The notes beneath the pieces were generated by a model, which was given only the letters and a program-made list of their open reading frames with translations, had not been told where the DNA came from and ran no database searches. The position numbers and the translations under genes are program-made. From positions 1 to 37,307 of the IMG/VR virus record IMGVR_UViG_3300036846_000020: a stretch of 37,307 nt of DNA. One strand, given 5' to 3'. Origin of the DNA: a virus. Of the stretch, positions 1-37,307 are shown in pieces (the stretch's first letter is position 1; each line of letters opens with the position of its first letter).

Positions 1-139
1 GTGGGACGACGAACGACTCGCCGCGCTGCTGACCGGCTTCGATCACGACTACGCGGGCACTGGCTTCACCGAGCACGAACTGCAGATGCTGCTCGCGGGC
101 GACGGCGACCCCGCAGCGCTCGCGCTCGAACCGCAGCAA
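1..139. repeat. Terminal direct repeat, left copy (circular overlap)
   Basis: Positions 1-139 match 37169-37307 base for base except at position 13 (A here, G at 37181), a synonymous change in a Glu codon. The ParB-like reading frame runs through both copies in the same register. The simplest reading is assembly overlap of a circular or circularly permuted genome of about 37,168 bp. A genuine short terminal repeat is possible but less likely, because the repeat lies inside a gene. Confidence 0.95.
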
Positions 140-238
140 CTGTCGATCATCGTCGAGTGCGACGACGAGCAGCAGCAGCACGATCTGCTCGACGCGTTCG
201 CTGCTGAGGGTCTGCGCGTTCGACCGCTGATGATGTGA
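1..238 (+). CDS. ParB-like protein, C-terminal part (continues from window end)
   Basis: The frame opens at base 2 and stops with TGA at 236-238. Its first 46 codons repeat the last codons of the window, so it is the 3' end of the ParB-like gene that starts at 36864. Joined across the repeat the protein is 180 residues. This part follows the ParB/Srx-type domain and ends in about 32 residues rich in Asp, Gln and hydrophobics, possibly a small alpha/beta tail. It overlaps the next gene at TGATG, which suggests translational coupling with the ABC-GNAT protein. Confidence 0.85.
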   Translation, partial: WDDERLAALLTGFDHDYAGTGFTEHELQMLLAGDGDPAALALEPQQLSIIVECDDEQQQHDLLDAFAAEGLRVRPLMM

Positions 239-1371
239 TGCACGTCGACGTCACTGTCGAGACGGACGTGAGCACGTCCGCCCGCGCTCGGCAACTCGAA
301 GCGATGTTCGACGTGCCAGCCGAGACGCATCAGCGTCAGCAGTGGGTGCTCGACGCGCCGCTCGACGAGCAGCCGTGGAACGTCGGGCTGATCGTCGGCC
401 CCAGCGGGGCAGGGAAGACGATCGTGCTGCGCACGATGTTCGGCGACGAGCGCTCGCTGACGTGGGATGCTCCGAGCGTCGTCGACGCGTTCGACGAGTC
501 GCTGTCGATGCAAGACGTCAGCAGCGTCTGCATGGCAGTCGGGTTCAACACCATCCCCGCGTGGCTGCGCCCGTACGACGTGCTCAGCAACGGCGAGCAG
601 TTCCGCGTGCACATGGCGCGACTGATGATCGAGGCAGCGAAGGGCTCGACGATCGTCGTCGACGAGTTCACGAGCGTCGTCGATCGACAAGTCGCTCAGA
701 TCGGTGCGCACGCTGTCTCGAAGCACATCAGACGTCTCGACGGGCGCTTCGTCGCAGCGACGTGCCATTACGACGTCATCGACTGGCTGCAGCCCGACTG
801 GATCATCGAGCCCGCGTCGCGCAAGTTCACGTGGAGGTCGGTTCAACCCCGACCCCGCATCGAGTGCGAAGTGCGACGCGTCCCGTACAGCGTCTGGCAC
901 ACGTTCGCTCCGTTTCACTATCTGACGCCCGATCTGAACCGCACAGCGCGCTGCTTCGCGCTGTTCGTCGACGATCGGCCAGCCGCGTTCGCTGGGGTGC
1001 TGAAGCGCCCGCACGCGAAGGCGCGCAACATCAGCGGCGTCAGTCGTCTCGTGACGCTCCCTGACTGGCAAGGGCTCGGGCTCGCATTCGTGCTCGTCGA
1101 CGCGATCGCGAGCGCGTACACCGCGACTGGTGAGCGCCTGCGCACGTATCCCGCGCACCCAGCGCTGATCCGTGGGTTCGATCGCAGCGAGAAGTGGGTG
1201 CTGCGACAGCAGCCGGGTTTCAAGTCGAGCAACAGACGCGGCGTCGTGCACGGGCCGAACGCGCAGCTCGCAGCGAAGTGGCGACACGGCTCGCGACCGT
1301 GCGCCGTCTTCGAGTACGTCGGCGATCGCATCGAGCGAGACGCCGCGCAAGCACTGATCGATGGGAAGTGA
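238..1371 (+). CDS. ABC-type ATPase fused to GNAT acetyltransferase-like domain
   Basis: A 377-residue two-domain protein (start ATG 238; ATG 235 is one codon earlier). Residues about 45-195 form a soluble ABC-class ATPase: Walker A GPSGAGKT at 54-61, signature-like LSNGE at 116-120, Walker B IVVDE at 139-143 and an H-loop-like CHYD at 176-179. No membrane segment is visible, so transport is unlikely. Residues about 210-325 look like a GNAT fold, with SRLVTLPDWQGLGLAF around 269-284 matching the acyl-CoA-binding motif A. It is coupled to the ParB-like gene upstream and lies just before the small terminase. From memory, fusions of this type occur in bacteria and prophages without a settled role. 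Mom of phage Mu shows that a GNAT-related fold can modify DNA bases, so base modification is one guess and protein acetylation another. The domain calls are firm and the function is not. Confidence 0.8.
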   Translation: MHVDVTVETDVSTSARARQLEAMFDVPAETHQRQQWVLDAPLDEQPWNVGLIVGPSGAGKTIVLRTMFGDERSLTWDAPSVVDAFDESLSMQDVSSVCMAVGFNTIPAWLRPYDVLSNGEQFRVHMARLMIEAAKGSTIVVDEFTSVVDRQVAQIGAHAVSKHIRRLDGRFVAATCHYDVIDWLQPDWIIEPASRKFTWRSVQPRPRIECEVRRVPYSVWHTFAPFHYLTPDLNRTARCFALFVDDRPAAFAGVLKRPHAKARNISGVSRLVTLPDWQGLGLAFVLVDAIASAYTATGERLRTYPAHPALIRGFDRSEKWVLRQQPGFKSSNRRGVVHGPNAQLAAKWRHGSRPCAVFEYVGDRIERDAAQALIDGK

Positions 1372-1375
1372 CGCG

Positions 1376-1837
1376 ATGGGCACCAAGCAGGGCGGGCGAC
1401 GTCCCCGACCGACGCGACTGCGGCTGCTCGACGGCGCGCGCCCGTCGAAGACGAACCAGCACGAGCCCGTGCCGCGACCCGGCGTGCTCGAAGCGCCCGA
1501 GTCCATGAGCGACGACGTGCGCTTCATCTGGGACTTCACCGTCGCGCAACTCGTGCACATGGGCATCGATGCGCCGTCTGATCGTGACGCGCTCGTCGCG
1601 TACTGCGAAGCAGTCGACAAGCATCGCAAGGCGTCGATCTTGCTCGCGCGCAGCCCGCTGATGATCGTCGGCCAGAAGGGCAACCTCGTGCGCAACCCGG
1701 CGCTGATGGTGCAGCGCGACGCGGCGCATCTGATCAGGCAGTTCGCGCAAGAGTTCGGGCTGACCCCGAGCGCTCGCACGCGCATCGACGCAGAGCGACA
1801 GAACACGCATGACGTCGACAACCCGTTCGCACTCTGA
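1376..1837 (+). CDS. terS: Terminase small subunit
   Basis: A 153-residue basic protein just upstream of the large terminase. A Lys/Arg/Gly-rich N-terminus is followed by a helical region resembling P27-type small terminases: a conserved aspartate-alanine-Tyr segment, then a stretch with GQKGN and NPAL, which in this family precedes the C-terminal helices. It would recognise the packaging site and load the large subunit. ATG 1376 is preferred because GGGAAG lies about seven bases upstream; an in-frame ATG at 1361 would overlap the ABC-GNAT gene by 11 bases. The end overlaps the large terminase by 29 bases. Confidence 0.87.
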   Translation: MGTKQGGRRPRPTRLRLLDGARPSKTNQHEPVPRPGVLEAPESMSDDVRFIWDFTVAQLVHMGIDAPSDRDALVAYCEAVDKHRKASILLARSPLMIVGQKGNLVRNPALMVQRDAAHLIRQFAQEFGLTPSARTRIDAERQNTHDVDNPFAL

Positions 1838-3539
1838 TCTGCCAGACGCCGCGACGCTGCGACGTCTGAAGATCAGCCCAGAGATCGCGTGGTACTTGAC
1901 CGAGCGACGCATCCCGCTGCCGACGTGCCCGCCGAAGTTCAAGACGCCCGAGCCGAAGATCAAGGGCGCGAAGTTCGACGCGAAGCGCGTCGATCGCGTG
2001 CTCGCGGCGTTTCGACGTCTGCGACACACGAAAGGGCGCTGGGCGGGTCGACCGCTCGAACCCGACGCGTGGCAGATCGCGTACGTGCTCGCGCCTGTCT
2101 TCGGTTGGGTGCGCTTCGACGCTGAACTCGGGCAGTACGTGCGCATCATCAGGCAGTGCTACGTCGAAGTGCCACGACGCAACGGGAAGACGACGCTGTG
2201 CGGCGGCATCGGCATCTATCTCGCATGTGCTGACGGCGAGCAGGGCGCAGAGGTCGTCGCAGCAGCGACGACGACGAAGCAGGCGCGCTACGTCTTCGAC
2301 CCGGTGCGTCAGCTCGCAGCGAAGTCTCCCGATCTGAGCCCGCACGTGAAGTCGTACGCGTCGCGCATCGTGCACGAAGCGAGCGGGTCGTACATGGAAG
2401 TCGTCAGCAGCGTCGCCGAGGCGCTGCACGGCGGGAACCTGCACGGCGGCATCATCGACGAACTGCACGCGCACAAGACGCCCGATCTGGTCGAGACGAT
2501 CGAGACGGGCACCGGCTCTCGCTCGCAGCCGCTGATCGTCATGATCACGACAGCAGACGACGGTCGCACCGACACGATCTATGCCAGGAAACGCGAGTAC
2601 GTCGAGCGACTGTCGCAGCACATCTTCCGAGACGCGTCGACGTACGGCGTCATCTGGTGCGCGAGCGAGCACGACGACCCGTTCGTCGAGCAGACGTGGC
2701 AGATCGCGAACCCTGGCTACGGCACATCGCCGACGAAGCAGTATCTGATCGACGCGGCGAACCAAGCAGAGAACAGCCCGAACGAACTCGCGACGTTTCT
2801 GCGCCTGCATCTGGGCGTGCGCACACGACAGCAGACGCGCTTCGTCCCGCTCGCGACGTGGGATCGCAACGCCGGTTTCGTCGACGAGACGCGACTGCGC
2901 GGGCGCACGGCGTACGGCGGCATCGACCTCGCGTCGACGAGCGACCTCTGCTCGCTGTGCTGGCTGCTCCCCGATGACGACGGCGGCTTCGATGTTCTCT
3001 GGCGGCATTGGGCACCCGAGCGGGCGTACGACGCGCTCGTGCGTCGCACTGCACGAGCCGCTGAAGTGTGGCGACGCGAGGGCGTGCTGAGCGTGACTGA
3101 CGGCGACGTCGCTGACTACGGCTGGATACGCGCTGCGATCAACGCCGATCGCGAGCGCTTCGACGTCTCGCTGATCGGGTTCGACCCGTGGAACAGCAGT
3201 CAACTCGTGACCGATCTAGGCGACGACGGGCTCGAGCTGGTGCAAGTGCGCCAGGGGTTCGGCTCGATGTCAGCGCCGCTGAAGCAGATCAGTCACGTGC
3301 TCGCAGAAGGGCGCGAGAGCGCGCCGCGATTCCGACATGGAGGGAACCCGCTGATGCGTTGGCAGACGGACAACCTCGCCGTCGCGACTGACCCTGCCGG
3401 GAACGTCAAGCCCGACAAGAGCAAGAGCGGCGACAAGATCGACGGCTGGTCAGCAGCCGTCACGGCGATGTCGGCGTACATGGCTGCGACGAAGACAGCG
3501 AGCGCGTACGACGACGGGCACGGCGTGGTGATCATCTGA
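1809..3539 (+). CDS. terL: Terminase large subunit (ATPase and nuclease)
   Basis: A 576-residue packaging motor of the HK97/P27-associated type. The N-terminal ATPase has Walker A VPRRNGKTT at 121-129, Walker B GGIIDE ending at Asp217-Glu218, and a coupling segment ITTAD near 246-250. The C-terminal RNase H-like nuclease shows the three expected acidic sites: Asp373 in GIDLAS, Asp459 in GFDPWN and Asp545 in KIDGW. Length is normal. It would drive ATP-dependent filling of the prohead through the portal and cut the DNA. The start overlaps the small subunit gene, and its TGA overlaps the portal ATG at TGATG. Confidence 0.97.
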   Translation: MTSTTRSHSDLPDAATLRRLKISPEIAWYLTERRIPLPTCPPKFKTPEPKIKGAKFDAKRVDRVLAAFRRLRHTKGRWAGRPLEPDAWQIAYVLAPVFGWVRFDAELGQYVRIIRQCYVEVPRRNGKTTLCGGIGIYLACADGEQGAEVVAAATTTKQARYVFDPVRQLAAKSPDLSPHVKSYASRIVHEASGSYMEVVSSVAEALHGGNLHGGIIDELHAHKTPDLVETIETGTGSRSQPLIVMITTADDGRTDTIYARKREYVERLSQHIFRDASTYGVIWCASEHDDPFVEQTWQIANPGYGTSPTKQYLIDAANQAENSPNELATFLRLHLGVRTRQQTRFVPLATWDRNAGFVDETRLRGRTAYGGIDLASTSDLCSLCWLLPDDDGGFDVLWRHWAPERAYDALVRRTARAAEVWRREGVLSVTDGDVADYGWIRAAINADRERFDVSLIGFDPWNSSQLVTDLGDDGLELVQVRQGFGSMSAPLKQISHVLAEGRESAPRFRHGGNPLMRWQTDNLAVATDPAGNVKPDKSKSGDKIDGWSAAVTAMSAYMAATKTASAYDDGHGVVII

Positions 3540-5536
3540 TGCGCTGGCCGTTCAGCAAGCAGACGAGCGCACTCGAAGCGCTCGACCCGCACAACGGCGA
3601 ACTGCCGCCGACGCTCTGGGCGACGCAGGGCAGCGTCTTCGATGCGGGCGCGAGCAGCGTGCAGCAGGCGATCATCTGGGCGCTGGGTCTGCTCCCCGAG
3701 CAGGTCTGGAACACGCAGCCGTACGTGCGCACAGTCGTCACGTTTCTGGCGCGCAACATCGCACAGCTCGGGCTGCAGGCGTTCGATCGCGTGAGCGACA
3801 CCGAGCGCATCCGCATCCAAGACGACCCGCTGGCGCGCACGATCCGTCGACCGAACCCGAACACGACGACGTACGAACTGATCTTCGGGCTCGTCGCTGA
3901 CAAAGCGCTGTACGACCGCGCGTACTGGCTGGTCAGCCCAGCGCAAGACGGCGCGAAGACACTGACGCGACTGCCACCCGCACGCGTCGTCGCGCACATC
4001 GCTGACGACCCGCTCGGCTCGATCAAGGCGTTCAGACTGCAGACGATCCACGGCGTGCCGATCGACATTCCCGCTGAGCGGGTTCTGTACTTCCCTGGCT
4101 GGAACCCGACGAGCGCGATCGGTCTGCCGCAGTCGCCGATCGAGTCGATCAAGTCGATCATCAGCGAGCAGGCTGCTGCCTTCGAGTTCAGACAACTCGC
4201 ATGGGCGAACGGACTGCAGACGTCGCAGACAATCTCGCGACCAGTCGGCGCGACATGGAAGCCCGAGCAGCGCGACAAGTTCATCGAGGACGTGCGATCG
4301 CAGTTCAGCGGCACCGGGCCGCGACGTAACGGCGTGCTGCTGCTCGAAGACGGGATGCAACTGACCGGCGAGCAGTTCAGCGCCCGCGAGGCGCAGTGGA
4401 TCGACGCCGCGAAGTTGTCACTCGCACTCGTCGCGAGCGTGTACCACGTGAACCCGACGATGGTCGGGCTGCTCGACAACGCGAACTATTCGAACGTGCG
4501 CGAGTTCCATCGCGCGCTGTACAGCGACACGCTCGGGCCGATCATCGCGTCGATCGAAGATCGTCTGAACTCCTTCCTCGTGCCGATGTTCAGCGACGGC
4601 AACGAGTACGTCGAGTTCAACATCGCCGAGAAGTTGCAAGGGTCGTTCGAAGAGCAGGCCGCTGCGATGCAGACGGCAGTCGGCGCGCCGTGGATGCTGC
4701 GCAGCGAAGCACGTGCGCTCGTCAACCTGCCGCCCATCGACGGCGCTGACGAACTCGTCGTGCCCATGAACTTGATCACGGCAGGCGGCGGCACACCGCC
4801 TGGCCCCGCACCCTCGTCGTCGCCGACGACTGGACCCCCTACCAGCTCGGTGACGGCGAGGCCCCTCGCTGACGTGATCGAACTGAAGCGCGCTGTGACC
4901 GATCGTCAGCAGACGGCTGTCAGCGACGTGCTCTCGCGCTACTTCGGCAAGCAGCAGGCCGTCGTGCTCTCGCGACTCGGGGCGGGCGACGAGCAGTGGT
5001 GGGACGCGCAGCGCTGGAACGACACGCTGATGCACGATCTGCGCGCTGTCGCGCTGTCGCTGTCGAGCGTCGTCGGGCGCGACGAGACACGACGGCTCGG
5101 CTTCGACCCTGACGCGTACAGCGTCGATCAGACACAGCGCTTCATCGAGGCCGTCGCACAGCGCTACGCCGAGAACATCAACAGCACGACGAAGCAGCAA
5201 CTCGACGACGAACTCGCGAAGCCAGACGGTGACCCGTCGCACGTGTACGACGTCGCGACGAGCAGTCGTGCAGCGGGCATCGCGGTCGGGTACTCGACGT
5301 TCGCTGCTGGGTTCGGCACGCACGAAGCGGCGAACCAGGCGTCGCAGCGCGAGGGCGTCAAGCCGTCGAAGACGTGGCTCGCTGGGAACAACCCGCGCCC
5401 GTCGCACGCAGCCATGAGCGGGGAGACGGTGCCGATCGATCAGCCGTTCAGCAACGGGATGCAGTGGCCCGCTGAGAGCGGCGACGTCGATGAAGTCGCC
5501 GGGTGCAACTGCTCGATCGAGATATCTGTCGGATGA
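3539..5536 (+). CDS. Portal protein fused to MuF-like head morphogenesis domain
   Basis: A 665-residue protein. Residues 1 to about 405 resemble an HK97-type portal, including the region around VNPTMVGLLDNANYSNV typical of that family. A Pro/Ser/Thr-rich linker (about 420-445) follows. The C-terminal 220 residues carry the signature of phage Mu gpF-like proteins: K-T-W near 620, then RPSHAAMSGETVPIDQPF and a closing CNCSIEI. In most phages these are two genes. The portal forms the dodecameric DNA entry ring, and MuF-like proteins are minor capsid proteins carried on it. The next gene overlaps nothing; its ribosome site lies immediately after this stop. Confidence 0.92.
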   Translation: MRWPFSKQTSALEALDPHNGELPPTLWATQGSVFDAGASSVQQAIIWALGLLPEQVWNTQPYVRTVVTFLARNIAQLGLQAFDRVSDTERIRIQDDPLARTIRRPNPNTTTYELIFGLVADKALYDRAYWLVSPAQDGAKTLTRLPPARVVAHIADDPLGSIKAFRLQTIHGVPIDIPAERVLYFPGWNPTSAIGLPQSPIESIKSIISEQAAAFEFRQLAWANGLQTSQTISRPVGATWKPEQRDKFIEDVRSQFSGTGPRRNGVLLLEDGMQLTGEQFSAREAQWIDAAKLSLALVASVYHVNPTMVGLLDNANYSNVREFHRALYSDTLGPIIASIEDRLNSFLVPMFSDGNEYVEFNIAEKLQGSFEEQAAAMQTAVGAPWMLRSEARALVNLPPIDGADELVVPMNLITAGGGTPPGPAPSSSPTTGPPTSSVTARPLADVIELKRAVTDRQQTAVSDVLSRYFGKQQAVVLSRLGAGDEQWWDAQRWNDTLMHDLRAVALSLSSVVGRDETRRLGFDPDAYSVDQTQRFIEAVAQRYAENINSTTKQQLDDELAKPDGDPSHVYDVATSSRAAGIAVGYSTFAAGFGTHEAANQASQREGVKPSKTWLAGNNPRPSHAAMSGETVPIDQPFSNGMQWPAESGDVDEVAGCNCSIEISVG

Positions 5537-5549
5537 AAGGCAGCACGTC

Positions 5550-6545
5550 ATGCAGGCACGACTGAAGTCAGCGCCGGTCACGATCAAGGCTGGCGACGGT
5601 GACGGCATCATCGAAGCGATGGTCGCGACGTACGACGTCGACAGCGGCGGCGACAAGATCATCCCCGGCGCGTTCGCGCAGACGCTCGACGAGTGGGCGT
5701 CGAGCGGTCAGCCGATCCCGTTCATCTGGTCGCACATGCACGACGACATCGACGCGTATCTCGGCGACGTGCTCGAAGCGCGTGAAGTCGCGCCCACGAA
5801 GGACGACGACCCAGGCGGGTTGTACATCAAGGCGCAGATCGACATGGACGACCCGAAGAGCGCGAAGGCGTACCGACTGATGAAGAGCGGGCGCGTGCGC
5901 AACTACTCATTCGCCTACGAAGTGCGCGACGCTGCGCCGAGCGAGAGCGACGACAGCATCACCGAACTGCGCCAGCTCGGTCTGTTCGAAGTCGGGCCGA
6001 CGCTGATCGGCATGAACCGCGAGACGCGCACGCTGAGCGTCAAGCGCGGCGACGTGCAGCGCAAGCAGGCCGAGGGTGACGGCGCGATGCTCGTCGCGGC
6101 GTACGGCTGGATCGGCGCTGTCGACAGCATCGTCGACGAGGCGATCGACGAACTGTCGCAGTACCTCGGGCTGCCGAGCGACGACGACGAGCAAGACACG
6201 CCTGCAGCGCCTGCTGCTGCAGCCACGAGTTCGCGACGCGATGTGCGTCGCAAGTTGGGTCGCGTGCTGAACGCGTCCAACGAACAGAAACTGCGCGACG
6301 CACTGTCAGCGATCAGCGACGTGCTCGCACAGATCGACGCGGCGTCATCAGGCGACGGCGCGGACGATGAAGAGGGCAAGTCCCATACGGCTGAGCCGGT
6401 GAAGGTCGACGAACAGCGTGCTGCTGTGAAGACCGACGAACCCATGCAGACCGGGCCGGATGTCGACCTCGATCTATCCCTACAGATCGCGAGAGGCATG
6501 GGCGAGACATGGACAGTCTCGAAGAGCGGCGCATCGCCGAACTGA
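5550..6545 (+). CDS. Prohead (maturation) protease with long C-terminal extension
   Basis: A 331-residue protein. Residues about 8-165 match the HK97-type serine protease family: an early hairpin region ending in GGDKIIPGAF, the catalytic His in PFIWSHMHD (near residue 50), and the catalytic Ser in the RNYSFAYEV segment (near 110). The remaining half is charged and helical with Ala/Asp/Glu-rich stretches. It could act as the scaffolding part, since no separate scaffold gene is present. The start is set by an AAAGG ribosome site at 5536-5540; an in-frame ATG at 5490 would lie inside the portal gene. The 3' end overlaps the capsid gene by 37 bases. Confidence 0.93.
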   Translation: MQARLKSAPVTIKAGDGDGIIEAMVATYDVDSGGDKIIPGAFAQTLDEWASSGQPIPFIWSHMHDDIDAYLGDVLEAREVAPTKDDDPGGLYIKAQIDMDDPKSAKAYRLMKSGRVRNYSFAYEVRDAAPSESDDSITELRQLGLFEVGPTLIGMNRETRTLSVKRGDVQRKQAEGDGAMLVAAYGWIGAVDSIVDEAIDELSQYLGLPSDDDEQDTPAAPAAAATSSRRDVRRKLGRVLNASNEQKLRDALSAISDVLAQIDAASSGDGADDEEGKSHTAEPVKVDEQRAAVKTDEPMQTGPDVDLDLSLQIARGMGETWTVSKSGASPN

Positions 6546-7759
6546 AGCAAGCGCAGTCGGTCATCGACGGCGCGAAGTCGGCTGGGCGTCAGATGAACGA
6601 CGACGAGCGTGCGCAGTGCGGCACGCACATCAAGGCGGCTGAAGACCTGCTTGCGCAGATCAAGGACGCCGCAGAAGACGGACGACTGCGCGAAGCGCTG
6701 GGGTCCGCCCTGAAGGGGTACGAAGAGCTCGATGACAACGGCGCACAGCGCCCGAAGTTCAAGAGCGTCGGCGAAGCGTTCGTGAAGAGCACGGCCTACA
6801 CGCAAGCAGTGACAGCGCTGCGCGAGGGCTCGCGATTCTCGACCGCTGCGATCGACACGGGCATCGGGTACAAGGCGCTGACGTCGGGCGGCGTGACGCG
6901 TGGCGTCGGGGACACACAAGACCTCCCCGGCATCGTCACCAAGCCGATCTTCCGACCCGTCGTCGCCGACTTGCTGGCGACGGGCACGATGACCGGCACG
7001 ACGCTTTCGTACTTGATCGAGTCCGCGTACACCAACGCGGCAGCGGCAACGGCAGAGAGCGGCGCGAAGCCGCCCAGCGATCTGACGCTGCAGCGTGTCG
7101 ACGGTGTGCTGAGCAAGATCGCGACGCTGCTCGATGTCCCCGACGAGTTCCTGCTTGACCTGCAGGCGGCTCAGTCGTACATCGACGGGCGTCTCACGCT
7201 GTTCATCCAGCTCGCAGAAGAGCAAGAGATTCTGTCGGGCTCAGGCACTGCGCCGCACGTGCGGGGCATCTTGAACGTGAGCGGCATTCAGACGCAGTTG
7301 GGTCTGTCGAAGGCCGACAACCTCGACGCGATCTACCGTGCGATCACGCAGGTTCGCGTGACTGCTCTGCTCGAACCCGATGGGATCGTCGTGAACCCAA
7401 CGGACTACCAGCAGATGCGTCTCGCGAAGGACACGGCGCAGCAATACTTCGGCGGCGGGCCGTTCGGCGGCGCGTACGGCGAGTACCCAGGTGGCCCGGT
7501 CGGCGGCGGCGTCGGCGACCCGCCCGTGTGGGGTCTGCGCACTGTGATCACGCCCGCGATCGCAGCGGGCACTGCACTGCTCGGCGCGTTCCAGACGGGC
7601 GCGATGCTGTTCCGCAAGGGCGGCATCGTCGTCGACTCGACGAACAGCGACGGCACGAAGTTCACGCTGAACGTCAGCACGATCAGGGCTGAAGAGCGCG
7701 TCGCGCTCGCAGTGTTCCGCCCGAGTGCGTTCGTCAAGATCACGATGGGCACCACGTAG
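6509..7759 (+). CDS. Major capsid protein, HK97 fold
   Basis: A 416-residue capsid subunit. The first 90 or so residues are helical and charged, as expected of the delta domain removed by the prohead protease. The rest carries HK97-family features: the segment before GIGYKALTSGG, a long hydrophobic spine helix around FLLDLQAAQSYIDGRL, the A-domain region EPDGIVVNPTDYQQMRLAKD, and the C-terminal VALAVFRPSAFVKI. A Gly/Pro-rich insertion (about residues 312-335) is unusual and could be surface-exposed. The gene is followed by a strong hairpin, consistent with a need for excess capsid transcript. Confidence 0.95.
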   Translation: MDSLEERRIAELKQAQSVIDGAKSAGRQMNDDERAQCGTHIKAAEDLLAQIKDAAEDGRLREALGSALKGYEELDDNGAQRPKFKSVGEAFVKSTAYTQAVTALREGSRFSTAAIDTGIGYKALTSGGVTRGVGDTQDLPGIVTKPIFRPVVADLLATGTMTGTTLSYLIESAYTNAAAATAESGAKPPSDLTLQRVDGVLSKIATLLDVPDEFLLDLQAAQSYIDGRLTLFIQLAEEQEILSGSGTAPHVRGILNVSGIQTQLGLSKADNLDAIYRAITQVRVTALLEPDGIVVNPTDYQQMRLAKDTAQQYFGGGPFGGAYGEYPGGPVGGGVGDPPVWGLRTVITPAIAAGTALLGAFQTGAMLFRKGGIVVDSTNSDGTKFTLNVSTIRAEERVALAVFRPSAFVKITMGTT

Positions 7760-7776
7760 CAGATGCAGCAGATCGT

Positions 7777-7818
7777 CGTGAGCGGGCGCGTGTCCCGACG
7801 TGTGCGCGCCCGCTCACG
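7777..7818 (+). terminator. Hairpin after capsid gene
   Basis: A perfect 14-bp inverted repeat: CGTGAGCGGGCGCG at 7777-7790 pairs with 7805-7818 around a 14-base loop. It sits between the capsid stop and the ribosome site of the next gene. There is no T-run on either side, so it may slow polymerase, cause partial termination, or protect the capsid mRNA. Confidence 0.7.
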
Positions 7819-7846
7819 CGAACATCGCACGAGAAGGGAACGAAGG

Positions 7847-8080
7847 ATGAAGGAGTACGAAGTCGAGTCGAACGGCTACACGACGACAGTGCTGCTCAGC
7901 GACGAAGACGCCGAGGCGCAAGGGCTCAGCGGCGGCACTGAAGTCGACGACGCCGTGCCGCCCGATCTGACGAAGCCCGTCGACATCGAGGGCGCGGGCG
8001 TACAGGAAGTCGACGACGAGGCCGACGAGAAGAGCGCCGCCGCGCCGAAGACGAAGAAGAGCAGCGCGAGCAACAAGTGA
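7847..8080 (+). CDS. Small acidic protein after capsid, unknown function
   Basis: A 77-residue protein with an acidic middle and a Lys/Ser-rich C-terminal tail. The ribosome site GAAGGG ends about nine bases before ATG 7847; a longer frame from 7763 would run through the hairpin and is disfavoured. Small proteins at this position in actinophage head operons are usually hypothetical; some are linkers or capsid accessory proteins. I do not recognise a domain. Confidence 0.75.
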   Translation: MKEYEVESNGYTTTVLLSDEDAEAQGLSGGTEVDDAVPPDLTKPVDIEGAGVQEVDDEADEKSAAAPKTKKSSASNK

Positions 8081-8084
8081 CGTC

Positions 8085-8564
8085 ATGACGACGACGACGC
8101 CCGAAGACAGTGTGCTGGCCGAAGTACAGGCGTACTGCGGCTGGCACATCGCACCGAACGTCGAGCAGTCGTACGTGCTCGACGGCACGTGCGCGACGTC
8201 GCTGCAACTGCCGACGCTGATGATGACCGATCTGATCAGTCTTGCCGTCGACGGCGTGCCCGTCGACGTCAGCGACGACACGGCTGTTCAGTGGTCGAGC
8301 AGCGGCTTCATGCGCAGCGACAACGGGTTCGGCTGGAAGTTGCGCACGATCGACGTGACGATCGAGCACGGGTACGACAGCATCCCGCTCGACGTGCAGG
8401 CAGTCATGGATCGCGCAGCGGGACGCAGCGACGTCGGCTCGTCGTACACACGCGTCGGCATGGTGATGCACGCGCTCGGCAAAGACGGCGTGCCGGTGGG
8501 TCTGCAGTTGACCGACTCCGAGCTGGCAGTGCTCGCGCCGTACAGACTGCCGCCGCGACCATGA
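8085..8564 (+). CDS. Head-tail adaptor (connector)
   Basis: A 159-residue protein at the standard position for the first head-tail connector below the portal, the equivalent of HK97 gp6 or SPP1 gp15. An N-terminal helix with AYCGW is followed by a beta-rich middle containing DLISLAVDGVPVD and a C-terminal helical portion with DVQAVMDRAAGR. That is the usual order in actinophage head-to-tail adaptors. The call rests on position and this pattern. It ends in an ATGA overlap with the next gene. Confidence 0.75.
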   Translation: MTTTTPEDSVLAEVQAYCGWHIAPNVEQSYVLDGTCATSLQLPTLMMTDLISLAVDGVPVDVSDDTAVQWSSSGFMRSDNGFGWKLRTIDVTIEHGYDSIPLDVQAVMDRAAGRSDVGSSYTRVGMVMHALGKDGVPVGLQLTDSELAVLAPYRLPPRP

Positions 8565-8905
8565 CGCTGACGCTCGGCCCGCACACGATCAGCATCGTGC
8601 GGGCGGGCACGAAGCAGAGCGACTACGGCACGGCGACAGTCTTCGACTGGTCGCAGCCTGCGATGTTCGACATCAGCGGCTGCAGCGTGCAGCCCGTGCA
8701 AGCGCCCGAGAACATGATCGATCGCGACAGCGTGCAGACACGCTGGATCGCGTACGTGCCCATCGACGGCGATGTGCGCGCGACTGATCGCGTCATCTAT
8801 GACGGCGCGACGTACGACGTCGACGGCGACCCGATGCGCTGGTCGTTCGACTCGCTTTCCCATCAAGTGATCAATCTCGTCAGGAGTCGCGATGAAGTTG
8901 TATGA
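8561..8905 (+). CDS. Head closure protein (connector/stopper)
   Basis: A 114-residue, mostly beta protein starting in an ATGA overlap. It has a compact order of VRAG, a CSVQP segment, TRW-YVPIDGDV, then DRVIYDGATYDVDGDP. That pattern is typical of head-closure (SPP1 gp16-like) proteins of siphoviruses infecting Actinobacteria. It would close the portal channel after packaging and give the surface to which the tail docks. Its last 14 bases overlap the next gene. Confidence 0.75.
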   Translation: MTLTLGPHTISIVRAGTKQSDYGTATVFDWSQPAMFDISGCSVQPVQAPENMIDRDSVQTRWIAYVPIDGDVRATDRVIYDGATYDVDGDPMRWSFDSLSHQVINLVRSRDEVV

Positions 8906-9113
8906 CGTCCCGAACGTCGATCACCCGCTGATGCTCGACGAAGACTTCGCCGCGACACAGGGGTATGAACTGCACTCGCCGCAGAGCGATCGCACGCCGC
9001 CGCCCCGCGCGAGCAAGCAAGAGTGGGTCGACTTCGCAGTGTCTGAGGGGGCCGACCCCGAGCACGCTGCGACGCTGACGAAGAGCGATCTGATCGAGCA
9101 GTACGGCGGCTGA
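8892..9113 (+). CDS. Small protein with Rho-N/SAP-like C-terminal helices
   Basis: A 73-residue protein with AGGAG (8881-8885) six bases upstream of its ATG. The N-terminal half is extended. The C-terminal half (ASKQEWVDFAVSEGADPE, then TKSDLIEQYGG) resembles the short two-helix Rho-N or HeH/SAP-type modules often appended to phage head-tail proteins. Its role in the connector region is unknown. Confidence 0.72.
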   Translation: MKLYDVPNVDHPLMLDEDFAATQGYELHSPQSDRTPPPRASKQEWVDFAVSEGADPEHAATLTKSDLIEQYGG

Positions 9114-9115
9114 TC

Positions 9116-9409
9116 ATGCCGATCAGCAGCGTGCGCATCGTGCTGAACAGCATCGGCATCCGTGAACTGCTCGGCAGCGAGGGCGTGCGAGCCGATCTGA
9201 TGGAACGCGGCGAGCGCGTCGGCGCAGCAGCGCGCGAGCACGCGCCGCAAGTCGGCTGGCCCGACGAGCGCGCAGACTTGCCGATCACGGTCACCGACGT
9301 CTCGTCAGCGAAGCGAGCACGCGTCGTCGTGACTGCCGACCATTGGGCGGGCGTCGCTGTCGAGTCGCAGTACAGACTGCTCGGCGGCTCGCTCGACGCA
9401 GCGAAGTGA
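9116..9409 (+). CDS. Neck/tail completion protein, HK97 gp10-like
   Basis: A 97-residue protein between the head-closure and tail-terminator genes, the slot usually held by an HK97 gp10-like or tail completion protein. It has an N-terminal amphipathic helix, a helix with VGAAAREHAP, and a C-terminal half ending in an alternation of hydrophobic residues around HWAGVAVESQYRLL. The match is to position and general pattern and not to a diagnostic motif. It is shorter than most family members. Confidence 0.62.
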   Translation: MPISSVRIVLNSIGIRELLGSEGVRADLMERGERVGAAAREHAPQVGWPDERADLPITVTDVSSAKRARVVVTADHWAGVAVESQYRLLGGSLDAAK

Positions 9410-9417
9410 CGCGCCCG

Positions 9418-9525
9418 ATGGGCGACTGGATGACCGAGCTGGCGAACCTCGTGCTCGAACGGCTCGATCGCGTGGTCGACGCGCTCGAACGCATCGCCGA
9501 CGCACAAGAGGGTGACGACACATGA
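9418..9525 (+). CDS. Very small helical protein, 35 residues
   Basis: ATG 9418 to TGA 9525 encodes a 35-residue peptide that is almost entirely one amphipathic helix with heptad-like Leu/Val/Ile spacing and an acidic tail. It fills the gap between two genes and ends in an ATGA overlap with the tail terminator, which supports translation. The product is unknown; it may assist the neck or exist mainly for translational coupling. Confidence 0.55.
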   Translation: MGDWMTELANLVLERLDRVVDALERIADAQEGDDT

Positions 9526-9920
9526 TCGACGTGACGCTTCCCGTCGACGCTGAACTCGTCGTGATCGCGTACTTGCGCTCTGCTCTGCTCGACGCGCTCG
9601 GCGTCGGCATCGACGTGCGCGGGGGCGGTCTGCCCGATCAGCCGTTCGTGCGCGTGCGCCGTATCGGCGGCGCAGAAGAGTCGCTGAACCACGACAAGCC
9701 GATTCTCGACGTGATCGTGTGGCACGTCGACGACAAGCAGCGCATGAGTCTCGCGCTGCAACTCTGGACGCTGCTCCGCGCAGCAGCGGGCGACGAAGCA
9801 GCAGGCGGCGTCATCATGTACGACTCGACGATGCTCGGGCCGCGACAGATGCCCGATCCCGTCGACGCGACGAACGTCGTGTGCATGTTCAGCGTCTCGC
9901 TGATCATCCGCCCTGCATGA
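9522..9920 (+). CDS. Tail terminator protein
   Basis: A 132-residue protein directly before the major tail protein. It opens with a helix containing VIAYLRSALLDAL, then VRVRRIGG, then a strand DVIVWHVDDK, a long helix and a final strand VVCMFSVSLIIRPA. This order is characteristic of tail terminator proteins (lambda gpU/SPP1 gp17 class), which cap the growing tail tube and join it to the head. The start is within an ATGA overlap. Confidence 0.75.
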   Translation: MIDVTLPVDAELVVIAYLRSALLDALGVGIDVRGGGLPDQPFVRVRRIGGAEESLNHDKPILDVIVWHVDDKQRMSLALQLWTLLRAAAGDEAAGGVIMYDSTMLGPRQMPDPVDATNVVCMFSVSLIIRPA

Positions 9921-9925
9921 CTGCT

Positions 9926-10016
9926 CGCTCCCGCTCTGGGAGCGCGGCAGGCGTCAACCTCGCGACGCCTGCGCGCTGATCCCTGCTCACTGACTCCCGT
10001 CGAACGACTCGACGGG
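9926..10016 (+). promoter_or_regulatory. Cluster of three hairpins upstream of the major tail gene
   Basis: Three consecutive perfect inverted repeats fill the 121-base gap. The first is 7 bp (9926-9932 with 9938-9944, 5-base loop). The second is 9 bp (GCAGGCGTC 9947-9955 with 9964-9972). The third is 8 bp (CCCGTCGA 9996-10003 with 10009-10016). No T-run follows any of them. They may stabilise the abundant tail transcript at its 5' end, be a processing site, or contain a weak terminator. The ribosome site GAAGGGAA follows at about 10029. Confidence 0.65.
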
Positions 10017-10041
10017 CGACCCCGCAACGAAGGGAAACGAC

Positions 10042-10602
10042 ATGACGCTGAAGTCGAGCGAAGTACGGGTCGCCGGTGCTGGCGAACTGTCGCTTGCTCC
10101 CGTTGGCACAGCACTGCCCGTTGACACGTCGACAGCACTGCCCGCCGCGTGGAAGGGCTATGGCTACACGACGAGCGACGGCGTGACGCTCTCGAAGAGC
10201 GTGAACCGCGACCCCGTGCAGGCGTGGCAGTCGATCGCGCCCGTGCGCTACGTCACGACGTCGCAAGAGATGACTGTGCAGATGAACTTCCTGCAGAGCA
10301 ACGATCAAGTCCTGAAGTTGTGGCTCGGCGGCAGCGACTTCGCGGGCACGACGCCCGCGTTCAGCGCGACGATGCCGACGTCGCCCGTCGATCTGTTTTT
10401 CGCGATGGTGCTCGAATGGTCTGACGGCGCACTCGTCACGCGACTGTGCTGCGACAAGATCACGATCAGCGAAGTCGGCGACGTCGTGATCACTCGTGCC
10501 GCGACCTTCTACCCCGTGACGCTCGGCGTGCTGCCGCCTGACACGGGCAGCGTGCTCGTGCACTGGCTCGTCAACGACCCGGCGTACGACCCGGCGAACT
10601 GA
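10042..10602 (+). CDS. Major tail (tube) protein
   Basis: A 186-residue protein placed between the tail terminator and the tail chaperones, where the tube protein always lies. It has an N-terminal strand region, the segment KGYGYTTSDGVTLSKS seen in actinophage tube proteins, an extended middle, and a C-terminal beta region ending in PVTLGVLPPDTG. It has its own strong ribosome site and sits behind a hairpin cluster, fitting high expression. The stop overlaps the next ATG at TGATG. Confidence 0.85.
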   Translation: MTLKSSEVRVAGAGELSLAPVGTALPVDTSTALPAAWKGYGYTTSDGVTLSKSVNRDPVQAWQSIAPVRYVTTSQEMTVQMNFLQSNDQVLKLWLGGSDFAGTTPAFSATMPTSPVDLFFAMVLEWSDGALVTRLCCDKITISEVGDVVITRAATFYPVTLGVLPPDTGSVLVHWLVNDPAYDPAN

Positions 10603-10940
10603 TGACGGCGACAGCCAGCTCGAAGCCCACGAAGCGCCCGACGACGAACGATCACAAGCGCAAGTCGTCAGCAGAGCGAGCGAAGGCGTCAGCACGTCGT
10701 GCTGACGTCGGCGACGACCCGATCGAGTTCGACTATGACGGCGAGACGTGGACGTTCGTGCCGACTGACGCGACCGGGTTGGAGTTTCTTGCTGCGCTTG
10801 AAGACGAAGAGTTGGTGCTGGCGTGTCGCCTGCTGCTCGGGCACGAGCAAGCAGCGCGACTGTTCAAGGGGCGCAAGATCGACGATCTGCACGGATTCTT
10901 CGACACGATGGGGGAGGCGTTCGACGGCGCAAACCCTTAG
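10602..10940 (+). CDS. Tail assembly chaperone G
   Basis: A 112-residue product that stops at TAG 10938-10940. It has a Lys/Ser/Thr-rich disordered N-terminus (about 1-35), then an acidic helical domain with IEFDYDGETWTF and LEDEELVLACRLLLG, a pattern common to the upstream tail chaperones of siphoviruses. It binds the tape measure protein during tail assembly. The stop codon directly follows a slippery heptamer, and the downstream -1 frame is open and continues as the T part. Confidence 0.85.
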   Translation: MTATASSKPTKRPTTNDHKRKSSAERAKASARRADVGDDPIEFDYDGETWTFVPTDATGLEFLAALEDEELVLACRLLLGHEQAARLFKGRKIDDLHGFFDTMGEAFDGANP

Positions 10941-11353
10941 CGCTGCTGCAGTTCATACGCGATCACGGTGACGTGCTCGAAGCCGATCTGCAGCGCGAGT
11001 ACGGCGTCGATCTGACCGACCTGTACCGGGGCACGCTGACGCTGCGACGTCTGCACGTGCTGATCGATCATCTGCCGCCCGAGTGCGCGACAGCGCGCGA
11101 AGTGGGTGACGTCGACGACGCGCTGACGATCTGGTCAGTCGAGCGTCTGCTGCTCGGTCGCATCGTCGACGAACTCGCGCTGCTGCGCTTCGAGTACGAA
11201 GCCGTGCACAGCGAGAAGGGCGCACAGCGCGACCCGCCCGAGAGCGTGCTGCCTGAACTCGACACGTCGTCGCGTGTCGTGCCGCTCGTGCGACCGACCG
11301 AGCTGGGCGAGTTCATGAAGGACTTCGAAGAGGGGAGCGACAGTGGCGACTGA
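10602..11353 (+). CDS. Tail assembly chaperone G-T fusion by -1 frameshift
   Basis: The -1 frame relative to G is open from well before the G stop to TGA 11351-11353. It encodes a T domain beginning LALLQFIRDHGDVLEADL, very like the start of T domains in other actinophages. A slip would give a 250-residue G-T protein. The T part has no start codon of its own close to the junction, as expected. The order major tail, G, G-T, tape measure is the canonical siphovirus layout. The preferred slip site is 10931-10937. Confidence 0.85.
10931..10940 (+). promoter_or_regulatory. Programmed -1 frameshift site A AAC CCT before TAG
   Basis: In the G frame the codons are AAC (10932-10934), CCT (10935-10937) and then TAG. 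Shifted back one base they read AAA and CCC, so both tRNAs can re-pair except at the wobble base. This fits the X XXY YYZ rule and lies against the stop codon, which prolongs the pause. A second run, G GGG GAG at 10910-10916, is an alternative, although only the first tRNA re-pairs fully there. Confidence 0.65.
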
Positions 11354-13367
11354 AGTCGGTACTGCCTATGTGACGCTGCTCCCGTCCGCGAAGGGCTTCG
11401 CGTCGAAGATGCAGAGCGAACTCGGCGGCGAACTCGGCGCTGCTGGCGCGAAGACGGGCGAGCAGTACAGCACGGGCGTCACGAAGACAGCGGGCAGCAG
11501 ACTCAAGTCGGGCTTCGGCAAGATATTCAGCGGCATCGGCTCGCTCGCTGCTCCCGTTGCGGCGTTCGCGACAGTCGCCACGGTGACCGACGTGCTGAAG
11601 AGCAGCATCGCTGGCGCTGAGCAAGTGCAGAAGGTCAACGCACGCACGACGAGCGTCATCAAGTCGATGGGCAACGCCGCGCACATCAGCGCGTCGGGCG
11701 TGAAAGACCTCGCAGACTCGATCGAGAAGAAAACCGCTGTCGATCATCTGGACATCCAGAGCGGCGCGAACCTGCTGCTGACGTTCAAGAACATCCAGAA
11801 CACAGCGGGCAAGGGCAACGACATCTTCGATCAGACGACCCAACTCATGACCGACATGAGCACGGCGATGGGTCAGTCGACGAAGAGCAGCGCGATCCAG
11901 CTCGGCAAGGCGCTGAACGACCCGATCAAGGGCATGACGGCGCTGTCGCGTGTCGGGGTGTCGTTCACTGCGCAGCAGAAGAGCCAGATCACCGCGCTCG
12001 AAAACAGCGGCAAGACAATGGCCGCGCAGAAGATCATCCTGAAGGAAGTCAAGGGCGAGTTCGGCGGCGCTGCTGCTGCTATGGCGACCCCCGCTGATCA
12101 CGCGAAGGTCGCATGGCACGGCTTCGAAGAGCAGATGGGCGCTGTGCTGCTCCCGCTCGTCGACAAGATCATGACGGCCTTCGCCGAAGCACTGCCCGTC
12201 ATCCTCGATTGGGCGAGCGCGTTCGGGCGCTACGTCGGCCCCGTGCTGAAGAAAGTCATCGGCTGGGTGAAGCAGTTCATCGACCAGTTCCAGCAGAGCG
12301 GCAAGCAGACGCAGAGCACGCGCGACGACATCATCGGGTCGCTGCAGGACATCTTGGGCGTCGTACGCGTCGTCGTGAAGATCATCGAGTTTCTGTGGGC
12401 GCACTTCGGCTCGACGCTGATGACGTACGTCGTCGGCACGTTCAAGAACATCATCACGATCATCGAAGCAGCGCTGAAGATCATCCACGGCGTGCTCGAC
12501 ATCGTGATGGGTCTGCTGACGGGCGACTGGTCGCGTGCGTGGCAAGGCGTGAAGGAAGTTCTGTCGGGCGTCTGGACGATCATCAAGACGCTGATCAGGC
12601 AGGCGATGCTGTACATCAGAACGCTTCTGAAGATCGGCTGGAAGGCGATCAAACTGATCTTCACAGCCGCGCTGAAGGGCATCTGGGCGCTGATCAAGTG
12701 GTACTTCCGTACGTGGGTGCGCATGTTCCTGGCGCTGCCGAAACTGCTCGCGAAGGCGCTCGCTGCTCTTGCGCCGCTGCTCGGGCAAGTGTTCAGAGCC
12801 GCATGGGCGCGTGCGTCGCAGTGGGTGCAGCAGGGCATCGCGAACGTGGTCAACGCCGTGCGTGCACTGCCGGGGAAGATACGCGCGCTCGGTGGGCTGC
12901 TTGCTGCTGCTGGTCGTGCAGTGATCCAGGCGTTCGTCAACGGGCTGCAGAACGCACCCGGCGTCGTCAGCAACATCGCGGGCAACGTGTGGGATGCGCT
13001 GAAGTCGCTCGTGAACAGCGCGATCGACAAGATCAACGGCGCTCTGGACTTCACGATCAGCCTGCCCGGTCCCGATGTGCACATCAACGCTGGGCACATT
13101 CCCCATCTGGCGCGCGGCGCACGTGCGACGAGCGGCACGCTCGCGATGATCGGCGAAGGGCGCGAGCCCGAGACAGTGCTGCCCGACTCGATGCTGAGCG
13201 GGCTGCTCGGTCGAGCAGCAGCAGCAGGCGGCGCGAACCGGCTGCGACTCGTCGTCGACGGCTGGGAGTTCAACGCCTACGTCGACGCTCGTGCTGATGG
13301 TCGCGTCTCGACGGCTGGGAACCTCGCCGCCGAGGGGAGGCGCGCATCATGGCCGTCTCGACGCTGA
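11343..13367 (+). CDS. Tape measure protein
   Basis: A 674-residue protein starting at GTG 11343, preceded by a GAGGGGAG ribosome site and overlapping the end of the T frame. It is rich in Ala/Gly/Lys with long helical stretches. The central hydrophobic region (about residues 280-520) contains several membrane-like segments, including runs around LLPLVDKIM and IWALIKWYF. An early segment with ISASGVKDLADSIEKKT resembles other tape measures. The C-terminus has an EGREPETVLP motif common near the end of these proteins. At about 1.5 angstrom per residue the tail would be near 100 nm. No lytic peptidase domain is visible. Confidence 0.92.
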   Translation: MATEVGTAYVTLLPSAKGFASKMQSELGGELGAAGAKTGEQYSTGVTKTAGSRLKSGFGKIFSGIGSLAAPVAAFATVATVTDVLKSSIAGAEQVQKVNARTTSVIKSMGNAAHISASGVKDLADSIEKKTAVDHLDIQSGANLLLTFKNIQNTAGKGNDIFDQTTQLMTDMSTAMGQSTKSSAIQLGKALNDPIKGMTALSRVGVSFTAQQKSQITALENSGKTMAAQKIILKEVKGEFGGAAAAMATPADHAKVAWHGFEEQMGAVLLPLVDKIMTAFAEALPVILDWASAFGRYVGPVLKKVIGWVKQFIDQFQQSGKQTQSTRDDIIGSLQDILGVVRVVVKIIEFLWAHFGSTLMTYVVGTFKNIITIIEAALKIIHGVLDIVMGLLTGDWSRAWQGVKEVLSGVWTIIKTLIRQAMLYIRTLLKIGWKAIKLIFTAALKGIWALIKWYFRTWVRMFLALPKLLAKALAALAPLLGQVFRAAWARASQWVQQGIANVVNAVRALPGKIRALGGLLAAAGRAVIQAFVNGLQNAPGVVSNIAGNVWDALKSLVNSAIDKINGALDFTISLPGPDVHINAGHIPHLARGARATSGTLAMIGEGREPETVLPDSMLSGLLGRAAAAGGANRLRLVVDGWEFNAYVDARADGRVSTAGNLAAEGRRASWPSRR

Positions 13368-15139
13368 CGTGCACTGCTGTCTCGATTCGCAGCGCGAAAG
13401 CGGGCTACGTGTACGGCGCGTCGTCGTACTTGCCGCTGCAGAGCGCTGCCAGCTCGGCGCTCGTGCGCTGCGGGATGCCCAGCGACATACCTGCAGGCGC
13501 GACGATCACGAGCGCGATCCTGACGTTCACCCAGCACGGCGCGCAGAGCGGGTCAGTCACGCTGACAGTGCAGCGGCAGTCGACAGCATGGACGGTCAGC
13601 AAGGCGACGTGGACGAACAGAGGGAACGTCGGCGGCACTGCTGTCACGCCGCCCGCGAAGACGAGCGCTGCTGATCTGACGCTGTGGGCGTTCGACGTCA
13701 CGGTCGACGTGCAGGCGTTCATCGCTGCGCAAGTCTCGAACTACGGCTGGCGGCTCAGCACGACGTCGAGCACAGCGCTGTCGTACTTCGGCAGTTCAGC
13801 GAGCATCAATCAGCCGACGCTGACGATCACGTACCTCGTGCCGGGTGACCCGCCCATCGGGCTGACCCCGAGCGGCAATCAGGCGACGTCGCTCGCGAAG
13901 CCAGTGCTGACGTTCCAGGCACCGCCCGACACGACGCAAGTGAACGTGCAGATCGACGCCGACATGAACACGCCGTACGACTTCGACAGCGGCGACATCA
14001 ACTCGACGAGCGGCTTCGTTGACACATCGACGACAGCATGGGCGGGTCTGACAGCGGGCGGCGCATCGCTGTACTGGCGTGCTCGTGTGAAGTCGTCGCT
14101 CGGGTACTCGGGGTTCAGCGCGTGGGCGCAGATGCGCCGCGTCGCGAAGCCGACCGTGACGATCACGTCGCCGGGTGCGACGAGCGACGACACGACGCCG
14201 CCCGTGGTCTGGTCGACGACGGGCACACAAGTCTCGTGGCGCGTCATCATCACGAACAGCAAGGGGCAGACGGTCGCAGACAGCGGGCAGATCGTGGGCA
14301 CCGACACGACGTGGACGCCGCCGAAGACGGTCGCGACAGACGGCCAGCAAGCGACGGTCGAAGTGCGCATCTGGGACAACATCGATCGCGTCGCGACGCA
14401 GGGCGACCCCGTGTACGCGAACGCGCTGCTGACGTTCACCGTGCAGGGCGTCGGCACTGTCGCAGCAGCGACGACGATGACAGCGACGAAGGACAACACC
14501 GGGCTGCCGCTCGTGACGATCACAGCGACACGCGGCACAGCGCCCGACTCGTGGCAAGTCTGGCGCGACGACGGCGCTGGGCCAGCGAGCATCGCGACAG
14601 CGCTGACGAGCCCGCTGTCGTACCAAGACTGGACAGCCGACCCGAACAAGGCGCACACGTACTTCGCTGTGCCGTTCATCAACGGCACCGGGCGCGGGCT
14701 GACGACGGGCGCAGTGCCCAAGCAGACCGTGACGCCGACTGTGCGCGGCATCTGGCTCGTCGATCCAGCGAACCCGACAGCGCGCGCCGTCATCTGGGGT
14801 CAAGACACGGGCGACTTCGACGCGACCGAGCTGGCAGTGATTCATCAGCCGCTCGCTGGCCCGCCCGTGCGTCGCGTGTCGTACCGTCCGCCGCTGTCGG
14901 GCTCGGTCACGGGCGAACTCGTCGACGTCGGCTCGCTCACTGCTGACGCGCAGATCGCAGTGCTGTACGACATGAAGGGCAACGACCGCGATCTGCGACT
15001 GGTGCTCGGCGACCGGAATCTGCTCGTGCGCATCGGCGATCTGCTCGTGCACCCGACGCCCGACAGCAACGATGCAAGTCGGCACTCGCTCGTGTCGTTC
15101 ACGTGGTGGGAGCAGGGCACGCCGCCCTGGTCGCCGTGA
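13349..15139 (+). CDS. Minor tail protein with DNRLRE-like and Fn3-like domains
   Basis: A 596-residue protein with a strong GAGGGGAGG ribosome site and a 19-base overlap with the tape measure gene. Residues about 10-165 resemble a DNRLRE-type beta domain: a signature of aromatic Tyr residues, then VDVQAFIAAQ, NYGWRLSTT and a closing NQPTLTITYL. Several roughly 90-residue beta repeats follow, with WRVII, TVEVRIWD and SWQVWRDDG strands of Fn3 or Ig type. The C-terminal 130 residues resemble the region of actinophage minor tail proteins that docks to the tail tip. It is probably a distal tail or first baseplate protein with surface-binding domains. Confidence 0.72.
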   Translation: MAVSTLTCTAVSIRSAKAGYVYGASSYLPLQSAASSALVRCGMPSDIPAGATITSAILTFTQHGAQSGSVTLTVQRQSTAWTVSKATWTNRGNVGGTAVTPPAKTSAADLTLWAFDVTVDVQAFIAAQVSNYGWRLSTTSSTALSYFGSSASINQPTLTITYLVPGDPPIGLTPSGNQATSLAKPVLTFQAPPDTTQVNVQIDADMNTPYDFDSGDINSTSGFVDTSTTAWAGLTAGGASLYWRARVKSSLGYSGFSAWAQMRRVAKPTVTITSPGATSDDTTPPVVWSTTGTQVSWRVIITNSKGQTVADSGQIVGTDTTWTPPKTVATDGQQATVEVRIWDNIDRVATQGDPVYANALLTFTVQGVGTVAAATTMTATKDNTGLPLVTITATRGTAPDSWQVWRDDGAGPASIATALTSPLSYQDWTADPNKAHTYFAVPFINGTGRGLTTGAVPKQTVTPTVRGIWLVDPANPTARAVIWGQDTGDFDATELAVIHQPLAGPPVRRVSYRPPLSGSVTGELVDVGSLTADAQIAVLYDMKGNDRDLRLVLGDRNLLVRIGDLLVHPTPDSNDASRHSLVSFTWWEQGTPPWSP

Positions 15140-16428
15140 CCCAGCCGCTCGGGCTGAAGCCCGCTGACGAAGCGACGTACGCCGCGTTCATCACGACGCG
15201 CAGTCATGACTTCGCGATCAGCGTCGACATCATGAAACTCGACCACACGGCGATCAGATCAGTGACTGATCAGTTCATCGACGGGCAAGTGAACCTTGCG
15301 AGCGGGCAGCCCGTCGAGCGGACAGCGACGTTCACCTTCTACGATCCCGACCGCTCGATGCACATCGATCCCGATACGCCGTGGGAGAGCGCGACGTTCG
15401 CCGATCGCATGATCCGCGTGCAGCACACCGTGAACGTGCCGGGGCTGGGTCGCATCGTCGCGACGCCGTTCGTCGGCCCCGTCACGAAGGTCAGCAGAGA
15501 CGGCGACACGATCGACGTCGAGTGCCAAGACAAGGCGTCTCTCGCGATCACGGGCACGTCGCCGCTGAAGTGCAAGAAGGGCATGGATGCTGTCGCTGCG
15601 ATCAGGCACGTCATGCAAGACGGCGCGGGCGAGAACAAGTTTCGACTGCCGAACGGGCTGAAGCGCAACCTGCACAAGACGTTCAATGTCGGCTGGACGA
15701 GCGACGCCGCGCCGTGGGTGGTCGCGCAGCGCATCGCAGCGCAGATCAATCATCAGTTGCTGTACTCGTGCGACGGGTATCTGACGCTGCGCCCACTGCC
15801 GCAGAAGGTCGCCGCGCTGTCAGTCAGCGGCACTGCTGTCACGACGTCGCCGCAGACTGACTTCGACGCGTCGAGCATCAGCAACATGGTGCGCGTCACG
15901 GGGAAACTCGCGCCGCCCCGAGCGAAGAAGGCGAAGCCGGGTGCGAAGCCTCAGCTCGAAACGCCGCCCACCACGATCAGCGCTGTCGCCGTCGCTGCGC
16001 CGACGCACCCGCTGTCGCCGAGCAGACTCGGGCGCAACGGCGTGTCGCGCTATCTGCCGACGATCATCGACGGCAGCACGTACAAGTCGCTGTCGCAGGC
16101 GCGCGCTCTCGCGACGACGACGCTGCAGCACGATCTGCCGCTGACGGTGGGCGTCACGCTCGACATGGTGCCCGTCTTTCATCTGGACGTCGGCGATCTG
16201 ATCAACGTGCAGACGCCAGTCGGGCGCGTCGTCGTGCGCTTCATCGAGGGCTCGATCCCGCTCGGCATCAGCGGCGACATGAGCATCGGTCAGACGCGAC
16301 GCGTCAGCGAGGGCCGTGGGCTGCGCACGAGCGGGCACACGACGCATCACGCAGCGACGAAGCAAGAGCGCAAGACGTACCACGCTGCGCTGAAGACGTG
16401 GCAGAAGAGTCATCACCATCATGGCTGA
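15136..16428 (+). CDS. Minor tail protein, baseplate hub-like
   Basis: A 430-residue protein if it begins at GTG 15136, which forms a GTGA overlap with the preceding stop; an in-frame ATG at 15103 would give 441. It contains segments typical of siphovirus hub or Gp44/XkdQ-like proteins: a beta-rich N-terminus with a TATFTFYDPDRSMHI stretch, the DTIDVECQDKASLAITG region, and a later LDVGDLINVQTPVGR strand pair. The last 40 residues are basic and His-rich and end SHHHHG. The role in the tail tip comes from position and this pattern. It overlaps the fibre gene by 8 bases. Confidence 0.7.
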   Translation: MTQPLGLKPADEATYAAFITTRSHDFAISVDIMKLDHTAIRSVTDQFIDGQVNLASGQPVERTATFTFYDPDRSMHIDPDTPWESATFADRMIRVQHTVNVPGLGRIVATPFVGPVTKVSRDGDTIDVECQDKASLAITGTSPLKCKKGMDAVAAIRHVMQDGAGENKFRLPNGLKRNLHKTFNVGWTSDAAPWVVAQRIAAQINHQLLYSCDGYLTLRPLPQKVAALSVSGTAVTTSPQTDFDASSISNMVRVTGKLAPPRAKKAKPGAKPQLETPPTTISAVAVAAPTHPLSPSRLGRNGVSRYLPTIIDGSTYKSLSQARALATTTLQHDLPLTVGVTLDMVPVFHLDVGDLINVQTPVGRVVVRFIEGSIPLGISGDMSIGQTRRVSEGRGLRTSGHTTHHAATKQERKTYHAALKTWQKSHHHHG

Positions 16429-19387
16429 GCGGGGCGAAGTTCACGCTGTCTCGTGGATGCCGCAGGGCGCTGATCTTGCTGCTGACGCGGGCGTCGGTGC
16501 GCTGACGATCACCGTCACGAACCCCGTCGACTTCGACGAGTTCGGCGGCACGCTCGCGATCAACGGCGTGCAGTACGACTACGACACAGTGGACATGGAC
16601 GCCGCCGTCATCACGCTGTCGCAGTCGACGACAGCAGCAGCGACTGCAGGCGATTGGGTCAACGTGATCGCGGGCGGTGTCGTCGCGATCGATTACGTCG
16701 CGTTCGTCTCGCTCGGCGACGGCGACGAACTCGAAGTGCCGATCGCGTACGCCGAGCGCGATCTGTGGCCCGAGGGCGACTACGACTCGCCCGTGCTCGT
16801 CGAGCTGGCAGACGACTTGGAGTCGATCGTCAGCGTGCCGGGTCGCACGCCGCTGCGCGACGGCACGTTCATCAACCCGAGCACGCTGCCCACGCCGACG
16901 ATCCCGCCCAGCGACGGGCTCGTGCCCACGAACGCGCCGACGAACGTCGTCGTCACGGGCGGCATCGGCGCGCTGATGATCCGCTGGACGCCGATCGCGA
17001 ACCACGATCCCGTGACGTACGACCTGCACGTGTGGCCGGTCAGTGGGTTCACGCCCAGCGCGTCGACGCTCGTCGTCTCGACAGCGGGCAGCAGTCACAC
17101 GCTGCGCCTGCTCGGCACGGGCTACGGCACCCCACCCGATCAGACGCTGCAGTACGACACGACGTACTTCGTACGCGTGATCGCACGCGATCTTGACGGG
17201 GCAGGCCCAGCGTCTGCTGAGGCGTCTGGGCAACTCGTGCGCATCAACAGCCCAGACATCGCTGCAGAGTCGATCACGGGCGATCACATTCAGGGCGGCA
17301 CGATCACGGGCGATCTGCTCGCGACTGACGTCGTGCTCGCGTCGACGATCAGCACGGGCAACGTCGACGACAACGGCAACATCGTCGGCGCGCGCATCGA
17401 CCTCGGCCCAGACGGGCTGAAGGGCTACGCGCAAGACGGGCATCAGGTACTCAACTTCCCGACTGACCCGAGCGACGACGCGTACATCGAAGCGCACATG
17501 CACATGCTGTCGGCTGACGTCGACGATCATCTGACGCTGAACGGCGTGAACAACGCTGTCAGCGCGAGCGCGTCGATCTTGCTCGCGAGCGGGGTGACAG
17601 CGCCGACGTCGCCGCCGAACATCGCGACGTCGTACGACACGGTGCAGCTCGACACGCACACGAAGATCGACGGCGGCTCGGGCAGTTTCGGAAGCATCGC
17701 GCTCGACCCGACGCAGATCGTGTCGCTCGTGTGGGATCAGGCGTTCAGCGTCTGGCAGGTCTTCCAGCAGCGCTCGAACGGCTTCAGACTCTGGCGCTTC
17801 AACCCTGACGGCTCGATCGCGCCGCAGAGCGGCAGCACGGCGGTCGTCGATTGGGTCGGTTCGTATCTGCAGACGACGGGCTGTCGCGGCGGCTGGCTCT
17901 TCAACTTCAACGGCACGTGGTATCTCTGGGACACGATCGTCGGGGGCGGGCGATACGGCATCGTGCCGAACTCGTGGATCATCAACACCGGGCAGACGCC
18001 GTTTCTGTCGTTCGACGAGAGCGCGCAGAGTCTGATGCTGTGCCAGAGCCCGACCGGCAACTCGCCGAAGACGATGCAGGTTCGACGCCTGCACACGGTC
18101 GCGTACGTCGGCGGCAACGCGCAGAACTGTGTCAGTGACTCGATCACGACGCTCCCGTCAGGGATGGGCCGCACGCACTCGCTCACGAGTTGCTTCTACG
18201 GCGCAGCCGACTTCGGCACTGCGCGCTACGTGGTCACGAACGACACGCAACTGCACGTGTACGTCAGCACCGCGACGACATGGCAGAACGGCGCGAGCAC
18301 CTTCCAAGAGTGGACCCAGAACGGCGCGGGCAAGGGGATGCATTGGGACGGCTCGAACTTCTGGTCAGTCGACGCGACCGGGCTGCTGACGAAGTACACG
18401 ACATGGACGTGGCCGACTGAGCCGTCGACGATCTGGATCGGCACATCGGCGTACGACAGCGACGCGACGGGCGGCAACCACGAGACGCCGGTCGGGACGT
18501 TCGCGAGTCTCGACAGCGCGAACGTGCGACGCGCGAAACTGAGCATCACGGTGCCGCCCACCCAAGACGCGGGCGGCACGGACGACCCTGACGTGTGGCG
18601 CGTGTACTTCGCTCGCACGAGCGGCGCAGTGCCGACTGCCAGCTCGCTGAAGTTGCAAGCGGGGATTGGGTCGCCGACTGCCTCGACGAGCACTGTCATG
18701 TCAGCAGACGCGACGGGCGTCGCGCCCGTTGGCGGCGTGTTCGGGCAGACGGGCGCAGTGAACAACTTCCCAGCAGGGAACCCCGCGAAGATCACTGACG
18801 GCGCGGGTAACACGATGATCGACGCATCGGGTCACGGGCTCGTCGGCATCCCCGGCGAAGTGCGCATGTACGCGGGTGCTGCTGCGCCCGTGGGCTGGCT
18901 GCTGTGCGACGGCTCGTCGCTCGTGCGCACGGCGTACCCGACGCTGTTCGCTGCGATCGGCACGATGTTCGGACTCGGCTCGAACTCGCCAGTCGGCACG
19001 ACGTTCAACTTGCCCGACATGCGCTCGCGACTGCCGCTCGGTGTCGGCCTCGCGGCCTCGCTCGGGCAGACCGAGGGCGGCGTGCAGTCGGGCAACGCGA
19101 TCGCGGGCAACCCGCCCCCCGATGACTCGACGCGCAGCGATCGCTGGTCGCACAACCACTGGCACAACGCGCAGTCGCCAGACGGCACGCTGAGCAACTC
19201 GAACGTGAGCCACGTCGGGAACACGACGGGCGCGGGCGGCTCGACGCAGAACCGCGTGTCGACTCTCGACGGCTCGGTGCAGGGCAGTCACACGCACAAC
19301 ATCACCGGGCACACGGCGACCGCTTCGGGGATCGTCACGGGAACTGTGCACGCGTACAGCGGGCTCAACTACATCATCCGCACGTGA
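16421..19387 (+). CDS. Tail fibre/receptor-binding protein with collar domain
   Basis: The largest gene, 988 residues. The N-terminal 160 residues are beta-rich and probably attach to the tail tip. Residues about 170-270 look like a fibronectin type III domain (PTNVVVTGG through VRVIARDLDGAG). A short segment around INSPDIAAESITGDHIQGG is typical of fibre trimerisation sites. The long middle (about 350-780) is Gly/Ser/Thr-rich with aromatic-flanked strands and may bind glycans. Residues about 812-880 match the phage tail collar domain, with VGWLLCDGSSL and the later FNLPDMRSRLPLGVG. The last 90 residues are His-rich and include HTH at 957-959, as in metal-binding short tail fibres. It is most likely the receptor-binding protein. 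Confidence 0.85.
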   Translation: MAERGEVHAVSWMPQGADLAADAGVGALTITVTNPVDFDEFGGTLAINGVQYDYDTVDMDAAVITLSQSTTAAATAGDWVNVIAGGVVAIDYVAFVSLGDGDELEVPIAYAERDLWPEGDYDSPVLVELADDLESIVSVPGRTPLRDGTFINPSTLPTPTIPPSDGLVPTNAPTNVVVTGGIGALMIRWTPIANHDPVTYDLHVWPVSGFTPSASTLVVSTAGSSHTLRLLGTGYGTPPDQTLQYDTTYFVRVIARDLDGAGPASAEASGQLVRINSPDIAAESITGDHIQGGTITGDLLATDVVLASTISTGNVDDNGNIVGARIDLGPDGLKGYAQDGHQVLNFPTDPSDDAYIEAHMHMLSADVDDHLTLNGVNNAVSASASILLASGVTAPTSPPNIATSYDTVQLDTHTKIDGGSGSFGSIALDPTQIVSLVWDQAFSVWQVFQQRSNGFRLWRFNPDGSIAPQSGSTAVVDWVGSYLQTTGCRGGWLFNFNGTWYLWDTIVGGGRYGIVPNSWIINTGQTPFLSFDESAQSLMLCQSPTGNSPKTMQVRRLHTVAYVGGNAQNCVSDSITTLPSGMGRTHSLTSCFYGAADFGTARYVVTNDTQLHVYVSTATTWQNGASTFQEWTQNGAGKGMHWDGSNFWSVDATGLLTKYTTWTWPTEPSTIWIGTSAYDSDATGGNHETPVGTFASLDSANVRRAKLSITVPPTQDAGGTDDPDVWRVYFARTSGAVPTASSLKLQAGIGSPTASTSTVMSADATGVAPVGGVFGQTGAVNNFPAGNPAKITDGAGNTMIDASGHGLVGIPGEVRMYAGAAAPVGWLLCDGSSLVRTAYPTLFAAIGTMFGLGSNSPVGTTFNLPDMRSRLPLGVGLAASLGQTEGGVQSGNAIAGNPPPDDSTRSDRWSHNHWHNAQSPDGTLSNSNVSHVGNTTGAGGSTQNRVSTLDGSVQGSHTHNITGHTATASGIVTGTVHAYSGLNYIIRT

Positions 19388-19400
19388 AGGGAGACAGCGC

Positions 19401-19676
19401 ATGACGTACAGCACGATCGATCAGATCGCCAGCTCGGCATCGCTGAAGAACCGCGCCGCTGCTGCAGCAGCAGAGCAGGGGCAGAGCGACCCGACCGGCT
19501 GGGTCGATCGCAATATCTGGGTGCTCGCTGCTGAGCCGGGGTGGGCGGCAGCATGGGAGTCAGCAGAGGCCGCGCTGACGCTCGATCAGAACCCAGACAC
19601 GGGCGTTCGTCCGTCTGTCATCACCGACGCGATGATCCTGTCAGCGGTGCAGGCGATCATCGCTGCCACGCCATGA
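19401..19676 (+). CDS. Small conserved phage protein, unknown function
   Basis: A 91-residue protein with a GAAGGGAG ribosome site. It opens with TYSTIDQIASS, has an Ala-rich helix, and contains WVDRNIWVLAAEPGWAAAW and ITDAMILSAVQAI. From memory, similar proteins sit between tail-fibre and lysis genes in several actinophage groups, but I know of no assigned function. The helical, Trp-rich pattern gives no enzyme signature. It overlaps the following membrane protein gene at ATGA. Confidence 0.8.
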   Translation: MTYSTIDQIASSASLKNRAAAAAAEQGQSDPTGWVDRNIWVLAAEPGWAAAWESAEAALTLDQNPDTGVRPSVITDAMILSAVQAIIAATP

Positions 19677-20032
19677 CGCCGCGCGCAGTCGTCTCGGGCG
19701 CGCTGCTGCTGTACTGCGCTGGCCTCTTCACGCTCGCGGCGTTCCCGACGAGTGACGTCGATTGGGCCGAGTGGGTCGTCATCGTGCTGTCGATCGTCGC
19801 TGCGATCGGGCTCGTCGCGCAGATGTCGCCGCGCATCCGAGTGCCGGGTGAAGAGTTCGCGTATCTCGTGACCGGCTGGGCGGGCATGTTCTCGCTCTGC
19901 CTGTACTTGATCGACTCGACGGACCCCAACTACGTGCAAGTGCGCATCACGCTGCTGCTGCTCGCTGGCTCGCTCGGCGCGTACGCCGCGTTCATCGTGC
20001 GCGACACGCCCAGAGAAGGGGGGCCGCTGTGA
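19673..20032 (+). CDS. Four-segment membrane protein, holin candidate
   Basis: A 119-residue protein starting in an ATGA overlap. Four hydrophobic segments are visible at about residues 6-24, 31-51, 62-81 and 90-109, separated by short charged turns, with a charged C-terminal tail. It is the first of two membrane proteins directly before the endolysin, so a holin role is likely: it would permeabilise the membrane to time lysis. A four-segment topology is less common than two or three but does occur. It ends in a GTGA overlap with the next small membrane gene. Confidence 0.7.
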   Translation: MTPRAVVSGALLLYCAGLFTLAAFPTSDVDWAEWVVIVLSIVAAIGLVAQMSPRIRVPGEEFAYLVTGWAGMFSLCLYLIDSTDPNYVQVRITLLLLAGSLGAYAAFIVRDTPREGGPL

Positions 20033-20154
20033 ACGACAATCTGACGCAAGTGCTCGTGCTGCTGATCACGACGATCGGCACGATCGGGCTCGCATACGTG
20101 AAGTTGCGAGCACCCAGCGCAGACAAGAGCGAGAGCGAGACGACAGATGACTAG
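20029..20154 (+). CDS. Single-segment membrane peptide, second holin or antiholin candidate
   Basis: GTG 20029 to TAG 20154 encodes 41 residues. It has one hydrophobic segment (about residues 7-24, beginning LVLLITTIGTIGLAYV) and then a charged Lys/Glu/Ser/Asp tail. The start lies in a GTGA overlap and the end overlaps the endolysin start by 8 bases, so it is translationally embedded in the lysis cassette. Paired membrane proteins before a lysin often act as holin and antiholin or holin-like accessory. Confidence 0.68.
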   Translation: MNDNLTQVLVLLITTIGTIGLAYVKLRAPSADKSESETTDD

Positions 20155-21352
20155 TCCCGTCCCCGGCAAGCAGCAGGGCACCCCGTACGGGCAACGCGGC
20201 GCGTACTGGTCATGTCGCAAAGACTCGCGCGGCTGGGGCATCCACACGGGCGTCGACTACCCCGCGCCAGTAGGCACAGCAGTCGTCGCTGCGCGACCCG
20301 GCAAAGCGGTGTACACGAACCACGGGAGCGCGTTCGGTGCCCATCAGCTCGAAGTCGTCGTCGTCGGCGGCACGCGCGACTTCTACGCGCACATGCGCAC
20401 TCGCAGCGTGAACGACGGCGCGACCGTGCGAGCGGGTCAGAAGATCGGCGAAGTCGGGAGCGAGGGCAACGCGACCGGCCCGCATCTGCACTTCGAGCGA
20501 CACGCGACGTCGACCGGCCCGTGGTCGTGCGACATCGTGCGCGACCCGAAGACGAGCATCGACTACACAGCGAAGGTGAAGCCCAAGATGACCGATCTGA
20601 GAGTGATCCACTGCTCGATGCAGTTCAGCGATACGAAGAGCCAGCACGCGCACGACGCCAAGGCGATCTTCGACTATGCGAAGCAGCGCGGCGCGCTCTT
20701 CGTCACGGGCACGGAAGCGGGTGCCCATCAGCCCGATCTGCGCGACGCGCTGACAGCGAACGCGAAGCGCACGGGCTACAGCATCAACGCGCACAAGTGG
20801 GGCGACTGGACAGCGACGAACACAGCGCTGGCGAAGGTCGTCGGCAAGGGGTACGAAGGCCCGTTCATCGACGGCACGACGGGCATCGACGCAGCGCACG
20901 GCGCACACTCGCCGCGTGGGATCACGTGGCAGACGGCAGAAGTGAAGGGCATCGTCGGCGCGATCACGATCGGGTCAGCGCACTATCTGACGCAGCGCTC
21001 GATCGAAGCGTCGAAGACGACGAACCAACCGCTGATCAACGGCATCGCGCAGTGGGGCAAAGCGAAGGGCAAGGGCAGCGCGCTCGTGCTGTTCAACGCC
21101 GACGTGAACATGGACGACGAGAAGCGCGACCCCTTCTCGGGCGGGCCGTTCACGACCTGCTGGGACGAACTGCACAAGTACCCAGCGACGCACGGGCGGG
21201 ACGTGCGACACGGCTCGACGATCGACGTCAGCGCGTCGTACAACGCCGACAAGCGCGTCAGCGCGAAGAGCGCGCAGTCACTCGACGACAGCAGACTGCA
21301 ACTGTTCACTGATCACTTCGCGATCGAGGTCGTGTACAGCGTCGCTGACTGA
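20147..21352 (+). CDS. Endolysin: M23 peptidase plus EEP-like domain
   Basis: A 401-residue protein at the end of the lysis cassette. Residues about 1-140 form an M23 (lysostaphin-type) metallopeptidase: His33 and Asp37 in HTGVDYPAP, His82 in FYAHM, and His113/His115 in GPHLHFE are the expected zinc and catalytic residues. It would cut peptide cross-links of peptidoglycan. The C-terminal 250 residues look like an endonuclease/exonuclease/phosphatase (EEP) fold: VIHCSMQF start, Glu190 in GTEAG, His279 in GSAHYL, Asp319 and Asn321 in FNADVN, Asp389-His390 in TDHFAIEV. An M23-EEP pair is unusual for a lysin. The second domain could cut DNA or a phosphoester, or be a repurposed binding domain. 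There is no signal peptide. Confidence 0.82.
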   Translation: MTSPVPGKQQGTPYGQRGAYWSCRKDSRGWGIHTGVDYPAPVGTAVVAARPGKAVYTNHGSAFGAHQLEVVVVGGTRDFYAHMRTRSVNDGATVRAGQKIGEVGSEGNATGPHLHFERHATSTGPWSCDIVRDPKTSIDYTAKVKPKMTDLRVIHCSMQFSDTKSQHAHDAKAIFDYAKQRGALFVTGTEAGAHQPDLRDALTANAKRTGYSINAHKWGDWTATNTALAKVVGKGYEGPFIDGTTGIDAAHGAHSPRGITWQTAEVKGIVGAITIGSAHYLTQRSIEASKTTNQPLINGIAQWGKAKGKGSALVLFNADVNMDDEKRDPFSGGPFTTCWDELHKYPATHGRDVRHGSTIDVSASYNADKRVSAKSAQSLDDSRLQLFTDHFAIEVVYSVAD

Positions 21353-21356
21353 GCCG

Positions 21357-21392
21357 CCGCCCCGTCTCTTGACTCTCTTCGAGGCGGGGCGG
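21357..21392 (+). terminator. Weak hairpin after endolysin
   Basis: CCGCCCCG at 21357-21364 pairs with 21385-21392 around a 20-base loop, right after the endolysin stop. It has no T-run and may support the much stronger hairpin just downstream. Confidence 0.45.
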
Positions 21393-21407
21393 TGCTCCAA
21401 CGAAAAA

Positions 21408-21440
21408 GCCGCCCGCACCCCTGCTCTGGGTGCGGGCGGC
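21408..21440. terminator. Strong bidirectional terminator between convergent operons
   Basis: A perfect 13-bp stem (GCCGCCCGCACCC at 21408-21420 with 21428-21440) and a 7-base loop. Five A residues precede it on the plus strand, so the leftward transcript ends in a T-run after the hairpin. It separates the rightward lysis operon from the leftward zinc-finger genes and probably stops both. Confidence 0.85.
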
Positions 21441-21450
21441 TTCGTCGTGT

Positions 21451-21942
21451 CTAGCGCTGCTGCTCGACGTGCGCTCGCGTCGTGTGCATCCGACGACCCT
21501 GCTCGCTGTCGAACGCTTCGTCGCAGCCCTTCTGCTCGCACTCCCAGATGCGCTCGATCAGCCCGTGCTCCAAGAGCACGCGAGCGCGATTCTTGTCTGG
21601 GTGTCGCCCGCGATAGTGCCCAAGCCCAGACGCCTTCTGATACGTCTCGCCGCACAGCACGCACGTCTCCGTGCGCAGCCGCGAGTTCGCGGGCTCGACG
21701 ATAGCGACGCCGTTCCCGGCTGCTGACGGGTGCTCGATCGGTGGGCGCGCGCCCTCGACGAACTGCCCGAGCGTCGACATCAACTCGACGAACGGGTCGA
21801 CGTGCTCTTTGCGATGCTGCTCGCACACGTCAAGCGTCTTCGGCTTGCCGCGCCCGATGCTGATCTGCGGGGTGGGTGCTGCTTCTGTGTAGACGTCTTC
21901 CTTCAGACACAGATCGCAGTACGTGACGATCGCTCTTGCCAT
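21451..21942 (-). CDS. Zinc-finger protein with two C2H2-type fingers
   Basis: A 163-residue leftward gene. The N-terminus carries C9-x2-C12 and C40-x2-H43, likely one zinc site, in a segment reminiscent of small Lsr2-linked or ribbon proteins of actinophages. The C-terminal third has two classic C2H2 spacings: C94-x2-C97-x11-H109-x4-H114 and C135-x4-C140-x12-H153-x4-H158. It is most likely a DNA-binding regulator. The leader has GAGATAGGAGC at 21951-21961 (minus strand), eight bases before ATG, the same motif seen before the repressor and integrase. It lies at the boundary of the lysogeny region and converges on the lysis operon. Confidence 0.78.
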   Translation of the reverse strand: MARAIVTYCDLCLKEDVYTEAAPTPQISIGRGKPKTLDVCEQHRKEHVDPFVELMSTLGQFVEGARPPIEHPSAAGNGVAIVEPANSRLRTETCVLCGETYQKASGLGHYRGRHPDKNRARVLLEHGLIERIWECEQKGCDEAFDSEQGRRMHTTRAHVEQQR

Positions 21943-21959
21943 GATGTGCCGCTCCTATC

Positions 21960-22322
21960 TCACGCCGACTTGCTCGACGTCTGCTCGATGAATCGATGAA
22001 GTGATTCGAGACGGAGAGCGTCGCGCCCTTCGCCGATGATGCGCCCGAGTCCCTTGTGCAGATATCCCTCGGGGTGAACGTACTGCGACGACACGATGTG
22101 CCCGCTGCCGTCGAGCAACTGACGACGCTCGCACGTGCAGCGTGTGCATCGCAGCGAGCGTTCGTACGCGCGCTGCTCGGGCACGAATCGCGCCGTGTGT
22201 GGACGCCAGTTGTGCCCCAGCTCGCGACACAGCAGCCATGACTGCTTCAGCGTGTGTGCCCACTGTTCGACTTCTGACGGCTCGGCCTCGTCGGCGACGA
22301 GTCGCCGCTTTCGTCTGGGCAT
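21960..22322 (-). CDS. Conserved actinophage protein with Cys/His cluster, unknown function
   Basis: A 120-residue leftward gene. ATG 22322 is chosen for its GAAGGGAG leader; an in-frame ATG at 22391 has no ribosome site. The N-terminus is very basic (PRRKRRL). The core has LCRELGHNW, then a C-x2-C pair (RCTRCTCERRQLL) and QYVHPEGYLHKGLGRI. From memory, similar small proteins of unknown function occur in many actinophages. The Cys and His residues suggest a metal-bound, nucleic-acid-binding fold. It is followed after 17 bases by the C2H2 gene. Confidence 0.75.
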   Translation of the reverse strand: MPRRKRRLVADEAEPSEVEQWAHTLKQSWLLCRELGHNWRPHTARFVPEQRAYERSLRCTRCTCERRQLLDGSGHIVSSQYVHPEGYLHKGLGRIIGEGRDALRLESLHRFIEQTSSKSA

Positions 22323-22463
22323 TCGTTTCTCCCTTCCCGAGAGATTCGATGGGGGGTGATCACTGCTTGACTCACCGCTGAGAGTATGCAAGCACGCATC
22401 ACAAGGGAAGGCGACTCACCCAATCGACCCGTTTCGACGTCGCGCTGTCGTATGCTCGCGAGC
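22323..22463. promoter_or_regulatory. Divergent intergenic region, probable promoters
   Basis: These 141 bases separate a leftward and a rightward gene, so at least one promoter should lie here. It holds TTGACT at 22367-22372 and TATGCA/TATGCT hexamers at 22385-22390 and 22451-22456, but no pair has good -35/-10 spacing. The two leader purine tracts are visible. No dyad stands out. Confidence 0.4.
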
Positions 22464-22697
22464 ATGAGCCCCATCGAATCTCGGGTGTCACTGCACGAGC
22501 AGAGCGTCATCGATGCAGAGCAGCACGCGCAGACGTACGCCAGACGCGCAGAGAGACGATCTGAGACGCGCCCACGTGCTCGCACGACACATCATGTCGT
22601 CGTGCACCCCGACGTGCTCAGAACGGCTCTGAGGCTCGCTGACGGGGATGCGTCGCGACTGACGATCGTCAGCGCGACTGAAGTGCGCGTGTCGTGA
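22464..22697 (+). CDS. Small basic protein, unknown function
   Basis: A 77-residue protein. ATG 22464 is preferred over the longer frame from 22386. It has an Arg/Gln/Glu-rich helical first half and a second half HHVVVHPDVLRTALRLA with a closing strand IVSATEVRVS. No clear family. It overlaps the following 51-residue gene by GTGA, which supports coding. Confidence 0.6.
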   Translation: MSPIESRVSLHEQSVIDAEQHAQTYARRAERRSETRPRARTTHHVVVHPDVLRTALRLADGDASRLTIVSATEVRVS

Positions 22698-22849
22698 GCA
22701 CGATCTTCGAGCCCGATCAGCCGACGTGCGATCACTGCGGGCTCGACGTCTCGATCGATCGCAACGGCTGGTGGGTCGACGCTGACGGCACGTCAGACTG
22801 CGACGAGAACTTGGGCGGGCACGAAGTCGACGGGGAAGCACGCGGCTGA
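22694..22849 (+). CDS. Small zinc-ribbon-like protein, 51 residues
   Basis: GTG 22694, overlapping the previous stop at GTGA, to TGA 22849. It has C-x2-C (TCDHCGLDV) and a later Cys and His (SDCDENLGGH), enough for a small zinc site, with many acidic residues. Small proteins of this pattern are common in actinophage early regions and have no known role. It is the last gene before the attP candidate. Confidence 0.65.
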   Translation: MSTIFEPDQPTCDHCGLDVSIDRNGWWVDADGTSDCDENLGGHEVDGEARG

Positions 22850-22866
22850 GCGTGCGACACGCTCGT

Positions 22867-22920
22867 TTGTATGGGGTTTCGTGACCCTCGTGAGGGCCGG
22901 GGTACGCTGAACGCATACAA
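22867..22920. other. attP: Candidate attP (phage attachment site)
   Basis: A 54-bp imperfect dyad directly upstream of the serine integrase. Outer arms TTGTATG (22867-22873) and CATACAA (22914-22920) are exact complements. Inner arms ACCC (22884-22887) and GGGT (22900-22903) also pair. The centre falls at A22893-G22894, a non-palindromic dinucleotide, as serine integrases need. Size and arm arrangement resemble known attP sites such as that of Bxb1, which also has outer TTTGT/ACAAA arms. A promoter (TACGCT at 22903-22908 as -10) may overlap. A host match has not been tested. Confidence 0.6.
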
Positions 22921-23007
22921 GTGCAAGACGCTGAGAGTCAGCGTCAGCATGGGACGTCGATCGAGTCAGTCGAGAGACGACCCGCACACCGAGATAGGGA
23001 GCAAGCA

Positions 23008-24489
23008 GTGAGCACAGCAGCAGCAGAGAAGCAGCAGCACGTGAGGATCACGAACGCGAAGACGACAGCGAAGAGTCGTGTCGCGATCTATCTGCGCATC
23101 AGCAGCGACCGAGCTGGCGACGAACTCGGGGTGAAGCGGCAACTGTCGCGCTGTCGCTCGCTGATCGCGGCGAAGGGGTGGACCGAAGTCGCGATCTACC
23201 AGGACAACGACACGAGCGCAGCGGGCAAGCAGAAGCGTCCCGCGTACGACGCGATGTTCGACGACGTGCGCTCGGGTCGGGTCACTGTCATCGTCGCGTG
23301 GTCGTTCGATCGGCTGACGCGCTCGATGCGTCAACTCGAAGACATCATCGAACTGCACGAGAAGACGGGCGTGAACATCGCGACCGTCGACGGCGAACTC
23401 GATCTGTCGACCGAGACGGGGCGCATGGTCGCCCGCATCCTCGCCGCCGTCGCTCGCGCCGAGTTGGAGTTTCGTCGCAAGCGTCAACTGAGCGAGCGCG
23501 AGCAGAAGGCGAAGATGGGGCACGTCAACGGGGGTGGGTCGCATCGCCCGTTCGGGTTCGAAGACGATCGCGTCACCCATCACGCCGTCGAGGCCGAACT
23601 GATCAGGGAAGCAGCGAAGCGCGTGCTCGCGGGGGAGACGCTGAGCAGCATCGTGCGCGACTTCGCAGCGCGCGGGGTGAAGAGCCCGAGCGGGCACCCG
23701 CTCACGCAGCAGCGACTGAGGCTCGTGCTGATCAGCGCGCGCACGAGCGGTCGTCGTTCGCACTGGCAAGCAGTCGAGGGCGAGCAGCGCCCGCTGCTCC
23801 CGCCGATCGTCGGCAAAGCAGCGTGGAAGCCCATCGTGAAGGTCGCTGACAGCGATCGTCTGCGCACGCTGCTGACAGCGACGTCGCGTCGACTGAACAC
23901 GAACAGCACGGCGCGCGTGCATCTGCTGCCGGGGTTCCTGCACTGCTCGACGTGCAAGCGCCGCATGGTGTCGAGTCACGCGGGCGGCTATGCGCGCTAC
24001 TCGTGCGAGCAAGTGCCGGGTGCTGAGAAGTGCAAGAAGATCATCACCGCGAAGCACGTCGACGAACTCGTGACGACGCAAGTGCTCGCGATGATCGACA
24101 CGCCGAAGTACCAGCGTCTGCTGCACAAGCGCACGGGCGTCAGCGCGAAACTCGTGCAGTCGCTGCAGCGCGACGAGCAGCGTCTGCTCGAACTCGTGCG
24201 CGAGCGCGAGAGCGGGCTGCTCGAACTCGACGAGTGGCGCGAGTCGCGCGACGTCGTGAAGCAGCGTCGCGACGAGACGAAGGCGCTGATCGAGTCTGCT
24301 GTGCGCGACGACGCGATGCGTGCGCTGCTGACAGGCGAGGGATCGATCGAGGCGCGCTGGGAAGCGATGACGCTCTCCCAGCAGCGGGCAGTCATCGACA
24401 GCGCGGTACAGACGATCCTCGTGTCGCCTGCAGCGAACGGCGGGCGTGTGTTCAACCCCGAGCGCGTCGAGGTAGTCTGGCGCGCCTGA
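23008..24489 (+). CDS. int: Large serine recombinase (integrase)
   Basis: A 493-residue serine integrase. The N-terminal catalytic domain has YLRISSD with nucleophile Ser32, the GVKRQ segment with the conserved Arg, and SFDRLTRS with further active-site Arg residues; the long E-helix follows in VARAELEFRRKRQ. The recombinase domain includes the RPFGF segment. A zinc ribbon (HCSTC through KCKK) and a coiled-coil-like Glu/Arg/Leu region follow, as in phiC31- and Bxb1-type integrases. GTG 23008 is chosen because the GAGATAGGGAGC leader at 22991-23002 lies six bases before it; a frame from 22921 would touch the attP. It would insert the genome at an attB and, with an unidentified directionality factor, excise it. 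Confidence 0.95.
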   Translation: MSTAAAEKQQHVRITNAKTTAKSRVAIYLRISSDRAGDELGVKRQLSRCRSLIAAKGWTEVAIYQDNDTSAAGKQKRPAYDAMFDDVRSGRVTVIVAWSFDRLTRSMRQLEDIIELHEKTGVNIATVDGELDLSTETGRMVARILAAVARAELEFRRKRQLSEREQKAKMGHVNGGGSHRPFGFEDDRVTHHAVEAELIREAAKRVLAGETLSSIVRDFAARGVKSPSGHPLTQQRLRLVLISARTSGRRSHWQAVEGEQRPLLPPIVGKAAWKPIVKVADSDRLRTLLTATSRRLNTNSTARVHLLPGFLHCSTCKRRMVSSHAGGYARYSCEQVPGAEKCKKIITAKHVDELVTTQVLAMIDTPKYQRLLHKRTGVSAKLVQSLQRDEQRLLELVRERESGLLELDEWRESRDVVKQRRDETKALIESAVRDDAMRALLTGEGSIEARWEAMTLSQQRAVIDSAVQTILVSPAANGGRVFNPERVEVVWRA

Positions 24490-24512
24490 CGACTCGCGCA
24501 GCACGTCACAAC

Positions 24513-24552
24513 GAAGCGCCCGCACCCTCTTCGCAGAGAGTGCGGGCGCTTC
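24513..24552. terminator. Strong hairpin terminator after integrase
   Basis: An 18-base arm at 24513-24530 pairs with 24535-24552 with a single mismatch and a 4-base loop (TCGC). The core is GAAGCGCCCGCAC. It lies between the integrase stop and a convergent leftward gene and should end both transcripts. The right side is followed by T/C-rich sequence. Confidence 0.85.
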
Positions 24553-24575
24553 TGCTGTTCCCCCCTTCGGCGACG

Positions 24576-24827
24576 CTAGTCGCCGCTGAGAAGATGCGTG
24601 GCGCTTTCCCCGAGTTCGTCGTCGATCGGCTTGTCGTGGCTGTACAGCGCGAGCACGCGCACGAGCAGATGCACGTACACGTCGAGTCGCCAGCAGATCG
24701 CGCTCGTCAGCCCAGCGAGCCCGACGAGCAGAGCAGCGCCCGCGATCGGCGTGTCGTCGTCTCTCACGCTCACGACGATCAGCAGCGTCGCGAGCGCCCA
24801 GAGCGCGATCGTGCGGGCCTTCTCCAT
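24576..24827 (-). CDS. Small membrane protein in the lysogeny region
   Basis: An 83-residue leftward gene with a GGGAGGGAG ribosome site. Hydrophobic segments lie at about residues 4-21 and 27-46, with a third amphipathic stretch LDVYVHLLVRVLALYS and an acidic tail. It sits between the integrase and the repressor with its own likely promoter, which is where prophage-expressed genes are found. Superinfection exclusion or another lysogenic-conversion function is plausible by position. There is no sequence match that proves it. Confidence 0.68.
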   Translation of the reverse strand: MEKARTIALWALATLLIVVSVRDDDTPIAGAALLVGLAGLTSAICWRLDVYVHLLVRVLALYSHDKPIDDELGESATHLLSGD

Positions 24828-24887
24828 GTGACGACTCCCTCCCGAGTCGGCGCGATCAGCCGGGGGTGGGGTCGCGCACGATCATCA

Positions 24888-24916
24888 TCCTTACCCCTGC
24901 TCGCGCGAGTTGGCAA
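24888..24916 (-). promoter_or_regulatory. Probable leftward promoter of the membrane protein
   Basis: On the minus strand TTGCCA (plus 24911-24916) is followed after 17 bases by TAAGGA (plus 24888-24893). It lies about 60 bases upstream of the membrane gene start. The -35 is close to consensus, the -10 weaker. Confidence 0.45.
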
Positions 24917-24952
24917 GGCGCATCGTCACGCGTCTCGTCATTGACTGAACGC

Positions 24953-25291
24953 TCAGCCGACTGCAGCAGCGTCGTCTGACTGATCAAGTCGTCGTGCGAG
25001 TTCGCGCATCAGTGCATCGCTGCTGATCTTCGCCAGATTCGGCGCAGCACGCACGCGAATGCCTGCTTCCTTCTCGCTGAGGAAGCCTGCTTCGACGAAC
25101 GCTTCGAGTACGGGTCGGTCGTATGCGCGAGCGAACTTCGCAACTGACGCGGGAGTGATCGAACGACTCTCGCCGTTCATCCAGCGACTGACTGTTGTCT
25201 GATCGATGCCACTCGCCCGAGCGATGTCGACTTGTCGCGTGCCCTCTGGAATCACAGCGAGCACGTAGTCGAGCCATGTGCGTTGGGTCAT
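24953..25291 (-). CDS. XRE-family repressor (immunity repressor candidate)
   Basis: A 112-residue leftward regulator with a lambda-type helix-turn-helix. GTRQVDIARASG forms the first helix pair and IDQTTVSRWMNG the recognition helix (about residues 27-40). The C-terminal region contains VLEAFVEAGFLSEKEA and a closing helix, probably for dimerisation. It is expressed leftward, opposite to the early operon, and its leader GAGATAGGGAACC (minus strand, 25293-25305) is the same motif as before the integrase. It is closely similar to the rightward XRE protein at 25544, suggesting a CI/Cro-like pair. No RecA-sensitive peptidase domain is present, so induction would work in another way. Confidence 0.82.
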   Translation of the reverse strand: MTQRTWLDYVLAVIPEGTRQVDIARASGIDQTTVSRWMNGESRSITPASVAKFARAYDRPVLEAFVEAGFLSEKEAGIRVRAAPNLAKISSDALMRELARRLDQSDDAAAVG

Positions 25292-25408
25292 CGGTTCCCT
25301 ATCTCTTCATCGCCAGCTCGCGCTCCTTGCGAGCGCGATTCCCTTCGGTATGTACCCCACGAGTCTATGACGATGCGTCACCACTATGCGGGGTTCCGCG
25401 CGCGCGTG

Positions 25409-25431
25409 GCGTCAAGTCACGCCCTTGACGC
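25409..25431. promoter_or_regulatory. Operator dyad GCGTCAAG-7-CTTGACGC
   Basis: A perfect inverted repeat with 8-base arms at 25409-25416 and 25424-25431. The arms contain TTGACG on both strands, so a bound repressor would cover both putative divergent -35 hexamers. It is the best-formed operator in the region. Confidence 0.72.
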
Positions 25432-25466
25432 TTTGTCATAACAGCGAGTTACCCCTTGCCAACGCA

Positions 25467-25501
25467 CTTGATGCGGCGCATCGTGGCCCCTACGCGTCAA
25501 G
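25467..25501. promoter_or_regulatory. Further operator half-sites CTTGATGC and GCGTCAAG
   Basis: CTTGATGC (25467-25474) and GCGTCAAG (25494-25501) repeat the half-site of the main operator with one and zero changes. They face each other in the opposite order over 35 bases, upstream of the rightward XRE gene. They are probably secondary repressor-binding sites. Confidence 0.6.
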
Positions 25502-25543
25502 CACGAACATGCACAGCGCTGAATACGACGGCAGGGGCCAGAC

Positions 25544-25858
25544 ATGAGTTGGGCGGCGTACGTCAAGAGCGTCATCGGGGACGACCGGCAGACCGATGTC
25601 GCGCACAAGACCGACATCGACCAGACGACGATCAGCCGCTGGCTGCACGACGAGCACCGATCGATCACGCCGACGACCGTCACCCGGTTCGCTCACGGCT
25701 ACAGCGTGCCCGTGCTCGAAGCGTTCGTCGAGGCTGGGCTGCTGACCGCTGACGACATCAAGGTGCGCGTCGTGACCCGACGCACGCTGCGCGACGTCGA
25801 CACGAGCACGCTGCTCGACGAGCTGGCACGGCGCACGAGCAGCGAGCGCGTGTCGTGA
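25544..25858 (+). CDS. XRE-family Cro-like regulator, paralogue of the repressor
   Basis: A 104-residue rightward helix-turn-helix protein opening the early operon. By hand alignment 33 of 53 residues from RQTDVAH to the VLEAFVEAGLL segment are identical to the leftward repressor. The recognition helices differ little (IDQTTISRWLHD versus IDQTTVSRWMNG), so both should bind the same sites. The C-terminal parts also align, although more weakly. It is placed as Cro is in lambda. It overlaps the next gene by GTGA. Confidence 0.82.
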   Translation: MSWAAYVKSVIGDDRQTDVAHKTDIDQTTISRWLHDEHRSITPTTVTRFAHGYSVPVLEAFVEAGLLTADDIKVRVVTRRTLRDVDTSTLLDELARRTSSERVS

Positions 25859-26031
25859 ACAGCGAGCAGCGCGAGCGCGCAGTGCAGATCGCCGAGCGAC
25901 AGCGGGCCGAGCAGGGTCTGCCGCCGCGCATCGAAGACGTCGGGGTGCTGACCCGCATCGCGACTGTGATGCGGCTTGTCGACGCGCCGCTGGTCAGGGC
26001 AACCCAGCGACGACGCAAGCGCAGGCCGTAG
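25855..26031 (+). CDS. Small basic protein after the Cro-like gene, 58 residues
   Basis: GTG 25855, overlapping the previous stop at GTGA, to TAG 26031. It has a Glu/Gln/Arg helical N-terminus, a middle with LPPRIEDVGVLTRIATVMRL, and a basic end QRRRKRRP. Overlap with the regulator gene argues for real translation. Function is unknown; nucleic-acid binding is possible from its charge. Confidence 0.62.
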   Translation: MNSEQRERAVQIAERQRAEQGLPPRIEDVGVLTRIATVMRLVDAPLVRATQRRRKRRP

Positions 26032-26035
26032 CGCG

Positions 26036-26110
26036 GCGAGCCCGCGCGACTGACTGACGTCGCCCTGCCCCCGAAGGGCTTCTGACTGAACGCCAGCCGC
26101 GCGGGTTCGC
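26036..26110 (+). terminator. Long inverted repeat, possible attenuator
   Basis: GCGAGCCCGCGC at 26036-26047 pairs with 26099-26110 with one mismatch around a 51-base loop that contains a smaller GCCCT/AGGGC stem. It separates the regulator pair from the next early genes. No T-run follows, and the 26032-26151 gap also holds the ribosome site GAAGAGAGAAGG of the next gene. Confidence 0.45.
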
Positions 26111-26151
26111 CATTCCCCCGAAGTGCCCAACGAAGAGAGAAGGCAGAAGTC

Positions 26152-26895
26152 ATGACGATCATCGATGACGATGCTCGCGAGTACGGCGAGCACGTACGAC
26201 ACGGCGGCTGGCGGCTCGCGCTGCTCGTCGCACGCAGCGTTGAGCGCGACGCTGGGCACGGCGGGAAACCGATCGATCGAGCGGTTTCAAAGACGAGCGC
26301 GACGAAGTTCGCCGTCATGAGCGGCACGACGCACTCGCGAGTGCTGCGGCATCTGGACGCATGGGAGAAGGCTGCAGACGCAGGGCACGTCGCGCACGCC
26401 GCTGACATCGAGCCCGGTCAGGAGGTCGCCCTGCCCGCTGCCGAACTGTGGACGACGATGTACGACGCCACTGCTTCAGGCGGGCGACCACGCGACAGCA
26501 AGCCCGTCGACGCTGCGCTGATCATCGCGAAGCGCGGCGCTGTCGCCGTCATCGCTGAGATGACCGACGAGCAGCAGCGCGAGATGTTCACGGCGCTGCA
26601 GTTGCTCTTCGAGCAGCGCGCCGACGCCGAGCGCGGCGAGCGCCCGCGTCACACGCCCGATCGTCTCGACCAGGGCATCATGCTGCTGGCAGTCATGAAG
26701 GCGCGGCTGCGCATCAAGGAAGCAGTCGACGCTCTTCGCGCGGGCGACGTCGGCGTGCTCGACAGCGACGACCAGTTGCGGCTGCACGTGCTGATCACGA
26801 GCATTCGCGACGCGCTCGATCTGCTCGACGCTGCAGCAGGCGGCGGCATCGACGACGCTGCGATCGAGCAGTGGCTGAGCCAGGACGTGTCATGA
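26152..26895 (+). CDS. Early protein of unknown function with HTH-like N-terminal half
   Basis: A 247-residue protein with a GAAGAGAGAAGG ribosome site. The N-terminal half contains SATKFAVMSGTTHSRVLRHLDAW, a helix-turn-helix-like sequence, then AADIEPGQEVALP and a Trp segment. The C-terminal half is helical, with Ala/Leu-rich stretches and an acidic end. Position at the head of the early operon, next to regulators and replication genes, suggests a DNA-binding role. I do not recognise a family. It overlaps the next gene by ATGA. Confidence 0.7.
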   Translation: MTIIDDDAREYGEHVRHGGWRLALLVARSVERDAGHGGKPIDRAVSKTSATKFAVMSGTTHSRVLRHLDAWEKAADAGHVAHAADIEPGQEVALPAAELWTTMYDATASGGRPRDSKPVDAALIIAKRGAVAVIAEMTDEQQREMFTALQLLFEQRADAERGERPRHTPDRLDQGIMLLAVMKARLRIKEAVDALRAGDVGVLDSDDQLRLHVLITSIRDALDLLDAAAGGGIDDAAIEQWLSQDVS

Positions 26896-27365
26896 CCGCG
26901 CCGACGCTGCGCCGCTCGAACGCTGATCGAGCCGAGCGACTGATCGCGTGGGGCATGGACGCGAAGCGCCGCGACAAGACGTACACGAAGCAGCAGCTCG
27001 CTGAAGCGATCGGCATGGGCGTCGGGCAGAAGTTCGACGCCGTGCTGACGCTGACGCGCGATCTGTGCCACGACCGAGGGTGGAACTTCGGGTACTTCCA
27101 CCCGCTGACCAATGGCGCGTGGGTGTCGTCGTTCACGAAGATCGACGTCGAGCAGCCGCTGCCGGGTGTCGCGCAGCGAGCGAACGCGATCGCGAAGCAG
27201 TCGCGCAACGTGCGCAAGCAGATCGACTTCATGCGCGATCACAGCGGGCGAGACACCGTGGCTCGACACATGGCTCGCATCGTCGAAGCCGCTGAAGCGA
27301 ACCAGCTCGAACTGAACTCGCTGCTGCGCGCGCTCGTCGACCGGATGACGACGGGGGCCGACTGA
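26892..27365 (+). CDS. Early protein, possible winged-helix DNA-binding protein
   Basis: A 157-residue basic protein. The first 60 residues (ADRAERLIAWGMDAKRRD, then TYTKQQLAEAIGMGVGQKFDAVLTLT) look like a helix-turn-helix of winged type. A Trp/Phe/Tyr-rich beta region (WNFGYFHPLTNGAWVSSF) follows, then a long helix to the C-terminus. It is in an ATGA overlap with the preceding gene and a TGATG overlap with the next. No family is recognised; a regulator or replication-initiation accessory are both possible. Confidence 0.65.
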   Translation: MTAPTLRRSNADRAERLIAWGMDAKRRDKTYTKQQLAEAIGMGVGQKFDAVLTLTRDLCHDRGWNFGYFHPLTNGAWVSSFTKIDVEQPLPGVAQRANAIAKQSRNVRKQIDFMRDHSGRDTVARHMARIVEAAEANQLELNSLLRALVDRMTTGAD

Positions 27366-27565
27366 TGCCGACGCCTGTGTATGACGCGCTCGTCGTCGAG
27401 CACGGCTGGTCGCTCGACGATCTGCGCGAGCCGTTCGACGTCGACGCGTTCATCGCCGAGTCGTACGCGATCACGCGAGCAACAGCGCTCGTGCGAGTGC
27501 ACGACGTGCTGCAGCAGGCCGTGACGAAGCAGAAGCGCGACGCGAGAGGGCGGTTCACGCGATGA
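27365..27565 (+). CDS. Small hypothetical protein, 66 residues
   Basis: Overlaps its neighbours at both ends (TGATG before, ATGA after), which supports translation. It has acidic N-terminal helices, a middle helix with ATALVRVHDVLQQAV and a basic C-terminal KQKRDARGRFTR. It lies directly before RusA; no domain is recognised. Confidence 0.65.
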   Translation: MPTPVYDALVVEHGWSLDDLREPFDVDAFIAESYAITRATALVRVHDVLQQAVTKQKRDARGRFTR

Positions 27566-28074
27566 CTGATCGCATCACGTTCAGGGTCCACGGCGACCCA
27601 GCGCCGCAGGGCAGCAAGCGGCTGATGGGCAACGGCGCGATGGTCGAGTCGGCGGGCGAGCGTCTGAAGTTCTGGCGCAACGATGTGCGCAGCGCGGCGT
27701 TCGACGCGCTGAACCGCACGGACTTCCACCCGCTCGGCTCGGTCGAAGTCTCGATCGTCTTCTCGCTGCGCCGACCCAAGTCGCACTTCGGCACGGGGCG
27801 CAACAGCGACACGCTGAAGGCCAACGCGCCGCTGATGCACGTGCAGAAGCCAGACGTCGACAAGTTGCTGCGCGGCACGCTCGACGCGCTGACGTCAGCA
27901 GGCGCGTACGCCGACGACGCGTGCGTCGTGCACGTGCAGACGTCGAAGACATGGTGCGACGTCGGCGAGCCACCCGGCGCGTACATCAGCGTCGTCGACA
28001 TCGAGCGCGAGCAGCAGATACCGCGCATGTCACGAGCAGCGCGCCAGACGACGACCCAGGGGGCGGCGTCATGA
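27562..28074 (+). CDS. rusA: RusA-type Holliday junction resolvase
   Basis: A 170-residue protein of the RusA family. The N-terminal PAPQGSKR is typical. The catalytic acidic cluster is visible as KPDVDK at 96-101 (Asp98, Asp100) and Asp118/Asp119 in YADDACVV, with the intervening helix LLRGTLDAL. It would cut four-way DNA junctions during recombination-dependent replication or resolve branched DNA before packaging. It is longer than E. coli RusA, with an extra basic C-terminal tail. It lies close to the exonuclease and SSB-like genes. Confidence 0.92.
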   Translation: MTDRITFRVHGDPAPQGSKRLMGNGAMVESAGERLKFWRNDVRSAAFDALNRTDFHPLGSVEVSIVFSLRRPKSHFGTGRNSDTLKANAPLMHVQKPDVDKLLRGTLDALTSAGAYADDACVVHVQTSKTWCDVGEPPGAYISVVDIEREQQIPRMSRAARQTTTQGAAS

Positions 28075-28226
28075 GTCCCGGTGCTGGTCCGCCGTACCCA
28101 CGTCGCACGTGGTACGTCTGCGACGTCTGCTTCGAGCGCGTCGGCTGGCGCGAGTGCGAAGAGTTCGGCGACGGCGAGCGCGCGCTGTGCCGTGAGTGCG
28201 CTCGGCTGATCGAGCGTGCGTCATGA
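28071..28226 (+). CDS. Small zinc-binding protein, 51 residues
   Basis: Starts and ends in ATGA overlaps, with RusA before and the exonuclease after. Two C-x2-C pairs (VCDVCF and LCRECARL) about 25 residues apart give a clear zinc ribbon or knuckle. It has a Pro-rich N-terminus. Role unknown. Confidence 0.72.
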   Translation: MSPGAGPPYPRRTWYVCDVCFERVGWRECEEFGDGERALCRECARLIERAS

Positions 28227-29251
28227 GCACCTTCGACACGCGCGTCGACTTCGACCGTGACGGGTGGAAGCGCCCGCGCGTGCAACTGCCCGACAGCAGC
28301 AAAGTCGTGTCGTACACGCGCTGCACGACGTTCGTCGACGCGCTCGACGAGAAGTACAAACTGTCGCTGTGGCAGCAGCGCATGGTCGCTGTCGGCATGT
28401 CGCTGCGACCCGATCTGCTGCTCGGTATCTCGTCGCTCGCGCCGCTGCTCACGCAGCCGACTGAAGACGTCCCGAAAGACGCGAAGGACAAGGGCGACGA
28501 ACTGTGCGAGAAGGCGCTAGAAGCCGCTCAGGCGTCTGCAGCAGCGACGACCGGCACAGCGCTGCACGAGATGACGCGTTCGCTCGACGAGCAGCGACCG
28601 CTCGGCGTGATCCCCGCGTCGGCGCAGCGAGACATCGAGGCGTACGGACGCGCGACGCAGGCGCTCGCTGCGCTGTACGTCGAGCAGCCGATGGTGAACG
28701 ACGCGCTGCAGATCGGCGGCACGCCTGATCGCATCGTCGAGCTGGGCGGCGTCACGTACATCGCCGACGTGAAGACGGGATCGATCGCGTACGCCTCGCT
28801 GAAGATCGCGATGCAACTCGCGGTGTACGCGCACAGCGAGTTGTACGACCCGCGCAAGCGTCGTCGTCTGAAGACGCCGACGATCGATCAGAAGCGCGCG
28901 ATCGTGATCTGGCTGCCAGCGGGCAAGGCGAAGTGCGAACTGCTCTGGGTCGACATCGCTCGCGGCTGGCAGGCCGTGCAGGTCGCGAAGCAAGTACGCG
29001 ACTGGCGCAAGGCGAAGGGCTGGATGACGCCCGTCGAACTCGATCAGTCGCTGTTCGCCGACGACACGAACGTCAGCGGCGCTGACGAAGCAGCGCAAGA
29101 GACGCAGCACCGTCTCGCAGAGCGCATCTGGGCAGCGCCCGATCTGAAGTCGCTGACCGATCTGTGGGCGACGAACCGCGACGTCTGGGACGACTCGCTG
29201 ACCGAGCTGGCAACGCAGCGGAAGACAGCACTGCAGGCGGCGATGACGTGA
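28223..29251 (+). CDS. PD-(D/E)XK exonuclease, RecB/Cas4-like
   Basis: A 342-residue protein. The core shows TGTALHEM (His115), the GTPDR segment with Asp169, and IADVKTG with Asp182 and Lys184, followed by a helix containing QLAVYA. That is the usual order of the PD-(D/E)XK RecB-like family, including YqaJ/Cas4-type phage exonucleases. There is no four-cysteine iron-sulphur cluster as in true Cas4, so I call it Cas4-like only loosely. It would resect DNA ends for recombination together with the SSB-like protein two genes downstream. The start is in an ATGA overlap. Confidence 0.85.
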   Translation: MSTFDTRVDFDRDGWKRPRVQLPDSSKVVSYTRCTTFVDALDEKYKLSLWQQRMVAVGMSLRPDLLLGISSLAPLLTQPTEDVPKDAKDKGDELCEKALEAAQASAAATTGTALHEMTRSLDEQRPLGVIPASAQRDIEAYGRATQALAALYVEQPMVNDALQIGGTPDRIVELGGVTYIADVKTGSIAYASLKIAMQLAVYAHSELYDPRKRRRLKTPTIDQKRAIVIWLPAGKAKCELLWVDIARGWQAVQVAKQVRDWRKAKGWMTPVELDQSLFADDTNVSGADEAAQETQHRLAERIWAAPDLKSLTDLWATNRDVWDDSLTELATQRKTALQAAMT

Positions 29252-29475
29252 GGGTGCCGCTGACCGACGTCGTATCCGACCAGTTGGAACTGCACGTCCC
29301 CGATCCGACGCGCGGCAAGGGCGGTCTGTATTGCAGATGCGGCAGCCACATACACCCACACAGCGATGACGGCTTTCGAGTTCACATCGCCCGAAGGATC
29401 GTGCGCGCTCTGCATCGGGAGTGGGAGTTGCGACGAGAAGACGAACGAAACGAAGAGAGAGAAGGCACAGCATGA
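29248..29475 (+). CDS. Small Cys/His protein, unknown function
   Basis: A 75-residue protein starting at GTG 29248 (GTGA overlap) and ending in an ATGA overlap. It has CRCGSHIHPH in the middle, a possible small metal site, and a strongly charged Arg/Glu C-terminal helix. A competing frame in the same region (29366-29605) is less well placed. Function unknown. Confidence 0.6.
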   Translation: MRVPLTDVVSDQLELHVPDPTRGKGGLYCRCGSHIHPHSDDGFRVHIARRIVRALHREWELRREDERNEEREGTA

Positions 29476-30014
29476 GTCAGCAGCAGGAGTACAACCCGTT
29501 CGCACCGCGCGAGCGGGTGCCAGCAGTGTCATGGAACGGCGCGCCGGTCGGCGGCTTCATCGTCGCTCGCGTGCTCGAAGCGCCGCGCGAAGTGCAGGCG
29601 CGTGACTTCGCCACGGGCAAGGTCGAGACGTGGGACAACGGCGACCCGAAGATGAACGTCGTCACTCGCGTCGACGTCAACGGCGAGACGCGTGATCTGT
29701 GGTGCGTGCGCCCGTCTGCGCTGTACGGCGCGATCGTCGAGGCGCTGAAGCAGACGCCGCCCGGTTACCTCGAAGTCGGCGGCACGCTGCGCATCACGTA
29801 CACGGGCGAGAAGCCGAGCGAGAAGGCGGGCATGAACCCGGCGAAGCAGTTCGCTGTGCAGTACACAGCAGCGAACGCGTTCGGGCAGCCGAACGGGGCG
29901 CAGACGTGGCAGCAGCCCGCACAGCAGCAGCAGCAGCAGACACAGCAGCAGCCTGCACAGCAGCAGGCCGACCCGTGGATGCAGCAGCAGCAGCCTGACG
30001 AACCGCCCTTCTGA
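29472..30014 (+). CDS. SSB-like protein with glutamine-rich linker and acidic tip
   Basis: A 180-residue protein with a GAGAGAAGG ribosome site. Residues about 15-140 are a beta-rich domain, with VARVLEAPREVQARDF and later GGTLRITYTGEK strands, of OB-fold-like character. Residues about 145-172 are mostly Gln with some Pro and Ala. The C-terminus is DEPPF, resembling the acidic-aromatic tip of bacterial SSB that recruits partners. Placement beside exonuclease and RusA supports a single-strand DNA-binding role. A true SSB fold has not been proven, and an annealase is the main alternative. Confidence 0.68.
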   Translation: MSQQQEYNPFAPRERVPAVSWNGAPVGGFIVARVLEAPREVQARDFATGKVETWDNGDPKMNVVTRVDVNGETRDLWCVRPSALYGAIVEALKQTPPGYLEVGGTLRITYTGEKPSEKAGMNPAKQFAVQYTAANAFGQPNGAQTWQQPAQQQQQQTQQQPAQQQADPWMQQQQPDEPPF

Positions 30015-30016
30015 TC

Positions 30017-30307
30017 ATGAGCGGGCACACGAAGGCCCGCTGGCGCATCGTCGCGTACACGTACGGCTGCTCGACGTGCGGCGCTGCGCCGGGTCAGCCG
30101 TGCGTGACGGGCTGGGGCACACCACGAACAGACGGCGACGTGCACAGCGCGCGCAGTCGACTCGCCAGCGCGAACGGCTGGCACGCATCCGACGAGAGCG
30201 AAGACGGGCCGCTGATCACGTGCGGGCACTGTCTCGACGACCCGCCTGCTGGGCACACGTGCCCGCAGTGCGGCAGAAGGGCGAGCGATCTTGATGACGC
30301 CGACTGA
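30017..30307 (+). CDS. Zinc-finger protein with CSTCGAAPGQPC motif
   Basis: A 96-residue protein. The C-x2-C-x6-C pattern CSTCGAAPGQPC, followed by a distant His before a SARSR segment, matches a zinc module common in actinobacterial and actinophage proteins. A second pair of C-x2-C motifs (CGHC and CPQC) lies near the C-terminus. It overlaps the following gene by 14 bases, and that gene carries a related module, so the two look like a duplicated pair. Confidence 0.72.
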   Translation: MSGHTKARWRIVAYTYGCSTCGAAPGQPCVTGWGTPRTDGDVHSARSRLASANGWHASDESEDGPLITCGHCLDDPPAGHTCPQCGRRASDLDDAD

Positions 30308-30653
30308 AGATCAGGCACTGCCGGGGATGCCCGTGCCCGCTGAGCCACGCGAGCCGCCGTACGACGAACTGAGCCAGCTCGCGATCCAGTTGCGATGCGA
30401 GCACTGCAAGGCGATCACGGGCCAGTGGTGCAAGACGCGCAGCGGGCACTACGCGGGGCATCTGCACGCCGCGCGAATGCTCGTCGTGCAGTCGATCTTC
30501 TGGCTCGGCTTCGAGCACGGGCACGTCGCGGGCGTCGAGCAGCGCGTGCTTCGCGAGGCCGACGAGCGGACGTGCGAGAACTGTGGGAACGACGACGCGT
30601 CGTACGTCGTCTGCAGCGACTGCATGGTGAGCATCCCCGAGGCGGCGTCATGA
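30294..30653 (+). CDS. Zinc-finger protein, relative of the preceding gene
   Basis: A 119-residue protein (ATG 30294; an in-frame TTG lies one codon before). Residues about 34-60 (CEHCKAITGQWC, then a His-rich HLHAAR) repeat the C-x2-C-x6-C plus His-Ala-Arg pattern of the upstream protein. The C-terminus has two further Cys pairs (CENC and CSDC). The middle helix WLGFEHGHVAG is unusual. Probably nucleic-acid-binding. Ends in an ATGA overlap with the methyltransferase. Confidence 0.7.
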   Translation: MTPTEDQALPGMPVPAEPREPPYDELSQLAIQLRCEHCKAITGQWCKTRSGHYAGHLHAARMLVVQSIFWLGFEHGHVAGVEQRVLREADERTCENCGNDDASYVVCSDCMVSIPEAAS

Positions 30654-31372
30654 GGCTGCTCGATCTGTACTGCGGCGAGGGCGGCGCAGCAGTCGGCTAC
30701 GCCCGAGCGGGCTTCACGGTCACGGGCGTCGACCATCGACGCACAGCGGGGCGGTACTTCCCGTTCACGTTCATCGCTGACGACGCGATCGAGTACGCGA
30801 AGCAGTACGCGCACGAGTACGACGTGATCCATGCGAGCCCGCCGTGCCAGCGACACACGCAAGGGCTGACAGCGACGAAGAGCAGCAACGGCGACGGCGT
30901 GCGCGCAGTGCGTCGAGCAGCGCCGTCCCAGATCGCGGCGATCCGTGACGTGCTGATCGCGTCGGGCAAGCCGTACGTGATCGAGAACGTGCCGCGTGCG
31001 CCGCTGTACGACCCGATCGTGCTGTGCGGCACGATGTTCGGTCTGTCGACGTACGACGACGACGACACGCTGCTGCTGCTGCAGCGTCATCGTCTCTTCG
31101 AGTCGAACGTCGTGCTGTTCTCGCCGAGCGAGTGCCGTCACCCAGCGGGCGCGCAGTGGGCAGGCGTGTACGACGGTGCTCGTCACGACAAGGACGCTGC
31201 GCGCTTCGAGCGACGCGGCGGCTACGTCCCGAGCAGAGCGAAGCAGTTCGAACTGATGGGCATCGACTGGCACATGACGACGCAGGGTCTGTTCCAGGCG
31301 ATCCCACCCGACTACACGATGCACGTCGGCTCGCTGCTGATGCAGTACGTGCTGCGCGAACTGAGCGACTGA
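30650..31372 (+). CDS. DNA cytosine-C5 methyltransferase
   Basis: A 240-residue C5 methyltransferase. Motif I LDLYCGEGGAAVGY (SAM binding) at 4-17, motif IV SPPCQ with catalytic Cys66, motif VI IENVP at 111-115 and the QRHRLFE motif VIII are all present. It is short for the class, with a small target-recognition region, as in other phage versions. It would methylate cytosines in a sequence not predictable from here, probably to protect phage DNA from host restriction. No restriction endonuclease gene is adjacent. Its stop overlaps the next ATG at TGATG. Confidence 0.93.
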   Translation: MRLLDLYCGEGGAAVGYARAGFTVTGVDHRRTAGRYFPFTFIADDAIEYAKQYAHEYDVIHASPPCQRHTQGLTATKSSNGDGVRAVRRAAPSQIAAIRDVLIASGKPYVIENVPRAPLYDPIVLCGTMFGLSTYDDDDTLLLLQRHRLFESNVVLFSPSECRHPAGAQWAGVYDGARHDKDAARFERRGGYVPSRAKQFELMGIDWHMTTQGLFQAIPPDYTMHVGSLLMQYVLRELSD

Positions 31373-32004
31373 TGAAGCCGCGTTCGCTGCTGTACGCCGA
31401 GCAGCGGCTGCGCGTCGCGCTCGACGCGGGTGACGTCACGACGATCGACGTCTTCAGCGATCTGGTCGACATGCTCGACGAACTTCAGCGCGCGCCCACA
31501 CCGGCACTCGGCGACGCTGCGATGTGGTACGCGCAGCACGGGCTGCACGTCTTCCCGCTGCTGCCGCGCAGCAAGCGGCCCTTCGAGGGCAGTCACGGTC
31601 TGCACGACGCAACGTGCGCCAGCTCGCAAGTCGCGCAGTGGTGGGGCGAGCGACCCGACGCGAACATCGGGCTCGCGACGGGCATCGTCGTCGACGTCAT
31701 CGACATCGACGGCGAGCAAGGCGAGCGCGCGATGCTCGACGTGCTCGCGATGCACCCGACATGGCTCAGCGACGCGCTCGGCATCGTCAGCACGCCGCGA
31801 CCGGGCGGGCGGCACTTCTATGTGCCCGTCAGCGGGCACGGCAACAGCGCGAGCGACGAACTCGATCACATCGACTACCGAGGGCGCGGCGGGTACGTCG
31901 TCGCACCCCCGAGCGCTGTCGACGAGCCGACGTACAGCGGCACGTACGTCTGGCATCGACTGCTCGACGTCTCTGCTCTTGCGCGAGTCACGAGCGCGAC
32001 ATGA
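31372..32004 (+). CDS. Stand-alone primase-polymerase (Prim-Pol) domain
   Basis: A 210-residue protein that matches the N-terminal domain of bifunctional DNA primase/polymerases. It has HGLHVFPLLPRSKRP, then a W-rich segment, the acidic DVIDIDG (Asp111, Asp113), TPRPGGRHFY with catalytic-type His148, and IDYRGRGGYVVAPPS. In most phages this is joined to a primase C-terminal and helicase region. Here the gene ends and the matching C-terminal region lies 1.6 kb away at 33586. It would make primers or fill in DNA. It is the last gene of the rightward early operon. Confidence 0.85.
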   Translation: MKPRSLLYAEQRLRVALDAGDVTTIDVFSDLVDMLDELQRAPTPALGDAAMWYAQHGLHVFPLLPRSKRPFEGSHGLHDATCASSQVAQWWGERPDANIGLATGIVVDVIDIDGEQGERAMLDVLAMHPTWLSDALGIVSTPRPGGRHFYVPVSGHGNSASDELDHIDYRGRGGYVVAPPSAVDEPTYSGTYVWHRLLDVSALARVTSAT

Positions 32005-32021
32005 GCGCACGCAGAGACAGC

Positions 32022-32055
32022 GAAGCCGCTGACGCGTATGTGCGTCAGCGGCTTC
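32022..32055. terminator. Terminator hairpin after the Prim-Pol gene
   Basis: A perfect 14-bp stem (GAAGCCGCTGACGC at 32022-32035 with 32042-32055) and a 6-base loop. It lies between the rightward early operon and the convergent leftward island and should end both. The rightward ATG at 32001 overlapping the Prim-Pol stop opens into this hairpin and is not taken as a gene. Confidence 0.85.
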
Positions 32056-32068
32056 GCGCTGCAGGCGA

Positions 32069-32088
32069 CGGGAGGATCGTCCCTCCCG
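32069..32088. terminator. Second hairpin between the convergent operons
   Basis: CGGGAGG (32069-32075) pairs with CCTCCCG (32082-32088), six-base loop. It is weaker than its neighbour but probably adds to termination of the leftward transcript. Confidence 0.5.
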
Positions 32089-32113
32089 CGCCCTCATGGG
32101 TGCGTGCGTGTGA

Positions 32114-32317
32114 TCAGTCGACGGCCTCACGAGCGAGCGCCAGACGCGCTTCGAGTCGATCGTGCTTCGCGATGTACGCGTCGACAGCAGCACGCACGAC
32201 GTCGCTGATCGTCTCGTCGCACTCGTCAGCGATCTGCTTTGCGCGGTCCCACTGCTCGCGATCGACCTTCACGTTTCGCGACACGAGCGCGACGCGCCCG
32301 CTGGGCAACTTGGGCAC
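32114..32317 (-). CDS. Ribbon-helix-helix regulator
   Basis: A 67-residue leftward protein. GTG 32317 is chosen because it follows the stop of the upstream leftward gene by four bases and a GGGGGTGA purine run lies just before it. The sequence VALVSRNVKVDREQWDRA is a strand and helix, then CDETISDVVRAAVDAYIAKH a helix, the pattern of CopG/Arc-type ribbon-helix-helix DNA-binding proteins. It is the last gene of the leftward island and may repress that island through the palindromes upstream of 33473. Confidence 0.78.
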   Translation of the reverse strand: MPKLPSGRVALVSRNVKVDREQWDRAKQIADECDETISDVVRAAVDAYIAKHDRLEARLALAREAVD

Positions 32318-32321
32318 GTCG

Positions 32322-32843
32322 TCACCCCCGCTCGTCGACGAGCGCGATGCCCGCGTTGCGCACGTCATGATCAGCGACCCACGCGCTGAGCAGTTCAGCG
32401 TCAGCGGCGATCTGCTCGTCGCTGTACTCGCTCTGCTCGGCGAGCACCTTGCGCACGGGCAGTTCGCTCAGATCGACGTCGACCGTCACGAAGTCGCCGT
32501 GCTCGATCGTGACGACGACGGGCAGTCCGATCACGTACTCGCGACGCTCGGGCAGCGGCAGCAACTCCCAGCACCACGCGAACGCGCCGAGCGAGTACAG
32601 CCCGTCGTCGTCGGGGCGGTACGTCTCTTGCTCCAAAGCGAAGTTGTCTGTGACGACGAGCAGCCCGTCGTCGTCGAACGTGTACGTCAGCGCTTCGTCG
32701 CCGAGCGCATCGAGCACAGTGACGACCGCCCACGCGTCGATGCGCGGGATCAGCCAGCCGTTCCAGCGCTGGTCTGTGCGGTACTCGCCCTCGACGGCGA
32801 TCGTCCCGCTGAAGCCGATGCGGCCTTGTGTCCAGTCGATCAT
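32322..32843 (-). CDS. Leftward protein of unknown function
   Basis: A 173-residue acidic protein with a GGAG ribosome site eight bases before ATG. It has a beta-rich first half with Trp and Tyr pairs (WNGWLIPRIDAW) and a second half rich in Asp/Glu/Val (ITIEHGDFVTVDVDLSELP-like alternation). It ends with a charged helix. No domain is recognised. It lies between a zinc-binding gene and a ribbon-helix-helix gene, so it may belong to a regulatory or defence-like island. Confidence 0.7.
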   Translation of the reverse strand: MIDWTQGRIGFSGTIAVEGEYRTDQRWNGWLIPRIDAWAVVTVLDALGDEALTYTFDDDGLLVVTDNFALEQETYRPDDDGLYSLGAFAWCWELLPLPERREYVIGLPVVVTIEHGDFVTVDVDLSELPVRKVLAEQSEYSDEQIAADAELLSAWVADHDVRNAGIALVDERG

Positions 32844-32846
32844 GGC

Positions 32847-33473
32847 TCAGGCTCCCGTCACGCTGAAGTTGCCGACGCGAGCGCCGTTCGTGTCGAACAG
32901 CACGGCGCTGTCCTCGCCCTCGTCGAGACGGTCGATCACGCGCTGCAGCAGACGACGAACTTCAGCGGGCGCGTTGCACTGCATCGCGTCGCTGTCACTG
33001 ATGTTGATCGCGATGTTCAGCAGTTGCGTGGGCGCGCTGTCGTCGGGCTCGCCGATCGTGTCGTCGTCGTTCCACTGCTCGCCGTGGGCGGCTGCGAACT
33101 CGGGCGACTTCTCGTCGATGATCGAGTCGCAGAACTCGCAGCGACCGGCGATCGGGGTGCCGCTCTGCTGGCAGACGGGGCAGACGCGAGTGACGATGCG
33201 CGCTTCGACGCCCATCAGTTCAGCGCCGCGCGTGTACAGACGCTCGACGTCGGTCTTCCACTGACGCAGCGTCTCGATGTCGTACTCGGCGCTGATGATG
33301 CGATCGCTCGTGTCGTGCTCGATCAGCCACGAGACGAGTTCGCCCTTCTCGCGGGCGATCTGCCAGTCGGTCGACTGCTCGGTCGTCATGCCCACGGGGC
33401 GAGACGTGCCGCAGCTCGGGCAGTTGTCGGCCTCGAAGGCGGGGTGCTGGGTGCAGCGGGTGGTGCTGTTCAT
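32847..33473 (-). CDS. Leftward zinc-binding protein
   Basis: A 208-residue protein. ATG 33473 is favoured because GAGATAGGAACTC (33479-33491 on the minus strand) precedes it; a longer frame from 33587 would cross the palindromes. An N-terminal zinc site is formed by CTQH and CPSC. A second pair of Cys pairs (CPVC and CEFC) lies near residues 100-120. The middle has a helix with RIISAEYDIETLRQW. The C-terminus contains an acidic stretch and a helix AEVRRLLQRVIDRL. Probably nucleic-acid-binding. It heads the leftward island. Confidence 0.72.
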   Translation of the reverse strand: MNSTTRCTQHPAFEADNCPSCGTSRPVGMTTEQSTDWQIAREKGELVSWLIEHDTSDRIISAEYDIETLRQWKTDVERLYTRGAELMGVEARIVTRVCPVCQQSGTPIAGRCEFCDSIIDEKSPEFAAAHGEQWNDDDTIGEPDDSAPTQLLNIAINISDSDAMQCNAPAEVRRLLQRVIDRLDEGEDSAVLFDTNGARVGNFSVTGA

Positions 33474-33505
33474 GTCGCGAGTTCCTATCTCGTGGGCGCT
33501 CTGTT

Positions 33506-33522
33506 TGAACGCTTCGCGTTCA
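33506..33522. promoter_or_regulatory. Palindromic operator TGAACGC-TTC-GCGTTCA
   Basis: 7-base arms at 33506-33512 and 33516-33522. It lies upstream of the leftward zinc gene and abuts a minus-strand TACGAT (plus 33522-33527), a plausible -10. A protein here would block the promoter. Confidence 0.65.
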
Positions 33523-33536
33523 TCGTACACCCGAAA

Positions 33537-33558
33537 CGTGAATACGTTCGTATTCACG
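33537..33558. promoter_or_regulatory. Perfect 10-base-arm palindrome, second operator
   Basis: CGTGAATACG (33537-33546), two T residues, and its exact complement (33549-33558). It lies between the leftward zinc gene and the rightward primase/helicase and covers the -35 region expected for the leftward promoter. It may regulate both divergent units. Confidence 0.72.
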
Positions 33559-33585
33559 CGATCTTGAACGTGTGGGGCCGCGCAC

Positions 33586-35298
33586 ATGACTGATCACGAC
33601 GAGCAGCCGCCCGACGAGCCGCTGAGCAGCGGCGAGTTCATGTACCAGCGCGCGCAGCGCATCAAGCGCGAGCGAGAAGAGCGGGAACGTGCGCAGGCGT
33701 CGCAGGGATCGCCCCTGCCGCCCCCGCAGACGGCGAGCGTGTCAGACATCAGCGAGAAGCGGCGCAGCGCGTGGGTCGACTGGATGCTCGATCGAGCAGT
33801 CGAGCGGCTGAGCGCAGCGAGCGAGGGCAGTCGCAACGATGAACTGAACACGGTCGCCTTCACGCTCGGCGGGATCGTTCATCTTGGGCTCGACGACGTG
33901 CGTGCTCGACAGGCGCTGTACGACTGCGCGCTGTCGATCGGGCTGACGAAGCGCGAGAGCAAGCGCACGATCCAGAGCGGCTTCAGTGCGGGCGGGTCGA
34001 AGCCGCTGCACCCGATGCTCGCTGAGCGCGCGCTGCTGAACGGCAGTGTCGAGTGGGACGTCGACGCTCTGGTCGGCTTCTGGTCGGCGCGCCCGATCCT
34101 GCAGCACATCTTCGACTATGCGAAGAGCAGGCGTACGTCGCCGTGGGCCGTGCTCGGGGTCGAGCTGGCACGCGTCATCGCTCGGGTGCCGCCGACGCTG
34201 ATGCTGCCGCCGTTCGTCGGCGGGTACGGCTCGCTGAACATCTTCGTCGCACTCGTCGGGCTCAGCGGCGCGGGCAAGGGCGGCGCAGAGCGAGCAGCGC
34301 AAGATGCGATCGGCATGGAGCACGTCGCGACGGCGAGCGTGGGCAGCGGCGAAGGGCTCGTGCACTCCTACGTGAAGCGCGATCGCAAGGGCGAGCAGCA
34401 GTCGATCACTGAGCACATGCTGTTCAGCGTCCCCGAGATTGACACGCTGACAGCGGTCGGCCAGCGAACGGGCGCGACGCTGCTGCCTGAACTTCGTCGA
34501 GCATGGTCGGGCGAAGCGCTCGGGTTCGCCTACGCCGACCCGACGAAGCGACTGCGCGTCGAGACGTACCGGCTCGCGCTGATCTTGGGCGTGCAGCCGG
34601 GGCGGGCGAAGGCGCTGCTCGACGACGCAGACGGCGGCACGCCGCAGCGGTTCATCTGGCTGCCAGCGAACGACCGCGACGCGCCCGAAGTTGCGCCGTC
34701 GACGCCCGATCCCGAGTGGTGGGACTGCCCGAACGTGCTCGCAGCTCGGCGTGAGGGCATGTACTCGGTGCCCATGATGGGCGTCTGCGATCTTGCCGCG
34801 AAGACGATCGACGACGCGGCGCTCGCACGACTGCGCGGGGAGACTGAAGCGCTCGACGGGCATCTGCTGTACGCGCAACTGAAGACAGCAGCGGCGCTCG
34901 CGCTGCTCGACAAGCGGCTCGACATCAGCGAAGAGGACTGGCTGCTCGCCGACGTGGTGATGCGGGTCAGCACTCGCACTCGCGAGCACGTCACTGCGGC
35001 GCTGCAGTCGTCGAGCAAGCAGCGCAACTTGACGCAGGCCGAGCGGTTCGCCGAACGCACGTTCATCGTCGCCGACAAGGCAGCAGAGCGAGACGCCGAC
35101 CACGAGCAGCGCGTCGTGCAGCGCATCGTGACGCTGCTGCAGGGCGGCTCTGTGATGACGCGCGCCGAACTTCATCGCGGGGTGCGGCACAACTATCGAC
35201 ACGCGTTCGACGTCGCGTTCGACGGGCTGCTGAGCGACGGCGTGCTGATGTCGATCGACGACGAGAAGGGTGTGACGCGCTATGCGTTCAAGGGCTGA
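33586..35298 (+). CDS. Primase/helicase-type ATPase carrying a Prim-Pol C-terminal region
   Basis: A 570-residue protein. Residues about 20-50 are Arg/Glu-rich and disordered. Residues about 83-139 (RNDELNTVAFTLGG, then RESKRTIQSGFSAG) match the region that follows the Prim-Pol domain in other primase-polymerases. Walker A GLSGAGKGG is at 225-233 and a Walker B-like SVPEIDTL follows at about 280-290, placing it among DUF3987-like replicative helicases or primases. The C-terminal 100 residues look like a winged helix. It probably unwinds DNA and works with the separate Prim-Pol gene at 31372. Confidence 0.8.
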   Translation: MTDHDEQPPDEPLSSGEFMYQRAQRIKREREERERAQASQGSPLPPPQTASVSDISEKRRSAWVDWMLDRAVERLSAASEGSRNDELNTVAFTLGGIVHLGLDDVRARQALYDCALSIGLTKRESKRTIQSGFSAGGSKPLHPMLAERALLNGSVEWDVDALVGFWSARPILQHIFDYAKSRRTSPWAVLGVELARVIARVPPTLMLPPFVGGYGSLNIFVALVGLSGAGKGGAERAAQDAIGMEHVATASVGSGEGLVHSYVKRDRKGEQQSITEHMLFSVPEIDTLTAVGQRTGATLLPELRRAWSGEALGFAYADPTKRLRVETYRLALILGVQPGRAKALLDDADGGTPQRFIWLPANDRDAPEVAPSTPDPEWWDCPNVLAARREGMYSVPMMGVCDLAAKTIDDAALARLRGETEALDGHLLYAQLKTAAALALLDKRLDISEEDWLLADVVMRVSTRTREHVTAALQSSSKQRNLTQAERFAERTFIVADKAAERDADHEQRVVQRIVTLLQGGSVMTRAELHRGVRHNYRHAFDVAFDGLLSDGVLMSIDDEKGVTRYAFKG

Positions 35299-35306
35299 TC
35301 GAGGGC

Positions 35307-35454
35307 GTGTACGTGTACGTGATCGTGTACTGCGACAAAACCTTCATCTGACGGCACATAAGGCTGTGGGCTTCTACACACACAACAACCGAACCCGCGT
35401 GATCAGCATGGGCGTGTTTTGTCACGGGGGCCGTACACACGTACACCCGTACAC
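35307..35454. other. GTGTAC repeat region, origin candidate
   Basis: The 171-base gap after the helicase gene has GTGTAC at 35307-35312, 35313-35318 and 35325-35330 on its left, and the complement GTACAC at 35433-35438, 35441-35446 and 35449-35454 at an 8-base period on its right. Between them lies a comparatively AT- and CA-rich stretch (about 35335-35390). Arrays of short repeats flanking AT-richer DNA beside a helicase gene suggest an origin or regulatory array. Confidence 0.5.
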
Positions 35455-35469
35455 GGCAGCGGGCACGTC

Positions 35470-36270
35470 ATGACGTCGACGTGCGTGTGCGGGTCAGCAC
35501 GAGCAGATGATCGATTCATCTGCCCGTCGTGCGTCGCTGACATCAGCACGGCGCTGGGCAGCGTGCCGACCGTGGCTCATGAACTCGTGATCACGCTGAG
35601 CAAGCAGCAGCGGTTCAGCGATGCGCTGCTTGTCGCGTACCGAGCGAATGGGTTCCCGTTCGACGTCGCAGCGAGCGACGCGCTGCATCGTCTGCGCTCC
35701 GAGCTGGTGACGCTCGTGCGCCTGTGCATCGAAGAGAAGGTGCGCGCGAGCATCGTCGACGGGGTACGTGAACCGCATGACACGCTCGCGTCGATGTCGC
35801 ACTGGCTGCTCGCTCGGGTCGACGGCATGTCGACGATGCTCTGGGCTGACGACGCGCTGATCATCGTGAAGATCGTCGAGCAGTGCGAGGGCGTGATCGA
35901 CCGACCCGTCGAGCGTTCGTACGCGGGGCCGTGCGACACATGCGGGCACGACATCTTCGTCGAGCACGGGCAGCCGACGATCGAGTGCGCGGCGTGCGGG
36001 CGTGTCTACGATCTGCAGACGCGGCGCGACTGGCTGCTGCACGTGGTCGCTGACCGACTCGCGACAGCGCCCGAGATAGCGCGAGCGCTGTCGAGTCTGT
36101 CGATGCCGATCACGCACGATCTGATCAGGCAGTGGCGGCATCGCGGACGTCTGCAGCCGCGAGCGAAAGACAGGCGTGGGGTGCCGCTGTACCGGGTGGG
36201 CGACGTCATCGATCTGCTCGCTGATCGGGCACGCGAGCAGCATCGACGCGCCGTTGGGGGTGGGGCTTGA
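35470..36270 (+). CDS. Zinc-ribbon protein with MerR-like HTH
   Basis: A 266-residue protein. ATG 35470 is preferred to an in-frame start at 35419 inside the repeat array. An N-terminal Cys set (CVCG, CPSC) and a mid-protein set (CDTCG and CAACG) give two zinc ribbons. The last 60 residues (ATAPEIARALSSL, then DLIRQWRHRGRL and RGVPLYRVGDVIDLLADRA) are a MerR/excisionase-like helix-turn-helix. Similar proteins occur in actinophages near the end of early operons. It could be a regulator of late genes or a recombination directionality factor; this is inference. Confidence 0.72.
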   Translation: MTSTCVCGSARADDRFICPSCVADISTALGSVPTVAHELVITLSKQQRFSDALLVAYRANGFPFDVAASDALHRLRSELVTLVRLCIEEKVRASIVDGVREPHDTLASMSHWLLARVDGMSTMLWADDALIIVKIVEQCEGVIDRPVERSYAGPCDTCGHDIFVEHGQPTIECAACGRVYDLQTRRDWLLHVVADRLATAPEIARALSSLSMPITHDLIRQWRHRGRLQPRAKDRRGVPLYRVGDVIDLLADRAREQHRRAVGGGA

Positions 36271-36272
36271 TC

Positions 36273-36410
36273 ATGTGCCCGTGCGGCTGTCACACTGATC
36301 TGCAGGCGATCACTGCTGCGCTCGACCCGAGACGACGCTGCAGCAGGCGTCGTCTTCGAGGCCCGTTGCCGGTTGAGTTCCTATCTCCTCCCCAACGGGC
36401 TTCGTCATGA
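36273..36410 (+). CDS. Possible 45-residue Cys-rich peptide
   Basis: ATG 36273 to TGA 36410, ending in an ATGA overlap with the HNH gene. It starts MCPCGCH and ends in an Arg-rich region. The overlap favours translation. However, two strong hairpins fall inside this frame, so the region may instead be a non-coding leader. Confidence 0.35.
   Translation: MCPCGCHTDLQAITAALDPRRRCSRRRLRGPLPVEFLSPPQRASS
36330..36355 (+). terminator. Hairpin before the HNH gene
   Basis: AGACGACGC (36330-36338) pairs with 36347-36355 over an 8-base loop, followed by TCGAGG. It follows the zinc/MerR-like gene and could be a terminator or processing site. No T-run is present. Confidence 0.5.
36357..36404. promoter_or_regulatory. 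Stem-loop that carries an orphan GAGATAGGAACTC motif
   Basis: CGAGGCCCGTTG (36357-36368) pairs with 36393-36404 with one G-T pair. The 24-base loop holds the exact minus-strand 13-mer GAGATAGGAACTC (36375-36387) that also lies before the gene at 33473. No start codon follows it within a usable distance on the minus strand. Confidence 0.55.
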
Positions 36411-36742
36411 GCCCGAGCCGACCGGGCCGCATCTGCCCGCGCTGTCACGCCGTGATCACGGCGCGCTCGTGCCCGTCGTGCTACCCCGCATGGTCGACGA
36501 GCAGCCGTCGAGGCTCGACGCGAGCATGGCGCACGCTGCGGGTCTACGTCTTCGCTGAACAGTCGGGCATCTGCGCCGTCGAGGGCTGCACCGAGCTGGC
36601 GGATGAACTCGACCACATCGTGAGCACGGCACGCGGCGGCGGCGACGAGCGGTCGAACGTCTGGGGCCTGTGCGAGACACATCACGCCGAGAAGACGGCG
36701 CACGAGTCGCGCGGCAGCCTCCCGACATGGATGACGGGGTAG
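36407..36742 (+). CDS. HNH endonuclease
   Basis: A 111-residue HNH nuclease. The core has ICAVEGCTE, then LDHIVSTARGG with the catalytic His, Asn in DERSNVWGLC and a closing HH in CETHH. Extra C-x2-C pairs at the N-terminus (CPRC and CPSC) likely bind zinc. HNH genes beside terminases are found in HK97-type phages, where they assist cos-DNA cleavage. Here the gene precedes ParB, ABC-GNAT and terminase across the join, so a packaging role is likely. Confidence 0.9.
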   Translation: MSPSRPGRICPRCHAVITARSCPSCYPAWSTSSRRGSTRAWRTLRVYVFAEQSGICAVEGCTELADELDHIVSTARGGGDERSNVWGLCETHHAEKTAHESRGSLPTWMTG

Positions 36743-36863
36743 GGGCGTCCATATCACCAGCGCAGGCGACGGGGACACCGCGCCGATAGCGCTGCTCGTG
36801 CCGGTCCCATCGATCGCGTTCGTATCGGGCGAACAGACGCCCGACCCATCGAAGAGAGCACAC
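36743..36863. promoter_or_regulatory. Intergenic region before the ParB-like gene
   Basis: A 121-base gap with one hairpin, TCGGGCG (36825-36831) with CGCCCGA (36838-36844). The ribosome site GAAGAGAG lies nine bases before the ParB ATG. Its position before the packaging genes makes it a candidate for the late promoter or cos region, but I see no clear -10/-35 or cos-type repeats. Confidence 0.45.
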
Positions 36864-37307
36864 ATGCACGCACCCATCCCGACGATCGAGCAGACGTACG
36901 CGATCGAGCCTGTCGAGTCGCTGACGACCCACCCCGACAACCCGCGCAAGGGCGACGTCGACATGATCGGCAAGTCGATCGAGGCGAACGGCTTCTATGG
37001 CAGCGTGATCGCGCAGACGTCGACGCGTCACGTGCTCGCAGGCAACCATCGACTGATCGCTGCTCGTGCTCGCGGCGTCGAGCATCTGCCCGTCATCTGG
37101 GTCGACGTCGACGACGATCGCGCACGCCGCATCCTCGCCGTCGACAACCGCGCGAGCGACGCCGCCGAGTGGGACGACGAGCGACTCGCCGCGCTGCTGA
37201 CCGGCTTCGATCACGACTACGCGGGCACTGGCTTCACCGAGCACGAACTGCAGATGCTGCTCGCGGGCGACGGCGACCCCGCAGCGCTCGCGCTCGAACC
37301 GCAGCAA
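36864..37307 (+). CDS. ParB-like nuclease/CTPase-fold protein (N-terminal part)
   Basis: Runs off the window and is completed at bases 140-238, 180 residues in all. The N-terminal 100 residues show the ParB/Srx order: a strand IEPVESLTTHPDNPRKGD, a helix, a strand VIAQ, then GNHRL (60-64) and LAVDNRAS (91-98). That matches ParB N-terminal domain proteins of phages, which are usually nucleases or DNA-binding subunits and not partition proteins; no ParA is nearby. It overlaps the ABC-GNAT gene, suggesting a two-gene unit. Its role in packaging, modification or nicking cannot be told from sequence. Confidence 0.85.
   Translation, partial: MHAPIPTIEQTYAIEPVESLTTHPDNPRKGDVDMIGKSIEANGFYGSVIAQTSTRHVLAGNHRLIAARARGVEHLPVIWVDVDDDRARRILAVDNRASDAAEWDDERLAALLTGFDHDYAGTGFTEHELQMLLAGDGDPAALALEPQQ
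37169..37307. repeat. Terminal direct repeat, right copy
   Basis: Identical to 1-139 apart from G at 37181. See the left copy. Removing one copy gives a single uninterrupted ParB-like gene. Confidence 0.95.

Follow-up and report, generated by a model that had tools for sequence, protein, structure and literature searches.

Beside the terminase genes of a temperate phage lie a parB-like gene and, overlapping its end, a gene encoding an ABC ATPase fused to a GNAT domain, which raises the question of what these two proteins do together and on what substrate they act. The stretch of DNA analysed, hereafter the window, is an entire IMG/VR virus record of 37,307 bases. Judging from sequence comparisons, it is fairly probable that the two genes form a cassette by which the phage modifies its own DNA, and in which ABC-GNAT would most likely be a DNA nucleobase acyltransferase delivered by the ParB-like protein via a short C-terminal tail.

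The prediction for ABC-coupled GNATs is reportedly due to Iyer, Zhang, Burroughs and Aravind (2013, NAR gkt573). The text on these proteins in PMC7824862, with Tenacibaculum phage pT24 as the exemplar, predicts that GNATs coupled with ABC ATPases make an uncharacterised acyl modification of a DNA base. The initial annotation's remark that it knew of no assigned function for the pair is thus not entirely correct; phrog_11143, the family itself, is unannotated. By sequence, the window protein belongs to this ABC-GNAT family of Iyer et al. 2013/2021 (phrog_11143); the pT24 homologue (34%, 8e-54 by tblastn) has the same domain pair and predicted function. That text is silent on a ParB partner, on a tail specific to the effector, on tails encoded as separate ORFs and on exchange at the locus. 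Our literature search, which covered few subscription papers, found no account of the tail, of its specificity for the enzyme or of exchange at the locus, and no text linking a window-type ParB to Mom, DpdA or ABC-GNAT. What is new here is thus the co-occurrence of ParB and tail with the enzyme, the specificity of the tail, the stand-alone tail mini-ORFs and the locus exchange, the acylation prediction having already been published.

Gene layout and the two proteins

The ends of the window (1-139 versus 37169-37307) share a 139-bp overlap, of which 138 positions are identical, the sole mismatch (A/G, 13 versus 37181) giving a synonymous GAA/GAG codon. By this overlap the record is circular or permuted, or carries an end repeat, and it is probably a whole genome of ~37.17 kb in circular or permuted form; the join of parB across the window ends is consequently genuine. 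The overlap and the translation confirm the gene as initially annotated (36864 across the join to 238), which runs from an ATG at 36864 to a TGA at 236-238 and gives a product of 180 aa; they also confirm the TGATG at which this stop codon and the ABC-GNAT ATG (238-240) have one A in common. The reported position beside the terminase is equally correct, since the small-subunit gene starts directly downstream of ABC-GNAT, at 1376 (Table 1). A serine-recombinase integrase gene lies elsewhere in the window, and the phage is temperate. A small HNH endonuclease-like ORF (36407-36742) is found just 5' of parB, and Gordonia phage AnClar (L273) has an HNH gene between ParB and ABC-GNAT; such insertions may explain the gene that separates the two in several contigs. 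The window also has a methyltransferase-like ORF (30395-31372, phrog_363), possibly a second DNA-modification gene of this phage.

Table 1. Coordinates of the cassette, its motifs and the neighbouring genes in the window
Feature	Position	Strand	Basis
parB-like gene, 5' part (ParB/Srx-fold domain, GNHR motif)	36864-37307	+	translation; phrog_723 9.7e-38; homologue's fold
parB-like gene, 3' part (bases 1-139 duplicate the window's 3' end), TGA 236-238	1-238	+	
ParB C-terminal tail LSIIVECDDEQQQHDLLDAFAAEGLRVRPLMM, proposed ABC-GNAT docking element	140-235	+	tail HMM 51.0 bits, 3.6e-18
ABC ATPase-GNAT fusion, 377 aa	238-1371	+	profiles, motifs, AlphaFold2 model
ABC nucleotide-binding domain, residues 1-207	238-858	+	VIA-align Z 14.6 to 6xji_C, 173 aligned, rmsd 2.9
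Walker A GPSGAGKT	397-420	+	G54 S56 G57 G59 K60 invariant
ABC signature LSNGE	583-597	+	L116 S117 G119 invariant
Walker B DE (D142 E143)	661-666	+	invariant
H-loop H177	766-768	+	invariant
GNAT domain, residues 208-377	859-1368	+	Acetyltransf_1 1.3e-5; Z 14.0 to 1y9k_B, 13.5 to RimI 5isv_A
GNAT motif A RLVTLPDWQGLG, acyl-CoA pyrophosphate loop	1045-1080	+	R270 V272 P275 G279 G281 invariant, Q278 97%
terminase small subunit (neighbour)	1376-1837	+	Terminase_4 9.3e-21
terminase large subunit (neighbour)	1809-3539	+	TerL_nuclease 2.9e-32, TerL_ATPase 2.2e-20

ABC-GNAT matches phrog_11143 over its full length (residues 5-366, 1.8e-96), and among Pfam profiles Acetyltransf_1 passes the cutoff while ABC_tran falls slightly under it (24.9 versus 25). 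The full set of ABC ATPase motifs that had been recognised in it was borne out, the Walker A, LSxG signature, Walker B, D-loop and H-loop residues being invariant across 59 relatives, and GNAT motif A, with five positions invariant in the same relatives (Table 1), was correctly placed at about 269-284. Structure prediction and fold comparison, which had been proposed as a check, gave a confident AlphaFold2 model (pLDDT 90.3) with an ABC fold followed by a GNAT fold (residues 206-363, 131 aligned to 1y9k_B), and by motifs and modelled fold the protein is a member of both superfamilies. The acyl-CoA pocket appears intact, to judge from conservation of the acyl-CoA loop in relatives, and the model, of a soluble protein, has no apparent membrane segments, as had been stated; no permease was found among the neighbouring window genes scanned by profile. 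PADLOC returned weak partial matches only, among them MADS mad3 (4.5e-7) over ~44 residues of the ABC part. Since protein N-acetyltransferases such as RimI are among the structures that it matches, the GNAT fold does not by itself reveal the substrate.

The ParB-like protein matches Pfam ParB_N below threshold (20.2 bits versus a cutoff of 26.3) and phrog_723 as given in Table 1, and the AlphaFold2 model of a homologue has ParB CTPases as its best match (7bnk, ParB-CDP, E 5e-8); by its predicted N-domain fold and G-N-H-R motif it is a member of the ParB/Srx superfamily. Its last ~33 residues form a conserved tail with the consensus y.viV.C.dE..Q.eLLerfe.eGLkCraLis (Q 100%, E and G 94%, C 92%). 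Across aligned ParBs the commonest residue has a mean frequency of 0.56 in the tail, 0.46 in the ParB domain and 0.33 in the linker between them, and a tail profile built without the window ParB finds that protein (51 bits). The sequence pattern is strand-helix-strand, of which the helix alone is assigned in the homologue's model, where the tail is confidently ordered and preceded by a linker with pLDDT <50. The 54-aa family phrog_28816 matches the tail region of two ParB C-termini (L002 and L012); it may represent tails of the stand-alone type that have already been catalogued.

Distribution of the pair and specificity of the tail

By tblastn the ABC-GNAT fusion occurs in 63 of 50,697 phage records, the weakest matches covering the ABC part alone, and the carriers include phages of Gordonia, Leptospira, Streptococcus, Porphyromonas and Aeromonas. 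The family, phrog_11143, is widespread in phages and unannotated. In Streptococcus and Oenococcus phages ABC and GNAT are separate neighbouring genes. When viral contigs were scanned by pattern, 234 relatives were confirmed; the 80 that best match the window protein, a sample biased to near relatives, were retained. Co-occurrence, another of the proposed checks, proved to be conserved in this sample: a ParB domain lies upstream in 76 of the best 80 of 234 (of the other four, two are cut at the contig edge and two have no detectable domain), and the tail profile matches all 80 loci. A pattern scan of genome contigs yielded a single locus, because the patterns also match ordinary ABC proteins. 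On a planctomycete (Aeoliella) contig, L189 4310-8209 holds ParB-tail, ABC-GNAT, terminase and portal genes, the last two identified by eye; this is a prophage-like locus in a distant phylum with the gene order of the window.

In Komp_PAO1_1, Porphyromonas phage 007a and faecal phage L015, where no ParB is adjacent, the tail is encoded by itself in a short ORF that overlaps the gene of the enzyme, and a 41-aa stand-alone tail used as a tblastn query found 22 of the 50,697 phage records, every one an ABC-GNAT carrier. We considered whether the mini-ORFs of Komp_PAO1_1 and the Porphyromonas phages might be Com proteins of the Mu type, and rejected this; unlike Mu Com they have no zinc-finger cysteines, and they align with the ParB tail. 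One such Porphyromonas phage mini-ORF (L003 4831-4959) is annotated as an 'acr candidate' and is by sequence a stand-alone tail of the ParB type, which makes the anti-CRISPR label doubtful. Neither ParB nor tail was found beside the enzyme in P12024S, AsFcp_4, vB_VmeM-32 and Enterococcus 9184; the ParB adaptor is thus not always adjacent to ABC-GNAT.

As a control we selected 86 loci, some of them near-duplicates, by the ParB N-domain alone, using an alignment query in place of single-sequence ParB scans, which gave few loci. In about 60 of the 86, an enzyme of DNA modification can be recognised, either fused to the ParB or close to it. The loci carry fused DNA methyltransferases (21), TET/JBP-like proteins (11 adjacent, 2 within ~1 kb), DpdA-like proteins (7), TET-associated glycosyltransferases (6, two by eye), Mom (5), PAPS-reductase-like proteins (4), C5-cytosine methyltransferases (3, one by eye), QueC-like proteins (3 loci, 1 distinct) and ABC-GNAT (2, closely related to each other). 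PMC12783734 notes frequent fusion of ParBc domains with DNA methyltransferases and calls their role there unknown. Of the 86 ParBs, only the two from ABC-GNAT loci have the tail, which the remaining 84 lack (Fisher p 0.0003, a value that ignores kinship). Where the neighbour is Mom or a C5-cytosine methyltransferase, the ParB C-terminus is a zinc-ribbon-like tail with CPxCG; where it is TET/JBP, another tail (IRSVVLPFP...NSDAV) is often shared (L123, L130, L142, L163, L098; L111, L116, L127, L192). From these sequences ParB tails look effector-related in general.

In 38 matched loci, distances between ABC domains correlate with those between tails (rho 0.52, p 0.0005), a correlation part of which linkage alone could give, the tail being the parB segment closest to the ABC-GNAT gene; the corresponding value for the ParB domain is 0.17, and ParB domain and tail, though parts of one protein, are uncorrelated (0.08). 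The pattern fits a tail that functionally belongs to the ABC domain, on which, as far as sequence can indicate, it probably docks. It might be argued that the tail is a mere translational-coupling device or conserved overlap with no protein docking, as it ends within ~20 bases of the ABC-GNAT start in 66 of the best 80 of 234 loci. We regard this as unlikely, given that the tail is conserved at the level of protein, is retained on ParB when another gene intervenes before ABC-GNAT, and is predicted as an ordered unit beyond a disordered linker.

Exchange of cassettes at one locus

The main reason for reading ABC-GNAT as a DNA-modifying enzyme is its exchange, at one locus, with systems whose DNA-modifying role is established or strongly predicted. 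In the genus Sourvirus, terL DNA is 82-83% identical between Mariokart, Sour and LittleMunchkin, and the DNA of the ParB domain is 72-80% identical, aligning up to base 411-435 of 612; homology then ends inside parB ahead of the tail and returns only at terL. The slot between holds ABC-GNAT and a formyltransferase in Mariokart, DpdA, QueC/QueD/QueE and GTP cyclohydrolase in Sour, and a Tet_JBP-like oxygenase (weak match), an ADDT amino acid:DNA transferase and a P-loop nucleotide kinase in LittleMunchkin. Similarly, in Arthrobacter phages the slot after ParB is taken by ABC-GNAT in EastWest and by Mom in Shade (PF25680, 4e-61), with homologous flanking genes (66%, 55%, 80%, 45%) and differing ParB tails. 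A mom-bearing relative at the Komp_PAO1_1 locus was sought and not found, the search giving distant baseplate matches only. Such exchange is evidence of an equivalent role, not of chemistry. It supports the suggestion in the initial annotation of a base-modifying or DNA-marking cassette, ABC-GNAT having been exchanged with Mom, DpdA/Que and TET/JBP-ADDT, and tells against the view, also stated there, that acetylation of a host protein is equally open.

Mom and the DpdA/Que cassettes are among the closest known systems. Mom of phage Mu (PF25680), like ABC-GNAT, belongs to the GNAT superfamily, modifies bases and is also found after ParB, and the two occupy the same locus in Shade and EastWest; unlike Mom, the window protein has its own ABC ATPase, a different ParB tail and no match to the Pfam Mom profile at E 0.1. 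The DpdA/Que 7-deazaguanine cassettes (e.g. Ares, Sour, Typha) begin with the same ParB adaptor and fill the same pre-terminase slot, but they exchange the base with a deazaguanine precursor rather than transferring an acyl group, and their ParB tail is different.

Proposed function and competing explanations

The proposed mechanism starts from ABC-GNAT as a predicted soluble protein, in which an ABC ATPase is joined to a GNAT acyltransferase whose acyl-CoA loop, by fold and motifs, appears intact; the GNAT motif implies acyl-CoA as the donor. Locus exchange strongly suggests that the substrate is DNA, and the acyl group would pass from acyl-CoA to an exocyclic base amine, the likeliest acceptor by analogy with Mom. 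The ParB-like protein would serve as the DNA-bound adaptor, its N-domain being common to ParBs coupled with other phage DNA-modifying enzymes, and the tail would dock on the ABC domain, which would account for enzyme and tail being exchanged together while the ParB domain stays. More speculatively, ATP hydrolysis by an ABC dimer might open the duplex or reset the complex, in the manner of the ATPase/helicase module of TmcA. TmcA, the tRNA(Met) cytidine acetyltransferase, combines an ATP-hydrolysing module with a GNAT acting on a nucleobase, and makes N4-acetylcytidine in tRNA. Its likeness to ABC-GNAT would lie in the ATPase-GNAT architecture, as its ATPase is of helicase type and its substrate RNA. 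The modified DNA would resist host restriction.

Two other substrates have to be weighed. The GNAT could acetylate a host protein during takeover, e.g. RNA polymerase or a ribosomal protein, with ParB only regulating or localising it; RimI, among the fold matches, is a ribosomal-protein acetyltransferase, and phage GNATs of such a kind, e.g. Rac, are reported in PMC7824862. This is improbable, as it leaves unexplained both the one-for-one swaps with DNA-modifying cassettes and a ParB adaptor common to DNA methyltransferases, TET/JBP, DpdA and Mom. Modification of tRNA or aminoacyl-tRNA, which would protect phage translation or poison the host (cf. TmcA and GNAT toxins), draws on the resemblance to TmcA and on the annotation of DpdA relatives as tRNA-ribosyltransferases, but we hold it to be quite improbable for an enzyme tied to a DNA-binding ParB adaptor, with DNA-acting syntenic partners (Mom, TET/JBP, ADDT) and no antitoxin-like partner.

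The position of the cassette invites a further explanation, in which ParB serves either to mark cos/pac or in the partition of a plasmid-like prophage, and the ABC protein is a motor. Terminase genes are often directly downstream (window, L189, Mariokart, LE4, Pmp13), which this would explain; the cassette is, however, far from the terminase in EastWest and Komp_PAO1_1, a ParB is nearby in only one of 80 phages with a window-type TerL (L192, where a C5-cytosine methyltransferase follows it), and the window phage has an integrase. Such a packaging or partition role is very improbable.

Returning to DNA-base acylation, if it is true, an ATP-driven acyltransferase joins the known phage DNA chemistries and there is an undescribed base to look for, and a role is suggested for those ParB-like proteins that phages encode next to methyltransferases, TET/JBP, DpdA and Mom. 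The natural cassette exchange in Sourvirus makes the question testable by comparing DNA from the virions of sister phages, and the tail might become a means of directing modifying enzymes to DNA. A broader model, tentative and as a whole somewhat doubtful, is that the ParB-like proteins of phages act as interchangeable adaptors, serving many DNA-modifying enzymes of unrelated chemistry through a short C-terminal docking tail specific to each type, that ABC-GNAT is an ATP-dependent DNA-base acyltransferase producing an undescribed base, and that in the subfamily with a downstream formyltransferase it adds an amine-bearing acyl group (e.g. aminoacyl), which is then formylated.

A formyltransferase gene (PF00551) directly follows ABC-GNAT in Komp_PAO1_1, Porphyromonas 007a, Mariokart, L015, L105 and L106, and the window lacks such a gene; that the group added in this subfamily has a free amine, later formylated, is speculation. 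In Rhodococcus phage Jace (L001 6068-6493) it is an aspartate-decarboxylase-like gene (PF02261) that comes after ABC-GNAT.

Follow-up and report, generated by a model that had tools for sequence, protein, structure and literature searches.

The domains listed in surveys of phage endolysins are peptidases, amidases, glycosidases and binding domains. Nuclease or phosphatase domains go unmentioned in the main texts of the mycobacteriophage endolysin survey, of PhaLP and PhaLP 2.0, and of an M23 review. In actinobacteriophages, M23 endolysins such as LysA of mycobacteriophage Giles are modular proteins encoded in the lysis cassette, and they pair the M23 domain with amidase domains and other modules (PMC3314691). 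The gene described here shares the M23 domain, the modular plan and the position in the cassette. However, its M23 domain is joined to a domain of the EEP superfamily.

The EEP superfamily includes TDP2, DNase I-like enzymes, ExeM and sphingomyelinase C. The domain that we describe has in common with them the fold and the E/H/D-x-N/D-H motifs, but its identity to the solved members is about 12-16%, and the Asn of the first motif is replaced by Cys. Unlike the known enzymes of the superfamily, the EEP proteins reported here as lysin-associated are fused to a lysin or encoded beside it. Gp5 of Streptomyces phage Yosif is likewise an EEP protein, from a cultured actinophage. In contrast, it is free, and its gene lies two genes before the terminase and not at the lysin. 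This protein (L110:1675-2373, MH248947) is annotated as hypothetical and carries EEP motifs.

Two other kinds of system are related by their mode of expression. In CTP1L and other two-product endolysins, one lysin gene gives two products (PMC4777826, PMC9430671), as may happen here. Internal starts add a binding domain in the CTP1L type, whereas the second part here is an enzyme, and one of the gene families described below (family B) would use a +1 frameshift instead. Frameshifting of the +1 type at stop codons is known from prfB (CUU UGA C) and Listeria phage PSA (PMC5009743). The slippery codon immediately precedes the stop there, as it would in family B. Unlike those sites, the one in family B is in an endolysin gene, and it is a prediction. 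According to a citation in PMC10274946, a lysin encoded by overlapping genes is already in the literature, so recoded lysins as such are not new.

The fused gene and its lysis cassette

We analyzed a stretch of 37,307 nt from a soil phage (IMG/VR record IMGVR_UViG_3300036846_000020), here called the window. This 37.3-kb virus contig has 66% GC and encodes terminase, portal, protease, capsid, tail, tape measure, serine integrase, repressor, RusA and primase. The phage is temperate, with the serine integrase gene downstream of the lysin. Its host is probably actinobacterial, because the large terminase is nearest (about 56-58%) to those of phages of Curtobacterium, Arthrobacter and Gordonia. Two scans of bacterial and archaeal genomes turned up no relative, and hence no prophage host. 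The features of the region are the following.

16421..19387, + strand: tail fibre/collar gene, upstream of the lysis cassette (PHROG tail/collar)
19673..20032, + strand: 119-aa holin-like protein, four predicted transmembrane segments (ORF from an internal ATG; hydropathy)
20029..20154, + strand: 41-aa holin-like protein, one predicted transmembrane segment (ORF; hydropathy)
20147..21352, + strand: M23-EEP fused endolysin gene, 401 aa (intact ORF; phage-like GC3 throughout)
20240..20506, + strand: M23 peptidase domain, residues 32-120, with H33, D37, H82, H113 and H115 (PF01551, 9.5e-21; residues checked)
20573..21349, + strand: EEP-fold domain, residues 143-401, 259 aa (AF2 pTM 0.84; TDP2 Z 22.8; conservation), with E190, H279, D319, N321, D360, D389 and H390, and with C156 where relatives have Asn
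20585..20587, + strand: internal in-frame ATG (M147), a possible internal start suggested by sequence and alignment
22921..24489, + strand: serine integrase, downstream of the lysin (phrog_95, 9e-86)

The order of a tail fibre gene, two small transmembrane genes and the M23-EEP gene is that of a lysis cassette. From their hydropathy and position, the two small genes are putative holins. With both directly upstream, the gene stands where an endolysin gene would be expected, which agrees with the initial annotation. A 91-aa gene at 19401-19676 precedes the first holin-like gene, and a similar-looking gene occupies a comparable place in another contig (L083, 6966-7253). Across the M23-EEP ORF, GC at the three codon positions is 0.60/0.50/0.86, matching other genes of the phage.

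The M23 domain matches PF01551 with 74.3 bits against a cut-off of 28.7 (E 9.5e-21, residues 32-120). Its zinc-binding motifs are intact (H33-TGV-D37, H113-L-H115, plus H82), and its PDB matches are lysostaphin and LytM chains. Many M23 matches in PHROG are tape measures. A location of this domain in the tail was rejected, considering that the window has a separate tape measure gene at 11343-13367.

We counted 57 loci in viral contigs that encode relatives of the M23 domain; at 47 of these the identity is 57-75%. Only the window gene continues in the same frame into an EEP domain. In the others, the M23 domain is followed by a Lys-rich tail, a coiled coil, or a beta-rich or PG-binding-like module, named by eye. 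The expectation that lysins normally carry a wall-binding domain is thus not borne out by the close M23 relatives, which end in varied modules such as the Lys-rich tail. At four loci (L017, L023, L026, L031), a lysin with this tail is followed by a gene that by eye resembles a VanY/M15-type peptidase.

The EEP domain and its active site

Residues 143-401 of the window protein gave no sequence match in Pfam, PHROGs, PDB profiles, plasmids or 50,697 phages. We built an AlphaFold model of the domain with four relatives from viral contigs (pTM 0.84). Foldseek returned 220 matches below 1e-3, and the best solved structure was TDP2 (Z 22.8, 2.9 A over 225 residues). All the leading solved matches are EEP enzymes, including Bacteroides EEP proteins, nocturnin and neutral sphingomyelinase (Z 21.3). 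Matches among viral structures include giant-virus EEP proteins and one from Streptomyces phage Yosif. TDP2 is the nearest fold only, with other EEP enzymes close behind, and the predicted fold does not separate a nuclease from a phosphatase or phospholipase. The initial annotation had predicted an EEP-type fold for residues 145-401, in one ORF with M23; the structure model and Foldseek give this fold and not another.

The EEP catalytic set is present in the window domain (E190, H279, D319-V-N321, D389-H390). All the catalytic residues proposed beforehand, in the M23 domain as well as here, were found at their positions. Together with D360, the EEP residues are invariant in a five-sequence alignment of the window family (family A), so the acidic and His residues have not been lost in relatives. 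Across 23 EEP proteins of five families, none of E, H, D and N varies, and the D-H pair is kept in nearly all. PF03372 matches 11 of these 23 proteins (best 5.1e-11), and it does not match the window domain.

The first EEP motif presents a substitution. It reads H155-C156-S157 in the window versus H-N-S in the four family A relatives, as placed by sequence alignment and not by superposition. The window domain therefore has Cys156 in place of the canonical Asn of the superfamily. This Asn also varies elsewhere, being Ala in one protein (L027) and His in family C. Since it varies in other members, we keep the assignment to the EEP fold and lower only the claim of activity. With catalytic residues invariant in family A but Cys at position 156, the window domain is likely, but not certain, to be active.

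EEP genes beside lysins in related phages

In uncultivated, probably actinobacterial phages, many close M23 lysins have a separate EEP-type gene directly downstream. We sorted the EEP genes into divergent families: A (the window family), B, C, D and E. Profile comparison relates families B and D (E 8e-7) and is weak for A versus C and A versus B. The model of family C (pTM 0.91) matches EEP structures at Z 25.3. In 50,697 annotated phage records, tblastn with families B, C, D and E returned nothing at 1e-3, and the window domain likewise had no match there. A second family D protein, searched against annotated phages at E up to 10, gave chance-level matches only.

Among 54 EEP contigs, which include seven near duplicates, the EEP gene lies within 350 bp after a lysin in 30 (24 M23, 6 CHAP-like). 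The rest are the window fusion, 12 contigs with the gene directly after a prohead protease (all family C), six with a lysin elsewhere on the stretch, and five showing none in the DNA read. Counted from the lysins, 47 contigs carry a close M23 lysin, and in 29 of them the DNA read includes an EEP gene at some position.

Because we first came upon families B to E next to M23 lysins, the choice of families is biased; the position within each family is an independent observation. Family B, scanned for by itself, follows a lysin in 10/10 cases. Family C does so in 13/29 and follows the prohead protease in 12/29. In family D, four of eight genes come after a lysin and one directly before it; this reversed order, with the EEP-D gene directly 5' of an M23 lysin, is found at L107:8046-9537. 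Three family A relatives (L001, L004, L005) are not by a lysin, and L001 adjoins terminase genes.

In the 12 contigs with a prohead protease neighbor, the family C gene sits between the protease and a capsid gene (L043/L095, L050/L091, L052/L087, L078-L080, L082, L084, L089, L090, L092, L093). CHAP-like lysins precede family C genes in L081, L083, L088, L094, L099 and L101. The one in L083 shares its C-terminal module (WQKVTKAT) with many M23 lysins; therefore, catalytic domains appear to swap on a constant tail.

In family D, most of the members examined begin with a hydrophobic segment that resembles a signal sequence, and five aligned proteins are strongly basic (pI 11.6-12). These two properties point to an action of family D outside the cytoplasm. 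Proteins of families A, B, C and E mostly have a near-neutral or acidic pI.

Coupling of the two enzymes

In seven of eight distinct family B lysins, the last sense codon is TTT, before a TGA or TAG stop, and the EEP region is open in the +1 frame. The TTT sites are at the 3' ends of the lysins in L018, L029, L033, L036, L039, L041 and L051. In L033 the EEP core is not preceded by any start codon, and in L029, L041 and L051 no codon is a plausible EEP start. A GTG could serve as an ordinary start in L018, L036 and L039. Of the Phe codons in four family B loci, TTT makes up 0/125, 0/129, 1/60 and 1/35; it is less rare in others. The neighboring lysin DNA of these loci has diverged to 45-78% identity. 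UUU is among the best-shifting codons at a prfB-type site (PMC10274946), and UUU_U is found in a minority of prfB genes (PMC5009743). The family B junctions resemble the prfB site, and a programmed +1 frameshift likely yields a lysin-EEP fusion in this family.

The window gene needs no frameshift to join the two parts. The sequence AAGGTG lies about 9 nt upstream of the ATG at 20585, the point where stand-alone relatives begin. A separate EEP product from this internal start is thus possible. The in-frame fusion rests on one record, and one base change at the junction would be enough to give two adjacent genes instead.

Role and substrate of the EEP domain

The explanation that we favor, and consider moderately probable, is an accessory hydrolase of the EEP type that is delivered alongside the endolysin when the cell lyses. 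The M23 domain would cut peptidoglycan cross-links. Once holins open the membrane, the C-terminal EEP domain, a metal-dependent phosphoester hydrolase, would reach its substrate. The window gene would be one form, the fused one, of an arrangement that recurs in uncultivated, probably actinobacterial phages. In them, the EEP hydrolase would be made with the endolysin as a neighboring gene, a fusion, a probable +1 frameshift product or a secreted protein. The fold, the conservation of the active site, the gene neighborhood and the reading frames are as observed above. From them we infer an active EEP domain, its action outside the cytoplasm during lysis, and the occurrence of the frameshift. The 12 family C contigs with the gene by the prohead protease and the family A relatives placed elsewhere count against a role in lysis. 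The missing Asn of the first motif, in the window domain and in family C, counts against activity.

This hydrolase could act on DNA or on the envelope. One reading, which is somewhat less likely than not, is that the domain works as a nuclease outside the cell, where it clears host DNA at lysis, lowers viscosity and frees virions. Its nearest fold, TDP2, is a DNA phosphodiesterase, family D looks secreted and very basic, and ExeM is an example of a secreted EEP nuclease (PMC6085458). Conversely, sphingomyelinases and mannosyl-6-phosphatase score nearly as well in structure comparison (Z about 19-24), and the near-neutral or acidic character of most proteins in the other four families does not favor a nuclease. 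Moreover, a non-specific DNase in the cytoplasm before lysis would endanger phage DNA that is not yet packaged.

An envelope substrate avoids this conflict with phage DNA. In this reading, which is possible though somewhat doubtful, the EEP domain cuts an envelope phosphodiester and helps the lysin to breach the actinobacterial envelope. The candidates are a teichoic or other anionic wall polymer, a phospholipid or a lipid-linked precursor. Coupling to a wall lysin by fusion or frameshift would bring the EEP domain to the envelope. Among the structures that match the folds are EEP sphingomyelinases, human neutral sphingomyelinase with Z 21.3 for the window domain and 23.6 for family C. Against it, we know of no EEP teichoicase. 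A wider claim seems rather unlikely: that EEP phosphodiesterases are an unrecognized "co-lysin" class in some actinobacterial phages, tied to the endolysin by fusion or +1 frameshift and attacking a non-peptidoglycan polymer or lipid of the envelope. We hold DNA and envelope substrates about equal, with a slight preference for nucleic acid in view of the basic family D, which looks secreted, and of the precedents of secreted EEP nucleases (PMC6085458).

It is unlikely that the EEP genes are late-operon cargo or selfish nucleases without a role in lysis, landing after the lysin, after the prohead protease or between terminases. Several locations within one family and the Yosif gene near the terminase would suit such elements. 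However, the in-frame fusion, the frameshift-type junctions and the signal-like sequences couple EEP to the lysin or to export; the same neighbor recurs in five divergent families, and the catalytic residues are conserved. Finally, an assembly or sequencing error that joined a lysin gene to a separate EEP gene would suit the single record and the junction KVKPK/MTDL, which resembles a lysin end then an EEP start and is one base from a stop codon, but it is improbable, given that frame and codon bias are continuous across the ORF and that related phages also appear to fuse both parts, by frameshift.

An accessory hydrolase at lysis is our preferred explanation. Dozens of uncultured relatives keep an EEP gene beside the lysin, which suggests that an unrecognized extra enzyme takes part in the lysis of their hosts. 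With a recurring EEP partner, the known activities in phage lysis would be extended by a new one. The probable frameshift, if true, would extend the known cases of phage recoding by a +1 site within an endolysin gene. The EEP partners would be candidates for enzymes that act on actinobacterial envelopes or on released DNA, and they raise the question of what besides peptidoglycan must be cut for a phage to escape.
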